Position numbers and translations under genes: made by a program. Positions 1 through 64,000 of a stretch of 64,000 nucleotides of DNA are shown in pieces (within the stretch, counting starts at the first letter, position 1; the number at the start of each line of letters is the position of its first letter). The notes under the pieces were generated by a model. The model did no database searches and had not been told where the DNA came from. It was given only the letters and a program-made list of their open reading frames with translations. The stretch covers positions 601,848-665,847 of the forward strand of contig NZ_LT635451.1 of NCBI RefSeq assembly GCF_900120005.1. Reading direction: 5' to 3'. Origin of the DNA: Holdemania sp. Marseille-P2844 (GTDB taxonomy: Bacteria > Bacillota_I > Bacilli_A > Erysipelotrichales > Erysipelotrichaceae).

Positions 1-360
1 GCGGATTGCTTCCTCGCTGGTGCCGGCGGTGCCCTGGATCACCTTTGTCGAATCGCCGTTGATCGCCGCGCACAGATGCTCGCTTAACCACGACTTCGCC
101 GTGCCCGGCTCGCCGATCAAAAGCAGCGCCCGGTCGGTGACCAGCGTCGCAATCGCGATTTCGACTAAGCGCGGATTGCCGATATATTTCGGCGTGATCT
201 CGAGCTTGCCGCTGCGCCCGCCGCAGATATAGGTGAAGACGGAACGGGGCGACATGTTCCAGCCGGGCGGAACCGGGTATTGTTCGTTGGCGATTAACGT
301 ATCCAGTTCCGTTTGATACAAGATCTCGGCCGGCAGCCGTTGAAATTTCTGATTTTCCAT
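1..360 (-). CDS. MoxR-type AAA ATPase, N-terminal part (runs off window)
   Basis: The first 120 codons are visible and the gene continues beyond the left edge. The reading frame begins MENQKFQRLPAEIL. A Walker A motif GEPGTAKS lies near residue 84, within the LLIGEPGTAKSWLSEHLCAAI context typical of MoxR-family AAA+ ATPases. Such proteins usually act as chaperone-like remodelers with a von Willebrand A partner, which is not in view here. The start codon shares one base with the stop of the upstream gene (TAATG), so translation is probably coupled. Walker B and sensor motifs lie outside the window, so catalytic competence cannot be judged. Confidence 0.85.
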   Translation of the reverse strand, partial: MENQKFQRLPAEILYQTELDTLIANEQYPVPPGWNMSPRSVFTYICGGRSGKLEITPKYIGNPRLVEIAIATLVTDRALLLIGEPGTAKSWLSEHLCAAINGDSTKVIQGTAGTSEEAIR

Positions 361-2279
361 TATTCATCCTCGCTTTCTTCACATTGCGTGATCGCACTTT
401 CCAGCACGTAGAACTCCCACAACTGGGCGTTCGGCCGTTTCTTCTTCCAATAGTCCTGCAGCTCGTTTAAGACCGGAATTGCTTCGCGCGGGCGGCAGAA
501 AGCACGCGTCATCATCGCCATCTGTCCCGGGCCGAAAGCGCTGTGTTTTAAATAGGCAAGCAGCTCTTCCTGCAGCGGCAGTCCGTAAACTTGTTTAAAA
601 TACAAGTGCCCTGCCGTCTGGCGGCGTTGATCAAAATAATCGAAAAGCTTCTGCTTCAGGAGGGCATTTTCCGGATCGGCCAGATGCACCAGCACACTGC
701 TGCCTAACGGATCCTCCGCCCCGTAAACCGTGGCCATGGTTTTCTTGAACAGTCCCTTCTCCACGTTCCGCTGTCCCGTTAACAGGTCGATCCAGCGCAG
801 ATCGAATGTCTTCCCTAACGGAATAACTGCCGTGTCTTCCTGAAGTGGATTGGCGATCAAGGCGCTGCGGTAAACGTATTGCTTTAAAGCCTCATCGTAT
901 TCCACACAGGCCCAGAGCTGATTGAAAAAGGAACGCGGCTGACCGGCAAACGCTTCCGTCAATTCCTCGTATGCCTGCTCAAAGTTCTGAATCAGACGCA
1001 TCCGGGCGTACAGCGCGGCGGTTTTGTCCGGCCAGCGCTGAACAAGCGTCTTGATCAATGCTTCGGCCGCGTCGTTTTGATCCGCCAGCCAGCTGGTGAA
1101 CACGATTTCCAAAACGGTTTCACTCAACGTCCGCTCGCAGCTGCCGGCGACCAGATAGGCTAACGGCTTGACCCGCGCAAAGCGGATATGCGTGCGGAAT
1201 GGCTTTTTTTGATGATCGCGGACCGCGCTGAACGCAGCGTCCTGATCGAGAATCCAGCTCACCAGCTCCGTGATGGCCGGATCGGTTTTATAGGCGAGAA
1301 GCTTCAAGGATTCGATCAGCGCCTTTTCCGCATCGAGCGTAGGCAGCGCCTGAGCTTCCAGCACAGACTGCAGCTGTTCCTTCACGCTGGCGCAGACCAG
1401 CGCGGTGATCTCAGGATCGTTGGTATAGCCGGCATAGTGCAGAAAACGGCTGTTTTTACGGATCTTTTCCAACAAAAACGCGTCGACCTTCGGATCGCGG
1501 ATGCGTGTCAGGGCGTACAGCGCAGTTTCTTTCAGCTTCCCCTTTTCGTTATTGGCAATCTGCATCAACAGATCACAGTTGTCCGGATCGCAGGCCAGTC
1601 CCCGGATGATTTCCTTCAAAATCGCCGGCTGGGCCAGCGGAACCATCGTCCGGTAGAATGCATTTTCCCGGTTTCCCGCCAGATCGACGATCAGCCGGAT
1701 CCGCCGCAGCATCGCCTTCTTGCCGGCGGGATCGAAGCCTTCCTTTAAAAACGGAACGATCCCCGCCCCGCAAGAACGCAGAATCTGTTCGTTAAGTTCA
1801 GCCAGTTCGCCATACGCGTCGTCCAGGTCCGCGATCAGCGCCGGCAGCACGCGGTAGTCCGCGAACCGTTCAGGATGATGCTGATACGTTTTTTCAATAA
1901 TTTCGTAGCGTCCGCTTCCGGTTGTCGTCAAAGCCTGAATCAACGGTTTCAGCTGGGAATAGCGGATGTCGGTATAGGCTTTTTCTGCCGGCAGAACGAT
2001 CGCTTCACCGGCGGCTTCCGTTTTCCAATCCGCCTGGGTGATCAGCAGCGCTTCCAACAGCGACAACGTTTCCAACAGCCGGTCCGCGAACAACTCGGGA
2101 TCGTCCGCCAGACTTTGAAGCAAATTGTAAAGCCGCTGGAACACTGGGGATTTCGCGGCGAGCACGCCGACCTTTTTCTGTAATTCTGGCAGCCGCGGGT
2201 CGCTGAGCAGAATCATGCCGCCCGCCGCCAGTCCCGTCCGCAGCCGGGTTTGCAGATCAAATAAAAGTTGCAGAATCAT
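360..2279 (-). CDS. Helical-repeat (HEAT-like) protein of a MoxR/SWIM operon
   Basis: About 639 residues, rich in leucine and alanine, with helix-pair periodicity such as LKETALYALTRIRDPKVDAFLLEKI around residues 255-280. This suggests a HEAT-like solenoid. No signal peptide, membrane segment or catalytic motif is evident. It lies between a SWIM zinc-finger gene (12 bp upstream) and a MoxR ATPase (1-bp overlap), an arrangement seen in poorly characterised MoxR operons where a DUF5691-like protein occupies this place. That family match is only suggested by context. An upstream in-frame GTG at 2288 is possible, but the AGGAGGTG ribosome site overlaps it and is properly spaced for the ATG at 2279. 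Confidence 0.75.
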   Translation of the reverse strand: MILQLLFDLQTRLRTGLAAGGMILLSDPRLPELQKKVGVLAAKSPVFQRLYNLLQSLADDPELFADRLLETLSLLEALLITQADWKTEAAGEAIVLPAEKAYTDIRYSQLKPLIQALTTTGSGRYEIIEKTYQHHPERFADYRVLPALIADLDDAYGELAELNEQILRSCGAGIVPFLKEGFDPAGKKAMLRRIRLIVDLAGNRENAFYRTMVPLAQPAILKEIIRGLACDPDNCDLLMQIANNEKGKLKETALYALTRIRDPKVDAFLLEKIRKNSRFLHYAGYTNDPEITALVCASVKEQLQSVLEAQALPTLDAEKALIESLKLLAYKTDPAITELVSWILDQDAAFSAVRDHQKKPFRTHIRFARVKPLAYLVAGSCERTLSETVLEIVFTSWLADQNDAAEALIKTLVQRWPDKTAALYARMRLIQNFEQAYEELTEAFAGQPRSFFNQLWACVEYDEALKQYVYRSALIANPLQEDTAVIPLGKTFDLRWIDLLTGQRNVEKGLFKKTMATVYGAEDPLGSSVLVHLADPENALLKQKLFDYFDQRRQTAGHLYFKQVYGLPLQEELLAYLKHSAFGPGQMAMMTRAFCRPREAIPVLNELQDYWKKKRPNAQLWEFYVLESAITQCEESEDE

Positions 2280-2291
2280 TTCCGCCACCTC

Positions 2292-3716
2292 CTAGTACAA
2301 CAGCCGGACGATGTGTTCGGCGCTGATTAAACTCATCGGCTTCGCGATGAGCCGGTGGGTTTGGGCTTCGTAGGAAAACAAGAGAAGCGCGCATTGGTCT
2401 GCCAACAATTTCTGTTCAGGCAGTGCCGTCAGCGCCATCAACGACATTCCCTCCAGCGGCGAAAGCGCAAGCGCCTCGCCCTGCCGGTCCAACATCACAA
2501 ACTCCTCGTCCTGGCGGCGGATCTCGGCATACGCGACAAGCGCCGCGACTTCATTTTTAACGAAGGGGTTTTTCAGCTTGTTTTTAACGTCCTTGATCAC
2601 CGTTTCCAGCGTTTCGCCGGCGGCTTGCCGGATCCGGGCATAATCGTCCCCGTTCAGCGGCTCGGTTGTCCTTGTTTCTTCATAGCGCAGCCGGCGGTTG
2701 CCGGCGCCGGGGTACAGGTAGACCGTGGGCGCCTTGATTTTCATCAATACGCTGTCTTCTTCCCGGATGTATTTCTCCGCCTTTTTCGGCCGGATATGAA
2801 TTGTTTTATGAATTTCATTGAGCGGATGGACAAACCAGAACCCTTCCTCCACGGTTTCCAGATGCGCTGAATCATAACGCACGCGGAAGCCGAGCTGAAT
2901 CAGAGACTGTTCCCCAATCTCAAAGCCTTGTTCCTTCAAGTCGCTGAGATTCCAAATCGTGCCGAGTCCCTCTTCTATTCCCTTTTCTTCGGGAGTCACC
3001 GGCTGATCCTGAAGCTTCTTGTTCAGATACTGCCGGCCCTGCTTTACCGTCTGATTCAGCCGCAAAAGTTCGGTAAACACCGCGTCGTAAGTTCCCTCTG
3101 AAGTCTGAGCGGTGCGCGCTGCCGCGATCAGCGTCACAAGCTGGCGCTGAATGCCGGGCAGATAATAATCGTTCATCTGCTTCGCCAGCGCTTCGTAATC
3201 CTTAAGCGAATTGTTGACAAACGCGCTTACGCCGCTGCGCACGAGATCCCGCAGCATTCTGTCGCAGACGTCCAGTCCCTCCATCTGCTTCAGCCAGCGT
3301 TTTTTATTCGCCGTCTTCTTCGTTTTCTTCGGCTTTGCCTGCGGCGGCTCGGCATCCGTTTCCGGCTGGGTGCTCCGCTTCGCCAGCCGCTCGCGCTTTC
3401 TGAGGATATCCTCCGGAATCGCGCACGTTTCAAACGCCGCTTTCTGGGCTATCGCGTACAACAAGCCGAGGCTGTGCTTGCACGGAAACTGCCGGCTCGG
3501 ACAGCTGCACCGGAATACCGGATGCGCCGGGTCCAGAAAATCGGCGGACGTCGTATAATTAGAGCTGCCGCTGCCCTGGCATTCTCCCCTATAAAAAGTA
3601 TCGTCCTCGCTGCGAACCAGCCTGACAAATTTGCCGCTCTGAACAAGCGCTTTCGCATTCTTCAGTGCGTTCGCGTTGACAGCCTGTTCCGCGATCCAGC
3701 TTTCTTTGATCTCCAT
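2292..3716 (-). CDS. SWIM zinc-finger domain protein
   Basis: About 474 residues. A SWIM zinc finger of form CxC-x6-CxH (CSCPSRQFPCKH) lies near residue 80, preceded by the usual hydrophilic strand region around SGSSNYTTSADF. SWIM domains bind zinc and mediate DNA or protein contacts. The segment after residue 120 is basic (KPKKTKKTANKKR) and looks like a linker. The remainder is not recognisable. It heads a co-directional operon with a helical-repeat protein and a MoxR ATPase. The start at 3716 (MEIKES) is preferred because AGGAGG lies six bases upstream; an upstream extension to 3755 lacks one. Confidence 0.85.
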   Translation of the reverse strand: MEIKESWIAEQAVNANALKNAKALVQSGKFVRLVRSEDDTFYRGECQGSGSSNYTTSADFLDPAHPVFRCSCPSRQFPCKHSLGLLYAIAQKAAFETCAIPEDILRKRERLAKRSTQPETDAEPPQAKPKKTKKTANKKRWLKQMEGLDVCDRMLRDLVRSGVSAFVNNSLKDYEALAKQMNDYYLPGIQRQLVTLIAAARTAQTSEGTYDAVFTELLRLNQTVKQGRQYLNKKLQDQPVTPEEKGIEEGLGTIWNLSDLKEQGFEIGEQSLIQLGFRVRYDSAHLETVEEGFWFVHPLNEIHKTIHIRPKKAEKYIREEDSVLMKIKAPTVYLYPGAGNRRLRYEETRTTEPLNGDDYARIRQAAGETLETVIKDVKNKLKNPFVKNEVAALVAYAEIRRQDEEFVMLDRQGEALALSPLEGMSLMALTALPEQKLLADQCALLLFSYEAQTHRLIAKPMSLISAEHIVRLLY

Positions 3717-3878
3717 ACCGTTCCTCCTGACTTTGTGATGCTTTAATTTTACCATAGATGAGGAAGAACGCAGTAAGAGATCGTCCGATTTACGAAATTC
3801 TTCATCGTTAGAATCCCGCCCCAGTTTCCCCCGCCCTGCTCAACGATTGCCGGATACGGAGATTGTAGGATAAAGAAT

Positions 3879-3915
3879 AAAAAAAAGCCCGAAAGCAAAG
3901 CAGCGAACCGGCTTA
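3879..3915 (-). terminator. Intrinsic terminator after the 3969 membrane-protein gene
   Basis: On the minus strand an AAGCC/GGGCTT stem with a long loop is followed by eight T residues. It lies about 55 bases beyond the last gene of the radical SAM-rdgB-trmL operon. Confidence 0.7.
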
Positions 3916-3968
3916 AGGACTTCTTGAATTTCTTATGATCTATGCGAATTGTTTTTCGCTGGAACTCA

Positions 3969-4547
3969 CTATGACTTCACATTCTCCGGCGCCAGAAAAT
4001 CGCGGTAGAGCGCTAAGGGAATCTGAATCAGCGCCAGCATCAGCTGCAGCGTTGCCAACGACCCCACGGCGATTCCGGCATAGGCAAACTGCTGGATCGC
4101 TTTGAGCGTAGTGAGGGAAAAATAGCTGCGCGTTACAAAAAAACCGCCGGCGATCACCATGACCAGCTCGCATCCGATCAAGCAGCCTAAGCCCCTACGT
4201 TTACGTCGGAGATTCTTATCCTTGCCGCGCTGGGTGAAAAACATCGCGGCGACCAGGAGAAAGCCGATCTGCGGCCAGGCCAGCGCCGTTACCGCACTGC
4301 TCAGCCAGTCGGAAAAGGCCAGCGGCGTCGCCAACAGATTCAGGATCGTCCGCCCCAGCCACGTTCCCTCTACCCAGGGATGGTGCGTCAGCGCCAGCAC
4401 ATCCTCAATGCTGCGCAGCTGGACTAACAAATACCCCATCCGGGCGTTGGCGAAGGCAAACACAGCCGCGCACGCACAGCCGGTGCAGAACAAAATACAG
4501 ATCCGGCGTTTTTCGGTTTGAAGCAGACGGTTGAACAACGTGATCAT
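3969..4547 (-). CDS. Hypothetical four-helix membrane protein
   Basis: About 192 residues with roughly four hydrophobic segments: near residues 14-34 (FCTGCACAAVFAFA), 75-100 (WLSSAVTALAWPQIGFLLVAAMFF), 120-140 (LIGCELVMVIAGGFFV) and 155-180. Basic residues (KDKNLRRKRRG) sit between helices two and three. I do not recognise the family. It is the last gene of its operon. The ATG at 4547 overlaps the trmL stop as ATGA, which is preferable to the TTG at 4559 that opens the longest frame. Confidence 0.65.
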   Translation of the reverse strand: MITLFNRLLQTEKRRICILFCTGCACAAVFAFANARMGYLLVQLRSIEDVLALTHHPWVEGTWLGRTILNLLATPLAFSDWLSSAVTALAWPQIGFLLVAAMFFTQRGKDKNLRRKRRGLGCLIGCELVMVIAGGFFVTRSYFSLTTLKAIQQFAYAGIAVGSLATLQLMLALIQIPLALYRDFLAPENVKS

Positions 4548-5053
4548 ACCAACAGCCAATCCTCTCCCTTGATGTGCTCCGTTTTGCTTAAGCCCGGATA
4601 ATCGAGCTGGCGCAGCACTTCATAAACGCAGATCGCGACGCAGTTGCTTAAGTTCAGGCTGCGGGCGTCGGCAACCATCGGCAGCCGCGCGCAGCGGTCG
4701 AGATGATCGCGCAGGATCGCCTTGGGAATACCTGTGCTTTCGCGGCCGAACACCAGATAAATATCCTTTTCCGTCCGGGTATAGTCGAAACTGGCCGGCG
4801 GCTGCTTGCCATAGCGGGTTAAGAAGTAAAACTCCCCGTCCGGATTTTGCGCGCAGAACGCCGCCCAATCCGGATAGACGCTCATCTGCAGCTTTTCCCG
4901 GTAATCCATCCCGGAACGGCGGATCTTCTGTTCGTCTAACGAAAAACCCAGCGGCTCGATTAAATGCAGCCGGCAGTTCGCCGCGACGCAGGTCCGCATG
5001 ATATTGCCGGTATTCTGCGGAATCTCCGGCTCATATAAAACAACGTGAATCAC
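4544..5053 (-). CDS. trmL: tRNA (cytidine/uridine(34)-2'-O)-methyltransferase TrmL
   Basis: 169 residues, normal for the short SPOUT-class enzymes that 2'-O-methylate the wobble nucleotide of tRNA-Leu using S-adenosylmethionine. Diagnostic segments are EPEIPQNTGNIMRTC at the N-terminus, LVFGRESTGIPKAIL around residue 100, and LNLSNCVAICVYEVLRQ at the C-terminal knot. The start is GTG, overlapping the upstream stop as GTGA, with AAAGGAGG nine bases upstream. The product is cytoplasmic and is encoded in an operon with rdgB and a radical SAM enzyme. Confidence 0.93.
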   Translation of the reverse strand: MIHVVLYEPEIPQNTGNIMRTCVAANCRLHLIEPLGFSLDEQKIRRSGMDYREKLQMSVYPDWAAFCAQNPDGEFYFLTRYGKQPPASFDYTRTEKDIYLVFGRESTGIPKAILRDHLDRCARLPMVADARSLNLSNCVAICVYEVLRQLDYPGLSKTEHIKGEDWLLV

Positions 5054-5748
5054 GCTTGAACACCTCCTTTGCTTTCAAACCAGGCCAAGCCCAGGCAGAC
5101 CAGATAGCCCAGCCCGAACCCGCCGAGAATCCGGAATACCAGATTGAAGAAAAAGGTTTCCGGAACCATCATGATCAAGACGTCGGTATTGGGATCGAGC
5201 AGCCACAGGTCATTGCGGAAAAAGATATGATGGAACATCGTCCAGAATTCATTGAAATCGAGAAACGCGTAAAACGCCAGCGCCCCCGCCAGGCCCATCA
5301 GCACCGCCGAGGTTTTTAAAAACATCTTCGCCGTCTGCCGCCGCAGCGCCTTATCCTTTTTCATCACCAACAGACCCAATCCCACGATCACGATCGCCGC
5401 CGCCAAGTTCCGCACGCTCATCGCGTTGAGATAGAGTGCCTGAACGTCGACCATGTGGTCTTTTTCCCGCTGATTGAAAACCTCCTGCACCTGACCGTTG
5501 ATGACAGCCTGTACGTCGAGATTTTCACGCTTGCCCTGGGTGTAGTCCAACAGCACGTCGGTCGTTAAATCTAGATCTTCCTCGCTCATGCCGATCGTCT
5601 GCGCGGTGTTCAGCTGGCGGTATTGATCGGCGTAAAACGGCCGGCTGAAGCAGTTGAGATCAACCGACGTCAAAATCAGCACGGCGATGAGTGCCACCGA
5701 CCAGACCGCCTGCAGCGCCTTGACGAGAAACGAATCAGTTTTCTTCAT
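5050..5748 (-). CDS. TIGR01906/DUF1461 family integral membrane protein
   Basis: 232 residues with an N-terminal membrane helix (about 11-27), an extracellular stretch, and three more helices (about 112-130, 145-165, 205-225). The family signature WTMFHHIFFRNDLWLLDPNTD followed by a VPETFFFN segment is clear near residues 168-200. The biochemical role of this family is unknown. The gene overlaps rdgB by 14 bp and trmL by 4 bp, so it belongs to the same transcript. Confidence 0.85.
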   Translation of the reverse strand: MKKTDSFLVKALQAVWSVALIAVLILTSVDLNCFSRPFYADQYRQLNTAQTIGMSEEDLDLTTDVLLDYTQGKRENLDVQAVINGQVQEVFNQREKDHMVDVQALYLNAMSVRNLAAAIVIVGLGLLVMKKDKALRRQTAKMFLKTSAVLMGLAGALAFYAFLDFNEFWTMFHHIFFRNDLWLLDPNTDVLIMMVPETFFFNLVFRILGGFGLGYLVCLGLAWFESKGGVQA

Positions 5749-6325
5749 GATGTAAATACTCCATTAACAAGCGCATCGCCTTGCCGCGGTGACTGACCTG
5801 ATTCTTTTCTTCCTCACTTGCCTCAGCAAGTGTTTTGCACAGCGGCGGATAATAGAAAATCGGATCGTAGCCAAAGCCCTTACCCCCGGCGGGCTGGAAC
5901 GCAACCGTTCCTTCGACCGTCCCCTCAAACACCTCGGTCGGCCTGTCCGGGCGCGCCAAGGCGATCGCGCAGACAAACCGGCAGGTGCGGTCCGCCTGGC
6001 CGCTGACGCGCTCGATCAGATTCCGGTTCTTGATTTCATAGCTTGTATCATGGCCCAAATATCGGGCTGAATACACGCCGGGTTCCTTGTTTAACGCGTC
6101 GATTTCCAATCCGGAATCATCGGAAATCACAGTGCAGCCCAGCTGCGCGCACAGCGCTTCGGCTTTGATTACGGCGTTGGCCGCAAATGTCGTTCCGGTT
6201 TCCTCCGGCTCGGCAAACGTGCCGCATTCCTTCATGCCGATCACGGTGATCCCCAGCGGCGCAAACAGCGTGCGGAATTCCTCAATCTTATGTTGATTGC
6301 CCGACGCAATTACGATTTTATCCAT
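5735..6325 (-). CDS. rdgB: XTP/dITP pyrophosphatase (RdgB/HAM1)
   Basis: 196 residues, standard length. The enzyme hydrolyses non-canonical purine nucleoside triphosphates (dITP, XTP) to monophosphates and prevents their incorporation. Conserved motifs are IVIASGNQHKIEEF (substrate loop), SDDSGLEIDALN (metal-binding acidic residues), PGVYSARY, GKGFGYDPIF and SHRGKA near the C-terminus. GGAGG lies about ten bases before the ATG. The start lies inside the 3' end of the upstream radical SAM gene (16-bp overlap). Confidence 0.95.
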   Translation of the reverse strand: MDKIVIASGNQHKIEEFRTLFAPLGITVIGMKECGTFAEPEETGTTFAANAVIKAEALCAQLGCTVISDDSGLEIDALNKEPGVYSARYLGHDTSYEIKNRNLIERVSGQADRTCRFVCAIALARPDRPTEVFEGTVEGTVAFQPAGGKGFGYDPIFYYPPLCKTLAEASEEEKNQVSHRGKAMRLLMEYLHHEEN

Positions 6326-7968
6326 TCTTGTTGTTCCTCCTCACTGAGCCAGATCCGCCGCACCGGCTGTCCGGGAACGGCCAGCACGATCTGAATCTGA
6401 ATCCCGCCGGCCTGCCAGCCGACGTCAATTTGGGTATAATTATAAACCTGCTGCTCGTCAAAATCCATCCGCTGAACTAAATTCCTGCGGATTTCCTTGC
6501 GCTCCTCGGCGCTGAGATGCCGGATCGCCAGCGGCTTCTGGCGATGGGCAGACTGCATCAGATAATCGGTATTGACCCGCGCCTGCGCTTCCGATTCTCC
6601 CAGCAGCGGCGTTAACACCTCGATCAGCAGCTCATAGAGATCTTTCAGCTGATACGGATGGGGCAGCGCTTGCAGCCGCGCCCCGGCCTGCGCCATCAGG
6701 GCATAAGCGCTCAACTGGGGATGCTCCGCAAAGACGCTCTGTAAACAAGCCCGGCAGCGGCCGCTGTTGAGCAGCTTTTCCGTCGCCAGATGCACGCACT
6801 CTACTTCCGCCAGATCCGCTTCGCTCAGCCACGCTGTCTTCGTCACGGTATACGGCGTCTGCGCTTCAAATTCCATACCCCAGCCCGGTGCGCGTGCGAT
6901 CATCGCGGTCCCCTTCAATAATTTCAGGATGCCGACCTGCAGCTCGCTGGGACACACGGCGAACAACCCGTTGTAGGATTGTTCAAAACTGGCCCGATCC
7001 TCATATGGCAGCCCCGCGATCAGATCCAGATGACAGATGTAGCCGCGCTTTAACAGCCGGCTTGTGACCTCAAGCAGACGCTGGTTGTCCTGCCGCCGGT
7101 CCACCGCTTCCAGGGTTTTGGAATTCAGCGACTGCACGCCGATTTCAAAACGGTAGCGGGCCGGATCGGCTTCCTGTTCAAAGAAATCCAGCATCGCTTC
7201 GCTGATCGTATCGGCGACAACCTCAAACTGGAAGTTGATCGAAGGCGGCAGCGTTTCAATAAACCGTGCGATCCGCAGCGCCCGCTCGGGCATCACGTTG
7301 TACGTCCGGTCTAAAAACTTCACCTGCTTGACCGTCCGCTCTGCCAGCGGCGCCAGCTGCCGCAGGACATACGCTTCCGAAAACATCCGCACACGGTTGT
7401 CCGCCGAGGACAGGCAGTACGCACAATGATACGGACAACCCCGCGAGGTTTCAAGATAGAGGTAGCGATGCGCCATTGCTTCCTCGTCCATCGCCAGCCA
7501 GTAAGGACTTTCCAACGTTTCCAGCCAGTTCAGGTCCACTCGTGCGTAAGCAACCGGACTGACGTAATCGCGGCTGACTAACCCGTCGATATCCGCTTCC
7601 CGGCGCACCGCCTGCCAGAACGTCTTCTCGCCCTCGCCCCGCAGCACCGCTTCAATCCCGGTGTCCAGCCAGTCTTCGCATTGATAGGAAACCTCCGGCC
7701 CGCCGATCAGAATTCGGACATGGGGCAGCTTGCGCTTGAGAATCGCAATCCATTTCCGGGTCAAATCCGCATTCCAGATATAGACCGAAATTCCGATCAC
7801 CTCCGGCTGCCGCGAAGCGATCAGATCGCTGATCCGTTCCAAATCATCCTTGATCACAAACTCCATCAGCTCGACATCCGCCTCCGGAATCCGGCTGACA
7901 TACAGCCAGCGCAGCGCCAGATTTTTATGGATATATTTGGCGTTGAGCGTGGTTAGCACAACTTTCAT
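6310..7968 (-). CDS. B12-binding domain/radical SAM protein (DUF4080 type)
   Basis: 552 residues. The N-terminal 130 residues form a Rossmann-like cobalamin-binding region (IGISVYIWNADLTRKWIAIL, then ILIGGPEVSYQ). The radical SAM cluster motif CPYHCAYC lies near residue 179 within ETSRGCPYHCAYCLSS, followed by the SPASM-less barrel segments IGVQSLNSKTL and HLDLIAGLPYED. The C-terminal ~170 residues match the DUF4080 extension seen in uncharacterised members. The substrate is unknown. The gene heads the operon with rdgB, DUF1461 and trmL; AAAGGTGAT precedes the ATG. Confidence 0.88.
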   Translation of the reverse strand: MKVVLTTLNAKYIHKNLALRWLYVSRIPEADVELMEFVIKDDLERISDLIASRQPEVIGISVYIWNADLTRKWIAILKRKLPHVRILIGGPEVSYQCEDWLDTGIEAVLRGEGEKTFWQAVRREADIDGLVSRDYVSPVAYARVDLNWLETLESPYWLAMDEEAMAHRYLYLETSRGCPYHCAYCLSSADNRVRMFSEAYVLRQLAPLAERTVKQVKFLDRTYNVMPERALRIARFIETLPPSINFQFEVVADTISEAMLDFFEQEADPARYRFEIGVQSLNSKTLEAVDRRQDNQRLLEVTSRLLKRGYICHLDLIAGLPYEDRASFEQSYNGLFAVCPSELQVGILKLLKGTAMIARAPGWGMEFEAQTPYTVTKTAWLSEADLAEVECVHLATEKLLNSGRCRACLQSVFAEHPQLSAYALMAQAGARLQALPHPYQLKDLYELLIEVLTPLLGESEAQARVNTDYLMQSAHRQKPLAIRHLSAEERKEIRRNLVQRMDFDEQQVYNYTQIDVGWQAGGIQIQIVLAVPGQPVRRIWLSEEEQQEWIKS

Positions 7969-8047
7969 GTTTTATCACCTTTGCTATTCTAGCAGAAATC
8001 CCCTCGCTTTTCTATCCCCGGATCCCGCCGCAAACCGGTTTCGACAG

Positions 8048-8084
8048 AAAAAAAACTTTCCTTATGCCCAAGCCTAAGGAAAGT
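8048..8084 (-). terminator. Strong intrinsic terminator of the M42 peptidase operon
   Basis: A perfect ten-base-pair stem (ACTTTCCTTA/TAAGGAAAGT) with a ten-base loop is followed by eight T residues on the minus strand, six bases after the stop of the 8091 gene. Confidence 0.92.
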
Positions 8085-8090
8085 GCAATT

Positions 8091-9071
8091 TCAAGCGTTC
8101 AGTTCTTCTTCAATCCATTGAATCGCCGGGTTTTCGCTCAGTATCTGATCGATCAGCCGGTTCATCTCGTCGACGCTGCGGCCGCTGTTGTGCGCGGAAA
8201 CCAACGTGACCCAGCGGTCCGGTTCGTCACTGCGCTGCGCCTGCAGCAGCATCATCGGCATCTGGAAACTCTCAAACCGACGCCGGCAGCGCAGCCGCAG
8301 GATCGGCGCCAACGTCTGGAAATGGAGCGTTTTCCCGGTCTCCAGCAGCACGCCGTGATGGACGATCAGCTTGAACGAAGGATAATAAGCCGCCTGTTCA
8401 AAGTCGTCCGCCAGGCGATCGTACAGGCCTTTTTCTTCGGCTTCTTCCAGCTGCTGACGAGCGGTTTTCTTGTTATAGCGGCCGCTTAAGATCAGCAGCA
8501 CGCCGGCCCCGCCCAGACCGATCAAGATCAGAACGTTAGCTAAGGGAAAGGAATGCTGCGCACCCTCGACTAACATCAGCGAACCGATTTCATCCTGCAG
8601 CGTCGTCGGATCAGCGTTCTCGTCGATCAGTATCTGCACGACTTCCAGCGCATATTCCTGCAGCTGTTCGGGAATCGCCGCGCTTAAGCCTTCGACCACT
8701 AACGGCAGCGGCGCAATGTCCGTATCACCGTAGCTGTAATCGATGATCGGCCCGCAGCGCTTCGCCGTCGCTTCGCTCAGCATCACAATCCGCCAGGATA
8801 ACCCGTCGGACGCTAAATAATAATGATTGGTCTTGTAGCCGTCGCTGCTGCTGGCAAACTCCTCGGTGCACAGCTGGATCTCATATTTCGCCTGTTCGTT
8901 GATCAGCGACGTTTCCGTTAACGGCTTCGGCCCGGAGGGCTTAAATATCGTATTGATGAGGATCGGATAAAGCACCGCGCCCGCAAGCAGAACCGCGCCC
9001 AGAAGCATCCGCAGATGATTGCGCTTAAAGACCGCGTCGACCGGTCCCAGCGTTCTCCATGGGGATTCCAT
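8091..9071 (-). CDS. Hypothetical protein with two membrane segments
   Basis: 326 residues. Membrane helices are at about 22-41 (MLLGAVLLAGAVLYPILI) and 176-196 (LANVLILIGLGGAGVLLIL). The first 130-residue loop between them is probably extracytoplasmic and the C-terminal ~125 residues cytoplasmic. That tail contains an LHFQTLAPILRLRCRRRFESFQMPMM segment resembling small beta-rich membrane-associated domains. I cannot name the family. The start overlaps the M42 peptidase stop by one base (TAATG), so the two are co-translated. Confidence 0.7.
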   Translation of the reverse strand: MESPWRTLGPVDAVFKRNHLRMLLGAVLLAGAVLYPILINTIFKPSGPKPLTETSLINEQAKYEIQLCTEEFASSSDGYKTNHYYLASDGLSWRIVMLSEATAKRCGPIIDYSYGDTDIAPLPLVVEGLSAAIPEQLQEYALEVVQILIDENADPTTLQDEIGSLMLVEGAQHSFPLANVLILIGLGGAGVLLILSGRYNKKTARQQLEEAEEKGLYDRLADDFEQAAYYPSFKLIVHHGVLLETGKTLHFQTLAPILRLRCRRRFESFQMPMMLLQAQRSDEPDRWVTLVSAHNSGRSVDEMNRLIDQILSENPAIQWIEEELNA

Positions 9072-10147
9072 TACAAACCGTCCACGTCAGCCGCGCTTAC
9101 GGTATCGACAACGGCTTTCGCTAACGCCACTGCGGCTTCCACATCCGCCAGACAGGCGATGCCGTGATGTGAATGAATGTAGCGGACCGGAATCCCCAAG
9201 ACGACCGTCGGAATGCCGCGCTGACTTAACTGAATCATCGCGCCGTTATTTCCGCCGCCGCTGCGTACCGATTCCTGAACCGGAATACCGCGGTCATGAG
9301 CCAAGTTCAAAACCTGGCGCATCCAGCGGGGATTGGCAATGATCGAGCGATCCATGTGCCGCAGCATCGGCCCTTTTCCCATCGCCGTCTGGCAGAGCCA
9401 GTCTTCCGTAAACGTATCGTCCGCCGGACAGCCCTCGAACACGATCGCTACGTCCGCCTCCAGCTGATGCAGCGCCGTCTGGATACCGCGGTCGCCGACT
9501 TCCTCCTGACTAGACAGACAGGCTGCGACATGATTGCGGTGAACGGCTGGATCGATTTGATCCAGCGTTTCCAATAGCGCCGCCACGCCGATCCGGCAGT
9601 CCAGCGCCTTGCCGATAATCAAGCCCTTCTCCCTCTGGATTTCGCATGTCACATCCGGCACGACCGGCGCACCGATATCAATTTGAAATACATCGCGGGT
9701 TTCTTCCAGCGAATGCGATCCGACGTCGATCACCATCGCACTGATCTCAGACGGCGCCCGCCGCTCGCTCTCGCTCATAAAATGCACCGGCTTGGCCGCG
9801 ACCACGCCGCTGATATACTCTCCCCTGCGGTTTCTGACCTTAACCTTATGCGCCGGCACGGTATTCGCCGCCCAGCCGCCTAAGGGCAGAAACGTCAGCG
9901 TGCCATTCGGTTTGATCGCCTGGACCATAAACCCCAGCTCGTCGCTGTGAGCGTCCAGCAGGATCCGGACTTCCCCATCCGCCGCCTTGGGCTGGATGAT
10001 CAAATTGCGCATGTGATCCTCGCATACCGCATAGCGTGTTTCGTCGATCCAGCGCCGGGCTTCCGCCGCCGCCAGATCCTCAAAGCCGGACACGCCGTAA
10101 GCGTCGCTGAGCCGCCGGATCATCGTCAGCCGTTGTTCTGTATTCAT
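9071..10147 (-). CDS. M42 family metallo-aminopeptidase
   Basis: 358 residues, the family norm. M42 enzymes (glutamyl aminopeptidase/endoglucanase M-like) are cytosolic dinuclear zinc or cobalt peptidases that form tetrahedral dodecamers. Visible motifs are LLDAHSDELGFMVQ (metal-binding His and Asp), ALDCRIGVAALLE (bridging Asp), SSQEEVGDRG (catalytic Glu pair), VFEGCPADD, and YIHSHHGIACLADVE (metal His). GAGGGG lies five bases before the ATG. It is the first gene of a two-gene transcript. Confidence 0.92.
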   Translation of the reverse strand: MNTEQRLTMIRRLSDAYGVSGFEDLAAAEARRWIDETRYAVCEDHMRNLIIQPKAADGEVRILLDAHSDELGFMVQAIKPNGTLTFLPLGGWAANTVPAHKVKVRNRRGEYISGVVAAKPVHFMSESERRAPSEISAMVIDVGSHSLEETRDVFQIDIGAPVVPDVTCEIQREKGLIIGKALDCRIGVAALLETLDQIDPAVHRNHVAACLSSQEEVGDRGIQTALHQLEADVAIVFEGCPADDTFTEDWLCQTAMGKGPMLRHMDRSIIANPRWMRQVLNLAHDRGIPVQESVRSGGGNNGAMIQLSQRGIPTVVLGIPVRYIHSHHGIACLADVEAAVALAKAVVDTVSAADVDGL

Positions 10148-10243
10148 AAAATCCCCTCACTTCTTTATCCATTGTAATCAGGAAGCGAATTTTTTGTCAA
10201 TCAGGGATTCTAAAACTTTCCAGAAAAAGAAAAATTTTCAGGG

Positions 10244-10271
10244 TTGACTTTCTTTGAAAAAAGGGTAGAAT
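10244..10271 (+). promoter_or_regulatory. SigA promoter of the plus-strand tRNA-Gln
   Basis: TTGACT, a 16-base spacer and TAGAAT. Transcription would start around 10278, about 12 bases before the tRNA. An equivalent pair precedes the inverted second tRNA copy. Confidence 0.8.
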
Positions 10272-10289
10272 ATAAAAGCACCAAGTCAT

Positions 10290-10364
10290 TGGGATGTAGC
10301 CAAGCGGTAAGGCTGTGGACTCTGAATCCACCATGCAAAGGTTCGAATCCTTTCATCCCAGCCA
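10290..10364 (+). tRNA. tRNA-Gln, anticodon CUG, CCA encoded
   Basis: A full cloverleaf is readable: seven-pair acceptor stem TGGGATG/CATCCCA, D arm with CCAAGCGGTAAGG, anticodon stem GTGGA/TCCAC enclosing loop CTCTGAA (anticodon CTG), and T arm with GGTTCGAATCC. Discriminator G is followed by genomic CCA. The sequence is identical to the minus-strand copy at 11080-11154. No other tRNA is adjacent. Confidence 0.96.
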
Positions 10365-10375
10365 TAAAAAATAGA

Positions 10376-10400
10376 AACCATCCAGCCGGATGGTTTTTTT
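10376..10400 (+). terminator. Terminator of plus-strand tRNA-Gln
   Basis: An eight-base-pair stem AACCATCC/GGATGGTT with a four-base loop is followed by five T residues, twelve bases after the tRNA 3' end. Confidence 0.92.
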
Positions 10401-10596
10401 GTCGCTGATGGAAAAGCTGACTGAGGAAAGGATTGACCCGCAGTTTGGCTTCTCTTTATAATAAATAAACAGAAGATAAATAACCAAACGATAAATAAAC
10501 AGAAGAAAAAATGATGAATCCGATAAAACAGAAGCAATCCCTGCCTCTCTTCTTCAGGGGTTAAAAAGAATGCGAAAAGACCGGGAGGATGAACTG

Positions 10597-10977
10597 ATGA
10601 ATAAAGAAGAACGCCAACGCCGCATGAAAGATCGAATCCGTTCCTGCAAATCAGCCCTTCCCGTGCTGGCTCAGGCACTCAAAGATCCGAACACACCGAA
10701 GCGGGCGCGGTGGCTTTGCGCTCTGGCCGTCGGCTATGCCTTGTCTCCCCTTGATCTGATCCCCGATTTTATTCCCGTTTTGGGCGCGTTGGACGATCTG
10801 TTTCTGCTGCTGCCGCTCATCACGCTGGCAGTCAAATGTATTCCTGCCGAGGTCTGGCAGAAATGTCAGGCGCAGGCCCAGGCTCTGCCGCCCAAAGACG
10901 GGCGCTATGCTTTAGGCGTCGTGTTGTTTTGGCTTATTATTTTATTGTTGATTTTGAAAGGAATCGATTTGCTTTAG
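10597..10977 (+). CDS. DUF1232 (YkvA-type) membrane protein
   Basis: About 126 residues. The DUF1232 core YALSPLDLIPDFIPVLGALDDL lies around residues 48-70 and is followed by LFLLLPLITLAVKCIP. A second hydrophobic helix (VVLFWLIILLLILKGI) ends the protein, so two or three membrane segments are likely. Function is unknown; some members have been linked to stress or ion homeostasis. The ATG at 10597 is chosen because GGAGG lies eight bases upstream; the ATG at 10570 has a poorer site. The gene sits alone between the two inverted tRNA-Gln genes. Confidence 0.88.
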   Translation: MNKEERQRRMKDRIRSCKSALPVLAQALKDPNTPKRARWLCALAVGYALSPLDLIPDFIPVLGALDDLFLLLPLITLAVKCIPAEVWQKCQAQAQALPPKDGRYALGVVLFWLIILLLILKGIDLL

Positions 10978-11041
10978 CCAAGCGGTTCATCTTGAATGCC
11001 CCTTCATCTCCAGCCCTCCTCGTTTTACTATAACAAGACAT

Positions 11042-11067
11042 AAAAAAACTCATCTTTTACAGATGAG
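11042..11067 (-). terminator. Terminator of minus-strand tRNA-Gln
   Basis: On the minus strand a CTCATCT/AGATGAG stem with a short loop is followed by seven T residues, 13 bases beyond the tRNA CCA end. Confidence 0.9.
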
Positions 11068-11079
11068 AAGTTTGTTTTA

Positions 11080-11154
11080 TGGCTGGGATGAAAGGATTCG
11101 AACCTTTGCATGGTGGATTCAGAGTCCACAGCCTTACCGCTTGGCTACATCCCA
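11080..11154 (-). tRNA. tRNA-Gln, anticodon CUG, second copy in inverted orientation
   Basis: Reverse-complement reading gives the same 75 bases as the plus-strand tRNA, including anticodon CTG and encoded CCA. It has its own promoter and terminator. The two copies face each other as a 75-bp perfect inverted repeat separated by about 715 bp that contains only the DUF1232 gene. Confidence 0.96.
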
Positions 11155-11171
11155 ATTTGGCTTGCTCTTAT

Positions 11172-11199
11172 ATTCTACGCTTTTTCATAAAAAAGTCAA
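11172..11199 (-). promoter_or_regulatory. SigA promoter of the minus-strand tRNA-Gln
   Basis: On the minus strand TTGACT, a 16-base spacer and TAGAAT. Both hexamers and the spacer length match the promoter of the other copy, while the spacer sequence differs. Confidence 0.8.
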
Positions 11200-11613
11200 C
11201 CAGAATTTTCAAAATTTTATCAGATTTCCTTCCCCAGCGATCACGAAGTTCTCCCTTTTGATCCTTCATTTTATGTGCGTTCCGCTTTGTCGCTTCTTTT
11301 CTTATTTTGTTCGGATTCAGATTGAATGATCCCATTGAATGATCGCACGTGCTGTTCCTCATTTTATCTGACTAAGCCTCACTGGCAAAAATCCCTGCTT
11401 TACTTTTTGTACGGAAATTCTGGATCAAATCCAAACCGGGATGATGTTTATTCAGAACTGCTGCCAGCGGATTCTGCGTAAGGAATCCTGTTTGGAAATT
11501 GAAAAAAGGTTCATTTTTCAGTTTCGTTCCTCCCATAATCCCCGAAGCGTGTCCAACGCAGAAAATTCGACTGAAAAGTGTGCTAAAAAACGCCGTTTTC
11601 TGGAAAGATAAAA
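11200..11613. other. Intergenic stretch with no supported gene
   Basis: AT-rich sequence between the second tRNA-Gln promoter and the gltX promoter. Open frames exist on both strands but lack a ribosome site or recognisable protein content. No T-box specifier or TGGNACCGCG-type box was found upstream of gltX. A direct repeat of GAATGATC near 11325-11345 is the only visible local pattern. Confidence 0.5.
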
Positions 11614-11642
11614 TTGCACTTAGGGTTAACTTAAGGTACAAT
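11614..11642 (+). promoter_or_regulatory. SigA promoter of gltX-purA
   Basis: TTGCAC, a 17-base spacer and TACAAT. The expected transcript start is near 11649, leaving a short leader of about 24 bases before the gltX ATG. Confidence 0.75.
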
Positions 11643-11672
11643 AAGAAAGGTTTTAGAAAAGGAAGCGTGAAA

Positions 11673-13133
11673 ATGGAAAAAGTTAGAACTAGATTTGCAC
11701 CCAGCCCAACCGGCTACATGCATATCGGAAATCTTCGCACAGCTCTTTACGAATATCTGGTCGCAAAAAAGGATGACGGAACCTTCATCCTGCGGATTGA
11801 AGACACCGACCAGGAACGTCTTGTCGAAGGTGCTGTCGATCTGATTTACACGACATTAAAGGAATGTGGTCTGGACCATGACGAAGGACCGGACGTCGGC
11901 GGCGATTATGGCTCGTATGTCCAGTCGGAACGCATGGCTTCCGGTATTTATAAAGAATATGCGGAAAAGCTGATCGAACTGGGCGGCGCGCATTACTGCT
12001 TCTGCAGCGAGGACGATATTCATCGTCAGAAGGAAGAAGCCGAAGCCAAAGGCGTCTCCTTCAAGTACAATGATCCCTGCCACAATATGACGCTGGAAGA
12101 AGCGCGGCAGCGGATTGCCAATGGCGAGAAATACGTTGTCCGGCAGAACATCCCGCTGACCGGCACCACTTCGTTTGACGATGAAGTTTACGGTCACATC
12201 GAAGTTGAAAACAGCATTCTGGATGAAAGCATCCTGTTAAAATCCGACGGATTCCCAACGTACAACTTCGCCAACATCATCGACGATCACATGATGAACA
12301 TCACCCACGTCGTGCGCGGCAATGAGTATCTGTCGTCGACGCCGAAGTACAATCTGGTCTACCAGGCGTTTGGCTGGAACATCCCGAAATACATCCACCT
12401 GCCGCCGGTCATGAAAGATGAGCATCACAAATTAAGCAAGCGCAACGGCGACGCGTCGTTTCAGGATCTGGTAGCCAAAGGCTATCTGCCGGCCGCGATC
12501 CTCAACTACATCGCGCTGTTGGGCTGGTCGCCGGAAACGGAACAGGAAATCTACACCCTGGATGAATTGAAAAAAGCGTTCTCCGTCGAGCGCATCAGCA
12601 AATCGCCGGCGATCTTCGATATTGAAAAGCTGACGTGGATGAACGGCATGTACATCCGCAATCTGACGCTGGAGCAGTTCCATCAGCTGGCGCTGCCGCA
12701 TCTGAAGAACGCCGTCAAGGGCGACTTTGACCTCGTAGAGATCAGCAAGATCCTGCAGCCGCGGGTGTCCACGCTCAATGAGATTGACGAAATGGTCGAT
12801 TTCTTCAACGTTCTGCCGGAATATGACATCGCGATGTACACGCACAAAAAGATGAAGACCAATGCTGAAATTGCTCTGACTTCCCTGAAGCAGGCCCGCG
12901 AAGTGCTGGCAGCGCTGCCGCAGTGGAGCGAAGAAGCAATTCACGATTCCCTGATGAATCTGATTCAGGAATTGGGCATTAAGAATGGTCAGATGCTGTG
13001 GCCGGTTCGCACGGCCGTCAGCGGCAAGCAGTTCACCCCGGGCGGGGCGATTGAAATTGCTCACATTCTGGGCCAGGCGGAAACACTGCGCCGGATTGAC
13101 ACCGGCATTGCCAAACTGAGCGAACAGGCATAA
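11673..13133 (+). CDS. gltX: Glutamyl-tRNA synthetase
   Basis: 486 residues, normal for bacterial GluRS, which charges tRNA-Glu (and often tRNA-Gln) with glutamate. The class I signatures are present: the HIGH variant HIGN within [18 protein letters not shown], and the KMSKS variant KLSKR in [13 protein letters not shown] near residue 255. The C-terminal anticodon-binding cage follows. The start at 11673 ([12 protein letters not shown]) is supported by conservation and a GGAAG site; an in-frame extension to 11499 would cross the promoter. If this is the only GluRS and no glutaminyl-tRNA synthetase exists, tRNA-Gln would be charged through the Gat pathway, which cannot be tested here. Confidence 0.96.
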
Positions 13134-13165
13134 GCCTTGTTTGTCTCTCCCCTGCCGCATCATAA

Positions 13166-14488
<1,323 letters not shown>

Positions 14489-14510
14489 CAAAATTCGATA
14501 CAACAAATAA

Positions 14511-14544
14511 GCTCAGTCCGCATCAAGCAGGCTGAGCCTTTTTT
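14511..14544 (+). terminator. Terminator of gltX-purA
   Basis: A GCTCAG/CTGAGC stem with an approximately 15-base loop is followed by C and six T residues, 22 bases after the purA stop. Confidence 0.8.
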
Positions 14545-14631
14545 ATTCTGTTTCCGACCTTCGCTTATTCCCGATGCCGTTTGTTTTTGTTGACCGTCCT
14601 TTCCTTACTCCTGTTGAGAAACTATTGGCGG

Positions 14632-15510
14632 TTAAAGAATTGGAATTCCTATCTGGATATCGCTTAGTCCTTGATCGTTGGTAGATTCGCCATATCGGAC
14701 AAGATCATACCGCGCATTTTCATTCAGCTGACACGAAGCTGAGGGAAACCATTGATTATAGATCAACTCGATTACCGGCTCCAGAGAATCCTGGCATCGG
14801 CCTTGATATTCAAATACCACGTAGCGGCTGGCCGGCAGCGTTAGCCGGCGCATGCCCTTGGGGACAGACTGAGCTTGATCAGCCAGAAGTTCCACCTGAG
14901 CCCCAGCCCAATAGGTAAACATCGGCCCCTTTTGGGAATTTGAGAACTCCGTATAATCATGAACGCCGATCAGGAAATCCGGATCGCAGCGTCCGGGGAT
15001 TGAAGATTTATTTTGATGCAGTTTCCGCCAGGTCCGACCGATCACCCCAAATCCATGCCGGAGTTCGGCACAGTAACCGACAAGCGCTATCGCGCCTTCA
15101 TCCCGAATTTGAATTTTGAAATTGCGCAGCGCATCCGGTTGACTATTCTGCAATTCCAATCGGGGCTGCAGCGGCAGGTACAGCTTTCTGCGCCAATACG
15201 TTTTTGGGCTGCAGTGATAAACCGCCTGAAACTGGCGGGAAAATGAACGCTGCGTCTGATAACCCGAATCCAATGCGATCCTCAGGATCGGATCAGCAGT
15301 AAACACAAGCCGCCGCGCCGCTTCACTCATCCGCCGGCGCTGAATATAACGATGCACCGGCACGCCGGTCAATGCGGTAAACAACCGGTGCCAGTGATAT
15401 TTGGAATAGCCGACGGCAGCGGTCACCGCGTTGAGATCCAGGGTTTCATCCTGCAGATGCGCCTCAATGTAATCGACAGCACGGCTAATTTGTTCTCGAT
15501 TGTCATTCAT
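14632..15510 (-). CDS. AraC-family regulator with GyrI-like effector domain
   Basis: About 292 residues. The N-terminal ~100 residues carry two helix-turn-helix motifs of AraC/XylS type (LNAVTAAVGYSKYHWHRLFTALTG and ILRIALDSGYQTQRSFSRQFQAVYHCSPKTYWRR). The C-terminal ~150 residues resemble the GyrI-like small-molecule binding domain (AIALVGYCAELRHG, then LPASRYVVFEYQG). Such proteins resemble Rob/SoxS-like or BmrR-like ligand sensors. AGGAGG lies seven bases before the ATG at 15510; the longer frame to 15564 lacks a site. The target is unknown. Confidence 0.88.
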   Translation of the reverse strand: MNDNREQISRAVDYIEAHLQDETLDLNAVTAAVGYSKYHWHRLFTALTGVPVHRYIQRRRMSEAARRLVFTADPILRIALDSGYQTQRSFSRQFQAVYHCSPKTYWRRKLYLPLQPRLELQNSQPDALRNFKIQIRDEGAIALVGYCAELRHGFGVIGRTWRKLHQNKSSIPGRCDPDFLIGVHDYTEFSNSQKGPMFTYWAGAQVELLADQAQSVPKGMRRLTLPASRYVVFEYQGRCQDSLEPVIELIYNQWFPSASCQLNENARYDLVRYGESTNDQGLSDIQIGIPIL

Positions 15511-15585
15511 GCTTTCGCCTCCTGGTTCAAGCATACCCGAATCTGATTTCAGTTTTATCACCATTCTTGCGGCATTGGGAAATTG

Positions 15586-16269
15586 TCACGATTTTCCTGA
15601 CTCTCCCTCGAAGCTCTGTGTTTTATCCCCCTGGCTTTCTTCTCCCTCCTCTTCACGGTTTAAGCGTTCGGAAGGCATCGGAATATAACGCTTGAGGAAA
15701 GCTTCCAGAATCAGCGCCACGATCAGCAGCAGACCCCAGTCGAGCAGCGGCAGCGAAGGAAATTCAAACTTCAGATTGATTGACGAGAAGGCCAGCGCGT
15801 CAATTTCCGTAATTGGAAAGAACTGGATCGCCGCCGCCTGAATCAACGGTTCGATCAGCCGCACAGCGCAGAAACCGGCCAACAGCCGATTCCCCCGACA
15901 GCATTGTTTAACGAGGTCCGGCGATCGATCTCCGCGGACTGCCAACCCCAGCAGTTGTCGGTAACAAAAACCGAAACCCAATAACAAAGCCATTTCCAAG
16001 ACGCTCATTAGGCCGATAACAACCAAATTTACCACGAACAGCCGGGAATGGCTTAACCCAAACTGCTGCATCGTAAACAACAGGCCGGCGATCATAACGA
16101 CGTTAACGGCGATCACCGCAGCCATTCCCCAGCTCAATAACCGTGCCAAGAGCAGCATTCGTCCGCGGCTATCTTTACGATAATAAATCACAGCCAGCAC
16201 AATCACCAGGCCTGCCAATAAAACCTGCATCCCCAAACCAGCCCGAAACCAGACCATAGCCTCTTGCAT
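15586..16269 (-). CDS. Hypothetical multi-pass membrane protein
   Basis: 227 residues with about five or six hydrophobic segments: near 10-29, 42-68, 78-105, 128-148 and 178-195. A charged C-terminal tail (LNREEEGEESQGDKTQSFEGESGKS) probably lies in the cytoplasm. No family is recognised. AGGAGG lies about eight bases before the ATG. The putative lipoprotein gene upstream probably shares its transcript: its original TAA stop appears to sit directly in front of this ribosome site. Confidence 0.65.
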   Translation of the reverse strand: MQEAMVWFRAGLGMQVLLAGLVIVLAVIYYRKDSRGRMLLLARLLSWGMAAVIAVNVVMIAGLLFTMQQFGLSHSRLFVVNLVVIGLMSVLEMALLLGFGFCYRQLLGLAVRGDRSPDLVKQCCRGNRLLAGFCAVRLIEPLIQAAAIQFFPITEIDALAFSSINLKFEFPSLPLLDWGLLLIVALILEAFLKRYIPMPSERLNREEEGEESQGDKTQSFEGESGKS

Positions 16270-16368
16270 CCTTGATTTCCTCCTTTATTCATCCCACAAA
16301 TCCAGCCGCAGCAGATAAGCATAATTTTCAAATGACCGCGGCGTCAGCTCTGCAAACCCCAGCTTCAG

Positions 16369-16968
16369 CTAGACCGCAGGTTTTTCCAGAATCATCCGGA
16401 TCAGGAAATGATACGCATCATCCGCCGGAGCCTCCATTTCCACAATGTAATAACCAAATAGGGTCTTCCGGCTCCAATATTGCGCCAAAGGCAGCTGCAC
16501 GCGCTGGCAGTTGCTCCACATACTCGTCGTATCCAGCTGAGAATTGCCTGGATAAGTGGTATTCAGAGGATCCAGTGAATAGGCTGAGGCGTTTTTAGTC
16601 TGATAAAAATGCTTCTGTTCCACCAGCTGCATCGCGTAAGTTGGAGAAGGCTTCTTTTTTGCGCTGTCCTCATCAAACAGATACAACCTCCGGCTGACAG
16701 CAGCTACCGCATCCTGCTGAACATAGTTAACGAAAAGCGTCAGTTTCCCCTGCGGATTTTTAAACAGCCGGGCAATCGCGAAATGATCTTTTGTGCGATC
16801 TGAACCGCTGGTCAGATAGTGGAGCTGGTGTTCTTTAACATACTGATTTTGTTCTTCCGTCAAATTCATCGGATTAACTGAAACTGTTTCTCCTTTTGTA
16901 CGGCTTTGACTTACGCTGCATGTCAGCAGCACGCCCAGAATGATCAGTACTGCAAATCCGCGTTTCAT
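16369..16968 (-). CDS. Putative lipoprotein or exported protein, probably truncated by an in-frame TAG
   Basis: 199 residues. The N-terminus is a signal peptide (MKRGFAVLIILGVLLTC) with a lipobox-like LLTC, although Thr at the -1 position is atypical. The mature part is beta-rich and unfamiliar. The stop is TAG at 16369-16371. The same frame stays open for 27 more codons (GFAELTPRSFENYAYLLRLD and flanking residues) to a TAA at 16285-16287, directly in front of the next gene's AGGAGG. This suggests that a Gln codon CAG mutated to TAG and removed the C-terminal 28 residues. An AAGGGGATG site precedes the start. Confidence 0.6.
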   Translation of the reverse strand: MKRGFAVLIILGVLLTCSVSQSRTKGETVSVNPMNLTEEQNQYVKEHQLHYLTSGSDRTKDHFAIARLFKNPQGKLTLFVNYVQQDAVAAVSRRLYLFDEDSAKKKPSPTYAMQLVEQKHFYQTKNASAYSLDPLNTTYPGNSQLDTTSMWSNCQRVQLPLAQYWSRKTLFGYYIVEMEAPADDAYHFLIRMILEKPAV

Positions 16969-17109
16969 CGTTTCATCCCCTTTTTTAATTATTTCCCCTG
17001 CGCTGCCAGAAAAGCCCCAGCGCTATGCTTATTTCTATTATAAAAGAAGCGGGGCTGAAAAACCAACACCGCGTCAAGAATGTCATGAATTTGTAAGAGA
17101 TGAGGATCG

Positions 17110-18045
17110 TCAGAATAATGAAATCTGCTGCGGCCCACGGCTGAAGCGATAAGCCTCAATGATCGCTTTCATCTGGGTTAAAAGTCCCAGCTGCCGGCAT
17201 TCCGTTTCGATCATCGCCTTCAGCTCAACCGGTTTGCGGCAGGCACAGCTGTATCGGTTGCCATAACGACGAACATACTTTTCTTTTAATCCCGGAAACT
17301 GTTCGTCCAGGCATTGATAGTAATACTCCCGCTGGCGATCCCGCATCGTCATGCCATAGCTGCAGTAAACAAACTGTGCCCCAGCTTCCTTCGCGCGGAT
17401 CAAAATCTGACGGATGTTTTCCCGATCGTCCGTGATTCCCGGCAAAACCGGCATTAACAGAACACCGGTAAACAACCCCGCCTTCGACAGCTTTGCCATC
17501 GCTTCAAATCGCCGGGTACTCGACGGAGCATGAGGTTCAATTTTTCTTGCCAGCGCATCGTCCGCCGCCGTGATCGTAAACTTGCACAACACTGGCGAAT
17601 GCTGATGAATCCGGCATAACAGGTCGATATCTCTTACCGCCAGAATTCCCTTGGTCGCAAACCCGACGCCGAAGCCATACCGATCCAGTAAGGCTAACGA
17701 TCCACGCGTCACTTCCAGCTGTTTTTCAAAGGGATTGTACGGATCGGTCATCGCGCCGTTCATGACGACGCCGGTGCGTCGTTTGCTTTTTAATTCTTTT
17801 TCTAGCAGCATCAGCACGTCTTTTTTCACCATCACCGTGTCAAACTGGTCATTGCCATAGCATTCGCTGCGCGAATCACAGTAAATGCAGCCATGGCAAC
17901 AACCACGATATAAATTCATATTGTAATCTCCGCCAAACCACCATTGGGCGTTTTTCATCGGGGTTAACAGCGTCCTGGCGCTGATTTCAGGTACAATGCT
18001 CATCGACTGCTCCCTGCTTTCTGCTTGTTTATCTTGCTTTTCCAC
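17110..18045 (-). CDS. SPL-family radical SAM protein
   Basis: 311 residues. The iron-sulfur cluster motif is CCHGCIYCDS near residue 49, with the YRGCCHGCIYCDSRSECYG context of the spore photoproduct lyase-like and Rv2578c-like radical SAM group. Later motifs include VVMNGAMTDPYNPFEKQLEVTRG and FTITAADDALARKIEPHAPS, both typical of this group. A C-terminal cysteine pair (YSCAC) may bind another metal. The true substrate is unknown; full SPL identity is not supported. GTG at 18045 has GGAGG seven bases upstream; an internal ATG at 18003 also has a plausible site. Confidence 0.82.
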   Translation of the reverse strand: MEKQDKQAESREQSMSIVPEISARTLLTPMKNAQWWFGGDYNMNLYRGCCHGCIYCDSRSECYGNDQFDTVMVKKDVLMLLEKELKSKRRTGVVMNGAMTDPYNPFEKQLEVTRGSLALLDRYGFGVGFATKGILAVRDIDLLCRIHQHSPVLCKFTITAADDALARKIEPHAPSSTRRFEAMAKLSKAGLFTGVLLMPVLPGITDDRENIRQILIRAKEAGAQFVYCSYGMTMRDRQREYYYQCLDEQFPGLKEKYVRRYGNRYSCACRKPVELKAMIETECRQLGLLTQMKAIIEAYRFSRGPQQISLF

Positions 18046-18100
18046 CCTTTTGCCTCCATCCTTTATCCATCAAATTACCACAATGACGGGTTTGGATTTT

Positions 18101-19072
18101 TTATTGATCCGCTGTTATTTTACCAGGGATTACCTGACAACAGGATGTCAGGTTCTGCGTATTTGTTTCTCTGTTATTGTATAGCTCAGCCAAAACATTG
18201 ATCCGCTGCCGCATTTTCTCCCGCAGGTCGGCAGGCGCCAGCACCTCAGTGCAATCGGCCATCGACAACAGATAACTCAGCAGCCATTCACCATCGGGGC
18301 AGGTAAACTGGACCGTCGTCATTTCCGGCGTCTGCTTCAATTCTATCTGCTGAAAATCATCCATCAGCCGCGCGATCCCCTGCGGCTGGACCTTCATCGT
18401 AATCGTCACGCATCTCTCGCTGACCGGCAGCGGCATCAGGATCTTTTCCGGCAGCGGGCGCGGCTCAAAGCTCTCGTCCAGTTCCGTCACTTCGCGCATC
18501 CGCACGATTTTAAAAAAGCGTTCTTCTTCCCGCAGCGCGCACCAGCCATAACAATACCACGCCTGCGCTTTAAACACCAGCCGCAGCGGTTCAACGATAC
18601 GATGCGTCGCCTCCCGGTTCAGTCCGTAATAATCAAATTGGATACGTTTGCGGTTTAAAATCGCATGGCGCAGAAGACTGAATAAATCCGGCTGCTCAGC
18701 CGTCTTGGACCACAGTGAAAAATCCGCTTCGATCCAGGCCTGCCGCGGTTGTCCCAGCAAGGCAGATACTTTTTGCAAGACCTGTGTTTCTTCCTGCACG
18801 CCGGTGGACCGCAAACCTTCCAGCAACGCCGTCAGCTCCTGCTTTTCCGCTTCTGAGAAAACGGTCTTATTCAAGACAAACGTATCCCACAGTTCGATCC
18901 CGCCGTCCTTTCCCCTGCGGGCATAAATCGGAATTCCCGCCCGGGAGAGAAAATCAAGATCCCGATAGATCGTCCGTACGGACACCTCGAAACGGTCCGC
19001 CAGTTCCTGAGCCGTGATTTTCCTGCGTTCTAAAAGCAGGTAAACAATTTCAAAGCATCGGTTCATCTGCAT
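18101..19072 (-). CDS. HTH/WYL-domain transcriptional regulator (YafY type)
   Basis: About 323 residues. The N-terminus is a DeoR-like winged helix (ITAQELADRFEVSVRTIYRDLDFLSRAGIPI). The central WYL domain spans roughly residues 125-210 (IQFDYYGLNREATHRIVEPLRLVFKAQAWYCYGWCALREEERFFKI), and a WCX-like C-terminal segment follows. WYL domains sense nucleic acid or small ligands and often act as repressors. The start at 19072 is chosen because GAGG lies about eight bases upstream; the longer frame begins with TTG. It may control itself or the adjacent radical SAM gene, 55 bp downstream. Confidence 0.88.
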   Translation of the reverse strand: MQMNRCFEIVYLLLERRKITAQELADRFEVSVRTIYRDLDFLSRAGIPIYARRGKDGGIELWDTFVLNKTVFSEAEKQELTALLEGLRSTGVQEETQVLQKVSALLGQPRQAWIEADFSLWSKTAEQPDLFSLLRHAILNRKRIQFDYYGLNREATHRIVEPLRLVFKAQAWYCYGWCALREEERFFKIVRMREVTELDESFEPRPLPEKILMPLPVSERCVTITMKVQPQGIARLMDDFQQIELKQTPEMTTVQFTCPDGEWLLSYLLSMADCTEVLAPADLREKMRQRINVLAELYNNRETNTQNLTSCCQVIPGKITADQ

Positions 19073-19147
19073 TATCGAATCCTCGCTTTCCTGCAAATCT
19101 GAAGTCTCTGTTCTGATTATAACAGAACCAGACTTGCGCGCAAACAG

Positions 19148-19171
19148 AAAAACAATGCCGTCTGGGCATTG
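19148..19171 (-). terminator. Terminator of the VTC-CotH-glycosyltransferase operon
   Basis: A seven-base-pair stem CAATGCC/GGCATTG with a five-base loop is followed by five T residues on the minus strand, eight bases after the last gene's stop. Confidence 0.92.
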
Positions 19172-19179
19172 TGATTGAA

Positions 19180-20052
19180 TTACTGACGTTGTAAAAAAGC
19201 CTGAACTTCTTCAAGGTAATGATAGCCTGGATAAATCTTTCCCTGAGGAAATTGTTCCTGCAGTCCGGCCCAGGCTTGACGAAGCTCATCCAGCGACGCA
19301 TCATGATAGGTGTTGTTGGATTCCAGACCATGCTTACCCGGAGCGATAAATTCATAAATGGCAATCAACGTTTTGTGGCTGTGTTGGGTATATTCCACTT
19401 CCCTGGCCAGCTGGCCGGCTTCGTCATGGCGGTTGTAATTCATGATTGCCGCCTGGTCGCAGGCCTCGCTGATCAACTGTTCAAGCGGTTCGGCATAGTC
19501 TTGATCATACCAGTATGGCAGGCAGATCACAACCTCCAGATTCAGCGCCTTCGCCTGCTTGTAATAAATCACCATCTGATCGGCATAGTCCTGCAATAAA
19601 GTCAGCCGGTCTTCCGTGTCCCATTGCGGCAGAAGATAGGGCTCAATATCCAGCACCACGCCGCGCAGCCGCTGAGATGCGGAACTTGTTTCATTGTAAT
19701 CAGCGACTAAGGTAAGCCGTGACAACACCTCCTCTGCCTGTTCGTGCAGTGCCCATGTGGCATCCCCCATCAATGCGTAACAGTCGATCCCCTGGGTGTG
19801 CAGCTGGCTGACAAAGCGCTGGACTTCGGTTTTCTCACGCAGCATTTCCAACGGAAATTCCTGAAACAGCTGAGTCAGCGGAAGCTGCTCGTTAACCGTC
19901 AGCACCGCCTCGATTCCTTCTGCACTCACAGCCGTGCGGTTCCAGGAGAATAAGCTGCCGGCCTTGGGGCGAGTATGCGATGATTGCAGTCCCAAGGCCG
20001 CCAGAGTAAGCGCCAGTCCTGCAACTAACAATATTCCTGTTTTCCGTTTCAT
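19180..20052 (-). CDS. Exported TIM-barrel-like (glycoside hydrolase-like) protein
   Basis: 290 residues with an uncleaved or cleavable signal segment at 5-22 (TGILLVAGLALTLAALGL). The segment LRGVVLDIEPYLLPQWD near residue 130 resembles the beta-strand plus acidic residue of TIM-barrel glycosidases, and VVICLPYWYDQDYAEPLEQL and AAIMNYNRHDEAGQLAREVEYTQ fit later strands. I cannot assign a numbered family. It is the last gene of the seven-gene polymer operon; its ATG shares one base with the glycosyltransferase stop (TAATG). Location outside the membrane fits trimming of the product made by that glycosyltransferase, which is inference. Confidence 0.72.
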   Translation of the reverse strand: MKRKTGILLVAGLALTLAALGLQSSHTRPKAGSLFSWNRTAVSAEGIEAVLTVNEQLPLTQLFQEFPLEMLREKTEVQRFVSQLHTQGIDCYALMGDATWALHEQAEEVLSRLTLVADYNETSSASQRLRGVVLDIEPYLLPQWDTEDRLTLLQDYADQMVIYYKQAKALNLEVVICLPYWYDQDYAEPLEQLISEACDQAAIMNYNRHDEAGQLAREVEYTQHSHKTLIAIYEFIAPGKHGLESNNTYHDASLDELRQAWAGLQEQFPQGKIYPGYHYLEEVQAFLQRQ

Positions 20053-21482
20053 TATTTTTCGCTGCCTTCCTTGACGGTGACGGCCGGATTATTCGCAGTC
20101 CGGGTAATTGCTTCCCAATGATTCTTTCGCTTGCGGTAGCTGAATAAGGCCAGCATCCGCACAGTTGACAAATACAGGCGTAAGAAAATGATTTCAAACA
20201 AGCATAAGCCGATCGCTTTGATCACGTCCAAAAGCGAAATTGTTAAATTTTGCGTATGAATCCGACTGAAAAATGCCACCAGCGTCAAGACGCCGCTGAA
20301 GCAGGCGTAGACGAGATAAAAATAAACGACAAAGGGATAATTGATCAGATTGGTGACCCATGCCAAAGCGATCGTCAACAAACCGAACAGCTCGATATAA
20401 GGTGAAAACAATTCGTAAAGCAGATAGTAGAAATAGGAAATCAAGCTGACAAAACCATATTTGACATTCAGGAACAGCCGGCGATATTTTGTCAGGCTCT
20501 GGAACAGACCAATATGCCAGCGGCGGCGCTGCTTCGTCAGATCGAGCAGGGTCGAAGGCGCCTGGCTCCAGCAGATCGCATCCGGCGCATAGCGAATTGC
20601 GTAGGGAATATCATGTGCCCGGCAGAACACATGCAGCTTGGTCACCAATTCCATATCCTCCCCCATCGTATTCCGGTCATAGCCGCCGACCGTGATGACC
20701 AGATCTTTCTTAAATAAACCAAACGCACCGGAGATGATCAAATTTCCGTTGTATTGATCCATCAGGATCCGGGAAGTCAGAAATGACCGGTCATACTCCA
20801 GAATTTGCATGCATATCAGCGGATTGGACGGCAGGTGATAATGTTTTACCTTGCCATTTTCCAGCGTTACGCCGTTGGAAATACGCACCAGTCCGCCGAC
20901 GGCGATCACCTCGTCGCTTTCCAGCAACGGCCGCACCGCATATTCCAGGGAATCTCGCTGAAGCATCGAATCGGCGTCCATACAGACAAAATACGGGAAA
21001 CGGGAGGCGTTGATGCCCATGTTCAGCGCATCAGCCTTGCCGCCGTTTTCCTTGACGATCAGAGTCACGCGAATGCCGTGGATTTCCCGTTCGTAGATTG
21101 CTTTCTGTTTCTTGCAAGGCACCTGACGACGGATTGGGCGTTGGGTTTCGATTAAATTAAAGGCTTCAATCAGCCGCTGGCTTGTCTGGTCGGTCGACCC
21201 GTCGTCAACGACTAAAACTTCATATAACTTATAATCCAGCTGCAGCAGGGAACACACCGTATCGACGACTGTGACTTCCTCGTTGTGCGCCGGAACGATT
21301 ACGGATACCGGCACATAATAATCGTGCTTCAGCTCGTTTTTCATTTTTTCTAGATAGCGGTTGCGGTAAAGCACGCTGGCGCCAACGACTACGGAGATAA
21401 ACAGGAAGGTGCTGTAGCCGATCAGATAGAACACGAAGAAGAATTCGACGTTCGCAAGAAAATCTTTAATCAGATCCATCAT
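20052..21482 (-). CDS. Membrane processive family-2 glycosyltransferase
   Basis: 476 residues. An N-terminal membrane helix (~15-38) precedes the GT-A domain with VIVPAHNEE, VLVVDDGSTDQTSQ, CMDADSML (the DxD-type metal site), GEDMELVTKLH (catalytic ED) and QRRRWHIGLFQS (the QxxRW motif). Four or so C-terminal membrane segments follow between residues 355 and 455. The layout is that of IcaA, BcsA and hyaluronan synthase-like polymerases that extrude polysaccharide while synthesising it. No PilZ domain is evident. ATGA overlap links it to the HEAT-repeat gene upstream. Confidence 0.9.
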   Translation of the reverse strand: MMDLIKDFLANVEFFFVFYLIGYSTFLFISVVVGASVLYRNRYLEKMKNELKHDYYVPVSVIVPAHNEEVTVVDTVCSLLQLDYKLYEVLVVDDGSTDQTSQRLIEAFNLIETQRPIRRQVPCKKQKAIYEREIHGIRVTLIVKENGGKADALNMGINASRFPYFVCMDADSMLQRDSLEYAVRPLLESDEVIAVGGLVRISNGVTLENGKVKHYHLPSNPLICMQILEYDRSFLTSRILMDQYNGNLIISGAFGLFKKDLVITVGGYDRNTMGEDMELVTKLHVFCRAHDIPYAIRYAPDAICWSQAPSTLLDLTKQRRRWHIGLFQSLTKYRRLFLNVKYGFVSLISYFYYLLYELFSPYIELFGLLTIALAWVTNLINYPFVVYFYLVYACFSGVLTLVAFFSRIHTQNLTISLLDVIKAIGLCLFEIIFLRLYLSTVRMLALFSYRKRKNHWEAITRTANNPAVTVKEGSEK

Positions 21483-22591
21483 CCGGCAGTGCCCTCCCTT
21501 CCTTCATTTTCTTTCAGCTTGTATTCGAGAATCTCACGCGCATACCGATCCGGGCCCGTCAGGATATCCTGCATCTGCGCTAACGGCACATGCAGATTCA
21601 GCAGGGCCTGAGCGCTGTTATACCGGACATGCCAGAAACGTGAATGCAGCCCCTGCTTTAAACATTCGATCGTCTGTGAGCCGGGATAGCTGTCCAGCGC
21701 CGAGGCGGCCAGAGCTGCGTATTCCCAACTCCGGCTTTCATCCTGCAGCAATTCCAGGAGCAGCGGATACGCCTGGGGATCCGGCCAGCGGCGCAGATAA
21801 CGCAGTACGGCGAAATGAATTTCCGGATCTTGACGCGGATCGTTCAGCCGGGCGAACAAGAGCTCGGCAAATTGCGGACCGACCATTCGAAAATAATTGA
21901 TCAGCGCGCATTGATAGACCGGCGTCAGCTCATCCATGCGCTGCCAAAGCTGCTGAGCAAGCGCGTTCTGGTCGCCTGGAAACCGCAGCAGATCATCGCT
22001 GATCAACTTCTGGCTGTGCTGGATTTCATTGCGCGAAAGCAAAAGTACAGCCTGCGTTACCGATTGCGGATTGCCCGAAGCCACCAATGCCTGAAAGGCA
22101 TTCTCCCGGCAATACACTGAATTGTGCAGCAGAATTTGTAAAACCAGCCGCGTCAGCTCGTCTTCAAAGCCGGCGTTAAGCAAACGAAACTGTCCGATCA
22201 CATATACCACATAAGCTTGCGTTACCAGGTCTTTGCGGGTTAACTGAAACGCGACTTGGACAAAACAATCGCGATATTGTTTTAAATACGCGTAAAGTTC
22301 CTCCGGCTGATGGACTTGCAGCTCGGCGGCTGCTTGTTGATAGGCGATCAGCTCGACCAGATAACGCAGCTTCCGGTTCAACAGCCGGCGATGCTGTTCC
22401 TTTTTGTCCCGGGAACAATCCTGACAGGCCAGCTGTTGTTCAATGCGTGTCAGCCATTGCCGGCGGCGCTTTTCAATGAATCGCTCCCGCACATGATTCT
22501 TGCCGATCGCGAATAAATTGAAGAGCAATATGCTGAAGCAGATGACCATATAAACAAAGACCAGCGCTTCTGCCCGAATATGAATTCTCAT
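21479..22591 (-). CDS. Membrane-anchored HEAT-repeat protein
   Basis: 370 residues. One N-terminal membrane helix (ALVFVYMVICFSILLFNLFAI, about 9-29) is followed by a basic stretch and a helical solenoid. Repeats such as DPEIHFAVLRYLRRWPDPQAYPLLLELLQDESRSWEYAALAALDSYP and LHSRFWHVRYNSAQALLNLH around residues 255-340 look like HEAT/PBS-lyase-type units. It overlaps the glycosyltransferase start as ATGA. Such a partner could scaffold the polymerase at the membrane. GGAG lies seven bases before the ATG. Confidence 0.78.
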   Translation of the reverse strand: MRIHIRAEALVFVYMVICFSILLFNLFAIGKNHVRERFIEKRRRQWLTRIEQQLACQDCSRDKKEQHRRLLNRKLRYLVELIAYQQAAAELQVHQPEELYAYLKQYRDCFVQVAFQLTRKDLVTQAYVVYVIGQFRLLNAGFEDELTRLVLQILLHNSVYCRENAFQALVASGNPQSVTQAVLLLSRNEIQHSQKLISDDLLRFPGDQNALAQQLWQRMDELTPVYQCALINYFRMVGPQFAELLFARLNDPRQDPEIHFAVLRYLRRWPDPQAYPLLLELLQDESRSWEYAALAASALDSYPGSQTIECLKQGLHSRFWHVRYNSAQALLNLHVPLAQMQDILTGPDRYAREILEYKLKENEGREGTAG

Positions 22592-22603
22592 GGTATCCGC
22601 TCC

Positions 22604-24740
22604 TTACTTCGGCGCCCAGACCTGCTGCATCCGCCAGTATGCTTCTTTTAATCGTTCGTGACAGGTCACCTTGCGGCCCCATCCTTTTAACGGGATTCTG
22701 CCCATTGCAACTTCTCCCTGATATTTTGTCGTCGCACCGATCTGGATTGAGGAAATCGTCAGATTTTCGACGCCGTATTTTTCGTAGTAATCATCGTGAA
22801 TCTGCATTTCGCTCGGATTGGAAAAATTCAACAGCTCCCACGGAAGCCGCAGTTCCACCGCGTGTTCCGCAAAGCAATAATCTGTCAGGGAATTAAAATC
22901 CGCAGCTTCCGGATTGCCGTTGCCGCGCTTCAAAATTCCCGTTGGATCGGTTGCCGGCATTTCCCGGACCTTGCTTAAGCCAAGTTGATAGCGGGATACA
23001 TCCTGCAGAATAAGTTGGATCGGCTTAAAAACCGGACTGTCCTTAGCCGGCGGGTCCAGAAACGGATCTTCCCCATAAACCAGGGATCCAGAAACAGCGT
23101 TGAGGACTTCATAGCGTTCCTGAACCTGAATCTCGGCCTGATCTCCCCGGATCATCAGATAAAAATCAACCGGCTGATCAAAGTTCAGCGCTGTGCCAAG
23201 CACAGTGGAACTGCCGGATTTCGGCGTAATATCCAATCCCAGCGATAACCGGTCTGCGACGGGGTTATAATTTTCACCTTCGATCATCAGATACAAATAC
23301 TTTTCATCATATTGCGCGTACAGCCGCAGCGCATCTGCTTCCAAAACAGGCTCCATGTCCTGCCATTCTTCCAGATCGCCATCCGGATAACTGACGCTGC
23401 GCTCCTTCCCCGGATCAAACGCCAACAGGCCGAAAAACTGTTCGTTCGTCTGAACATCGCTCCAGAATGGCGTTTTTGTCAGATCGACATGCGCCATGGT
23501 GTTCCAGGTCCGCTTGAACCATTCATCCTGCCAGCTGAATACAATCGAGCCGGCACAGCCGGAAGCCATGATATCTTCATAGCATGAAACCAGAGCTTCC
23601 GCCTGTTCTGTTTCATTCAGTCCGCCCTGACTGCGGCCCCGGCTTTCTTTTTTTGCCTGCCCCCGCGAGCTGGGAACGCCGAACTCGGCAATGACCACCG
23701 GCATCGTATGATAAGTCCGCCAGCTGTTTTAAATAAGCATAATAAGAATTTTGTTCACCCCTTTGGTCCGTGATATCCATGGCGTCGCCGATTTCATAGC
23801 GGTTCATCACGCCCAGGTAATCCGGAAAGTAGGGATAGACATGATAGGAAGCGAATTGTCCGGCCTGAAAGGCAGGCTGGACCGCAATGTGTTCGACGTT
23901 GACCGAAGCAAATTTCTCAAACATTTTCTTCATCAGATCCGGATAGTCAAAGGGATCGGTCGTCGGCCAGTTGGAAAACGCGATCATCTTCTGACAATGG
24001 AAGCGCTGATCCTCATAGCGGGCCAGCGTATCGCCGACCTGCGCCAGCATTGCTTCAAACGCGTTTGCTTCAGGCGTTGTGCTGAAATATTCTCCATGAT
24101 AAGCCATATCCGGATACCGCTGGTTTGTAAACGCCACGGTTGTAGGCTCCCATTCCACCCCGAGGATATAGCCGATCACCCAGGGCGAAACATCATGATG
24201 ATAAGAACCGGAACCCGTGCCATATCCCAGAGAGAACATCTGCCTGCCATGCAGGATATTGATCAAAGTTCGGGCATCTTCTAAAAAGGTTCCTAAAAAA
24301 GCCTGATCATAAGCATCCCGGTGAGAAAATTGCACATAATCATTGACCCACAGTCCGTGAATCAGATATAACGGTTCTTCCCGCCCCTGATTGTATTCAT
24401 AGAACGCGTTGTAGAAATCGGAATTCAGGATTGTATAAACCCGGATCGTATTGGCGCCCATCTGCTGAATTAAATCAAACCAGCGCAGATAGGTTTCCTT
24501 ATCTACCTTGTAATCCGTTGCAAAATAACCGGGAATTCCCGCACCCAGGTCAACGCCGCGAATCTCAAATGGCTCATATCCTTCCGATTCCCGGATTAAA
24601 ATCTGCCGCCCCGCCGTCTTCGCTATAATCTCAGCCGGCCGCTCTGAGGTTTGCCAGTTCAACCCGTAACGGTAATCGAACCATTGGAAAGCCAGAAACA
24701 GACAAAGCAGGACGCTGACGGTAATAATAAACTTTTTCAT
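22604..24740 (-). pseudogene. Frameshifted TIM-barrel protein with CBM9-like C-terminus
   Basis: Two overlapping frames encode one protein of about 710 residues. The 5' frame (24740 down to 23613) starts with a signal anchor (MKKFIITVSVLLCLFLAFQW) and a glycosidase-like barrel (IRGVDLGAGIPG, WFDLIQQMGANTIRVYTI, VIGYILGVEWEP). It then runs into unrelated residues after YAYLKQLADL. The other frame (to 22604) resumes with TYHTMPVVIAEFGVPSSRG and SIVFSWQDEWFKRTWNT, then a CBM9-like carbohydrate-binding domain (YPDGDLEEW, YDEKYLYLMIEG, VELRLPWELLNFSNPS). Removing one A from the TTTAAAA run at 23727-23733 restores a single frame. The break may be real, phase-variable or an assembly error. It follows cotH-like by 15 bp. 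Confidence 0.82.
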
Positions 24741-24755
24741 CGGACAGCCTCCTTT

Positions 24756-26246
24756 TTAATGGTTGTATTTTTTATTGACGGATTCATGCGCATAATGACG
24801 CAGACTGTCGATATGTTCGTCCAGCCATGTTCCTCTTGCGATTAAATAAGCTTTCATATGCGCGACAGCTTCTTCGTAGTCATGTGGATTCCGTAACAAC
24901 GGACGCAGATAATTGCGGTCGATCTCATTCAGAATCGCGCCTGCCTGATCGCCGGTCTGCCAATTTTGATCCGCTTCCAACTGATGCGGACGGTCAAACG
25001 TATAACCCCAGACTTCAAAATTTCGATCAATCGCCGGGCCCAGATATTGCTGCGTTTCGTCGATGAACGTCAATAACGATTCTTCACTTAACACCGACTG
25101 CCGCAGCAGTTTATACCGCTGAATCACACGCTCAATAAAATCCTCATCCTTGCACAGCATAAAAAACCAGGTCTTATCCGGCATGGAAAAACCGTCGACA
25201 GGCAATTCGATATCCTGATAATTATCCAGCATGTTGTTGAAATCCCAGACGCAGATTCCTACCTTGCCGCCCAGACTGCGATACAAATACGTCGAATAAC
25301 TGCCGGCGTCGATATTGCGGAAAAATTCGTTGATGATGAAATAATCGACAAATGAATCTACGTCCAATAATTGCCGATAGCCAAATTCCCGGGAATCGTA
25401 ATCAAACGAATACAACGCTTTTTCGACTTCCCCGAGATCCCGCTCAATATAAGCTCTCAACGGTTCTGTCAGTTTTCCGATACCGGGATATTTCACGTCC
25501 ATCGCCTGGCTGATGTCCAGAATATAGGTATAATCAGTAAACACGTCAAGCTGCTTCGGATCCGCATTTTCACGGTCCAGCCGCACGATATACCCTGTTT
25601 TCTGCAATTTTTCATTGATTTCTGTCACATTAATCCGATCTTTCGAGCGGCTGATTTGTTCCATCAAGAGATAGACGCCCTGATACTCATCGTCAACGAA
25701 CAACTCGCAATAACGGACGTTAGGCGCATAGTCCATAATCTGTCCGGCAATGTTCATCGCAATATAATTGCGCATCAGCGTCTTGTCCAGAAACGGACCG
25801 TTCAGCACCCATTCCTGGTCCGCCGCCATGCCTAAGAGCGAACGTTTCTTCTTTTTGCTATCGTCGTTCATGGTGACGATGGAATAAGACTTTTTATCAA
25901 AATGCAAACTGGAATTGCCGCGGTAACGAATCGCTGCCAGGGTTGACAACGTCGGCTCGTCGCTCAGCCGGTTACCGTCGCTTCCATCCCAGACTGTCAG
26001 TTCCGCCAGAATCCGTTCATGACTGTGATCTTCCCCTGGAACCGCCTGCGCCCGCGTGCTTAACTTCAGTATTGGCAAATGCGTACAAAACTCCGTGGAT
26101 GCGGTTCCTTCGCACACCTGGGAGGAAGCCGCAGACTGGCGGTGCTGTATAATTCGGACCTTATTTTCCGGCGTCAGCGTCTGCACCGTTAAGGCAACCG
26201 CGACGATCAGAAAACACAATCCCAGCAGGAATAATTTCCGCTTCAT
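24756..26246 (-). CDS. CotH kinase family protein, membrane-anchored
   Basis: 496 residues with an N-terminal membrane helix (LFLLGLCFLIVAVALTVQTL). CotH signatures are IRYRGNSSLHFDKKSYSI (nucleotide/Lys region near residue 110), WVLNGPFLDKTLMRNYIAMNIA, YCELFVDDEYQGVYLLMEQI, and a later GGKVGICVWDFNNMLDNY supplying the DxD-like metal site. CotH proteins are atypical protein kinases, known from spore coat phosphorylation in Bacillus, but here the membrane anchor and the VTC/DUF4956 neighbours suggest modification of a surface polymer or protein. GAGG lies eight bases before the ATG. Confidence 0.9.
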   Translation of the reverse strand: MKRKLFLLGLCFLIVAVALTVQTLTPENKVRIIQHRQSAASSQVCEGTASTEFCTHLPILKLSTRAQAVPGEDHSHERILAELTVWDGSDGNRLSDEPTLSTLAAIRYRGNSSLHFDKKSYSIVTMNDDSKKKKRSLLGMAADQEWVLNGPFLDKTLMRNYIAMNIAGQIMDYAPNVRYCELFVDDEYQGVYLLMEQISRSKDRINVTEINEKLQKTGYIVRLDRENADPKQLDVFTDYTYILDISQAMDVKYPGIGKLTEPLRAYIERDLGEVEKALYSFDYDSREFGYRQLLDVDSFVDYFIINEFFRNIDAGSYSTYLYRSLGGKVGICVWDFNNMLDNYQDIELPVDGFSMPDKTWFFMLCKDEDFIERVIQRYKLLRQSVLSEESLLTFIDETQQYLGPAIDRNFEVWGYTFDRPHQLEADQNWQTGDQAGAILNEIDRNYLRPLLRNPHDYEEAVAHMKAYLIARGTWLDEHIDSLRHYAHESVNKKYNH

Positions 26247-26260
26247 CGCTGAGGCCTCGG

Positions 26261-26938
26261 CTAACTGCTGATATCGTCATCCTGAGCGACGACGTTCACA
26301 TATTCAATGTGTTCAACCTGATACAGAGCGTCAGTCACACTGATCTCTTTTTTCAACGATTGCCGGTAACTGCTGCGCGGCAGTTCATAGATCAATTCCA
26401 GCGTATCCGGTGTTGTGTTTTTAACCCGCAGAATTGCTTTCTGATTAAAGTAGTTAAAAACCACGCCTTCGATCTGCCGTTCTGTTGAACGCGCACCGCG
26501 GATGATCAAAAGCATCCGGTTGTCATTTTTAATCCGGCCCAGCGCTAAAAGCACGATGAAAACAATCGCGCTGCCGATCGCACTGGTTACATAATCGCCC
26601 ACGCCGCAGCCCAATCCTGCGACAATCGTCCAGAAAATGTAGACCGTATCGCGGCTGTCCTTGATCGCAGTTCTGAAACGCACGATTGACAATGCACCGA
26701 CCATCCCTAACGACAACGCGATGTTGTTGCCAATGATCGCCATGACGGTCGCCGTCAGGATTGTCAGCGTTACTAACGAAACGTTGAATTTTTTACTGTA
26801 AATCGTTCCTGTGTGCGACAGCCAGTAGGACAGATAGATCACCAGGCCGATCAGCGCGCTCATCGCAATATGTAGAAACAACGCAAACAGACTGATCTGA
26901 TCCACCTGTGAAATCAGGTCGTACAAAAACTGATTCAT
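26261..26938 (-). CDS. DUF4956 membrane protein
   Basis: About 225 residues. Four membrane segments occupy residues ~15-135 (LFLHIAMSALIGLVIYLSYW, VTLTILTATVMAIIG, IALSLGMVGALSIVRFRTAIKD, DYVTSAIGSAIVFIVLLALG). The conserved SLGMVGALSIVRFRTAIKDSRDTVYIFW block identifies DUF4956. The C-terminal ~85 residues form a soluble domain. DUF4956 genes commonly sit beside VTC-type polyphosphate polymerase genes and may form the export path; that role is inferred from neighbourhood. GGGGAG precedes the ATG at 26938; the longer frame to 27004 overlaps the upstream gene. Confidence 0.9.
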   Translation of the reverse strand: MNQFLYDLISQVDQISLFALFLHIAMSALIGLVIYLSYWLSHTGTIYSKKFNVSLVTLTILTATVMAIIGNNIALSLGMVGALSIVRFRTAIKDSRDTVYIFWTIVAGLGCGVGDYVTSAIGSAIVFIVLLALGRIKNDNRMLLIIRGARSTERQIEGVVFNYFNQKAILRVKNTTPDTLELIYELPRSSYRQSLKKEISVTDALYQVEHIEYVNVVAQDDDISS

Positions 26939-26963
26939 AAACTCTCCCCTTTTCTTTTGTTGA

Positions 26964-27659
26964 CTAAAAAACGACGGAATGGCTGATTCGCCGGGCCAGC
27001 GCATACTTGCTGACGGCCAGTTCGCTGCGATCGCAGACCTGGATCACCCGTTGAATATAGGAGGGAAGAAAGTGATTAAATTTCACCTCCAGCACCGCCT
27101 GCGCCATCGGAAAAACCGGAACCAGGCTCAGCTTTGGATCAAACAGATGGAAACATCCTTCCGTTGCCCGAATCTGATGGTCAAAAGTAATCCGGATATT
27201 GTTCTCCGAACCAATCAACGCCAGCCGCTGATATTCAACGATCGTCTTCGGCCGATAAAGCTGAACCCGGATCATTCCATAGCACTCCGCGGCAAAAGGA
27301 TCGGAACATGCCAACAACGCTTCCGGATACCCCTGGATCAAAGCTTCGGCCTGGCTTCGCGTCAGCTTCATCGAGCGTTTGCGTTGGTAAGCGCCTTCCT
27401 TCTGCTTGATTTCCAGCAATGCAAAATCTCCTTGAGGATCGTAAACACGTAAGCGCAGCTTCCGCCGCCGTTCCACGCCATCCTCTTTTTCCTGAAAATC
27501 ACGGTCGTTAAGCGTGTCAAAATACAGCGAACGCACCCGGTAGCCTTCTGTCCCGTTATGCGGATCGGGTTTGATCATCGCGCTGAACTGATGCTGCAGT
27601 TGGATCCGCTGACTCTGCGTGATCAGATATTTTTTCTCCTGCCGGATAACTTCTGCCAT
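26964..27659 (-). CDS. VTC-domain (polyphosphate polymerase-like) protein
   Basis: About 231 residues matching the VTC triphosphate-tunnel fold of polyphosphate polymerases. It begins with the basic strand RQEKKYLIT, then YRVRSLYFDTLNDRDFQEKEDGVERRRKLRLRVYD, LLEIKQKEG, KRSMKLTRSQAE, VEYQRLALIG and a closing VLEVKF strand, giving the alternating Lys/Arg and Glu residues that line the tunnel. In yeast the related domain makes polyphosphate from ATP. AGGAGGGG lies seven bases before the ATG at 27659. It is the first gene of the seven-gene operon. A TATAAT-like -10 is at 27706-27711 on the minus strand but the -35 is poor. Confidence 0.9.
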   Translation of the reverse strand: MAEVIRQEKKYLITQSQRIQLQHQFSAMIKPDPHNGTEGYRVRSLYFDTLNDRDFQEKEDGVERRRKLRLRVYDPQGDFALLEIKQKEGAYQRKRSMKLTRSQAEALIQGYPEALLACSDPFAAECYGMIRVQLYRPKTIVEYQRLALIGSENNIRITFDHQIRATEGCFHLFDPKLSLVPVFPMAQAVLEVKFNHFLPSYIQRVIQVCDRSELAVSKYALARRISHSVVF

Positions 27660-27869
27660 TGATTCGCCCCTCCTGTCATCCTTATATTTAAAACAGCCAA
27701 GGTTTATTATAGTCATTTACGCGTTCAATTTCTACTCTCTTTTCTTAATCTTCCGAACAATTTCGGTAACTTTTACTTACCTTGCGCAGATATAGCGCAG
27801 ACTTTCACAAGTTGAAAGCTGTGGAATAATAAAACGACTGCACCGAAGAGATTTTTTGTGTTTCGCAAG

Positions 27870-27900
27870 AAAAACCTCCGTTCACAAAAGAACCGAGGTT
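27870..27900 (-). terminator. Terminator of the collagen/TPR-glycosyltransferase transcript
   Basis: On the minus strand AACCTC-G-GTTC pairs with GAAC-G-GAGGTT around a short loop, followed by a T run, about 28 bases past the glycosyltransferase stop. Confidence 0.85.
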
Positions 27901-27927
27901 GATCTAAAATTGATTTCCCGCTGACTT

Positions 27928-29010
27928 TCAGGATTGGCCCATTCCCCGCTTATGATTCAGGTAGGCGCGATTATGCAGATAAGAAGCGTCGGCTGGCTTC
28001 AGGGCGCCCGCCTTCTCGTTAGCCTGCCAGGCTTCATCCCATTTCTGCATCTGATCATAGCAGCAGCACAGCCAGATCCAGGGAATATAGCCATAGCAGT
28101 CGAGATTCACAAAACCACCCCGATCCAAGGGCAAAGGTAGTGTTGTTGCCAGCTTGTACCAGAAAACAGCACATTCCCAATTTTTTTCCAGATAGAAATA
28201 ACGTCCCAGTCCGCAGCAGATTTCTCCGCGCGGAGGTGCATAACGCAGGGCCTGGATCAGACTTGAAAATTCTTTTTGCCTTTGCTTTAAGGCGTGCCAG
28301 CAGCGGGCCATGCTCAAACAGGCGTCAATCTTATTTTCTGACCAGCCGGCAGGATCGTTCAGGAACATTTCGTATTCTGCCAAAGCTTCTTCATAGCGCT
28401 GATGATCAGCCAGTTCCCGCGCGTAATAGTACCGCTGGCGGATATCCAACGTGCCCGCCTGTTTTAATTTTTCCAAAATCCGCAGATTACGCTGCGGATC
28501 TGCACAATGCACCTTATGATGTTCGATGGCGATATCACTGACATAACGACGAGGAACAAAGGGGATTGTTTCATGCACCGCGCCTTGCCAACGCAGATGT
28601 GCACCGCGCCGGATCAGGCGTTCCCGAGGAAAGCTGAACGTGGGCCGGCCTTCGCTGTCAAAGGCTGTCCGATACTGCATGACGACCATATCGCAGCGCT
28701 CGTCTAGCGTTTGTTTCAGCGCAAGCAGTTTTTCAAGCTGATCCGCAGGCACGATGTCATCCGCATCCAGCCAGAGAATAAAATCCTGACTGGCCTGATC
28801 AAAGGAATAATTCCGGGCTGCCGCAAAATCATCTATCCAGGGAAAATCATAAATTTCTGCCTGATGACGAGCGGCAATCGCACGGGTTTGATCGGTCGAG
28901 CCTGTATCCACAATAATCATTTCATCCACGGCTTTTGCAACGCTGCTTAAACAGCGATCCAAAACGTCTTCTTCATTTTTAACGATCATACACAAACTGA
29001 TTGTAATCAT
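27928..29010 (-). CDS. Family-2 glycosyltransferase with TPR-like C-terminus
   Basis: 360 residues. The GT-A domain is clear: ISLCMIVKNEEDVLDRCLSS, MIIVDTGSTDQTR, FPWIDDFAAARNYSF, FILWLDADD (DxD metal site) and WQGAVHETI. The C-terminal ~150 residues are helical with repeats such as RYYYARELADHQRYEEALAEYEMFL and PRGEICCGLGRYFYLEKNWECAVFWYKLA, resembling TPR units. SunS-like protein glycosyltransferases share this layout. It lies 102 bp downstream of a collagen-like gene, so attachment of sugars to the threonine-rich collagen-like proteins is the natural hypothesis. AAGGAG precedes the ATG. Confidence 0.88.
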   Translation of the reverse strand: MITISLCMIVKNEEDVLDRCLSSVAKAVDEMIIVDTGSTDQTRAIAARHQAEIYDFPWIDDFAAARNYSFDQASQDFILWLDADDIVPADQLEKLLALKQTLDERCDMVVMQYRTAFDSEGRPTFSFPRERLIRRGAHLRWQGAVHETIPFVPRRYVSDIAIEHHKVHCADPQRNLRILEKLKQAGTLDIRQRYYYARELADHQRYEEALAEYEMFLNDPAGWSENKIDACLSMARCWHALKQRQKEFSSLIQALRYAPPRGEICCGLGRYFYLEKNWECAVFWYKLATTLPLPLDRGGFVNLDCYGYIPWIWLCCCYDQMQKWDEAWQANEKAGALKPADASYLHNRAYLNHKRGMGQS

Positions 29011-29112
29011 ACCTGATCTCCTTTTCTATCCTCACTCTCCTACCCCATGTCATTCGCAGCGCGTTGTGGTTCAACATGAACGCAACGGACAAGGGGTGTC
29101 GGCCTTTGTGCG

Positions 29113-30390
29113 TCAGCTTTGAGTTCTGCGTAATTTTACAATGGTCATTGTCAGCGTGCATTCCGTGACGGTTTGGGCAGCGTTGAACGTCAGCGTAAAT
29201 GAAGTTGAGGCCGGGACGTCGATGATCATGGATACCGCGCCGAAAGCACTGGATCGTTCGAGGGCCGTCATAAAATAAATACCGAATTCAATGTGTGCCG
29301 CATTGTTATAAAACGGAGTTACCTGGATAAAAGTCGGCGCCATCGTCAACGCTGAAACTTGATAATCAATTTTATAAAAACCGGCGGCCAGCGTCACCCG
29401 TGTCGGTTCGCTCAACGTAATGTTGCCGGTCGGATCCGCGATCGACTGACTCATTGGAATCAGCGCACCGTTAGCAAACTGCGCACCGAAGTTTACAAAC
29501 GAAGCAAAAATATCATCGGGAATAGGCCCTGCCGGACCAGTAGGGCCGGGATTTCCGGTTGCGCCAGTTTCGCCGGGAGCCCCTGTTGGTCCTGTGGGAC
29601 CTGGTATTCCCTGAGGACCTGTCGGCCCCGTCGCTCCCGTTACTCCGGAGAGACCTTGCGGACCCGTTATTCCAGGATTGCCCATCGGTCCCTGAATACC
29701 CTGAGGACCGGCAGGACCCGTTGGGCCGGGTAGACCGACAGGCCCTGGATTGCCTTGAGGACCCGTCGGGCCTGTATTTCCCATTGCACCGGCTGGGCCA
29801 GGAATTCCCTGCGGTCCGGGATTCCCTGTTGGTCCTGTTGCCCCGGTAAGTCCTTGTATCCCCTGAGGACCCGTTGGGCTGGGTAGACCGACAGGCCCTG
29901 GATTGCCTTGAGGACCCGTCGGGCCTGTATTTCCCATTGCACCGGCTTGGCCAGGAATTCCCTGCGGTCCGGGATTCCCTGTTGGTCCTGTTGCCCCGGT
30001 AAGTCCTTGTATCCCTTGAGGGCCTGTCGGGCCAGGAATTCCCTGCGGTCCGGGATTGCCAGTCGGTCCTGTTGCCCCGATAAGCCCTTGTATCCCCTGA
30101 GGGCCTGTCGGGCCGGGAATACCCTGTGGGCCAAGAGGGCCTTGAGGACCTGCAGGTCCCGGTCTTCCCGGAATACCTTGTTCTCCCTGCGGACCGGCTG
30201 GACCTCTTTCTCCTTCCGGTCCCGGCATTCCCGGATATCCCTGCGGTCCACGTTCACCGCGCGGACCGACGGGACCCGGACATCCCCGCGGCCCCCTAGG
30301 TCCTCGAGGCCCCGGGCAGCAGCCGGAACATTCGCAAGAATGATTCTGATTATCCCAATCCAGAGATGAAGCATAATCTCTGTTTTTCAT
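29113..30390 (-). CDS. Collagen-like spore-surface-type protein (shorter paralog)
   Basis: About 425 residues. A short N-terminal region ([18 protein letters not shown], then Cys-rich CECSGCC) precedes roughly 85 Gly-X-Y triplets from residue ~28 to 288, with many GPQ, GPT and GAT units. The C-terminal ~130 residues (from [14 protein letters not shown]) form a beta-rich globular domain of the BclA/C1q-like kind. Threonine in the Y position offers glycosylation sites. There is no classical signal peptide, as in exosporium proteins assembled in the mother cell. The start at 30390 has AAGGTG six bases upstream. A 153-bp tandem repeat lies inside the collagen region. Confidence 0.9.
29731..30036 (-). 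repeat. 153-bp tandem duplication inside the collagen region
   Basis: Two near-identical 153-base units (29731-29883 and 29884-30036) encode 51 residues, or 17 Gly-X-Y triplets, running through [19 protein letters not shown] and [19 protein letters not shown]. They differ at a few positions. Repeat slippage would change filament length without breaking frame. Confidence 0.8.
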
Positions 30391-30417
30391 TTGCGTCACC
30401 TTCTTTCGATCACCGTC

Positions 30418-30425
30418 ATTCTATG
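30418..30425 (-). promoter_or_regulatory. Candidate sporulation-sigma -10 element of the shorter collagen gene
   Basis: CATAGAAT on the minus strand, 27 bases before the chosen start, fits the CATAnnnT pattern of mother-cell sigma factors (SigK or SigE). No convincing -35 element was found. The longer collagen gene has CATAGTAT at 32479-32486. Confidence 0.4.
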
Positions 30426-30473
30426 TTTTTAATGCGGAACCGGCTTTGTGTCAGCCTAACACAAATCTGTTTT

Positions 30474-30520
30474 TTCAAAAAAACAGCCGGCTGTCAGTGA
30501 AGGCTGACAGACCGGTTGTT
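30474..30520 (-). terminator. Terminator of the longer collagen-like gene
   Basis: On the minus strand an extended stem (ACA-CCGG-CTGTCAG pairing with CTGACAG-CCGG-TGT, with small bulges) is followed by seven T residues. It separates the two collagen genes. Confidence 0.88.
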
Positions 30521-30598
30521 TATAAAGCACCTGAAATCAAATTTATCTTCCCGTTTTATTCTTCAAGCAAAAGCTTAACGATACTCAAAACTTATTAT

Positions 30599-32437
30599 TT
30601 ATTCTTCTTCTACAAAGTCCAAATCCAGTTTCTTTACGGTTAACGTCGCCGCTACGCCAACGCCCAGCGTCAAATTTAAAGCATAAGGCGCATAAACGAT
30701 CAGTTCCAGGACATCCCCGGCAAACAGTTGCTCAATGACGCTGCCAGAATAAATGGATTCTACCCCAACAGCCAATAAATGCGTTACCTCCGTACTGTCA
30801 ATCGGAGCTCCATTTCGTCTTACTTCAAGCGAAACTTCAGTACCTAAAGAAGAAGAGCCATTGAACATATAGTTGATCTCATAAATACCTGAATGTTCGA
30901 TTGTTAAGCTATCCGCCATTCCGGTTCCCACACCATTGATCGGCATCAGCAGAGGGAGCGGAATTCTTTCAGGCACATTCGGATTTAAGAATAATGTCTG
31001 TTCCGTCTTGTTATAGCGTCCGCCATAATAAAGCAGACCGCCGCCCCCGCCTGCACCGGTGGCACCCGTTGGACCGGTTGGACCCATTTCCCCATCGGCC
31101 CCAGTTGGACCGGTTGGACCCATCGCCCCATCTGCGCCCGTTGGACCGATTGGACCAGGTTCTCCTGCTAATCCCTGAGCACCATCAGCGCCAGTTGCAC
31201 CGGTAGCTCCAGTTGCGCCTGTAGCTCCCGTAGCGCCAGTCGGACCCGTTGGACCCGTCGCACCGGTTGGACCTGTAGGGCCGATTGGACCCGTAGCGCC
31301 TGTCGCACCGCCGGCTCCGATATTGCCAGTGGCCCCAGTTGGACCGATTGGGCCCGTCGGACCGGTGATGCCTTGAATACCTGAAGGACCCGTAGCACCT
31401 GTGGCTCCCGTAGCACCGGTCGGACCCGTTGGGCCGATTGGACCGGTTGGTCCCGTCGGCCCTGTAATACCTTGAATACCAGAAGGACCTGTCACGCCAG
31501 TAGCTCCCGTAGCGCCAGTCGGACCCGTTGGGCCGATTGGACCGATCGGACCGGTGACGCCAATAAATCCTTGTGGTCCCTGCGGACCGGTGGCGCCAAC
31601 AGGACCTGCGACGCCTTGCGGACCCGTGGCACCGGTAACGCCGGCAAACCCTTGCGGACCTTGCGGACCGGTTGCCCCCGTCGGGCCGATTGGGCCGGTT
31701 GGACCTGTCGCACCGGTAACGCCTGCGAGACCCTGAGGACCTTGTGGTCCTTGCGGGCCTTGAGCTCCGGTATTTCCCATCGGGCCTTGAATTCCCTGCG
31801 GGCCTTGCGGACCCGTGGCTCCGGCGGCTCCGGTTGGACCGGTTGGACCCACAGGCCCCTGAATTCCCGGATTTCCCATTGGACCTTGCGGCCCTGTCGG
31901 ACCGGTTGCCCCGGTAAATCCTCGCGGACCCTGAGGACCCATGGGGCCAGTTGCCCCCGTATCCCCAGGAATTCCCTGCGGACCTTGGGCGCCGATCGGG
32001 CCCTGAGCTCCTGTCGATCCCCGCGATCCTGTCGGGCCTGGAATTCCCTGGAATCCCCGTGGACCCTGAGGACCGGTTGCTCCTGTATTGCCAGGGCGTC
32101 CCATCGGTCCCGGCTCTCCCTGCGGACCCTGAGGACCCGGATATCCCCGCGGACCGATCGGACCTCGGGCTCCGGTTACCCCTTGAGGACCGATTGGCCC
32201 AGGTTCACCTTGCGGACCTTCTGGTCCCCGGCAGCCACGAGGGCCCTGCGGACCCTGGGGACCCGGACAGCCCCGCGGACCCATCGGGCCCTGTTCGCCA
32301 CGACAGCCTCGCGGACCTTGCGGACCGGTTGGGCCGGTGCAGCAGCACCCCGGACGCGGCGGACGGCAGGAACGAGCATCTTCTTCCTCCTGCCAGTCGA
32401 TTGGGCTTGAGGCATAATGTCTTCGATCATCGTTCAT
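30599..32437 (-). CDS. Collagen-like spore-surface-type protein (longer paralog)
   Basis: About 612 residues. The N-terminus [20 protein letters not shown] shares an ASS-(x)-DW motif with the shorter paralog and is followed by [12 protein letters not shown]. About 145 Gly-X-Y triplets run to residue ~475, with [13 protein letters not shown] blocks near the end. The C-terminal ~130 residues (from [13 protein letters not shown]) are a BclA-like beta domain, different from that of the paralog except for the [11 protein letters not shown]-type strand. AGGTG lies six bases before the ATG at 32437; GTG at 32446 overlaps that site. Surface location on the spore is inferred from family and genome context. 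Confidence 0.9.
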
Positions 32438-32455
32438 CATCTTCACCTGCTTTCA

Positions 32456-32486
32456 GAATGAGAGTTCTCATTCAACCCATACTATG
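32456..32486 (-). promoter_or_regulatory. Candidate promoter and palindrome upstream of the longer collagen gene
   Basis: CATAGTAT at 32479-32486 fits a SigK/SigE -10. Between it and the gene lies a perfect palindrome GAATGAGA-GT-TCTCATTC at 32456-32473, which could be an operator or a stabilising 5' hairpin. Confidence 0.4.
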
Positions 32487-32863
32487 GCAATTCTTTCCCG
32501 TTCCTTTGACGCCGGCCCAGCCGAAGCTGGAAATTCGATATCTTTTTTCTAACAGTGTGCCGATTTAGGCTAAAAACGCAGGTTCATTCCCTATGAAAAA
32601 TATTCAGTTTATTTCGCAGACATAACCACATGCTTATAAGCTTTCCTGCATCCACCTTCAGTTTGTTGCGGGTAAATCTGCTTGATATTTTAAAACGATA
32701 AGGATGGAATTTACTTTTTCCATGTTGTCTACAATAAACGGCTTCCGTCATTGATCTGACAATTTTTTCTCTATATTGCCGCTGGCTGTCGGGCCTCCTT
32801 TCTATATTGGAGAGGATTTACCAACACTTTAAACTCTGCAGCTGCGCGCAGGGGACAGAGTAT
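32487..32863. other. Intergenic stretch between the collagen gene and purB
   Basis: No supported gene, RNA or repeat was recognised. The sequence is AT-rich with several T runs. It presumably carries the remaining upstream promoter elements of the collagen gene. Confidence 0.5.
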
Positions 32864-32900
32864 AAAAAAACCTGGATTCTCTGTTTTCAAGATCCAGGTT
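32864..32900 (-). terminator. Terminator of purC-purF-purB
   Basis: A nine-base-pair stem AACCTGGAT/ATCCAGGTT with a 14-base loop is followed by a T run on the minus strand, 28 bases after the purB stop. Confidence 0.93.
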
Positions 32901-32928
32901 TCAAATTCAATTCATTTTCACTACAAGC

Positions 32929-34224
32929 TTAAAGCAGACCGACACGTTTGAAAATATCATCGACATGTTTCAGATGATAGGCCGGATTGAAGCAGTCGTC
33001 AATTTCAGCCTTGCTTAACAACGCCGTTACCCGCGGTTCCGCTTCCATTAACGAACGAAAATCAATTTTCTCATTCCAGGATTTATTCGCGTTCGGCTGG
33101 ACCAGGTCATAAGCCTCCTCCCGCGACATTCCCTTTTCAATCAACGTCAGCATAAACCGCTGTGAGAAGATCACGCCGTAGGTCTTATAAATGTTCTCGC
33201 GCATGTTGTCTTCAAACACCGTCAGCGTGTCAATGATCCGCGTAAACCGGTTGAGCATGTAGTCGAGCAGTTCCGTTGCATCCGGCGCGATGATCCGCTC
33301 GGCGCTGGAATGCGAGATATCCCGCTCATGCCACAATGCGACATCCTCGTAGCTGCTGATCATGTAACCGCGTAAAATCCGGGCACAGCCGCACATGTTT
33401 TCCGAACCGATCGGATTGTGCTTATGCGGCATCGCACTGGAGCCCTTCTGTCCCTTGTTGAAGTATTCCTCCACTTCACGGACTTCCGTGCGCTGCAAAT
33501 GCCGGATCTCCGTCGCCATTTTCTCGATCGAGGTTGCGATCAGAGCCAGCGTCGCAAAATACTGCGCATGCCGATCGCGCTGCAGCACCTGTGTCGAAAT
33601 TTTCGCCGAATGAATCCCCAGCTTTTCACAGACATAATCCTGAACAAACGGCGGGGTGTTGGCAAACGTACCGACGGCGCCGGAAATCTTCCCGGTTTCC
33701 ACCATTGCCGCCGCTTCCTCAAACCGCTGCAGGTTGCGGTTCATTTCTTCAAACCAGAGCGCGAATTTCAAGCCGAAAGTCGTAATTTCCGCATGGACGC
33801 CATGGGTTCGGCCCATCATGATCGTATCCTTATATCGCAGCGCTTTTTCCTTCAGAACATCCTGAAACCGATGCAGATCTTTCCGCAGAATTTCATTGGC
33901 CTGTTTATACAGATAGCCATAAGCGGTGTCGACGACGTCGGTGGAGGTCAGCCCGTAATGTACCCACTTCCGTTCCTCACCCAGCGATTCGGAAACCGCC
34001 CGAGTAAACGCCACGACGTCATGTTTGGTTTCACTTTCAATTTCATAGATCCGGTCGATGTCAAACGAGGCGTTCTGCCACAGCTTCGCCACGTCCTCCG
34101 CCGGGATTTCACCCAGCTGACTCCAGGCCTCGCATGCCAGCAGCTCGACTTTCAGCCACGCGCCGAACTTGCTCTCCTCATTCCAGATCGCCCGCATTTC
34201 AGGACGGGAATAACGGTCTAACAT
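32929..34224 (-). CDS. purB: Adenylosuccinate lyase
   Basis: 431 residues, usual length. It cleaves SAICAR to AICAR and adenylosuccinate to AMP, releasing fumarate. Motifs of the fumarase/aspartase superfamily are present: [16 protein letters not shown] (catalytic His region), TSTDVVDTA, and the flexible signature loop [23 protein letters not shown] containing the catalytic Ser. AGGAGG precedes the ATG. It follows purF by 13 bp as the last gene of the riboswitch-controlled operon. Confidence 0.97.
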
Positions 34225-34237
34225 AACACTCCTCCTT

Positions 34238-35641
34238 TTATTTCTGCTTAATCACTTTTTGGAAACTGAACAGCGCGGTCGGATACTGGCCGCTGAAGCA
34301 TGAGACGCACAGATCCCGCGTCGGGATGGCCTCGCGCATCTGTTCAATCGTCATGAATTTCAGCGAATCGGCATTGATGTAAGTACACAGCTCGTCCACA
34401 TTCATCCGCGCGCTGATCAATTCTTCATACGTCGAAGTGTCGACGCCGTAGAAGCATGGACTGCTGAAAGGCGCGGAGGCGATCCGCACATGCACTTCCG
34501 TTGCCCCGGCATCCTTTAACAGCTGGACAATCCGGCGGGATGTCGTACCGCGCACGATCGAATCGTCGACCATGACGACACGCTTGCCGCTGACGATGCT
34601 GCTGATCGCACTCAGCTTCATGCGCACGCCGCGTTCACGCTGTTTCTGGGTCGGCTGAATGAAGGTCCGGCCAACATACCGGTTTTTGATCAAACCGATT
34701 TCATACGGCAGACCGCTGGCTTCGCTGTAGCCGATCGCGGCCGAGAGGCTGGAATCCGGCACACCGATGACGATATCCGCTTCGACGTCATCGCTCTTGG
34801 CCAGAAGCATCCCCGCGTGACGGCGGCTGGTATGGACGTTGATGCCCTCGATGCTGCTGTCCGGACGGGCGAAATAAATGTATTCCATCGCGCACATTTT
34901 GTGCTGAACTTGATCTGTATAATGAAAGCTCTTAACGCCGTCGCTGGCGATTCTTACGACTTCGCCCGGTTCGATATCGCGGATGAATTTCGCGCCGACG
35001 ATATCAAATGCGCAGGTTTCCGAGCTGATGCAGTAGCCATCCTCAAGGAATGCCAGCGACAGCGGCCGCAGACCGTTCTTGTCGCGGACCGCATACATGC
35101 AGTCCTTGGTCATGATGATGAACGCGAACGCCCCTTCCATCTTGCGGCAGGCGCCCATGATCTTCTCAACGAACGTTCCCGCTTCCCGCTGGATCAGATG
35201 CAGCATGATCTCGCTGTCGCTGCTGCCCTGGAAGATGCTGCCCAGATTTTCCAGTTCTTCTTTCAATTCGCTGGCGTTGACAATCTGCCCGTTATGCACG
35301 GCCCCGAAATGCCCGGTATGTGCGCGGACCATGATCGGCTGCACGTTTTCGATCTCATTGCCGCCGTCGGTCGAATACCGGACATGGCCGATCGCATGGA
35401 TGCCGTCCATCTTGTTGATCGTTTCAGTGTTGAACACTTCCGTGATCAGGCCCTTGCCCTTGATGCACTTGATGTTCTGTCCGTCGCTGGTCGCAATCCC
35501 GGCCGCTTCCTGACCGCGATGCTGCAGCGCGTGCAGGCCAAAGTAGGACAGCGAGGCGGCCGAGCTGACATGATATACGCCGAACACGCCGCATTCCTCA
35601 TGGATCTTACCGTTTAAAAAATATTCGTTTTCCATTTTCAT
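34238..35641 (-). CDS. purF: Amidophosphoribosyltransferase
   Basis: About 467 residues. It converts PRPP and glutamine to phosphoribosylamine, the first committed step of purine synthesis. A short propeptide precedes the nucleophile Cys in [11 protein letters not shown], as in Bacillus-type enzymes with self-cleavage. The glutaminase part shows [16 protein letters not shown] and [10 protein letters not shown]; the phosphoribosyltransferase part has [19 protein letters not shown]-terminal [10 protein letters not shown] is consistent with a structural iron-sulfur ligand. ATG at 35641 overlaps the purC stop as ATGA; an earlier GTG at 35656 lacks a ribosome site. Confidence 0.97.
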
Positions 35642-36360
35642 TTTGTCTTCACCCACTGGCTCAAACGGCCGTATATCTCCTCATAAGCGCCGATGACGTC
35701 GCCCATATCTCTTCTGAAACGATCCTTATCCAGTTTTCTGTCCGTGCCTTTTTCCCAGAACCGGCAGGTATCCGGCGAAATTTCATCCGCCAGCAATATC
35801 CGTCCTTCGCTGTCCTTGCCGAATTCCAGTTTGAAGTCGATCAAGCGGACGTTGATCTGATCGAAAATTTCTTTCAGAACTTCGTTGACCTGCGCGGTGA
35901 TCGCATAGATCTGGTCCAGCTCCCCGCGCGTCGCAAAACCCAGACCGACGGCATGGGTATCGTTGATCATCGGATCACCCAGCTCGTCGTTTTTATAACA
36001 GATTTCATAGACCGGCGTTTTCAGCACAGTCCCCTCTTCAATTCCAAATTTCTTTGCCATACTTCCGGCAACGACGTTGCGGACGATGACTTCCAGCGGA
36101 ACGATACTGACTTTCTTACACAGCTGATCCCGATCGTTCAGCGTTTCTACCCAATGCGTCGCAATTCCACGGTGATTCAGTTCGCGAAACAAGATCGTCG
36201 TGATTTTGTTGTTGAGCACGCCTTTGTTGCTGATGCTGTCCTTCTTCAATCCGTTAAACGCTGTCGCGTCATCCTTGTAATGGATGATCACCCGCTCTGG
36301 ATCATCGGTAGCATAGACCTGCTTGGCCTTGCCTTCGTACATCATTTCCTGCTTTTCCAT
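35638..36360 (-). CDS. purC: SAICAR synthetase
   Basis: About 240 residues. It ligates aspartate to CAIR with ATP. Conserved segments are [31 protein letters not shown] at the N-terminus, [50 protein letters not shown] in the catalytic core. GGAAGG lies seven bases before the ATG at 36360. It is the first structural gene after a leader with a purine riboswitch, leader peptide and terminator, and it overlaps purF. Confidence 0.97.
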
Positions 36361-36400
36361 GCAATATCCTTCCTTTTCTCTCAATTACCCTCGCCAAAAT

Positions 36401-36426
36401 AAAAAACATATTGTATCCACAATATG
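36401..36426 (-). terminator. Leader terminator upstream of purC
   Basis: A perfect eight-base-pair stem CATATTGT/ACAATATG with a GGAT loop is followed by six T residues on the minus strand. It lies 41 bases before the purC start and 13 bases after the stop of a leader peptide, so it is likely an attenuator. Confidence 0.9.
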
Positions 36427-36439
36427 CACTGAAAAACTC

Positions 36440-36511
36440 CTAAAATGAAGTCTGCGCCTGATTCGGTCCTTTCTTCATAAAGAGTTCCTCCTTTAGGGTC
36501 AACCTCGGCAT
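36440..36511 (-). CDS. Leader peptide of the pur operon (12 or 23 residues)
   Basis: A small frame reads MKKGPNQAQTSF then TAG, from ATG at 36476-36478. AAAGGAGG lies eight bases upstream, one of the best ribosome sites in the window. The same frame extends upstream to another ATG at 36511 (MPRLTLKEELF before the second Met), but that start has a badly spaced site. The stop is 13 bases before the attenuator stem. The peptide contains two Gln and one Asn. A ribosome paused here would lie against the terminator. Confidence 0.6.
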   Translation of the reverse strand: MPRLTLKEELFMKKGPNQAQTSF

Positions 36512-36549
36512 TCACCTTGACTGCTCATTTATAAAAATGGGGGAAAAGG

Positions 36550-36619
36550 TTACTTGTAGTCCACACATAGGCCAGTGGGTAGATACGTGTCAGCCGAAAT
36601 TTGACACCTATACAAGTAA
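36550..36619 (-). promoter_or_regulatory. Purine (guanine-type) riboswitch aptamer
   Basis: Seventy bases on the minus strand fold like the purine aptamer. P1 is a perfect nine-pair stem TTACTTGTA/TACAAGTAA. P2 is GTGTCA/TGACAC. J2/3 contains TATCTACC, matching the conserved UNUCUACC. J3/1 is ACTA, with C at the ligand-pairing position as in guanine binders. The P2 loop ends in GG and the P3 loop has CCTAT, allowing the loop-loop contact. P3 is short with mismatches, so a 2'-deoxyguanosine-type variant is not excluded. Confidence 0.75.
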
Positions 36620-36652
36620 TGCAAACCTGACTGCTATCAGATTTACAGGTAT

Positions 36653-36681
36653 ATAATACACTTCTTCCCCTTGCTTGACAA
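36653..36681 (-). promoter_or_regulatory. SigA promoter of purC-purF-purB
   Basis: TTGTCA, a 17-base spacer and TATTAT on the minus strand, about 34 bases upstream of the riboswitch P1. Confidence 0.8.
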
Positions 36682-36709
36682 TGATTTTTTAAGCTTTTTT
36701 TTAAGGATT

Positions 36710-38449
36710 TCAGGATAGTTTTTCACTCAGCTCCATCCACCGCTCAGTTTTGCTTTCCAGCTCGCTTTCCGCCGCCTCCCGCTGCTCGCCCAACGTCTTG
36801 AGCTGAGCATAGTCTGCCGTCTGCCCCAGCTTGACGTCCAGCGCCTGAATTTCCTGTTCCAGCACCGGCAGCCGGGCTTCAATTTCCTCCAGCTCTTTCT
36901 TTTCCATATAGGTCAGCCGGTTGACTTTCGGCTTGACGCGGACCGTCGTTTCCCGCGGCTTAGCCTGTTCCGCTTCCGTCTGCTGCTCCAGATAATCGGT
37001 ATAGCTCAGGTTGCTGAAGCTCAGCCGTCCCTGGCCTTCGTAGATCAACAACCGGTCGCAGGTGCGGTCGAGGAAATAGCGATCATGACTGACGGAAAGC
37101 ACCGCCCCGCCGAAATCGTCGAGATATTCTTCCAGAAGCATCAGTGTCGGAATATCCAGATCGTTAGTCGGTTCGTCCAAAAGCAGAACGTTCGGCGCTT
37201 TCATCAGAATCCCCAATAAGCCCAGCCGGCGTTTCTGACCGCCGGAGCATTTGCCGATCGGCTGCCATTGCTGCTTCGGATCAAATAAGAATCGCTGCAG
37301 CATCTGCGAAGCGCTCACCTGCCCGTCCGGCGTGTCGATCACCTCGCCGATCGAACGGACATAATCAATGATCCGCTGATCGGGATCCATTTCCTCCAGC
37401 TCCTGGGAAAAATAGCCGATCCGCACTGTTTCGCCGACGATGATTTTCCCGGCGTCGGGCTGCAGCTGACCTGCAAGCAGCTTCATCAGCGTGCTTTTTC
37501 CGCAGCCGTTAGGGCCGATAATGCCTAAGCGCTCATGCCGGCGGACAATGTAGCTGAAATCCGTGATCAGCGGCTGACCATTGATCGCCTTGGACAGATT
37601 GCAGATCTCGATCGTCGTATTGCCCAATCGGGAACTCAGCGAGCCGAGCTTGAGCTGATCAGGATCCTGAATCCGTTCAATCGCGCTAAGCTTTTCAAAA
37701 CGTTCGATACGCTCCCGGCTTTTGGTTGAACGGGCCATCGCCCCGCGCTGAATCCACTGGGCTTCTTTGCGCAGATACGCCAGCCGCTTGCGCTCGCTGG
37801 CCCGGGCCATTTCCTCACGCTGCGCTTTCAGCTGCAGAAAGCCGGAATAATTTGTCTGATAGGCATAAACATGTCCAGCCTCCACCTCCAAGATCGCATT
37901 GGTGACACGGTCGAGGAAATAACGGTCATGCGTGACCATCAGCATCGCTTTATTCGACTTGATCAGCCGCTTTTCCAGCCACAGAATCATCTGTTGATCA
38001 AGATGGTTGGTCGGCTCGTCCAGGATCAACAGGTCGCACGGCCGGATCAAGGCGCAGGCCAGCGCCACACGGCGGCGCTGACCGCCGGAACACGTGCCCA
38101 CCTTCTGACTCATGTCGTTCATTTTTAACTGGGTCAGGATCGACTTGGCTTCATATTCCTGAACCTCATCTTTTTTCTCCGCGCTCTCCAGCACGGTTTC
38201 CAAGACGGTTTTCTCCGGATCCAGCTGCGGCTGCTGTACCAGACAGGAAATCCTTTTGCCCGGCACCAGCGTGACCGTTCCGTCATCCGGCGCTTCCAGC
38301 CCGGCGATCAAACGCAGCAGCGTTGATTTCCCAGCCCCGTTAACACCAACGATGCCCCATTTTTCTTTTTCATTGATAACCAGGCTGACATGATCCAGAA
38401 CCGGATCCGCGCCGTAATTTTTAACCAGATTGTCTGCCGAACAAATCAA
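36710..38449 (-). CDS. ABC-F family ATPase (Uup/YdiF-like)
   Basis: 579 residues with two ABC cassettes and no membrane part. The first has GVNGAGKSTLLRLIAG, CSGGQRRRVALACALI and LLILDEPTNHLD; the second has GPNGCGKSTLMKLLAG, CSGGQKRRLGLLGIL and VLLLDEPTNDLD. The linker between them contains the charged ARASERKRLAYLRKEAQWIQRGAMARSTKSRER helix. A C-terminal coiled coil (about 500-579) is as in Uup. ABC-F proteins act on the ribosome. The start is a TTG at 38449 with GGAGG eight bases upstream. Confidence 0.93.
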   Translation of the reverse strand: MICSADNLVKNYGADPVLDHVSLVINEKEKWGIVGVNGAGKSTLLRLIAGLEAPDDGTVTLVPGKRISCLVQQPQLDPEKTVLETVLESAEKKDEVQEYEAKSILTQLKMNDMSQKVGTCSGGQRRRVALACALIRPCDLLILDEPTNHLDQQMILWLEKRLIKSNKAMLMVTHDRYFLDRVTNAILEVEAGHVYAYQTNYSGFLQLKAQREEMARASERKRLAYLRKEAQWIQRGAMARSTKSRERIERFEKLSAIERIQDPDQLKLGSLSSRLGNTTIEICNLSKAINGQPLITDFSYIVRRHERLGIIGPNGCGKSTLMKLLAGQLQPDAGKIIVGETVRIGYFSQELEEMDPDQRIIDYVRSIGEVIDTPDGQVSASQMLQRFLFDPKQQWQPIGKCSGGQKRRLGLLGILMKAPNVLLLDEPTNDLDIPTLMLLEEYLDDFGGAVLSVSHDRYFLDRTCDRLLIYEGQGRLSFSNLSYTDYLEQQTEAEQAKPRETTVRVKPKVNRLTYMEKKELEEIEARLPVLEQEIQALDVKLGQTADYAQLKTLGEQREAAESELESKTERWMELSEKLS

Positions 38450-38467
38450 TCGCTCCGCCTCCCTTCT

Positions 38468-38770
38468 TTATTCCAGACCTGCGCTGCACACCGCATCAGC
38501 CTGTTCGCCGACGACGACCGCAAACACCGCGATCTGATCAGCGCGGGTATCCGCCGCCATTTTCATCTTTTGATCGAGCACTTCGTCCGGAGCGAAGAAA
38601 TAAAACGCGTCGATCTGATCGGCGTCGACGTCGACCAGCGTTTGTTCAGGATCCGCTTTCCGGCTCAGCTGTTCCATCACTTCCGCCACGCTCTTCGCGT
38701 TCGGCTTGGCCGGGCTTTGACAGCCTGTGATCATCAGCGCCGTCAAGATCAATACACTCCATTTTTTCAT
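38468..38770 (-). CDS. DUF4358-type small lipoprotein
   Basis: About 100 residues with a lipoprotein signal peptide (MKKWSVLILTALMITGC; lipobox ITGC). The mature region SVAEVMEQLSRKADPEQTL and FAPDEVLDQKMKMAAD fits DUF4358 proteins, which often accompany SGNH hydrolases and acyltransferases. Function is unknown. The ATG at 38770 has GGAAGG upstream. The first 125 bases overlap the 3' end of the SGNH hydrolase frame. Confidence 0.75.
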   Translation of the reverse strand: MKKWSVLILTALMITGCQSPAKPNAKSVAEVMEQLSRKADPEQTLVDVDADQIDAFYFFAPDEVLDQKMKMAADTRADQIAVFAVVVGEQADAVCSAGLE

Positions 38771-39521
38771 TGTTCTTTCCTTCCTCCACATGCGTTTTCA
38801 TATAGTCCTTATAGATGGCGAACCCTTCGGTGTTCAAATGCACGCCGTCGGCCGTCAGTTCTTCCCGCAGCTCGCCGTTTTCATCCATCAGCAGCGGGGC
38901 CGGATCAAGCAGATAGATCTGCTTTTCCTGTGCCAGCTCAGTGAAGATCGCGTTATATTCGGCGATTCTTTCGGGCGCGACGTCTTTTTCCCGGGCATAG
39001 CCCTTGGCGCTGCAGGGATAAATTTTCTGAAGCAGCAGCGTAGCGTCCGGCTGGACTTCGCGCAATCCGTCGATCAAACTGCCCAGTTTCTGTTTAAAAA
39101 CCGAGCTGTATTCCCACCCCAGTTCATTGTAGCCGACGATCAGAACCAACCGCCGGTAAGTTTTATTCTCCAGAGCCTCCCATACGGTCTGTTTCTCTTT
39201 TCCTTCCCCGATCACCTTTTTGATCTGCCACTGATTGATCGACAAGCCGATCGACGCCAGCACGTCCGACTGCGGAAAAACCTCGTAGTCAAAAACGCCG
39301 ACAGCCCGCGAATCGCCTAAAAACGCAGTGTCGGAAAAGAAGTCGTCCGAGACCGGCGCGGTTTCAGCCAGTGGCTGGCTGTAATCAAAATCCGTGATGG
39401 TTCTATAACAAAGACACCCTTTCGGCGTCGTGTTTTCCTTCATAAGGGCGGAAGAATCCACCGGCTGCCCAGCGCAGCCGGCCAAACACAACGACAGGAG
39501 CAAACCTAAGCTTTTTTTCAT
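38646..39521 (-). CDS. SGNH/GDSL hydrolase lipoprotein with aberrant C-terminus
   Basis: About 291 residues. The signal peptide ends in a lipobox (SLCLAGC). SGNH blocks are AFLGDSRAVG (nucleophile Ser), VGYNEL (block III-like) and DGVHLNTEGF (catalytic Asp and His). The last ~45 residues (from EGKNNEKMECIDLDG) are a translation of the DUF4358 signal-peptide region in another frame and look unrelated to the fold. A TGA in another frame overlaps the DUF4358 ATG as ATGA, so the original stop was probably there and an indel extended this frame. AGGTG lies six bases before the ATG at 39521. Confidence 0.82.
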   Translation of the reverse strand: MKKSLGLLLSLCLAGCAGQPVDSSALMKENTTPKGCLCYRTITDFDYSQPLAETAPVSDDFFSDTAFLGDSRAVGVFDYEVFPQSDVLASIGLSINQWQIKKVIGEGKEKQTVWEALENKTYRRLVLIVGYNELGWEYSSVFKQKLGSLIDGLREVQPDATLLLQKIYPCSAKGYAREKDVAPERIAEYNAIFTELAQEKQIYLLDPAPLLMDENGELREELTADGVHLNTEGFAIYKDYMKTHVEEGKNNEKMECIDLDGADDHRLSKPGQAEREERGGSDGTAEPESGS

Positions 39522-39710
39522 CGCATTCACCTGCCTTCTTTATTTTACAACCTTTTGACCGAAGTGCAATTCCTCTTTCATGAAAGAATGTTGAATTCGC
39601 CTGATTTTCCCAAAAGGAAAGATTTTCCGAGGTGATTTTCCGGCAGTTTAATTTCAAGCTGCGAAAACGGCACGGTTTAAACTAAAAAGGTTTAAAGATG
39701 AAAAAAGGAT

Positions 39711-40253
39711 CTATTCAAACAGATCCTCGCTTTCGCTTTCCGTATAATCCGGCAGTTCCGGCAGCTCGTTCAGACTGACCAGCTTGAAGCTGTCCATAAA
39801 TTCCTCCGTTACCTCAAACAAAATCGGCCGTCCCGGAGCTTCCGAACGTCCCGCTTCCCGAATCAGCCCCCGCGCCTGCAGCTTGCGCAGCATCATATCG
39901 CAGCCCACGCCGCGGATTTCTTCAATTTCCACGCGGGTGATCGGCTGCTTGTAGGCAACGATTGCCAGGGTTTCCAGCGCTGATTGAGAAAGGGCCGTAC
40001 TCTTGGCATTCGCAAACAGCTTCTGCGCATAGGGATGAATCGAAGCTTTGGAGACAAATTTGAACACTCCGCCATAATCGACAACCTCAATCCCCCGCTG
40101 ATCATCCGCATACATCCGCTGCAAATCCTCCAGCACCAGCCGCGCCTCGCTTTCGCTGACATCCAGCACCGCCGCGCACTGCGGCAGCGTCAGCCCTTCG
40201 TCGCCAACGATAAACAACAAGCCCTCGACGATTGTCATCGCCTGATTTTCCAT
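39711..40253 (-). CDS. scpB: Segregation and condensation protein B
   Basis: 180 residues with two winged-helix domains. Signature segments are EGLLFIVGDEGLT, ALETLAIVAYKQPITRVEIEEIRGVG and LIREAGRSEAPGRPILFEVTEEF. ScpB pairs with ScpA and SMC to form the bacterial condensin. The gene follows scpA by two bases. Confidence 0.95.
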   Translation of the reverse strand: MENQAMTIVEGLLFIVGDEGLTLPQCAAVLDVSESEARLVLEDLQRMYADDQRGIEVVDYGGVFKFVSKASIHPYAQKLFANAKSTALSQSALETLAIVAYKQPITRVEIEEIRGVGCDMMLRKLQARGLIREAGRSEAPGRPILFEVTEEFMDSFKLVSLNELPELPDYTESESEDLFE

Positions 40254-40255
40254 GA

Positions 40256-40981
40256 TTAAGCCCCCCTCCTAAACCAGATCGTATCCGCATCATCCACTGT
40301 AAAATACAACTGATGCGAATGCGCCATATCCAGAATCGCCAGAAATGTGACGATCGTTTCATGAATTTCATGACAGTCTTCCAGCAAGCGTTCAAAGCTG
40401 AACGTTTCCGGCAAATCCGCCAGCCGCGCCGTGATCTGCAGGATCCGGTCCTCAACGGAAATTTCCTTCGCCGTATATTTCGTTTCAATCGGCCTTAACA
40501 GCTGCATCCGCCGTAGACATCGCGTCATCGCTTTTGCCAGCTCATACGGACTGCCTTGAACCGGTTGATTGTCGTTGGCTTTGATCCATTCCTCCGATTC
40601 GATCGAGACCGGCTTGCTTAGCTGACACTGACGGTCCAGATACAGCTGCTTCAGCTGCTCGCTGATTTCCTTAAACTGTTGATATTCCAATAACCGGCGG
40701 ACCAGACGGTCCTTCGGATCTTCCTCATAGGCGTCGTTAAGTTCCGCTTCCTGCTTCGGCAAAAGCTTCTTGCTTTTGTATTCGATCAGCGTCGCCAGTT
40801 CGACAAGATATTCGCTGCACACTTCCAAATGCATTTCTTCCATCTTATTCAGATACAAAAGATACTGTTCCGTCAGGACATGGATATCCAGATCAAACAG
40901 ATCCAGCTCCTTCTCCTTGATCAGATGCAGCATCAGATCGAGCGGTCCCTCAAACTGATTCACAGCGACTGTAAACGACAC
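40256..40981 (-). CDS. scpA: Segregation and condensation protein A
   Basis: About 241 residues. The kleisin signature FEGPLDLMLHLIKEKELDLFDLDI is near the N-terminus, and EYLVELATLIEYKSKKLLP follows. The C-terminal winged helix binds the SMC head. GTG at 40981 is favoured because AGAGGTGG lies about six bases upstream; the longer frame from 41005 adds residues (MRNKRWFF) encoded by that ribosome site. Confidence 0.95.
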   Translation of the reverse strand: MSFTVAVNQFEGPLDLMLHLIKEKELDLFDLDIHVLTEQYLLYLNKMEEMHLEVCSEYLVELATLIEYKSKKLLPKQEAELNDAYEEDPKDRLVRRLLEYQQFKEISEQLKQLYLDRQCQLSKPVSIESEEWIKANDNQPVQGSPYELAKAMTRCLRRMQLLRPIETKYTAKEISVEDRILQITARLADLPETFSFERLLEDCHEIHETIVTFLAILDMAHSHQLYFTVDDADTIWFRRGA

Positions 40982-41036
40982 AAAAAACCACCTCTTGTTT
41001 CTCATTATAACAAAAAGTGGCTTTCAGCACTAGATT

Positions 41037-42401
41037 TTATTTCTTATCCATCGTGAAGTTGCCGAAGAACAGCCGTTTGAATTCCCTGGCGTTAAACGGA
41101 ATGAGCGGATAGAGATAAGGAAACGGGCCGACCTGGGTTTGTAAAAGCAGAATCAGATGAATCAGGATCCCGATTAGAAAACCCGGATAACCGCCGATCA
41201 CAACCAGCACGATCAGCGCCAGGCGCACGATCTTATTCGCCATCGACAGCTCATAGCCGGCGGTCACAAAATTACCGATGTTGACGATTGCCGTCATAAT
41301 CAGGATCTCCTGCGTATAGGCGCCATACGCAATCGGCGCGTCGCCCAGCACAAACACCGCGACGATGCCCAGAAGACTGGAAAGCATCAACGGCGAATGA
41401 ATCAGGGAGAGCCGGATCCACTCGATCAAAAGATCCGCGATCAAGACCTGCACGCCAAACGTAATCGGTCCGGGGATTTCCGGCAGCGGCAGGTTCAGGC
41501 GCGTCGGATTGTGCTGCATGACCAGCACCATCCACAACGGCAGCAGATAGATCGAACAGAACACCCCGGCCAGCCGGATCGCCCGCATGACCAGCGAGAT
41601 CACAGGTGTCTGGGTGTATTCCTCGATCTGCTTGGTCTGTTCAAAAAAGGTCGTCGGCATGATAACCGCCGAAGGACAGTTATCGACCAGCACGATCAAC
41701 GAACCCTGAAGCAGATGGATCGCCGCGATATCCGGACGCTCGGTATAGCGCACGTGCGGATAAGGATTCCACGTCTGGCCATACATCAGCTCGCACAGCT
41801 GGCGTTCGCTGGTCACCTCCGCGTTGGTCGGCAGATGGTCGATCCGATTCTGGAAATCGTGCAGGATCGAGGGATGAATCAGATCGCTGATGTATAAGAC
41901 AAAGATATCGGTCTTCGTCCGGCTGCCCTTCTGATAAGCCTTTGTCACCAGCTTGGGATCGCGGATCCGCCGGCGCACCATGCCCAAATCCAGCATGATA
42001 TGTTCAATGAAGCCATCGCGCGCGCCGCGGATACTTTTCTCGACCGTCGGCTCGCTCGGCCCGCGGGTTGGGTAGGAGCGGGTATCGACGATAAACGCAT
42101 AGGCACTGCCTTCCAGAATGACCAAAGTCTGGCCTTGCAGGATCTTGTCGAGCGCATCCTCCAGACTGCCCGCCTGCGTCACCGTGGCTGGAAAGAATGC
42201 CAGATTGCCTTTGTCGAAGACCAGACTTTCAACGATCGGTTCGATTGAAGTCGTACCGGTAACCCCGCCGACAAACACCAGCAGGCATTGCCGGTCGTTG
42301 ACGTTGACTGAACGGATCGTCAGGTCGAAGCAGTCGGTCGCCTGCCGCAGCCAGTCAACGTTCTTCCAGGCTTCCGCTGAAAACGGGGTCTTCTCGGTCA
42401 T
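41037..42401 (-). CDS. spoVAF: GerA-family spore protein SpoVAF
   Basis: 454 residues. The N-terminal soluble domain contains the GerA-family segments IVESLVFDKGNLAFFP, LDKILQGQTLVILEG and RGPSEPTVEKSIRGARDGFIE. About five membrane helices follow from residue 285 to 425. In Bacillus, SpoVAF lies in the inner spore membrane and works with SpoVA channel proteins in dipicolinic acid movement. The ATG overlaps spoVAE as ATGA. Confidence 0.9.
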   Translation of the reverse strand: MTEKTPFSAEAWKNVDWLRQATDCFDLTIRSVNVNDRQCLLVFVGGVTGTTSIEPIVESLVFDKGNLAFFPATVTQAGSLEDALDKILQGQTLVILEGSAYAFIVDTRSYPTRGPSEPTVEKSIRGARDGFIEHIMLDLGMVRRRIRDPKLVTKAYQKGSRTKTDIFVLYISDLIHPSILHDFQNRIDHLPTNAEVTSERQLCELMYGQTWNPYPHVRYTERPDIAAIHLLQGSLIVLVDNCPSAVIMPTTFFEQTKQIEEYTQTPVISLVMRAIRLAGVFCSIYLLPLWMVLVMQHNPTRLNLPLPEIPGPITFGVQVLIADLLIEWIRLSLIHSPLMLSSLLGIVAVFVLGDAPIAYGAYTQEILIMTAIVNIGNFVTAGYELSMANKIVRLALIVLVVIGGYPGFLIGILIHLILLLQTQVGPFPYLYPLIPFNAREFKRLFFGNFTMDKK

Positions 42402-42751
42402 AGCTTCGGCTTAAAGATCAGCGCCGCTAAAAACGCAAAGTAGATCGCGCTGGTAATCCCGGCTGCCGTCAGATCCAGCATCCCCAGCGGAATCCCTAAT
42501 AAGCCTTGCTGCGCCACTCCGTCCATAACGGAATGCATCAGCGAATGGCCAAAGCTGGTGATCGGCAGCAGCGCGCCGGCATGGCCGAATTCGACCAGCT
42601 TGTCATAGAGATTGAAAAAGTCAAGGAACGCACCGAGCACAACGAACAAGCTTGTAATGTGCCCGGGCGTCAGATTGGTATTATCATAAATCAGCTGTCC
42701 GGCCAGACAAATTAAGCCGCACACAACAAACGCGCCAAAATATTCCATCAT
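42398..42751 (-). CDS. spoVAE: Stage V sporulation protein AE (SpoVAEb type)
   Basis: 117 residues, nearly all hydrophobic, with four membrane helices. The family motif HAGALLPITSFGHSLMHSVMDG lies near residues 57-78. It is a component of the SpoVA channel that takes up and releases dipicolinic acid. ATGA overlaps join it to spoVAD and spoVAF. Confidence 0.92.
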   Translation of the reverse strand: MMEYFGAFVVCGLICLAGQLIYDNTNLTPGHITSLFVVLGAFLDFFNLYDKLVEFGHAGALLPITSFGHSLMHSVMDGVAQQGLLGIPLGMLDLTAAGITSAIYFAFLAALIFKPKL

Positions 42752-43746
42752 TCACCGACCGTCCCTTCATATACAACCGCATGCGCAATGCACGGGATCG
42801 ATTCCTTCTGCTGCACGATCACCGTCGAAAGCAGCGCGCCGGTCGCGACGACCATGATCTTATGCAGCGCTTTGGTTCTTAACAGATCGAACAAATACGC
42901 GATCGTCACCACCGCGCTGCAGGCGCAGCCGCTGCCGCCGGCGAACACTTCCTGATGTTCGCGGTCATAGATCAGAAGTCCGCAGTCGATCAGCTTGTCG
43001 TGCGGATCCATGCCCTTTTGCTTGAACAGATCGATCAGCATGCTTCGGCCGATTTTGGATAAATCCCCGGTGACGATCAGATCGTAGTCGTCAAAACTCG
43101 TCCCGGTGTTCTCAAAATGCCGGCAAATCGTATCGAAAGCCGCCGGAGCCATCGCGCTGCCCATGTCATTGGGATTGGTGAACTGCCAGTCGAGAATCCG
43201 GCCCAGCGTGGCCTGTGTCAAACGGATCGGCGTCTTTTCATGTTGGAAGATCATCGCGCCCGCCCCCGTAACCGTGTAGGTCGTTGTTTCCGGCTTCTGT
43301 ACGCCATATTCATTCGGATAGCGGAACTGCCGTTCCGCCGTCGCGTTGTGCGAGCTGGTTAGACCCAGCACCCGTTCGGCGTGACCGCTGTCGATCCACA
43401 TCGCAGCATTGGCGGCGATCAGCGTGGAATTGGAACAGGCGCCATACAAACCGATAAACGGAATATCAAGATCGCGCGCGAAATAGTGGCTGGTCCCCAG
43501 CTGGTTGAGCAGATCACCGCCCAGGATCAGATCGAGATCGCTGGTTTTGCATCCCTGCGCGCGCAGCGCATGATCGCAGGCTTCGGACATCAGCCGCCGC
43601 TCTGCCTGTTCATAGGTTTTCTCTTCGCAATAAATGTCGTCGAACAGCTTGTCAATTTTATCCTTTAACGGACCCTGAGCTTCCATCGGACCCGCCGCCG
43701 TCCCGCAGCCGCCGACAAAGACGGATTGAAAATGCAGCGTCTTCAT
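42748..43746 (-). CDS. spoVAD: Stage V sporulation protein AD
   Basis: About 332 residues with a thiolase-like fold (GLYGACSNSTLIAANAAMWIDSG, then FAGGSGCACSAVVTIAYLF). SpoVAD binds dipicolinic acid. MKTLHFQSVFVGGCGTAAGPMEAQG is the conserved start, at 43746, overlapping the spoVAC stop as ATGA. The longer open frame to 43938 merely reads through spoVAC in another frame. Confidence 0.95.
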   Translation of the reverse strand: MKTLHFQSVFVGGCGTAAGPMEAQGPLKDKIDKLFDDIYCEEKTYEQAERRLMSEACDHALRAQGCKTSDLDLILGGDLLNQLGTSHYFARDLDIPFIGLYGACSNSTLIAANAAMWIDSGHAERVLGLTSSHNATAERQFRYPNEYGVQKPETTTYTVTGAGAMIFQHEKTPIRLTQATLGRILDWQFTNPNDMGSAMAPAAFDTICRHFENTGTSFDDYDLIVTGDLSKIGRSMLIDLFKQKGMDPHDKLIDCGLLIYDREHQEVFAGGSGCACSAVVTIAYLFDLLRTKALHKIMVVATGALLSTVIVQQKESIPCIAHAVVYEGTVGE

Positions 43747-44183
43747 AGCAGCGACACCACCCATCGCAGCAGGCCCAGCGTATACGCCGCGGCGATGCCA
43801 TAGGTTAAAACAGATCCCGCCAGCTTGAACATTGTGCTGCCGATTCCGTAAATTGGTCCTTCGCTGCGGCCTTCCATTGCGCAGGCTGTCAGCGAGTTGG
43901 CGAAGCCGGAAATTGGAATGAACAGCCCGGCTCCGCATTTCTGCGCAAGCTTATCATAAATGCCCAGTCCTGTCAGCAGCGCCGTGACAAACACGACGGT
44001 GATGACCATCGGACCCGCTGCGGCCTTAGCGTCTAAGCCCAGCAGCTGTTGATACATCGTCAAAAGACCCTGACCGATGATTCCCATCACCCCGCCGCTG
44101 ACAAACGCCCACAACGCCTTGCCTAACGTTCCCTTTTTGGGCGCGGTCCGCTTGGACGCTTCTTTATAGCCTTGTGTACTCAT
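43743..44183 (-). CDS. spoVAC: Stage V sporulation protein AC
   Basis: About 146 residues with four membrane helices. The SpoVAC signature GAGLFIPISGFANSLTACAMEGRSEGPIYGIGSTMF spans roughly residues 82-117. It is the mechanosensitive-like part of the dipicolinic acid channel. AGGAGG lies seven bases before the ATG at 44183. The gene is the first of a four-gene spoVA operon preceded by a forespore-type promoter. Confidence 0.94.
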   Translation of the reverse strand: MSTQGYKEASKRTAPKKGTLGKALWAFVSGGVMGIIGQGLLTMYQQLLGLDAKAAAGPMVITVVFVTALLTGLGIYDKLAQKCGAGLFIPISGFANSLTACAMEGRSEGPIYGIGSTMFKLAGSVLTYGIAAAYTLGLLRWVVSLL

Positions 44184-44206
44184 CACGATTCCTCCTGTCT
44201 ATCCGC

Positions 44207-44235
44207 TAGTATGGACAGGATTTTCCCGAACAAAC
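44207..44235 (-). promoter_or_regulatory. Candidate SigG/SigF promoter of spoVAC-D-E-F
   Basis: GTTTG, a 17-base spacer and CATACTA on the minus strand. The -10 fits the SigG form CATnnTA exactly and the -35 fits GnATR at four of five positions. SpoVA operons are SigG-controlled in Bacillus. Confidence 0.6.
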
Positions 44236-44294
44236 ATCAAGACCGCAAAAACCCGACAGACTTCTTTATTCAGCTAAAAACGAGGAAAAGATAG

Positions 44295-44314
44295 AAAAGG
44301 CGGCAAACGCCGCC
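44295..44314 (-). terminator. Terminator of the PD-(D/E)XK nuclease gene
   Basis: A six-base-pair GGCGGC/GCCGCC stem with a four-base loop is followed by a T run on the minus strand, 20 bases after the stop. Confidence 0.85.
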
Positions 44315-44334
44315 ATATTTTCTTTTCGATGATA

Positions 44335-45351
44335 TCAGTCGCTTGCAAGGTGCGATTGCTCTGAGTAGTCCTCAGTCTGGCTGAAACCGGAAACGATTTC
44401 CTTTTTTAACTGTTCCAGTTGTTGAAGACTGATCTTGGTGCAGAGCTGGATGAGCTGATCATTACAATGATTTCTTAGCATTTCCTTTGCGGTTTCTAAT
44501 CGTTGCTTTTCGATGCCTTGCTCAACACCTTGTTTGATGCCTTTCTCAATGCCTTCTGCCAAGCCTTCCCGTTTACCCTCATAGCGCAGCTGCGCCATGT
44601 CCATCATCCGCCGGTTATGCTCAAACGCCGCATCCCGCATTGCCGGATCACTGCTCATTCTCTTCATTACGCTGTCCGCCTCCTTAAAGATTTCATCTTC
44701 TTCCACTAACCGGGCTGCCACCGAATCGCTGTGTTCCTCGTCATACCGTTCAAGAAACCAGCACCACTTTTCCGCCCGGCTCAGCTCTTCATAACTGTGA
44801 TTCATCTGAATTATCTTCTTCATCTCTATGATAACCACCGAGATCAGATTTGTCAAGATGTCATGATCCAGGATCTCCGCTAACTGATAGACATGTATCG
44901 CTTTCTCCGGCTGATCTGCCTTCGCCGGAAAGTCGAAGTCCAGCAGAAACAGCTGATCCACCGGCGTCAGCGCAGTATACGCCACGCCTTTGTTGTCCGG
45001 CCGGTTGACAAGCGTCGCGGCGTAATAAGCGCTGCGGTTGGGAATCTCCATCTTATTGGAGCCGCACTGCATCTCAAAATCGATCAGCCGATCCGGCGTT
45101 AAGCGGGCGCAGATATCCAGACGGATATCCTTGGCCTGGAAGCCTTCGGTCAACAGCTCTGTGGAAGTCAGATCGACCTTGTCCACGACATAATCCCGGA
45201 TACTTTCGGTCAGATCCTTCACCAGCCGTTTCCCAATCTTCGGATCATAAGTCATCAGGGATTTGAACACAAAGTCATTCGTACAGCGCAGCTTGTAGTT
45301 GGATGGAGCCTGAGGCTTGGAACGTTGCTTTTTCGCTTTTATTAAAGTCAT
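44335..45351 (-). CDS. Rpn/PD-(D/E)XK nuclease family protein
   Basis: About 338 residues. The N-terminus YKLRCTNDFVFKSLMTYDPKIG is typical of the Rpn/YhgA-like group annotated as PD-(D/E)XK nuclease family transposases. Likely catalytic elements are the Asp in DIRLDICARL and the ExQ of DRLIDFEMQCG, followed by NRSAYYAATLV. The C-terminus has charged repeats (GKREGLAEGIEKGIKQGVEQGIEKQ). Rpn proteins promote DNA cleavage or recombination, and copies are often dispersed. AAGGGAGGG precedes the ATG at 45351. It sits between two sporulation operons. Confidence 0.85.
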   Translation of the reverse strand: MTLIKAKKQRSKPQAPSNYKLRCTNDFVFKSLMTYDPKIGKRLVKDLTESIRDYVVDKVDLTSTELLTEGFQAKDIRLDICARLTPDRLIDFEMQCGSNKMEIPNRSAYYAATLVNRPDNKGVAYTALTPVDQLFLLDFDFPAKADQPEKAIHVYQLAEILDHDILTNLISVVIIEMKKIIQMNHSYEELSRAEKWCWFLERYDEEHSDSVAARLVEEDEIFKEADSVMKRMSSDPAMRDAAFEHNRRMMDMAQLRYEGKREGLAEGIEKGIKQGVEQGIEKQRLETAKEMLRNHCNDQLIQLCTKISLQQLEQLKKEIVSGFSQTEDYSEQSHLASD

Positions 45352-45454
45352 AGGTTTTATCCCTCCCTTATACCTATTGCGCTTTTTTGCGAAAAGCCCC
45401 GCTATTTCTTCATTTTTCATCATTTCATCACAATTAAGCCCGCAGTTTCTCCAA

Positions 45455-45475
45455 TAAAAAAGGAGCGTCTGCTCC
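45455..45475 (-). terminator. Terminator of spoIIA operon
   Basis: GGAGC/GCTCC stem with a four-base loop and six T residues on the minus strand, beginning immediately after the sigF stop codon. Confidence 0.85.
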
Positions 45476-46201
45476 TCATGCGTCCTCTGTCAGTTTACAT
45501 TTCAGCTTGTTCAGAATTTTCTTTTCCAGCCGCGACACCTGAACCTGCGAGATTCCCATTTTTTTAGCGATCGCTTCCTGATTATATTCCAATTCATAGC
45601 GCAGGTATATCAGATACTGTTCGCGCTGTTCCAGATGCCCGATCTCCTTTTTCAGCGCCAGCTTCATCGGCACATCTTCGCCATGCCGGTCTTCGACCTT
45701 GTCTTCCAGCTTAATCGTCGAACCGTCTTTTTGATAAAACGCCTCGTCCATTGAAGCCAGAAACTGATTCGCTTCCATCGCTAACATGACGTCGTTTTCC
45801 TCCACGTCTAAATCCTCGCCGATCTCCCGGTATGTCGGTTCCCGCTGCAGCTTCTGCGCCAGCCGTTCGCGGCTTTTCTGAACCTGCAGGTAACGTTCTT
45901 TCAGCGATCGGGAAATTTTCATCTGGCCTTCGTCGCGGAAATAGCGCTTGATCTCGCCGAGAATAATCGGCACGGCATAGGTTGAGAACATCACATTATA
46001 GCTGGTATCGAAGTTGTTGATCGCCTTCATTAAGCCCAGGCATCCGATTTGAAACAAGTCCTGGGCCGAGGAGTGCGTCTTGAAGCGGTTGACGATCGAC
46101 CAGACCAGTCCGACGTTGCGCAGCACACACTGTTCCCGGGCCTGTTCGTCGCCCTGCTGGGCCTGATGCAGAAGATCGAAGAATTCCTGCTGATCATTCA
46201 T
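45476..46201 (-). CDS. sigF: Forespore sigma factor SigF
   Basis: About 241 residues, SigB/F/G-type. Region 2 (VWSIVNRFKTHSSAQDLFQIGCLGLMKAINNFDTSYNVMFSTYAVPIILGEIKRYFRDEG), region 3 (RYLQVQKSRERLAQKLQREPTYREIGEDLDV) and the region 4 helix-turn-helix (YNQEAIAKKMGISQVQVSRLEKKIL) are complete. ATG at 46201 overlaps the spoIIAB stop by eight bases. The order spoIIAA-spoIIAB-sigF matches Bacillus. SigF turns on early forespore genes after asymmetric division. Confidence 0.95.
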   Translation of the reverse strand: MNDQQEFFDLLHQAQQGDEQAREQCVLRNVGLVWSIVNRFKTHSSAQDLFQIGCLGLMKAINNFDTSYNVMFSTYAVPIILGEIKRYFRDEGQMKISRSLKERYLQVQKSRERLAQKLQREPTYREIGEDLDVEENDVMLAMEANQFLASMDEAFYQKDGSTIKLEDKVEDRHGEDVPMKLALKKEIGHLEQREQYLIYLRYELEYNQEAIAKKMGISQVQVSRLEKKILNKLKCKLTEDA

Positions 46202-46622
46202 GAAATTGGAGCTGCTTGACAAGCCGGACGGTTGTGCCTTCGCCAGGATGAGAACAGATTTCAAATTCGTCGGAGAAGCTCTCCATAATTGTCATCCCCA
46301 TTCCGGATCGTTCCAGATCCGCCCGCGTCGTGTATAATGGCTGACGGGCCAGCGTAATGTCTTCGATCCCGATGCCTGAATCCTGGACTTCGATCGTAAC
46401 CCGATGGGTTTCATCATACGATACGCTGACCTGGACCTGACCTTCCTCCCGACCCTGATAACCATGAATCATACAGTTGACGACCGCTTCGGCCAGGATG
46501 GTTTTGATCTCCATGATCTCATCCACAGTCGGATTGAGCGGCATCAGAAAAGCCACGGCGCTGGTGCGGGCAAACGCCTCGTTTTCCAGCTTGGCGTCAA
46601 AGCTCAATGTCATCCGGTTCAT
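46194..46622 (-). CDS. spoIIAB: Anti-sigma F factor SpoIIAB
   Basis: 142 residues with the GHKL ATPase/serine kinase fold: EIKTILAEAVVNCMIHGY (N box), EVQDSGIGIEDI (G1), and LERSGMGMTIMESFSDEFEI (G2). It binds SigF and phosphorylates SpoIIAA. ATGA overlap with spoIIAA, eight-base overlap with sigF. Confidence 0.95.
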   Translation of the reverse strand: MNRMTLSFDAKLENEAFARTSAVAFLMPLNPTVDEIMEIKTILAEAVVNCMIHGYQGREEGQVQVSVSYDETHRVTIEVQDSGIGIEDITLARQPLYTTRADLERSGMGMTIMESFSDEFEICSHPGEGTTVRLVKQLQFHE

Positions 46623-46948
46623 ACATGTACCTCTTTTCTATCGTTCTCCTTTTCCACCCGCATGATCTGAAAGATCCCCGACAAAGCGAACAGCCGGCGG
46701 ATAGCGGGTGAGATGTTCTTTAAAATCAGCTCGCCCTGGTAGCTTTGAACCTGATTGTAGCGGGCTAATAAAAAACCGATACCGGTGCTGTCGATAAAGG
46801 TCACGTCCTTGAAATCAAATTTCACCACGGGTGCCTGGACCCGATCTATTTCACGGATTACGTCGGCCTTGATCTTGAGAATCGACAAATTGTCCAGATC
46901 CCCGCAGAAGGCGAAGATCAAAGCATCGTCCTGTTGAATGCACTTCAT
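46619..46948 (-). CDS. spoIIAA: Anti-anti-sigma F factor SpoIIAA
   Basis: About 109 residues with a STAS domain. The phosphorylatable serine lies in FIDSTGIGFLLARY, near residue 58. Dephosphorylated SpoIIAA frees SigF from SpoIIAB. The ATG at 46948 has AGGAGG seven bases upstream; the longer open frame to 47122 runs through the intergenic region. Confidence 0.94.
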   Translation of the reverse strand: MKCIQQDDALIFAFCGDLDNLSILKIKADVIREIDRVQAPVVKFDFKDVTFIDSTGIGFLLARYNQVQSYQGELILKNISPAIRRLFALSGIFQIMRVEKENDRKEVHV

Positions 46949-47075
46949 ACTGCATCCTCCTTTCCTCTTCATTGTAATGGAAGCCCTTTTTGTTGTGGAA
47001 ATATCCGCTAAAACAAGTGTTTTTACGACATTCTTTTCATAGTGCGCCGGGGTACAGGTAAATGTTTTCCAACGT

Positions 47076-47103
47076 AAAAAAGCCGCTGAGAAAGCAGCGG
47101 CTT
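47076..47103 (-). terminator. Terminator of dacF-like gene
   Basis: A seven-base-pair GCCGCTG/CAGCGGC stem with a six-base loop is followed by six T residues on the minus strand. It separates the carboxypeptidase gene from spoIIAA. Confidence 0.93.
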
Positions 47104-47164
47104 CATCGGGATAGTTCATCATTTTTGCGCGTTTATCCCGGACTACGGGTCGTGTCGCGAATTG

Positions 47165-48316
47165 TCAGAACAACAGTTTTTTCCAGGTTTTCAAAAGAAT
47201 ATCAATGAAATCCAGCGGCATGATCGCCTCTTCCGCCACCAGATCCTGACCGATCTGCGTCCCATCCTCAAAATGCAGGATTACCCGGCCGACGGTTTCG
47301 CCAGCCTGAATCGGTGCTTTTTTCTTGTCCAGCACAATCTCGGTATTGATCAAGGCAGACTGAGCGCCTTTGGCGACGATGTGGCCGATCGCCTCTTTGG
47401 TGACCAGACGGACCTCGTCCGGCTTGCCGTTATCGACCTTGATCGTTGTTACCGGCGTGCCTTTTTCCATTTCGATCTGATAGCCGTAGGTGCTGAATCC
47501 ATAATCCAAAAGCGCGGAAGCTTCGCTGTTGCGGACATCGCGCGTCGGCTCGCCCATCGCGACGCCGATCAGACGCAGACCGTCGCGTTTGGCCGTCACC
47601 GTGATACAGTACATCGACTGAGTCGTGTAGCCGGTCTTCAGGCCGTCCATCCCCTGATAGGTGCGAATCAGCTTGTTCGTGTTGACCAGCCAGAATTTGT
47701 TTTCCGTATCGGCCCGGATATAGTCGTCATACGTCGAGGTAAAGCGCAGGATATCGTCCTGACCTTCCTGAATCAGCGCCCGGCCGATCGCCGCCATATC
47801 CTTGGCGCAGGAGTAATGGTTATCGTCGTGCAGGCCGGTGGCATTGACGAAATGGGTTTGTTCCAAGCCCAGCTGTTCCGCTTTTTCATTCATCATTGCG
47901 GCAAAGTTCTCCTCGCTGCCGCCGACCTTTTCCGCCAGCGCGACGATCGCGTCGTTGGCGCTGGCGACCGTCGAAGCCTTATACAGGTCTTCCACCGTCA
48001 TGACCTCGCCGGTTTCCAGGAAAATCTGCGAGCCACCCATCGAGGAAGCATGCGCGGAAGCCGTCACTTCGGTATCCCAGCTCAGCTTGCCGTTATGGAT
48101 CGCCTCCACCACCAGAAGCAAGCTCATCATTTTGGTCATCGACGCCGGATACAGCTTCGCAGACGAATTTTTTTCATACAAAATCTGCCCAGTTTCATAG
48201 TCAATCAAGATCGCCGCTTTTGCCGACGGCGTTAAATCGACGCCCTGCGAGGTCGTCGCATGGACGGAAACGAGAAATAAGGACAGCGCAATTACGATAC
48301 TGGCAAGTTTTTTCAT
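47165..48316 (-). CDS. dacF: D-alanyl-D-alanine carboxypeptidase (DacF/PBP5 type)
   Basis: 383 residues with a signal peptide (SIVIALSLFLVSVHA). The serine peptidase S11 motifs are complete: SxxK in YPASMTKMMSLL, SxN in TVASANDAIVALAEK and KTG in DGLKTGYTTQSM. A C-terminal beta domain and an amphipathic end follow. It trims cell-wall peptide stems. Position just upstream of spoIIA is that of Bacillus dacF, which is forespore-expressed. CATACACT, 23 bases before the ATG, looks like a sporulation -10. The name dacF rests on this context. Confidence 0.88.
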   Translation of the reverse strand: MKKLASIVIALSLFLVSVHATTSQGVDLTPSAKAAILIDYETGQILYEKNSSAKLYPASMTKMMSLLLVVEAIHNGKLSWDTEVTASAHASSMGGSQIFLETGEVMTVEDLYKASTVASANDAIVALAEKVGGSEENFAAMMNEKAEQLGLEQTHFVNATGLHDDNHYSCAKDMAAIGRALIQEGQDDILRFTSTYDDYIRADTENKFWLVNTNKLIRTYQGMDGLKTGYTTQSMYCITVTAKRDGLRLIGVAMGEPTRDVRNSEASALLDYGFSTYGYQIEMEKGTPVTTIKVDNGKPDEVRLVTKEAIGHIVAKGAQSALINTEIVLDKKKAPIQAGETVGRVILHFEDGTQIGQDLVAEEAIMPLDFIDILLKTWKKLLF

Positions 48317-48359
48317 ATCGACACCTCATTAACAGTGTATGGAGAAGCGCCCAAAATAT

Positions 48360-48385
48360 GAAAAAAGGCAGCTTGTTTTCTGCCT
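48360..48385 (-). terminator. Terminator of the S9 peptidase cluster
   Basis: An AGGCAG/CTGCCT stem with an eight-base loop is followed by six T residues on the minus strand, five bases after the stop of the last peptidase gene. Confidence 0.9.
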
Positions 48386-48390
48386 GATTT

Positions 48391-50382
48391 CTATGATTTG
48401 TTTTCTGTTGCCGGCTTGCACCAGCGATCCATCCAAGCGGTAATCTCATAAAGTCGACGTACGCGGTGGGACGGCTTGCCGATCCGGCTCAGGCCGTGGC
48501 TTTCTCCCTTAAACAGGCACATCCGGGCTTCAACGCCGTGATGCACCAGCGCGTTGTACATCTGCATGCCCTCCTGAAGCAGACAGCGGTAGTCTTCAAA
48601 CGAATGGATGAACAGCGTCGGCGTTTTGGCCTTATCCGCAAACTGCAGCGGCGACTGATCCCAGACCTTCTGCACGTCGCTCCACGGGTCGGCCCCCATC
48701 TGATCATTGTCAAAGGTAAAACCGATGTCAGCATAACAGATTAAGGAAACCCAGTTGGCGATACTGCGCTGACTGGCCGCGGCCGCAAAGCGGTCCGTAT
48801 GGCCGATCATCCAGTTGGTCATGTAGCCGCCGTAGCTGCCGCCGGTTACGCCGATTCGTTCAGCGTCAATCGCCGGATACGCCGCCAGAACGGCGTCGGT
48901 AAAGTTCATCAGATCGTTGTAATCGATCGTTCCATACAGCCCACGCAGCTCGGCAAACGCATTGCCCTTGCCGTTGGAGCCGCGGGGATTGCAGAACATC
49001 ACGAAATATCCCTCGCTGGCCCAGAACTGCATCTCATGGAAAAATACCGGGCCATAGGCAGCCTTTGGTCCGCCGTGGATATTGAGGATTGCCGGATATT
49101 TTTGATTGGGATCATAGTCCTTCGGCTTCAGCACCCAGCCGTCAACCTGGAACTCACCCGCCGGAATGCTCAGCGGCTCCGGTTCTGCGACGTAACAATC
49201 CTTCAGCACCGCTTCGTTAAAAGCGCTCATTAGACGCAGCTCATTTGTTTTCAGATCGAAACAAACCAGCTCCGGCAGCTTCTGCCCCAGCATCGCGATC
49301 AGCCACAGCTTTTCGTCAGTCACGGCCAGCGCCTGAATGGAGCCGTCCAGCTGCATGATTGTGCGCCAGGTACCATCCGCTTTCAGACAGCGGACTTCAT
49401 CGAAGGCTCCAAGCGTATGCACCATGAACAGTCCGTCCGGGCGCATCTGCGTCTGTTTTCCCGAACCGTATTGACAATCACTGCCCAGCGCGCTGCCCAA
49501 GCTTTCTTCATTTTCCGCCAACAGTTCCCGTTTTCCGGTGTGGGCGTCAAGCGTGTAGAAGAACGGATTTTCAACTGCCCCATAGCGTTTCTGATCGCTC
49601 ATCGCCGCCAGAATCTGCGTACCGGACAGCCATTGAATCTCGGCAATGCTGAACTGTCCCGGCTCCAACAGGCAATGAGATTCCAGCGTGTCCAAATCCA
49701 TCCGGTACAGCCCTTCCTTCGGCTGCCGGACTTTAACAAACGGCGCGCCGGAAATCACTAAATGGCCATGATCCGGGCTGATAACCGCGCGGGAAACATG
49801 AAACTGCGGCTCACACAGCGGTTTTAATTCATCCTGAGCTTCGTCATAGAGAAACAGCCGGCTGCGCAGACCGTTGGTATAACCGGCGCCGTCCTGATAG
49901 TACGGCTGTTCGCTGACGATCTGATAGTCTGCTTCCGCTTTGCGCCGCTGATGCACGGCTTCGCGATCCGCCTCGCTCATTTTCCAATAATCCGCCGCCG
50001 TCAGATCAATCTGGGCAGTCAAAACATAAAGTCCCTTTTTGACCGGAACGATCTGCCGGACTTTCAGAGGCAGCGTGAAGGCTTTGACCGCCTCCCCGCC
50101 GTCGATACGGATCCGATAAAACGACGTGGACTCCGCTTCCGGCTGCGGCTTTTCACCGCGGCTGGAAATAAACAGAAGCGTCTTTTCATCGTCCCAGACA
50201 AACAGGCTCTCATTGCCGGAGGTCAGCTGTTTCGGCTGGTCATGATCGAGCACAAACAGCTGGCCGGTATACGCATCATTTTCAATCCGCGTCCGCACCC
50301 AGGCCGGCTGACCGGCCGGCGACAGCGCCAGTGCGGAAAGAAACTGCACGCGCTGAAAATGGTCAATCGTAATTTTATTCAT
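48391..50382 (-). CDS. S9 prolyl oligopeptidase family peptidase (copy 1, last in cluster)
   Basis: 663 residues. An N-terminal beta-propeller region (~1-400) precedes the alpha/beta hydrolase domain. Catalytic residues are Ser in GVTGGSYGGYMTNW, Asp in LFIHSFEDYRC and His in KGESHGLSR. No signal peptide is seen, so it is cytosolic like acylaminoacyl peptidases and dipeptidyl peptidase-like S9C enzymes. The start overlaps the stop of copy 2 by eight bases. LLQEGMQMYN replaces the PIQEGMQMYN of the other two copies. Confidence 0.93.
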   Translation of the reverse strand: MNKITIDHFQRVQFLSALALSPAGQPAWVRTRIENDAYTGQLFVLDHDQPKQLTSGNESLFVWDDEKTLLFISSRGEKPQPEAESTSFYRIRIDGGEAVKAFTLPLKVRQIVPVKKGLYVLTAQIDLTAADYWKMSEADREAVHQRRKAEADYQIVSEQPYYQDGAGYTNGLRSRLFLYDEAQDELKPLCEPQFHVSRAVISPDHGHLVISGAPFVKVRQPKEGLYRMDLDTLESHCLLEPGQFSIAEIQWLSGTQILAAMSDQKRYGAVENPFFYTLDAHTGKRELLAENEESLGSALGSDCQYGSGKQTQMRPDGLFMVHTLGAFDEVRCLKADGTWRTIMQLDGSIQALAVTDEKLWLIAMLGQKLPELVCFDLKTNELRLMSAFNEAVLKDCYVAEPEPLSIPAGEFQVDGWVLKPKDYDPNQKYPAILNIHGGPKAAYGPVFFHEMQFWASEGYFVMFCNPRGSNGKGNAFAELRGLYGTIDYNDLMNFTDAVLAAYPAIDAERIGVTGGSYGGYMTNWMIGHTDRFAAAASQRSIANWVSLICYADIGFTFDNDQMGADPWSDVQKVWDQSPLQFADKAKTPTLFIHSFEDYRCLLQEGMQMYNALVHHGVEARMCLFKGESHGLSRIGKPSHRVRRLYEITAWMDRWCKPATENKS

Positions 50383-52363
50383 GCGCGTTCTCCTTTAAAT
50401 AATGATCGAACCAATCGGTCATCTCGCGCAGCCGGCGCACGCGGTGATGGCGCTTGCCGATCCGGCTCAGGCCGTGGCTTTCGCCTTTAAACAGGCACAT
50501 CCGCGCTTCCACCCCATGATGGACGATCGCGTTGTACATCTGCATGCCCTCCTGAATCGGACAACTGTAATCTTCAAAGGAATGGATAAAGACCGTCGGC
50601 GTTTTCACTTTATCCGCAAACTGCAGCGGCGACTGATCCCAGATTTTTAACATGCCCTTCCATGGATCGGCGTCCATCTGATCGGTATCGAAGGTGAAGC
50701 CGCAGTCGTCCGTGCCGATCATCGACACCCAGTTGGCGATGCTGCGCTGACTGGCCGCCGCCGCGAAGCGGTCGGTATGGCCGATGATCCAGTTGGTCAT
50801 GTAGCCGCCGTAGCTGCCGCCGGTCACGCCCAAGCGCCGCGTATCGATCTGCGGCACACGGTCTAACACGGCGTCGGTAAAGGCCATCAGATCTTCATAG
50901 TCGATCTGCCCATAGCGGCCGCGCAGATCGGCAAACCGGTCACCCTTACCATCAGACCCAGTGGGATTGCAGAAAAAGACGATATAGCCCTGTGCCACCC
51001 AAAACTGCATTTCATGGAAGAACACCTCGCCATACGCCGTTTTCGGTCCGCCATGAATATCCAGAATCGCGGGGTAGGTGCGTTTCTCATCAAAGTCTGC
51101 CGGCTTCAGAATCCAGCCGTCCAGCTCATAACTGCCGCGGCTGACCATAAAATGCTCCGGCTTGGCGATCTCGGTTTCTGTCAACAGTTCGTCATGAAAA
51201 TGCGTGAGCTGCCGGGCCGTTTTCGTTTCCGGATCCCAGCTGTAAAGCTCCTGCAGCTTCTGATCCTGTAAGCCGATCAGCCACAGCTGACCCTTGACCG
51301 TTTCAATCGCCTGAATCGCTCCCGGCCAGCTTAGTACCGCTTCGCTGCCGTGTTTATCAATCCGTAAAACCTCGTCCGCATAACGGTCCGTGTGCACGGC
51401 CAGCACGCTCTCGTCGGAAAACAGTACCTGCCGGCCGGAACCATAAATGACGTCCGTCATGACCGCGCTGGAGCCGATGTGGTTTTCCGTATCCAGCAGA
51501 CAACGGATTTCACCTGTCTCAATATCCAGCTGATAGAGCTTCGGGTTTTCCGTCGTTCCAAACGTTTTATTTTCGGACGCGAAGAAAACCGCTTGCCCCT
51601 GACGCCAGCCGATCTGGCGAATCCGCATCCGCCCCTGCTCGATCAGGCATCGGCGCTGATTTGCGGCCAGATCCAGGCAGACTAAGCCATCCTGTTCCCC
51701 ACGCACAACCTCAAATTTTTTCACGCTCATTAAAACCCGGCCGTCTGCAACGGTGAACTGGCTGACGGATTCGAGCGGTTCGCTCAGAGCTTCTATTTTC
51801 CCATCACACAAATTAACGCGAAACAGGCGGCTGCGGGTGCCCTCGATAAAGCCGCTGCCATCCAGCACAAACGGTGACTCCGTGACAACCTGATAGTCTT
51901 TCTCCGCCTTGCGCCGGTCCATAACGTCCTGACGTTCTTTTTCTGTCAATAACGCAAAATCTGGGCAGTCCTTGCGCACCTCCGCCGTCACTAATAGCTC
52001 CTGTTCGTTCAGCTTCTCCATCTGTTCAATCGCCAGCGGCAGACTGATCAGCGGACGGGCTTCCCCACCCCGGATATCAATCCGGTACAGATCGGTCTGT
52101 TCGCCATACGGCGAGCTGTCCTTCTGCCCCATCCGGCGCCGGGCGGAAAACAGAATCGTCTGATCATCCTCCCAAACATAATCCAAGACGCCTTCGCTGG
52201 TTAACCGTGCGGTGTGATGGCCATCGCAGAGATACAGACTTTTCGCATAGCCCTCATCGCGGCACTGACATTCAAGAAAGGCAGCGCGGCATCCATCAGG
52301 AGCTGCTTTCAGGTTCGATAAGAAATGCGCCTGATCAAAAAAATCAATCGTTACTTTATTCAT
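50375..52363 (-). CDS. S9 prolyl oligopeptidase family peptidase (copy 2)
   Basis: 662 residues, same architecture as its neighbours. It has the catalytic Ser in GVTGGSYGGYMTNW, Asp in FIHSFEDYSC and His in KGESHGLSR. The propeller half is clearly diverged from copies 1 and 3 while the last ~250 residues are strongly conserved. It follows copy 3 by four bases, with the ribosome site (GGAGGAG) inside the end of copy 3. Confidence 0.93.
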   Translation of the reverse strand: MNKVTIDFFDQAHFLSNLKAAPDGCRAAFLECQCRDEGYAKSLYLCDGHHTARLTSEGVLDYVWEDDQTILFSARRRMGQKDSSPYGEQTDLYRIDIRGGEARPLISLPLAIEQMEKLNEQELLVTAEVRKDCPDFALLTEKERQDVMDRRKAEKDYQVVTESPFVLDGSGFIEGTRSRLFRVNLCDGKIEALSEPLESVSQFTVADGRVLMSVKKFEVVRGEQDGLVCLDLAANQRRCLIEQGRMRIRQIGWRQGQAVFFASENKTFGTTENPKLYQLDIETGEIRCLLDTENHIGSSAVMTDVIYGSGRQVLFSDESVLAVHTDRYADEVLRIDKHGSEAVLSWPGAIQAIETVKGQLWLIGLQDQKLQELYSWDPETKTARQLTHFHDELLTETEIAKPEHFMVSRGSYELDGWILKPADFDEKRTYPAILDIHGGPKTAYGEVFFHEMQFWVAQGYIVFFCNPTGSDGKGDRFADLRGRYGQIDYEDLMAFTDAVLDRVPQIDTRRLGVTGGSYGGYMTNWIIGHTDRFAAAASQRSIANWVSMIGTDDCGFTFDTDQMDADPWKGMLKIWDQSPLQFADKVKTPTVFIHSFEDYSCPIQEGMQMYNAIVHHGVEARMCLFKGESHGLSRIGKRHHRVRRLREMTDWFDHYLKENAHE

Positions 52364-52367
52364 AGGA

Positions 52368-54365
52368 TTATTTCTCCTCCTGCTTACAGAAGCGGTTCAT
52401 CCAGTCGGTAATTTCCTGCAGCCGGCGGATCCGGTGCAGCGGCTTGCCGCCGCGGCTGAGACCATGGCTTTCGCCTTTGAACAGGCACATCCGGGCTTCC
52501 ACTCCATGATGGACAATCGCGTTGTACATCTGCATGCCCTCCTGAATCGGACAGCGGTAGTCTTCAAACGAATGGATAAACAGCGTCGGGGTAACGCATT
52601 GATCCGCGGCCTTCAACGGCGACTGGTCCCAGATCTTATTCACATCGCTCCACGGCGTGGCATCCATCTGATCGTTGCCGAAGGAGAAGCCGATGTCGGA
52701 CACCATGTTTTCCGAGACCCAGTTGGAAATCGAACGCTGCGAAGCTGCGCACGCAAATCGGTTCGTATGACCGATGATCCAGTTGGTCATGTAGCCGCCG
52801 TAGCTTCCGCCGGTCACGCCTAAACGTTTCGGATCGATCTGCGGATAGGCTTTCAGCACGGCATCGGTAAACTGCATAAAATCGTCGAAATCGATCGTTC
52901 CGAATTTTCCGCGCAGATCGGCGAACGCGTCGCCGCGGCCATCAGAGCCATGGACGTTGCAGAAGAAGACGAAGTAGCCCTCGTTGGCCCACAGCTGCAT
53001 TTCATGATAGAAGACCGGTCCATAGGAGCCGCGCGGCCCGCCGTGAATATCCAGAATCGCCGGATATTTTTTCGAGGGATCATAGTCCTTCGGCTCCAGC
53101 ACCCAGCCCCAAAGCGGATTCGGCGTCTGCGCATAGTCGAGCCGTTTCGGCATCGCTACATAACATTCAGCCAGCGCCGCGTCGTTAAAATGCGAGCGCT
53201 GCACGCATTCCCCCGTCTTTAAGTTTGCTTCGTAAATTTCCTGCAGCTTCATGTCTTTCATCGCGATCAAATAGGCCGTATCTCCCTGCAGATCAAAACC
53301 GAAGATCGCGCCGTCAAACGGCAGCGCCTCCGTCCGGCGTCCCTGACTGTCAAAGCGAAACAGCGGCGTATGATCAGCATCGGTCATCACGGCATAGAAA
53401 TCCGTGCCCGCAATCTTCTTCATCGCGCTGCCGCCAAACGCGCAGTCCGTGCCGACAGCATTGCCAAACGTCGCGTCGTTGTCGTTAAACAGCGTTCGGG
53501 CCTTGGTCTGCGGATCAATTAAATATAGTTTCGGCGTTTCACCCGCGCCATATTTTTCACCATCGCTCATTGCAGCCAGAATCGCACCGCAGTACCCCTG
53601 GGTGAAGCTGATCTTCATCTGGCCCGGTTCGATCAGGCAGTCGATCGTTTTCGTCGTGAGATCCAGCCGGTACAGCCCGTCCTTCACTTCTTTGACCGTC
53701 GTGAAATCCGCGCCCCAGAAAACAACCTGATTGGTTTCCGCTTCCAGCTCCAGTCCGGAAACCGCAAAGGTCGGCGAGGTTAGGAAATCCACGGTTCCCC
53801 GTTTCGGATCCCAGACTGCCAGGCGGCTGCGCAGTCCGTTAGTAAATCCGGCGCCGTCAAAATAATACGGTGCTTCGCTCACAATCTGATAATCCTGTTC
53901 TTCTTTTTTCTTCTTTAACAACGCCTGCTTTTCCTGTTCCGGCAGCTCAGCCATGCGGGAATAGTCAAGATGATAGCGGATCGTCAGAAGCAGCCGGCTG
54001 TCCTTCATCCGTTTAAAACCGGTGACCGTATAAGGAATCGTCATCACCTTCCGCGCTTCGCCCTGATGAATATTCAGCCGGTAAAAAACCGTGCGCTCCT
54101 CGCCCGCAGCCAGCGCTTCTTTATCCTTCGAATCCCGCAGGGAAGCAAACAACAGCGTTTCCTCATCTTCCCAGATAAAATTGGATTCGTTAAATGAAGT
54201 CAGCTGCCGGACCTGCCCGTCCTCCAGCAGCCACAGATGGTTGTCATACCCGTTGTCGCCGTTGGCCTGCGTCACCACGAAGGCCGCGGTGTTGGGTTTC
54301 GGTCCGGCTTGAAGATTAGAACAAAAGCGATATTCCGTGAATTGATCTAAGCGGATTTTTTTCAT
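52368..54365 (-). CDS. S9 prolyl oligopeptidase family peptidase (copy 3, first in cluster)
   Basis: 665 residues. Catalytic Ser lies in GVTGGSYGGYMTNW, Asp in LFIHSFEDYRC and His in KGESHGLSR. It begins MKKIRLDQFTEYRFCSNLQ and has no export signal. It is the promoter-proximal gene of the three-gene operon. GGGGG eight bases before the ATG is a weak ribosome site. Confidence 0.93.
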   Translation of the reverse strand: MKKIRLDQFTEYRFCSNLQAGPKPNTAAFVVTQANGDNGYDNHLWLLEDGQVRQLTSFNESNFIWEDEETLLFASLRDSKDKEALAAGEERTVFYRLNIHQGEARKVMTIPYTVTGFKRMKDSRLLLTIRYHLDYSRMAELPEQEKQALLKKKKEEQDYQIVSEAPYYFDGAGFTNGLRSRLAVWDPKRGTVDFLTSPTFAVSGLELEAETNQVVFWGADFTTVKEVKDGLYRLDLTTKTIDCLIEPGQMKISFTQGYCGAILAAMSDGEKYGAGETPKLYLIDPQTKARTLFNDNDATFGNAVGTDCAFGGSAMKKIAGTDFYAVMTDADHTPLFRFDSQGRRTEALPFDGAIFGFDLQGDTAYLIAMKDMKLQEIYEANLKTGECVQRSHFNDAALAECYVAMPKRLDYAQTPNPLWGWVLEPKDYDPSKKYPAILDIHGGPRGSYGPVFYHEMQLWANEGYFVFFCNVHGSDGRGDAFADLRGKFGTIDFDDFMQFTDAVLKAYPQIDPKRLGVTGGSYGGYMTNWIIGHTNRFACAASQRSISNWVSENMVSDIGFSFGNDQMDATPWSDVNKIWDQSPLKAADQCVTPTLFIHSFEDYRCPIQEGMQMYNAIVHHGVEARMCLFKGESHGLSRGGKPLHRIRRLQEITDWMNRFCKQEEK

Positions 54366-54390
54366 GTTTTTACCCCCAAAATATGGTATT

Positions 54391-54396
54391 AGTATA
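54391..54396 (-). promoter_or_regulatory. Extended -10 promoter of the S9 peptidase operon
   Basis: TATACT preceded by TG at the extended position (TGCTATACT) on the minus strand, about 25 bases before the first gene. No good -35 is evident. Confidence 0.5.
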
Positions 54397-54735
54397 GCAT
54401 GTTTGAGTTCGATTTTCCGCTGGTTTTCACTTTTTCTTCATTCTCTTTCAAATTCTTTCATTTTGTTACATCAACATATCAAGATTCATTCTTGATTTTT
54501 CCTCATCTTCTTCGTCTATATAAAAAACGCCGCAGAAGAGTCAGGTTCCTCACTTTCTGATGGGTAACATAAGCTCTCAGCACCGCAGCCGGTCCGACTA
54601 ATTTCCAAATCAAGCAAAAAAAGACTAAGCCACAGGTCTTATTTCAAGATCCTTCCGGTTCAGTCTTCCATTTCATTAATGAGTCCTATCGCTGAATCCG
54701 CCACCCTGTTTGTTCGTCATAATGTCAGCCGCGAT
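54397..54735. other. Intergenic stretch upstream of the S9 peptidase operon
   Basis: No gene is supported. It contains a weak terminator-like stem AAGAC/GTCTT followed by seven T residues on the minus strand (54616-54640), probably ending the MATE transcript, and a perfect inverted repeat ATCAAGA-TTCAT-TCTTGAT at 54478-54496. Fragments resembling a thiamine riboswitch are discussed among rejected items. Confidence 0.5.
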
Positions 54736-55350
54736 TTATTTTGACGTCTGCGGATGCAGATGTGTCAGGGAGCGGTCTAAATAGAGTTTCGCTTGTTGAC
54801 TGTCACCTTTGTTCTCAAACATCTTGGAGATCAGAAATTCTGCTTTCGCTTTTTCTTCGCCCTCCAGCTGATCCAGTTTAGCCAGATCTTCATCCAGATC
54901 CGCGTACGAATGATCGATCATCACGGCGTAATATTTCTGTGTTTCAGCTTTTAATGCTTCCGAACAGGTCGCTAAATTCAAAAGCCGGTTGCCGTACAGC
55001 CTGACCTTCGCAATATCCGAGCGTGCGACATAATAATAGAACGCGTTGTAATATACCGCTTCCTTTTGCTTGTCATTCAGCCTGCATTGATCAAAATCAG
55101 CGAACCGCCGGTCAATCTCAGCCGGATCCTGCTTAACCAGTGCCGCGTTTAATTTCATGAAGTCAATATTAAACGGATCGAAGACAAACTGCACCGACCG
55201 TTTTTCAATTAACCGGTCAAATCGATCAAAATCCCGTGTCATCAGACAGCTTGACAGTTCTCCGGCCAGCCGGCTGCGGAGCCGTTTCGGGATGACAATG
55301 GACAATGCGAACAAAATCAGAATGACAAGGATAATCCATACTTCAAACAT
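54736..55350 (-). CDS. Hypothetical membrane-anchored helical-repeat protein
   Basis: About 204 residues. One N-terminal membrane helix (FEVWIILVILILFALSIVI) precedes a soluble helical region with TPR-like spacing (EAVYYNAFYYYVARSDIAKVRLYGNRLL, AEFLISKMFENKGDSQQAKLYLDRSL). No family is recognised. The ATG at 55350 overlaps the MATE gene stop by eight bases, so it is co-translated with that transporter. Confidence 0.7.
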   Translation of the reverse strand: MFEVWIILVILILFALSIVIPKRLRSRLAGELSSCLMTRDFDRFDRLIEKRSVQFVFDPFNIDFMKLNAALVKQDPAEIDRRFADFDQCRLNDKQKEAVYYNAFYYYVARSDIAKVRLYGNRLLNLATCSEALKAETQKYYAVMIDHSYADLDEDLAKLDQLEGEEKAKAEFLISKMFENKGDSQQAKLYLDRSLTHLHPQTSK

Positions 55351-56731
55351 GACTTTTCCCGGCAAAAGAAGCTCGCTTTTGCTTTTCCTTTCCCATGAAG
55401 ATCTCACGGATCAACGATCGTGACAAAATTACCGCCGTCAGCACCGTAATCCAATCGGCACCAGGCTGCGCGTAAAAAACACCGGTCTCACCCAGCGTCC
55501 TGGAAAGCAGAAGCAGCAGCGGAACATAGATGATTCCCTGTCGGAACAGCGACAGAATCATTGACTCCCGCCCCTTTCCGGCCGCCTGCAGCGTAATCGT
55601 GAAAATATAATAAATCGAATACACTGGCAGCGACCAATTATACGCCTTCAGATACTGAGCGCCATAACTCTGCGCCGCCTGCCCGGTTGTAAAAACCGAA
55701 ACAAACGCCGGGGCAAACAGCGCTACTAATCCGATTGCGATCAGGCTATAGCCCGTCAACACCTTGAGATTCCAGATGATCGCGTCCCACAGCCGCTGGT
55801 AGTCCTTTGCGCCATACGTAAATGAGGCCAGCGGCAGATAGCCGTTCGCTACGCCCTGAATAAAGAAATTGACGAAATACATCGTAAACTTCCCGACGTT
55901 GCAGCCGGCGGCGAAGTCGACGCCGTAAGTGAACACGACCTTGGTAAAAACCAGAATCGCCGCGCTGGACATCAGGTTGCGCACATAGACCGCAAAGCCG
56001 ACGGAGAAGATCTCGCGGATGATCGGCCAGTCGATGTGAAAATCAAACAGCTTCCAATGCAGTGCCGTCTGTTTCGACGATAACCGCCGCAGGCATAGCG
56101 CCAACGCCGCAAACTGTGCCGCTGCACTGGCGATCGCCGCGCCCACAACGCCAAGACCCAGGCCGAAATCAAACATTAAAAATGGATCGAGAAGGATATT
56201 CAGAAGCACGCTGAGGGCCATGACCACCATCGGATACTTCACATCGCCGACAGCCCGGAACAACTGGATGCACGCGGTATATAACGAGGTACAGACCGCG
56301 AACAGAATCATGATCAGTCCATATGCCTGCCCATAGTCAAGCACGGCCGGATCCTGAGTCTGCCAGCGGAGATATGGATTCAGAAGTAACAGTGCCGCTA
56401 TAGTGAACAAAATTGAAAACAGTGTTGTAAACGTGATCGTCGTACGGACGATTTCGGCCGCTACATTTTCCTGCTTCGCGCCTAACTGCCGGCCCAGATA
56501 GCTCGCCGCACCGATGCCGGCCGCTTCGCCGATCTTGGAAATCAGCAGTGTCAGCGTTGCCGACAGCGAAATGGATGCCAGCATCGCCGTGTTGTTCAGC
56601 CGGCCGATAAAAAAAGAATTGATCAGCTCGTAAATCAGCGAGATAACAGAAACCATGACCGCCGGAACGGCGAGCTTGATCATCGCCGTTCCGATCTTTT
56701 CATGGGCCAGTAAATAGGTGTCAGCTTTCAT
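55343..56731 (-). CDS. MATE family efflux transporter
   Basis: 462 residues with twelve predicted membrane segments. The N-terminus IGTAMIKLAVPAVMVSVISLIYELINSFFIGRL and the repeat VGFAVYVRNLMSSAAILVFTKVVFTYG fit the MATE/NorM-like group. These transporters exchange cationic drugs or metabolites for sodium or protons. It lies 29 bp after nagA, so it may be transcribed with the amino-sugar genes, although its substrate is unknown. Confidence 0.92.
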   Translation of the reverse strand: MKADTYLLAHEKIGTAMIKLAVPAVMVSVISLIYELINSFFIGRLNNTAMLASISLSATLTLLISKIGEAAGIGAASYLGRQLGAKQENVAAEIVRTTITFTTLFSILFTIAALLLLNPYLRWQTQDPAVLDYGQAYGLIMILFAVCTSLYTACIQLFRAVGDVKYPMVVMALSVLLNILLDPFLMFDFGLGLGVVGAAIASAAAQFAALALCLRRLSSKQTALHWKLFDFHIDWPIIREIFSVGFAVYVRNLMSSAAILVFTKVVFTYGVDFAAGCNVGKFTMYFVNFFIQGVANGYLPLASFTYGAKDYQRLWDAIIWNLKVLTGYSLIAIGLVALFAPAFVSVFTTGQAAQSYGAQYLKAYNWSLPVYSIYYIFTITLQAAGKGRESMILSLFRQGIIYVPLLLLLSRTLGETGVFYAQPGADWITVLTAVILSRSLIREIFMGKEKQKRASFAGKSHV

Positions 56732-56760
56732 GCGATCGCCTGTTTTTTCCTGCTTTCAGG

Positions 56761-57951
56761 CTAAGCGACCCGGTGCGTTTTCAGGAATTCCTGATTGAAC
56801 ACGTCGCCTTCCTTCTGCCGGTCATAAACGCAGCGGCCCTCGCTGAACGTGTACAGACAACGGTATTGATCGTCGATCACGATCAGATCCGCATCCTTTC
56901 CGGCTTCCAGCACGCCCTTGTCAGGATAGCCGTAAACCAGCGCCGGGTTGCGGCTGGCCATCCGCGCCGCATATTTCATTCCGATTCCGACGTTTTCAAC
57001 CAGATTCTCAATTCCTTTCAGCACCGGCATTGTCGATCCGCACAACCGCCCGGTATCCGAAAGGCAATAGCCGTCCGGCGTGATATTGACGTCCGGGAAG
57101 CCTTCCATCATCCGGAATTTTCCAACCGGCGCGCCCGACAGATTCGAGCAGTCCGACACCATCAGGAAGTGATTAAACGGATCACGCTTCATCCTGAACA
57201 TCAATTCCAGCATCGCATTGCAGATATGCTTGCCATCGCAGATCACTTCATTATAAAGCTCGTCGTTCAGCAGACAGGCGCCCAATCCGCCCATGTTGCG
57301 GTGATGGATCCCGCTCATGACGTTCGCAGTGTGCGTCGAAACGGTGATGCCCCAGCTGAACGCTTCGTTGGCTTCCTCCAGCATCATATTGCTATGAGCG
57401 AAAGCTACCCGCACGCCCTCGCCGGTCAAATACTCGATGGCTTCGCGGGCCTTAGGCAATTCCGGCGCGATTGCGAACAATTTCAGCTTGCCGCGCGCTT
57501 TCGCGACGTTTTGTTTCAGCTCGTCCAGATCGATATCCGGATGTCCCGTATCCACGCCCTTTTCACCGACGCGGTTGAGGTATGGACCTTCGGAATGAAT
57601 ACCCAGCACCTTTGCGCCGTCCACGTCTTCCTCCGCAAGCTTCGCGACCGTTTCAAAGCCGGCGAAATCCGTTGTCGGCAGCACGCCGGTCACGCCCTGG
57701 GAGGCCAGTCCCTTTAAATATCCGCGCAGCTCCTTTTCGATGTCGCCCTCAAAGCCCATCGCGCCATAGCCCAGTGTTCCATGGTTATGTGTATCAATAA
57801 TTCCCGGCAAAATCCGATTGTCCTGAACGTCCAAATCGACCGTAACAGGACTGTGAACATCCAGAAGCTCAACAATCTTTCCCTGCTCCAGATGCAGGAT
57901 TCCGCTGACGCAGCCCTGCGGCGTAACGATTCTCGTCGATTGAATATACAT
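56761..57951 (-). CDS. nagA: N-acetylglucosamine-6-phosphate deacetylase
   Basis: 396 residues. Amidohydrolase motifs are present: LPGIIDTHNHGTLGYGAMGFEGD (metal HxH), GIHSEGPYLN (metal Glu), AFAHSNMMLEEA and VSTHTANVMSGIHHRN (metal and substrate His), and MVSDCSNLSGAP (catalytic Asp region). The enzyme deacetylates GlcNAc-6-phosphate. The HTANVMSG segment departs from the usual HLFNAM, so a related substrate such as another N-acetylhexosamine phosphate is possible. It follows two ChbG-like deacetylase genes. Confidence 0.88.
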   Translation of the reverse strand: MYIQSTRIVTPQGCVSGILHLEQGKIVELLDVHSPVTVDLDVQDNRILPGIIDTHNHGTLGYGAMGFEGDIEKELRGYLKGLASQGVTGVLPTTDFAGFETVAKLAEEDVDGAKVLGIHSEGPYLNRVGEKGVDTGHPDIDLDELKQNVAKARGKLKLFAIAPELPKAREAIEYLTGEGVRVAFAHSNMMLEEANEAFSWGITVSTHTANVMSGIHHRNMGGLGACLLNDELYNEVICDGKHICNAMLELMFRMKRDPFNHFLMVSDCSNLSGAPVGKFRMMEGFPDVNITPDGYCLSDTGRLCGSTMPVLKGIENLVENVGIGMKYAARMASRNPALVYGYPDKGVLEAGKDADLIVIDDQYRCLYTFSEGRCVYDRQKEGDVFNQEFLKTHRVA

Positions 57952-57979
57952 AATTTTCTCCCTTCTAAAACACCGTTCT

Positions 57980-58825
57980 CTATTTTTCAGCGTTTTTGAT
58001 CAAGCCCTGCTTCATGGCTTCCGCCACGTCGTAATAGTCGATGAGTTCGACATGATTTTCTGCAACGAATGCTTTCATCAGCGGCGAAGTGACGAATTCC
58101 AGATCCTTGCACCGCTCGATCGACAACGAGGTCTGGCTGAACAGGTCGGCGTCGACATATCCCGGATGCCCCCCAGCCAGAACATACTCGTGTTTTAAAA
58201 GCTCGTCTTTATATTTCAGGAATTTTCCTAACGGATCTTTTTTCAGCTGCGCTTGAGGGTCAAAGACTTTCGATACCGATGCGTTGGTTTTCTCCTCTTC
58301 CTCCTCCGGCAGTGAGAAGGTCGTAAACGCCATCTGCATAAAATCAAAGGCAAATGGCAGATCTTCATCCTCAGCAATCTTGCGCATCGCTTTAAGCATT
58401 GTTTCCGCTACAATCGAATGGCCGTTTAAATAGCCTGGTTTGCGTCCGGTCAGCGCGATAAAGCAATCGTACTGCGCTTTGATCTCCGTATAGACTTCAT
58501 CGTAAGGGAATAATTCCGCGCGGCCTTCCTCACTTTGCCAGCGGGGATCATGAATCCGAATATTCGAGCGGATCAGGCGTCCGTTTTCATCGACGAGATG
58601 CGGAATTTTCTCAGCCGGTGCACAGGATGGCCCGGCAACGAGATTGAAGTCGATCCCGAAGCAGAAATCAGGTCTTTCCTTGATGAACTGCGCGGCCCAC
58701 GGCGCAATTTCCATATTGGTAAACATCCCGGTGCATGTCAGGATGCCGTTGTCGATCGCTTCAATAATGCCGTAGGTTACGCCTTTGGTAAAACCGTAAT
58801 CGTCGCCCTGAACTAATAATTTCAT
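57980..58825 (-). CDS. ChbG/YdjC-family carbohydrate deacetylase (copy 1)
   Basis: 281 residues. YdjC motifs are VQGDDYGFTKGV at the N-terminus (metal-binding Asp pair), FCFGIDFNLVAGPSC, GYLNGHSIVAETM (metal His) and GGHPGYVD. ChbG removes an acetyl group from phosphorylated chitooligosaccharides in Escherichia coli. It is a tandem paralog of the next gene upstream, 13 bp away. AGGAGG precedes the ATG. Confidence 0.9.
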   Translation of the reverse strand: MKLLVQGDDYGFTKGVTYGIIEAIDNGILTCTGMFTNMEIAPWAAQFIKERPDFCFGIDFNLVAGPSCAPAEKIPHLVDENGRLIRSNIRIHDPRWQSEEGRAELFPYDEVYTEIKAQYDCFIALTGRKPGYLNGHSIVAETMLKAMRKIAEDEDLPFAFDFMQMAFTTFSLPEEEEEKTNASVSKVFDPQAQLKKDPLGKFLKYKDELLKHEYVLAGGHPGYVDADLFSQTSLSIERCKDLEFVTSPLMKAFVAENHVELIDYYDVAEAMKQGLIKNAEK

Positions 58826-58838
58826 CGTTTTCTTCCTC

Positions 58839-59636
58839 CTAAATTAAATCAGCATAGCTGATCAGTTCAACCTTGTGTTCTTCGATCCATTGCTTCAACA
58901 CCGGCGAAAGAATCATTTCCAGATCCCGGCAGCGCTCGATTGACAGCGAGGTCTGGCTGAACAGCGCAGCATCAACATAGCCCGGATGACCGCCCGCAAA
59001 CACATATTCATGCTTCAGATAGTCATCGGCGTGCTCCATAAAATACTGCAGCGGATTGCGGTTAACCTGAGCGGCCGGATCAAAGATTTTCTTCGTCGTC
59101 GCTTCGTTTCCGCCGATATCCACGGCCCAGGCAAAATGAAACTGTTCGAGAATATCGTTGGTATACGGAAGCGCTTCTTCCCTGGCCAGCTGCCGGATCG
59201 CCGACGTCAAATTTTCATGATTGATCGAATGGCCGTTGAGATAGCCTGGCTTTTTCCCAACCAACTTTACATAGCGATCAAACTGCGCGCGGATTTCCAA
59301 ATAACATTCTTCAAACGGAAACATCGCGCGCCGTCCCGCTTCACTTTGCCAGCGGGGATCCCGAACCGTTATGCTGGAGCGGATGAAGTTTCCGGCAGCG
59401 TCGACAAAATGCGGGATTTGGCGCGGATCCGCACAGCACGGACCAGTCACCAGATTGAAGTCGATGCCCCAGCAGAAATCCGGCCGGGCACGCATCTGCG
59501 CGGCTGCCCATTCCGCATCCGGCATATTGGCAAATAAGCCGCTGCAGGTTAATACGCCGTGGTCGATGCCCTCCAGCATCCCCAACGTCACGCCTTTGGT
59601 GAAACCATAATCGTCGCCTTGAACAAGTAATTTCAT
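58839..59636 (-). CDS. ChbG/YdjC-family carbohydrate deacetylase (copy 2)
   Basis: 265 residues. It shares VQGDDYGFTKGV, FCWGIDFNLVTGPCC, GYLNGHSINHENL and FAGGHPGYVDAALFSQTSLSIERCRDLE with copy 1, but the middle region (about residues 150-200) differs in length. AGGAGG lies nine bases before the ATG. It follows the PTS genes after a 174-bp gap. Confidence 0.9.
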   Translation of the reverse strand: MKLLVQGDDYGFTKGVTLGMLEGIDHGVLTCSGLFANMPDAEWAAAQMRARPDFCWGIDFNLVTGPCCADPRQIPHFVDAAGNFIRSSITVRDPRWQSEAGRRAMFPFEECYLEIRAQFDRYVKLVGKKPGYLNGHSINHENLTSAIRQLAREEALPYTNDILEQFHFAWAVDIGGNEATTKKIFDPAAQVNRNPLQYFMEHADDYLKHEYVFAGGHPGYVDAALFSQTSLSIERCRDLEMILSPVLKQWIEEHKVELISYADLI

Positions 59637-59810
59637 AAGGCTAGGCCTCCTTTTCTTCTATTGTAAATCCAAGTCATTTAAAATCCGAGCTGAACTGCAA
59701 ACAATTTTCTGTTTTTCACAGTTATAGCGGCGTTAAAGAAAACAACAGAGCGGCTGGGAAAATCGCGAATTGTCCATTCCTTTTTCCGCGGCGCGCTCCG
59801 TTATGCCAAC
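59637..59810 (-). other. Gap between PTS IID and ChbG genes with possible stem-loop
   Basis: On the minus strand GAGCG and GGAAAA pair with later TTTTCC and CGCTC, making an interrupted stem followed by a T-rich stretch. It could be a partial terminator or a processing site that lowers expression of the downstream deacetylases. No strong promoter was seen, only TACAAT without a -35. Confidence 0.35.
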
Positions 59811-60629
59811 TTAAAAGATATGAATTAAAGCGCCGACTAAACCGATGACCATCGTCAATAAAATCAGGTTGATCGGTTTCCAGCCTTTTTTGATCAGCGC
59901 GACATAGCCGAATAACAGCGCGATGCTCATAAAGCCCGGGAAAATCGCATCGAGCACCGGCGCGACTTCCAACGTTGCCGGGCCGATATGCAGGATCAGG
60001 TTCAGCGGAACATACACCATCTGTGCCGTCATCGCACCGACCATCATAATCCCTAAAATTGAAGCCGCCTTGGTAAAGCTGGCCATTAAGCCGGTGCTGA
60101 ACATCATGTCGATAAACGCCGTACCATAGGTGTAGCCCAGCCGGCAGAACCACATTTTAACTATCGACTGCGGCACGCCGTAAATCAGGATAAACATTAC
60201 CATGCCCAGAATATTCCCCTGCTGAGCCAAGCCGATGCCGATACCGGCGGCGATGATGCGCAGGCAGTTGAAGAACAAGTTGTCAAACATCCCCGCGGTC
60301 GGTCCCATCAGCGCGGACTTGACGCTGGAGATCGTTTCTCCGTCGACCGAGCCTTTTTCCTTCTTTTCCTTTTCCATCGCCCAGGCCAGGCCGACGATGA
60401 AGGAGAACGGGACGGCGTGGGTGTTAAAGAACTGTTGATGACGGGTATAGGCTTCCTTTTTCCCTTCCGGATCATCTTTATAAATTTCTTCGATCGCCGG
60501 AATTAACGAGAATGTAAAACCATTGCCTTCCATATTGACCATCGTAGCGGCCAAGAAGCACGTATGTGAGCGGATCTCCACCTTGCGGAGCAGCTTTTTT
60601 TCATCAGCGCTGATCATCATGTTTTTCAT
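59811..60629 (-). CDS. PTS mannose/sorbose-family IID component
   Basis: 272 residues. The soluble N-terminus (RHQQFFNTHAVPFSFIVGLAWAMEKEK, then VKSALMGPTAGMFDNLFF) is the IID signature, and C-terminal membrane segments follow. IID acts with IIC as the membrane translocator of man-type phosphotransferase systems. Its ATG overlaps the IIC stop by one base (TGATG). Confidence 0.94.
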   Translation of the reverse strand: MKNMMISADEKKLLRKVEIRSHTCFLAATMVNMEGNGFTFSLIPAIEEIYKDDPEGKKEAYTRHQQFFNTHAVPFSFIVGLAWAMEKEKKEKGSVDGETISSVKSALMGPTAGMFDNLFFNCLRIIAAGIGIGLAQQGNILGMVMFILIYGVPQSIVKMWFCRLGYTYGTAFIDMMFSTGLMASFTKAASILGIMMVGAMTAQMVYVPLNLILHIGPATLEVAPVLDAIFPGFMSIALLFGYVALIKKGWKPINLILLTMVIGLVGALIHIF

Positions 60630-61408
60630 CAGAAAAATTCCTCCTCCTCTTTGCTTTCCGGTTTTCCTTTATTTTCAATAATTTTCTTTTCCAGCAGGAA
60701 AATCGTAATCGCCACAGCGGCGCCGATTACGGCGACAGCCACGGTATCCAGATTGACGTATTTGACTAAAACAAAGCCGACGAAAAACCAGATGACCGTC
60801 TCTTTATTCATGATCTGCGACGTCAGGATCGCAAAGCCAACCGCCAGCGCCATCGAGCTGACCGCGCCCAAGCCGGTCATGACCCATGCCGGCAGCGAAG
60901 CAATCGCCAGCTGCAGCGCATCGACGCCGAAGTAAATGCAGCCGAACAGAATGACCGTGTTGATCAATGGCGAAATAAACGTAAAGACCCAGACTGCGAT
61001 TTCATACTGCTTGATTTTATTATCCTGCAGCAGTTTTGTAAAAAAGCCCTGAATCGGTGAGAACAACCCGTACGGAAGCATCGTGACAGACGCTAAGACC
61101 GTACCGATCGGCATCGCGATCGCCACGGCTGATTCGATATCGGCGCCGGTCAGAATGACGAACGCCGTAGCGACATAGCTGGTCGTCGTCGCGTCGGCCG
61201 GAATCGAACCGCCGATTGCCGAAATGCCCATGAACAACGATTCCAGCGAAGCGCCAAGAATACAGCCGGTCGTCACATCGCCTAAAAGAATGCCGACCAG
61301 CGGACAGACGACGATTGGCCGCGTCAGAGCCTGCCAGCCCAGCGCCGCAGTATCTAAAATTCCTAAAAGCCAGTAAAGAAGGCTGAGTTTTAATGCAGCG
61401 ATTAACAT
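60629..61408 (-). CDS. PTS mannose/sorbose-family IIC component
   Basis: 259 residues with about seven membrane helices. The N-terminal LTRPIVVCPLVGILLGDVTTGCILGASLESLFMGISAIGGSIPADATTTSY block is diagnostic for this IIC family. It forms the sugar channel together with IID. Confidence 0.94.
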   Translation of the reverse strand: MLIAALKLSLLYWLLGILDTAALGWQALTRPIVVCPLVGILLGDVTTGCILGASLESLFMGISAIGGSIPADATTTSYVATAFVILTGADIESAVAIAMPIGTVLASVTMLPYGLFSPIQGFFTKLLQDNKIKQYEIAVWVFTFISPLINTVILFGCIYFGVDALQLAIASLPAWVMTGLGAVSSMALAVGFAILTSQIMNKETVIWFFVGFVLVKYVNLDTVAVAVIGAAVAITIFLLEKKIIENKGKPESKEEEEFF

Positions 61409-61427
61409 TATAATTGATTCCCCTTTT

Positions 61428-61919
61428 CTATTTTTTCAAAATTGACGAAACCTTGATCGCGGAAACGTCCGGCGTTACCTGCAGAACGAAATCCTCGACT
61501 TTCTCGTTGACTTTCGCAAGAATCGCTTTTTCATCTTCCGATAACGCGACAAACTGAGAGACCATTTCCCGCTGCTTGCCATCGCTGGCTTCCAGCAAAC
61601 CCCAGTTTCCGATATTCACGCGATGAATCCCCTCGACCTGTTCCACGACGGTAAGCAGATCCTGAGGATTGGCGACAATCAACAGGATATCGTGAGCGGA
61701 CGCCTTCGGATTGTGCAGCAGCTCGACCGCGTCCTTAACCGTTTTCACGGCGACTTTGATATTGCCCGGCGCGGCCATCAACAGCGATTTGGCGATAATC
61801 GGATTGGAACCGGCCTGATCGTTGGCGACGATAATCCGGTCAACAGGAACCACCCGCGACCATTTCGTCACAATCTGTCCATGAATCATCCGATCATCCA
61901 GACGGCATAATTTAATCAT
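61428..61919 (-). CDS. PTS mannose/sorbose-family IIB component
   Basis: 163 residues. The phosphorylated histidine lies in RLDDRMIHGQIVTKW near residue 14. IIVANDQAGSNPIIAKSLLMAAP follows, as expected for IIB. This cytosolic component passes phosphate from IIA to the incoming sugar. Confidence 0.94.
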   Translation of the reverse strand: MIKLCRLDDRMIHGQIVTKWSRVVPVDRIIVANDQAGSNPIIAKSLLMAAPGNIKVAVKTVKDAVELLHNPKASAHDILLIVANPQDLLTVVEQVEGIHRVNIGNWGLLEASDGKQREMVSQFVALSEDEKAILAKVNEKVEDFVLQVTPDVSAIKVSSILKK

Positions 61920-61937
61920 TGTTCTTCCTCTTTTCTT

Positions 61938-62354
61938 TCAAAAAAATTCTCCTTCATCCCCAGCCGGAACTCCCTCGTCTTGGTCATAGAGCACGACGCG
62001 CTGCATCTGCCGGGATTGTTCCGTTAATGCCCGCAAAGAGTTCAGCGTCACGTCTTCCTGCATGCACAGCTCCAGCACCAGCGCCAGATTTACGCCCGCG
62101 ATCAAAAACGTATGCGGCCGGTCTAAGTATAAATACATCTTTTGATTGACGCTGCCGCCGTATAAATCGGAAAGCATGACGACGGTTTCTCCCTCCGGCA
62201 CTAAAGCAAAATACGCCTTGAGCTCCTCGTCGATATTCCGGCCGTCCACATAGGCGTCCAATACCGTCAGCGAAGTCTGGGGCCCCGCCAGAATTTCAAT
62301 AGCTGTGGCCATCCCGCTGGCCAGATGTCCGTGCGATCCCAATAATAACCGCAA
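61938..62354 (-). CDS. PTS mannose-family IIA component
   Basis: About 138 residues, the usual length. The active histidine lies in LLLGSHGHLASGMATAIE near the N-terminus, with VVMLSDLYGGSVNQKM further on. It receives phosphate from HPr. A TTG start at 62354 is proposed: AGGAG lies eight bases upstream and the protein then begins directly with the conserved first strand. The longer frame to 62408 would cross the cre-like site. Confidence 0.9.
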   Translation of the reverse strand: MRLLLGSHGHLASGMATAIEILAGPQTSLTVLDAYVDGRNIDEELKAYFALVPEGETVVMLSDLYGGSVNQKMYLYLDRPHTFLIAGVNLALVLELCMQEDVTLNSLRALTEQSRQMQRVVLYDQDEGVPAGDEGEFF

Positions 62355-62379
62355 TGAATCCACTCCTCTCACTCGAAAA

Positions 62380-62393
62380 TGTAAGCGCTTAAC
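62380..62393 (-). promoter_or_regulatory. cre-like site in the PTS leader
   Basis: TGTAAGCGCTTAAC contains the palindromic TAAGCGCTTA core and matches the catabolite-responsive element except in its last positions. It lies in the predicted 5' leader of the PTS operon, where bound CcpA could block transcription. Confidence 0.5.
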
Positions 62394-62470
62394 GTTTCCT
62401 GAATTCATTCTACTTTTCCATTACTCCGGATGCCATCCGTTCTTTTTCACATAGTTAATGGAAATTTCAG

Positions 62471-62496
62471 TTTTTCCATTATAAATACTGGAAAAA
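62471..62496. promoter_or_regulatory. Inverted-repeat operator overlapping the PTS promoter
   Basis: TTTTTCCA and TGGAAAAA form perfect eight-base arms ten bases apart. A minus-strand TATAAT at 62478-62483 lies inside it and would serve the PTS operon. Additional TGGAAA-type half sites occur at 62459-62464 and 62414-62420. The divergent PRD regulator is the obvious candidate ligand. Confidence 0.55.
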
Positions 62497-62527
62497 ATTA
62501 ACACGGAAAAGGTTACAGCATGTTCGC

Positions 62528-62533
62528 TATAAT
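62528..62533 (+). promoter_or_regulatory. -10 element for the divergent regulator
   Basis: TATAAT on the plus strand, 72 bases before the regulator ATG. There is no clear -35, as expected if expression depends on an activator. Confidence 0.45.
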
Positions 62534-62605
62534 GGATAAGAATACAAGTGCGGATCCATTTCAATGATCAGGGTTAACCTGCGCTTGAGGTGAAAGGGCG
62601 GAATT

Positions 62606-64000
62606 ATGAATAATCGTCAGTTAAGAATACTTTATTATTTTTTCAGCAATGCCGCGCCCTGTAAATCCGGCGACATCGCCCGGGAATTGAAATTAAGCTC
62701 GCGCACGATCCGCGACACCATCAAAGAAATGCAGCCGGCCTGTCAGGAAAACGGTTTTTCCATTCATTCGCGCAGAAACTACGGATTCGAGATTCAGATC
62801 GAGGATGAACAACTCTATCAAGCGTTCGCCGATCAGATCAACGTTACCTGCACGGTGCTCAACCAGATTAAATACAACGAAAATGAAAGCTTTCTCTTTA
62901 TCGCGCGAAAGCTGGCGTCGATCGACGATTGGATTAAAATCGACGATCTGGCGGAAGAACTCAATTTTTCCCGCAGCGCTTTAAGCCCGGTTATCTCAGA
63001 TATCACAACGTATTTCCGAAATCATCAGCTGACGATCCTGCATAAAAAAGGCAAAGGCATCAAGCTGACTGGATCGGAAATCAACTACCGTATGGCAATC
63101 ATCCAGCTGATCGGGCCACTGCATCACCAGACCCTAATTCAAAAAGATGAAACGGCGTATAACCAATTCGTCTATTGCGATCGGGATTTATTTTTAGCGA
63201 TCCGCCGGGAATTCAAAATTTTTATTTCCGGCAGCGGAATCCACTTTACCGACGCAATGTTTATCTGGCTGTCATTTTATCTGATTGTACTCATGAATCG
63301 GCGCAAGCATGGTTATTCGATTGAGGCCAGTCCGGCCTTTGATTTTTTGAATCAAACGGCGTTTTTCCAGCCGGCTGCCGCGCTTTTTGAGCATCTCAGT
63401 CAAAGCTTTCCCAGCGATTTCAATGTGGATATCAACGAAGTTTATCAGTTTGCGGCATTGATGATGAGCAGAGCGGATATCAGCGACGCCCGCCGTTTTT
63501 TACGCTCAGTCGAAGCTTCGCCAATCGCTGAAACTTTTAGACAGATCAGCGAAGATTGCCACCGCTTTTTAATTCGTCAATTTAATCTGCGGCTGACAGA
63601 CAATCCAACTTTCTGCAATGAATTTCAACTCCATTTAGCGCAGATCATGATTAAACATTATTTCCATTTTGAAACAAAAATTACCTTCGGCGGCGTCATC
63701 ACCAATAAATTTTCCCTCGTTTCCCCTTTAGTCACTTATCTTGGTTTTGAAGTTGCTTCACATCTGGAAAGTAAATGGCGCTTATCGCTATCCGGTGACG
63801 ATTATTTTCGATTTATTAACTTCTTCATGACCTTACTGGCGTCGATTCCGGTTCCCATTCGAAAGAAACGCCTTCTGATCACCTCTGGCGCGGGGTTATC
63901 CTATTCCAGGTTTATCGGAAAACTGATCACAAATGAATTCGGTGCGTATATTGAAACTATCCGAGTATGCGAGTTTTATGAAATCCGGCATCTGAACTCT
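62606..64000 (+). CDS. PRD-type (BglG/MtlR-like) transcriptional regulator, 3' truncated by window
   Basis: 465 codons are visible and the frame is open at the right edge. The N-terminus has a helix-turn-helix (CKSGDIARELKLSSRTIRDTIKEMQ) and a second one near residue 110 (IDDLAEELNFSRSALSPVISDI). Two PRD-like helical regions follow (about 190-400), and an EIIB-like segment starts with KKRLLITSGAGLSYSRFIGKLI. PTS components usually phosphorylate such regulators. The ATG at 62606 has GGGCGG four bases upstream. Divergent placement from the mannose-type PTS suggests that it controls that operon. Confidence 0.85.
   Translation, partial: MNNRQLRILYYFFSNAAPCKSGDIARELKLSSRTIRDTIKEMQPACQENGFSIHSRRNYGFEIQIEDEQLYQAFADQINVTCTVLNQIKYNENESFLFIARKLASIDDWIKIDDLAEELNFSRSALSPVISDITTYFRNHQLTILHKKGKGIKLTGSEINYRMAIIQLIGPLHHQTLIQKDETAYNQFVYCDRDLFLAIRREFKIFISGSGIHFTDAMFIWLSFYLIVLMNRRKHGYSIEASPAFDFLNQTAFFQPAAALFEHLSQSFPSDFNVDINEVYQFAALMMSRADISDARRFLRSVEASPIAETFRQISEDCHRFLIRQFNLRLTDNPTFCNEFQLHLAQIMIKHYFHFETKITFGGVITNKFSLVSPLVTYLGFEVASHLESKWRLSLSGDDYFRFINFFMTLLASIPVPIRKKRLLITSGAGLSYSRFIGKLITNEFGAYIETIRVCEFYEIRHLNS

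Follow-up and report, generated by a model that had tools for sequence, protein, structure and literature searches.

The purC-purF-purB operon of Holdemania sp. Marseille-P2844 is probably controlled by a guanine riboswitch that acts through the ribosome: guanine would stop translation of a short upstream open reading frame (uORF), and the untranslated terminator behind it would then end transcription. We hold this reading, which combines comparison of leaders with modelled RNA folding, with moderate confidence. The leader lies in a window of 64,000 nucleotides, the whole stretch of DNA analysed here, within contig 14 of a 3.68-Mb genome; among named organisms, Holdemania filiformis and H. massiliensis stand closest, and loci L006 and L007 match at 96–97%. 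The analysis was computational throughout, and the thermodynamic folding leaves out cotranscriptional kinetics. The elements of the leader and operon, in window coordinates, are as follows.

36653–36681, minus strand: candidate promoter TTGTCA-17-TATTAT (from sequence), with the -10 element just 5' of the 5' hairpin
36620–36647, minus strand: 5'-terminal hairpin of 12 bp that abuts P1 (z = -5.9)
36550–36619, minus strand: guanine-type purine aptamer P1-P2-P3, a variant with a 4-bp P3 (RF00167, 42.1 bits)
36539–36549, minus strand: C/U-rich strand CCTTTTCCCCC directly 3' of P1, kept in most relatives with the same aptamer variant
36496–36509, minus strand: anti-aptamer strand GCCGAGGTTGACCC, pairing with aptamer letters 36593–36608
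36487–36494, minus strand: Shine-Dalgarno (SD) sequence AAAGGAGG of the uORF (from sequence)
36440–36478, minus strand: uORF of 12 codons, MKKGPNQAQTSF and stop; relatives keep its frame and position but not the peptide
36432–36488, minus strand: hairpin across the uORF (start region with uORF 3' end, then U5; p = 0.025)
36396–36426, minus strand: intrinsic terminator CATATTGT-GGAT-ACAATATG followed by TTTTTTATTTT (from sequence); stem 36426–36407, U-tract 36406–36396
35638–36360, minus strand: purC, the first structural gene (TIGR00081, 257 bits)
34238–35641, minus strand: purF (TIGR01134, 516 bits)
32929–34224, minus strand: purB (TIGR00928, 553 bits)

The identities of the three genes come from NCBIfam equivalog matches, each above its own cut-off. 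Between the uORF stop and the terminator lie 13 nt, and between the terminator and purC 36 nt, while P1 and the terminator are about 123 nt apart. The first-pass annotation had described this layout (promoter match, aptamer, uORF with a strong SD, terminator 13 nt past the stop) and the long distance from P1 accurately, although the promoter-type match, with 0.7 expected by chance, is not above chance alone. It was without three features, namely the 12-bp 5' hairpin, the anti-aptamer strand and the family-wide distribution of the arrangement. Hairpins also occur 5' of P1 in L008, L009, L012, L014, L015 and L016, with different letters. The terminator stem is perfect yet AU-rich and weak (-5.5 kcal/mol). 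Elsewhere in the window, an identical tRNA gene pair is found in opposite orientation at 10290–10361 (plus strand) and 11083–11154 (minus strand), about 720 bases apart.

Guanine is the expected ligand of the aptamer, because the guanine-I pocket and the loop contact are kept and relatives stand before purC or purF. RF00167, with a gathering score of 37, is the sole Rfam family matched (minus strand), and the pocket letters of the guanine-I class are present, with J2/3 GUAUCUAC (UNUCUAC) and J3/1 ACU carrying the specificity C (C74; GACUAC in the alignment). The likeness to RF00167 extends over the three-stem junction, the J2/3 and J3/1 binding letters, the L2-L3 GG/CC contact and a pur gene 3' of the aptamer, whereas the short P3, the altered loops and the 5' hairpin against P1 set the window aptamer apart from guanine-I representatives. 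The same variant stands 5' of purC or purF, with a uORF, in six genera. Among the other purine riboswitches, three loci of one genus (L013, L015 and L016, near 1500–1600) are orphans with a terminator nearby and no purine gene 3'; their pocket reads CUAGCC instead of CUACCC, L015 and L016 also have GCUAC instead of ACUAC, and all three keep the CCTTTTCCCC strand. They are possibly riboswitch-controlled small RNAs or variants in specificity. Tandem purine aptamers precede a permease-like gene at L117, L121 and L124, with a terminator-like element after each aptamer.

The arrangement of uORF and terminator is widespread. About 120 further purine-riboswitch loci were retrieved from Erysipelotrichaceae and their order, and every leader with 130 nt or more between the aptamer and the start of purC, purF or purE was counted as long (n = 23; 17 genera, the leaders of one genus not being independent). 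All 23 contain a short ORF with a strong SD, and in 22 its stop is found at -20 nt (inside) to +14 nt (before) relative to the stem of an intrinsic terminator just 5' of the gene; in L068, read by eye, the frame passes right through the terminator. A script found the layout in 17 of the 23, where dinucleotide shuffles predict 0.39; five further cases emerged once every terminator was taken into account; the shuffle probability per leader, where computed, was 0.00–0.06. A short ORF with a ribosome site and a stop at an intrinsic terminator is the make-up of a pyrBI-like attenuator. The arrangement was absent from 19 NCS2-type purine transporter leaders of the same family, and pattern scans of named genomes and of viral contigs yielded, respectively, no lineage beyond those already found and no match. 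Short or medium uORFs that end in or near a terminator before pur or other genes were also seen in purine-riboswitch leaders of other families of Bacilli (L216, L218 and L227 by script; L214, L235 and L248 by eye). The terminators before purC, purF and purE share, across genera and genes, an AU-rich core starting with CATAT, mostly CATATT...AATATG (L003, L008, L009, L012, L018, L023, L047, L067, L071, L072, L147 and L185), and in the window this core occurs in the stem of one terminator-like hairpin only, the one before purC.

In Escherichia coli, a ribosome terminating at a stop codon almost completely represses an intrinsic terminator that lies only a few bases away, and efficiency recovers once the distance exceeds about 27–30 nt (PMC4824070). 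The stop-to-stem distances measured here all fall in that repressive range, so that a translated uORF should give read-through (gene on) and an untranslated uORF termination (gene off).

A link between the aptamer and the start of the uORF is suggested by the linker. The duplex between linker and aptamer beats shuffles in the window (p 0.013–0.026), as does the corresponding complementarity in L008, L009/L010 and L017; L014 is borderline and test-dependent (p 0.037, then 0.23), and L011 and L012 fail against shuffles. The letters that pair vary by lineage: in the window they are the P2 5' strand and L2 (36608–36593), in L009 the match is a perfect 10 bp (UAGGUGUCAA/UUGACACCUA), and L012 and L014 have a nine-base match to the P1 3' strand (AAGUAAACC with GGUUUACUU or GGUUUAUUU). 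The contact initially proposed, between the CCTTTT after P1 and the AAAGG of the ribosome site, is not supported in the window leader, where it is no better than with shuffled ribosome sites (p = 0.77), and the modelled pairing of 36509–36496 with the aptamer is a better candidate for the switch. Pairing of the C/U strand with the uORF ribosome site is strong in L012 (0 of 300 shuffles as good) and significant in L017, and the strand is also kept in L013, L015 and L016, loci without a uORF.

Folding models are consistent with guanine gating of uORF initiation, which we regard as the more likely reading. In the window, the alternative, anti-aptamer fold is 2.6 kcal/mol better than the ligand-free P1 fold, and the start codon has a modelled accessibility of 0.15 when P1 forms and 0.98 when it does not (RNA to AUG+14; P1 disfavoured by soft penalties). 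The change in ribosome-site accessibility exceeds that of 97% of linker shuffles (p 0.03), and the alternative fold is also unusually stable relative to the P1 fold (p 0.05); L014 behaves similarly (p 0.03 and 0.06), the bound state is unusually closed in L017 and weakly so in L009, and nothing beyond shuffles was found in L008, L011 and L012. The suggestion that the ligand sets leader-ORF translation is plausible on this modelling, in which the last three lineages are uninformative. When the RNA is extended to AUG+42, the uORF-spanning hairpin buries the start codon in both states, which would confine gating to a short early time window. This hairpin (36488–36432) is genus-specific and kept in L006–L008 with one U-A to U-G change, and may be a pause site or a late hairpin occluding the ribosome-binding site. 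A forced anti-aptamer duplex exposes the ribosome site in 10 of 10 leaders, but any forced linker duplex would tend to do likewise; the accessibility argument is based on the shuffle-controlled folding, which is weaker than the forced-duplex result.

Taken as a mechanism, the model would run as follows. Without guanine, the strand at 36509–36496, just 5' of the SD, would invade the P2 5' strand of the aptamer (36608–36593) and leave the uORF start region open, so that a ribosome could translate the 12 codons; terminating at the uORF stop, it would cover the base of the terminator, and RNA polymerase would continue into purC-purF-purB. When guanine is bound, P1 and P2 would stay in place, and the freed linker would fold over the uORF start region and prevent ribosome loading; the weak terminator behind the untranslated uORF would then fold and stop transcription. 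Guanine would accordingly act as an OFF signal, a polarity that we infer together with the ligand, the translation of the uORF and the accessibility switch, and the uORF peptide itself would have no role.

The strongest competing explanation, which we nevertheless consider rather unlikely, is that two independent controls are stacked in one leader: the uORF and terminator would form a translation- or NTP-sensitive attenuator like that of E. coli pyrBI, and the aptamer would be a separate guanine input or serve mainly in leader folding. In the pyrBI manner, the ribosome stays close behind a slowed polymerase and prevents termination. The purE leaders speak for such independence. Six genera have, without any aptamer or any Rfam family match, a promoter, SD, uORF and terminator at or overlapping the stop, followed by purE, and in other genera the module stands behind a complete riboswitch and hairpin. 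The purE leaders that have a canonical guanine aptamer possess their own first hairpin with a U-rich tail, and in six such leaders the uORF begins with MVL[RST]R. The motif GGAGGTCTTACTTATGGTCTTAAGAAGAT, which comprises the SD and the start of the purE leader peptide (MVLRR...), is almost unchanged in its letters across 12 genera, whether or not a guanine riboswitch precedes it (locus middle of L279–L288, L294 and L295; also L045, L047, L067, L071, L072 and L147). Allowing up to three mismatches, it was found in 19 of 140 genomes, which belong to 12 genera; the reversed control pattern had no match in the genomes listed, and viral contigs had none in an exact-match search. The purE uORF start codon sits inside a small hairpin with a near-constant loop (UGGUCU, once UGAUCU), and in three of its five pairs both partners differ between lineages; the covariation score is 0.505, compared with 0.124 for shuffles, and none of 500 shuffles scored as high (7 distinct sequences). 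What is conserved is an initiation region with a covarying start-codon hairpin, not a peptide.

By its distribution, the uORF attenuator is a module of its own, with or without a riboswitch; since riboswitch-free versions exist, the module does not need the aptamer, and the rival notion that it senses something itself, be it pyrBI-like coupling or the supply for initiation, stays alive. Against stacked controls in the purC/purF class stands the finding that nothing terminator-like lies between aptamer and uORF, which leaves the aptamer nothing else to act on; in addition, the anti-aptamer strand lies immediately 5' of the SD, and a riboswitch-free purC uORF was not seen in 30 purC upstream regions. 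We tentatively advance a broader view as possible: in Erysipelotrichaceae, and probably in other Bacilli too, operons for purine biosynthesis may carry a uORF attenuator as a module that responds to ribosome loading itself, with a guanine riboswitch set before it in many lineages and gating the uORF in the purC/purF class, while the module's own signal would be set at initiation (conserved SD and start-codon hairpin). Candidate initiation signals might be formyl-Met-tRNA or one-carbon supply, nucleotide levels or an RNA-binding factor.

Guanine riboswitches are the textbook case of RNA-only control, and an ordinary transcriptional switch, in which RNA pairing is all that connects aptamer and terminator and the uORF is a bystander, would be the commonest mechanism for the family. 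In its favour, L018 (purC) and the short-leader relatives have a terminator right after P1 and no uORF. For the window leader this explanation is nonetheless unlikely. Complementarity of either terminator arm to aptamer or linker was not above shuffles in seven lineages, for which reason no RNA-only antiterminator is visible; a strand able to pair with P1 as well as with the terminator was not found, and unlike guanine-I riboswitches of RF00167, the window leader has no terminator or antiterminator competing with P1. An incidental uORF is also hard to reconcile with its retention in 23 of 23 long leaders. The first-pass proposal that a ribosome on the leader ORF links aptamer and terminator gains from these unpaired arms and from the conserved stop-at-terminator layout, and this ribosome is, on the evidence of the comparisons, the only visible link between the two.

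A further rival joins a purine sensor to a classical amino-acid attenuator, whose termination depends on where the ribosome stalls on specific codons; the first-pass annotation had named glutamine as the possible signal, the window peptide has two Gln codons, and glutamine is used by PurF. We consider this rival very improbable. The frame and ribosome site are conserved in position in related pur leaders, so that the refuting condition set in the first-pass annotation (neither of them conserved) does not apply, but the peptides of different genera show no relationship: MKKGPNQAQTSF and MKKGTVQRLIFE in Holdemania, MEKEMNQ and MGKEMNR, MLHNLKQNTSKL in Anaerorhabdus furcosa, MSIFNLKVKSLILKFI, MNDNTISLKLESFGRFF and others. 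The sole Gln of MEKEMNQ is Arg in the sister MGKEMNR, several peptides have no Gln, its position is not fixed, codon runs are absent, and it is stop codons rather than internal codons that sit at the terminator. Because neither peptide sequence nor glutamine codons are kept, the conserved feature is, as far as sequence comparison indicates, ribosome occupancy rather than an amino-acid signal. Least probable of all is an overlooked second aptamer in a tandem guanine-PRPP riboswitch, an architecture known before Firmicutes pur genes (PMC5912903) that might account for the odd P1-terminator distance: it was rejected, as no ykkC-type or other Rfam family matched the window leader even at E <= 10, and in known tandems the P1 stems are 5–7 nt apart and the core letters of the PRPP aptamer are highly conserved, whereas the window-type linker varies freely.

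Several known systems share parts of this design. E. coli pyrBI has a short translated ORF reaching an intrinsic terminator before a nucleotide biosynthesis gene, with occupancy allowing read-through, but it has no riboswitch and its signal is UTP-dependent pausing (comparison in part after PMC4824070). The Mycobacterium tuberculosis B12 riboswitches of metE and ppe2 likewise have a translated uORF in the riboswitch leader, which is required for ppe2 expression and suppresses metE expression; the coupling proposed for ppe2 is termination-reinitiation or Rho, with overlapping stop and start codons, whereas in the window an intrinsic terminator lies between uORF and gene, and the authors state that the effect of riboswitch-associated uORFs on expression had not been addressed (PMC11260477). 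The Streptococcus fthC uORF motif resembles the window leader in its SD, uORF, stop in a hairpin and intrinsic terminator before a one-carbon/purine-linked gene, but is a candidate only, from another lineage and with no known riboswitch (PMC11109978). The tandem guanine-PRPP riboswitch also places a guanine aptamer and a second layer before pur genes with a single terminator, the second layer being a PRPP aptamer and not a translated ORF (PMC5912903). Searches of the open-access literature turned up neither a uORF described for a purine-riboswitch leader nor a relay in which such a ligand-gated frame acts on an intrinsic terminator. The parts are of known kinds; what is new is their proposed combination, a uORF gated by a ligand that in turn controls an intrinsic terminator.

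The leaders with an aptamer, without one, and with an aptamer plus first hairpin form a natural variant set for testing. If the model is true, metabolite, translation of a throw-away ORF and transcription termination would form a two-step relay, and a large set of guanine riboswitches would deliver their output through a translating ribosome. This would also explain the long, odd pur leaders of these bacteria that are otherwise annotated just as purine riboswitches.
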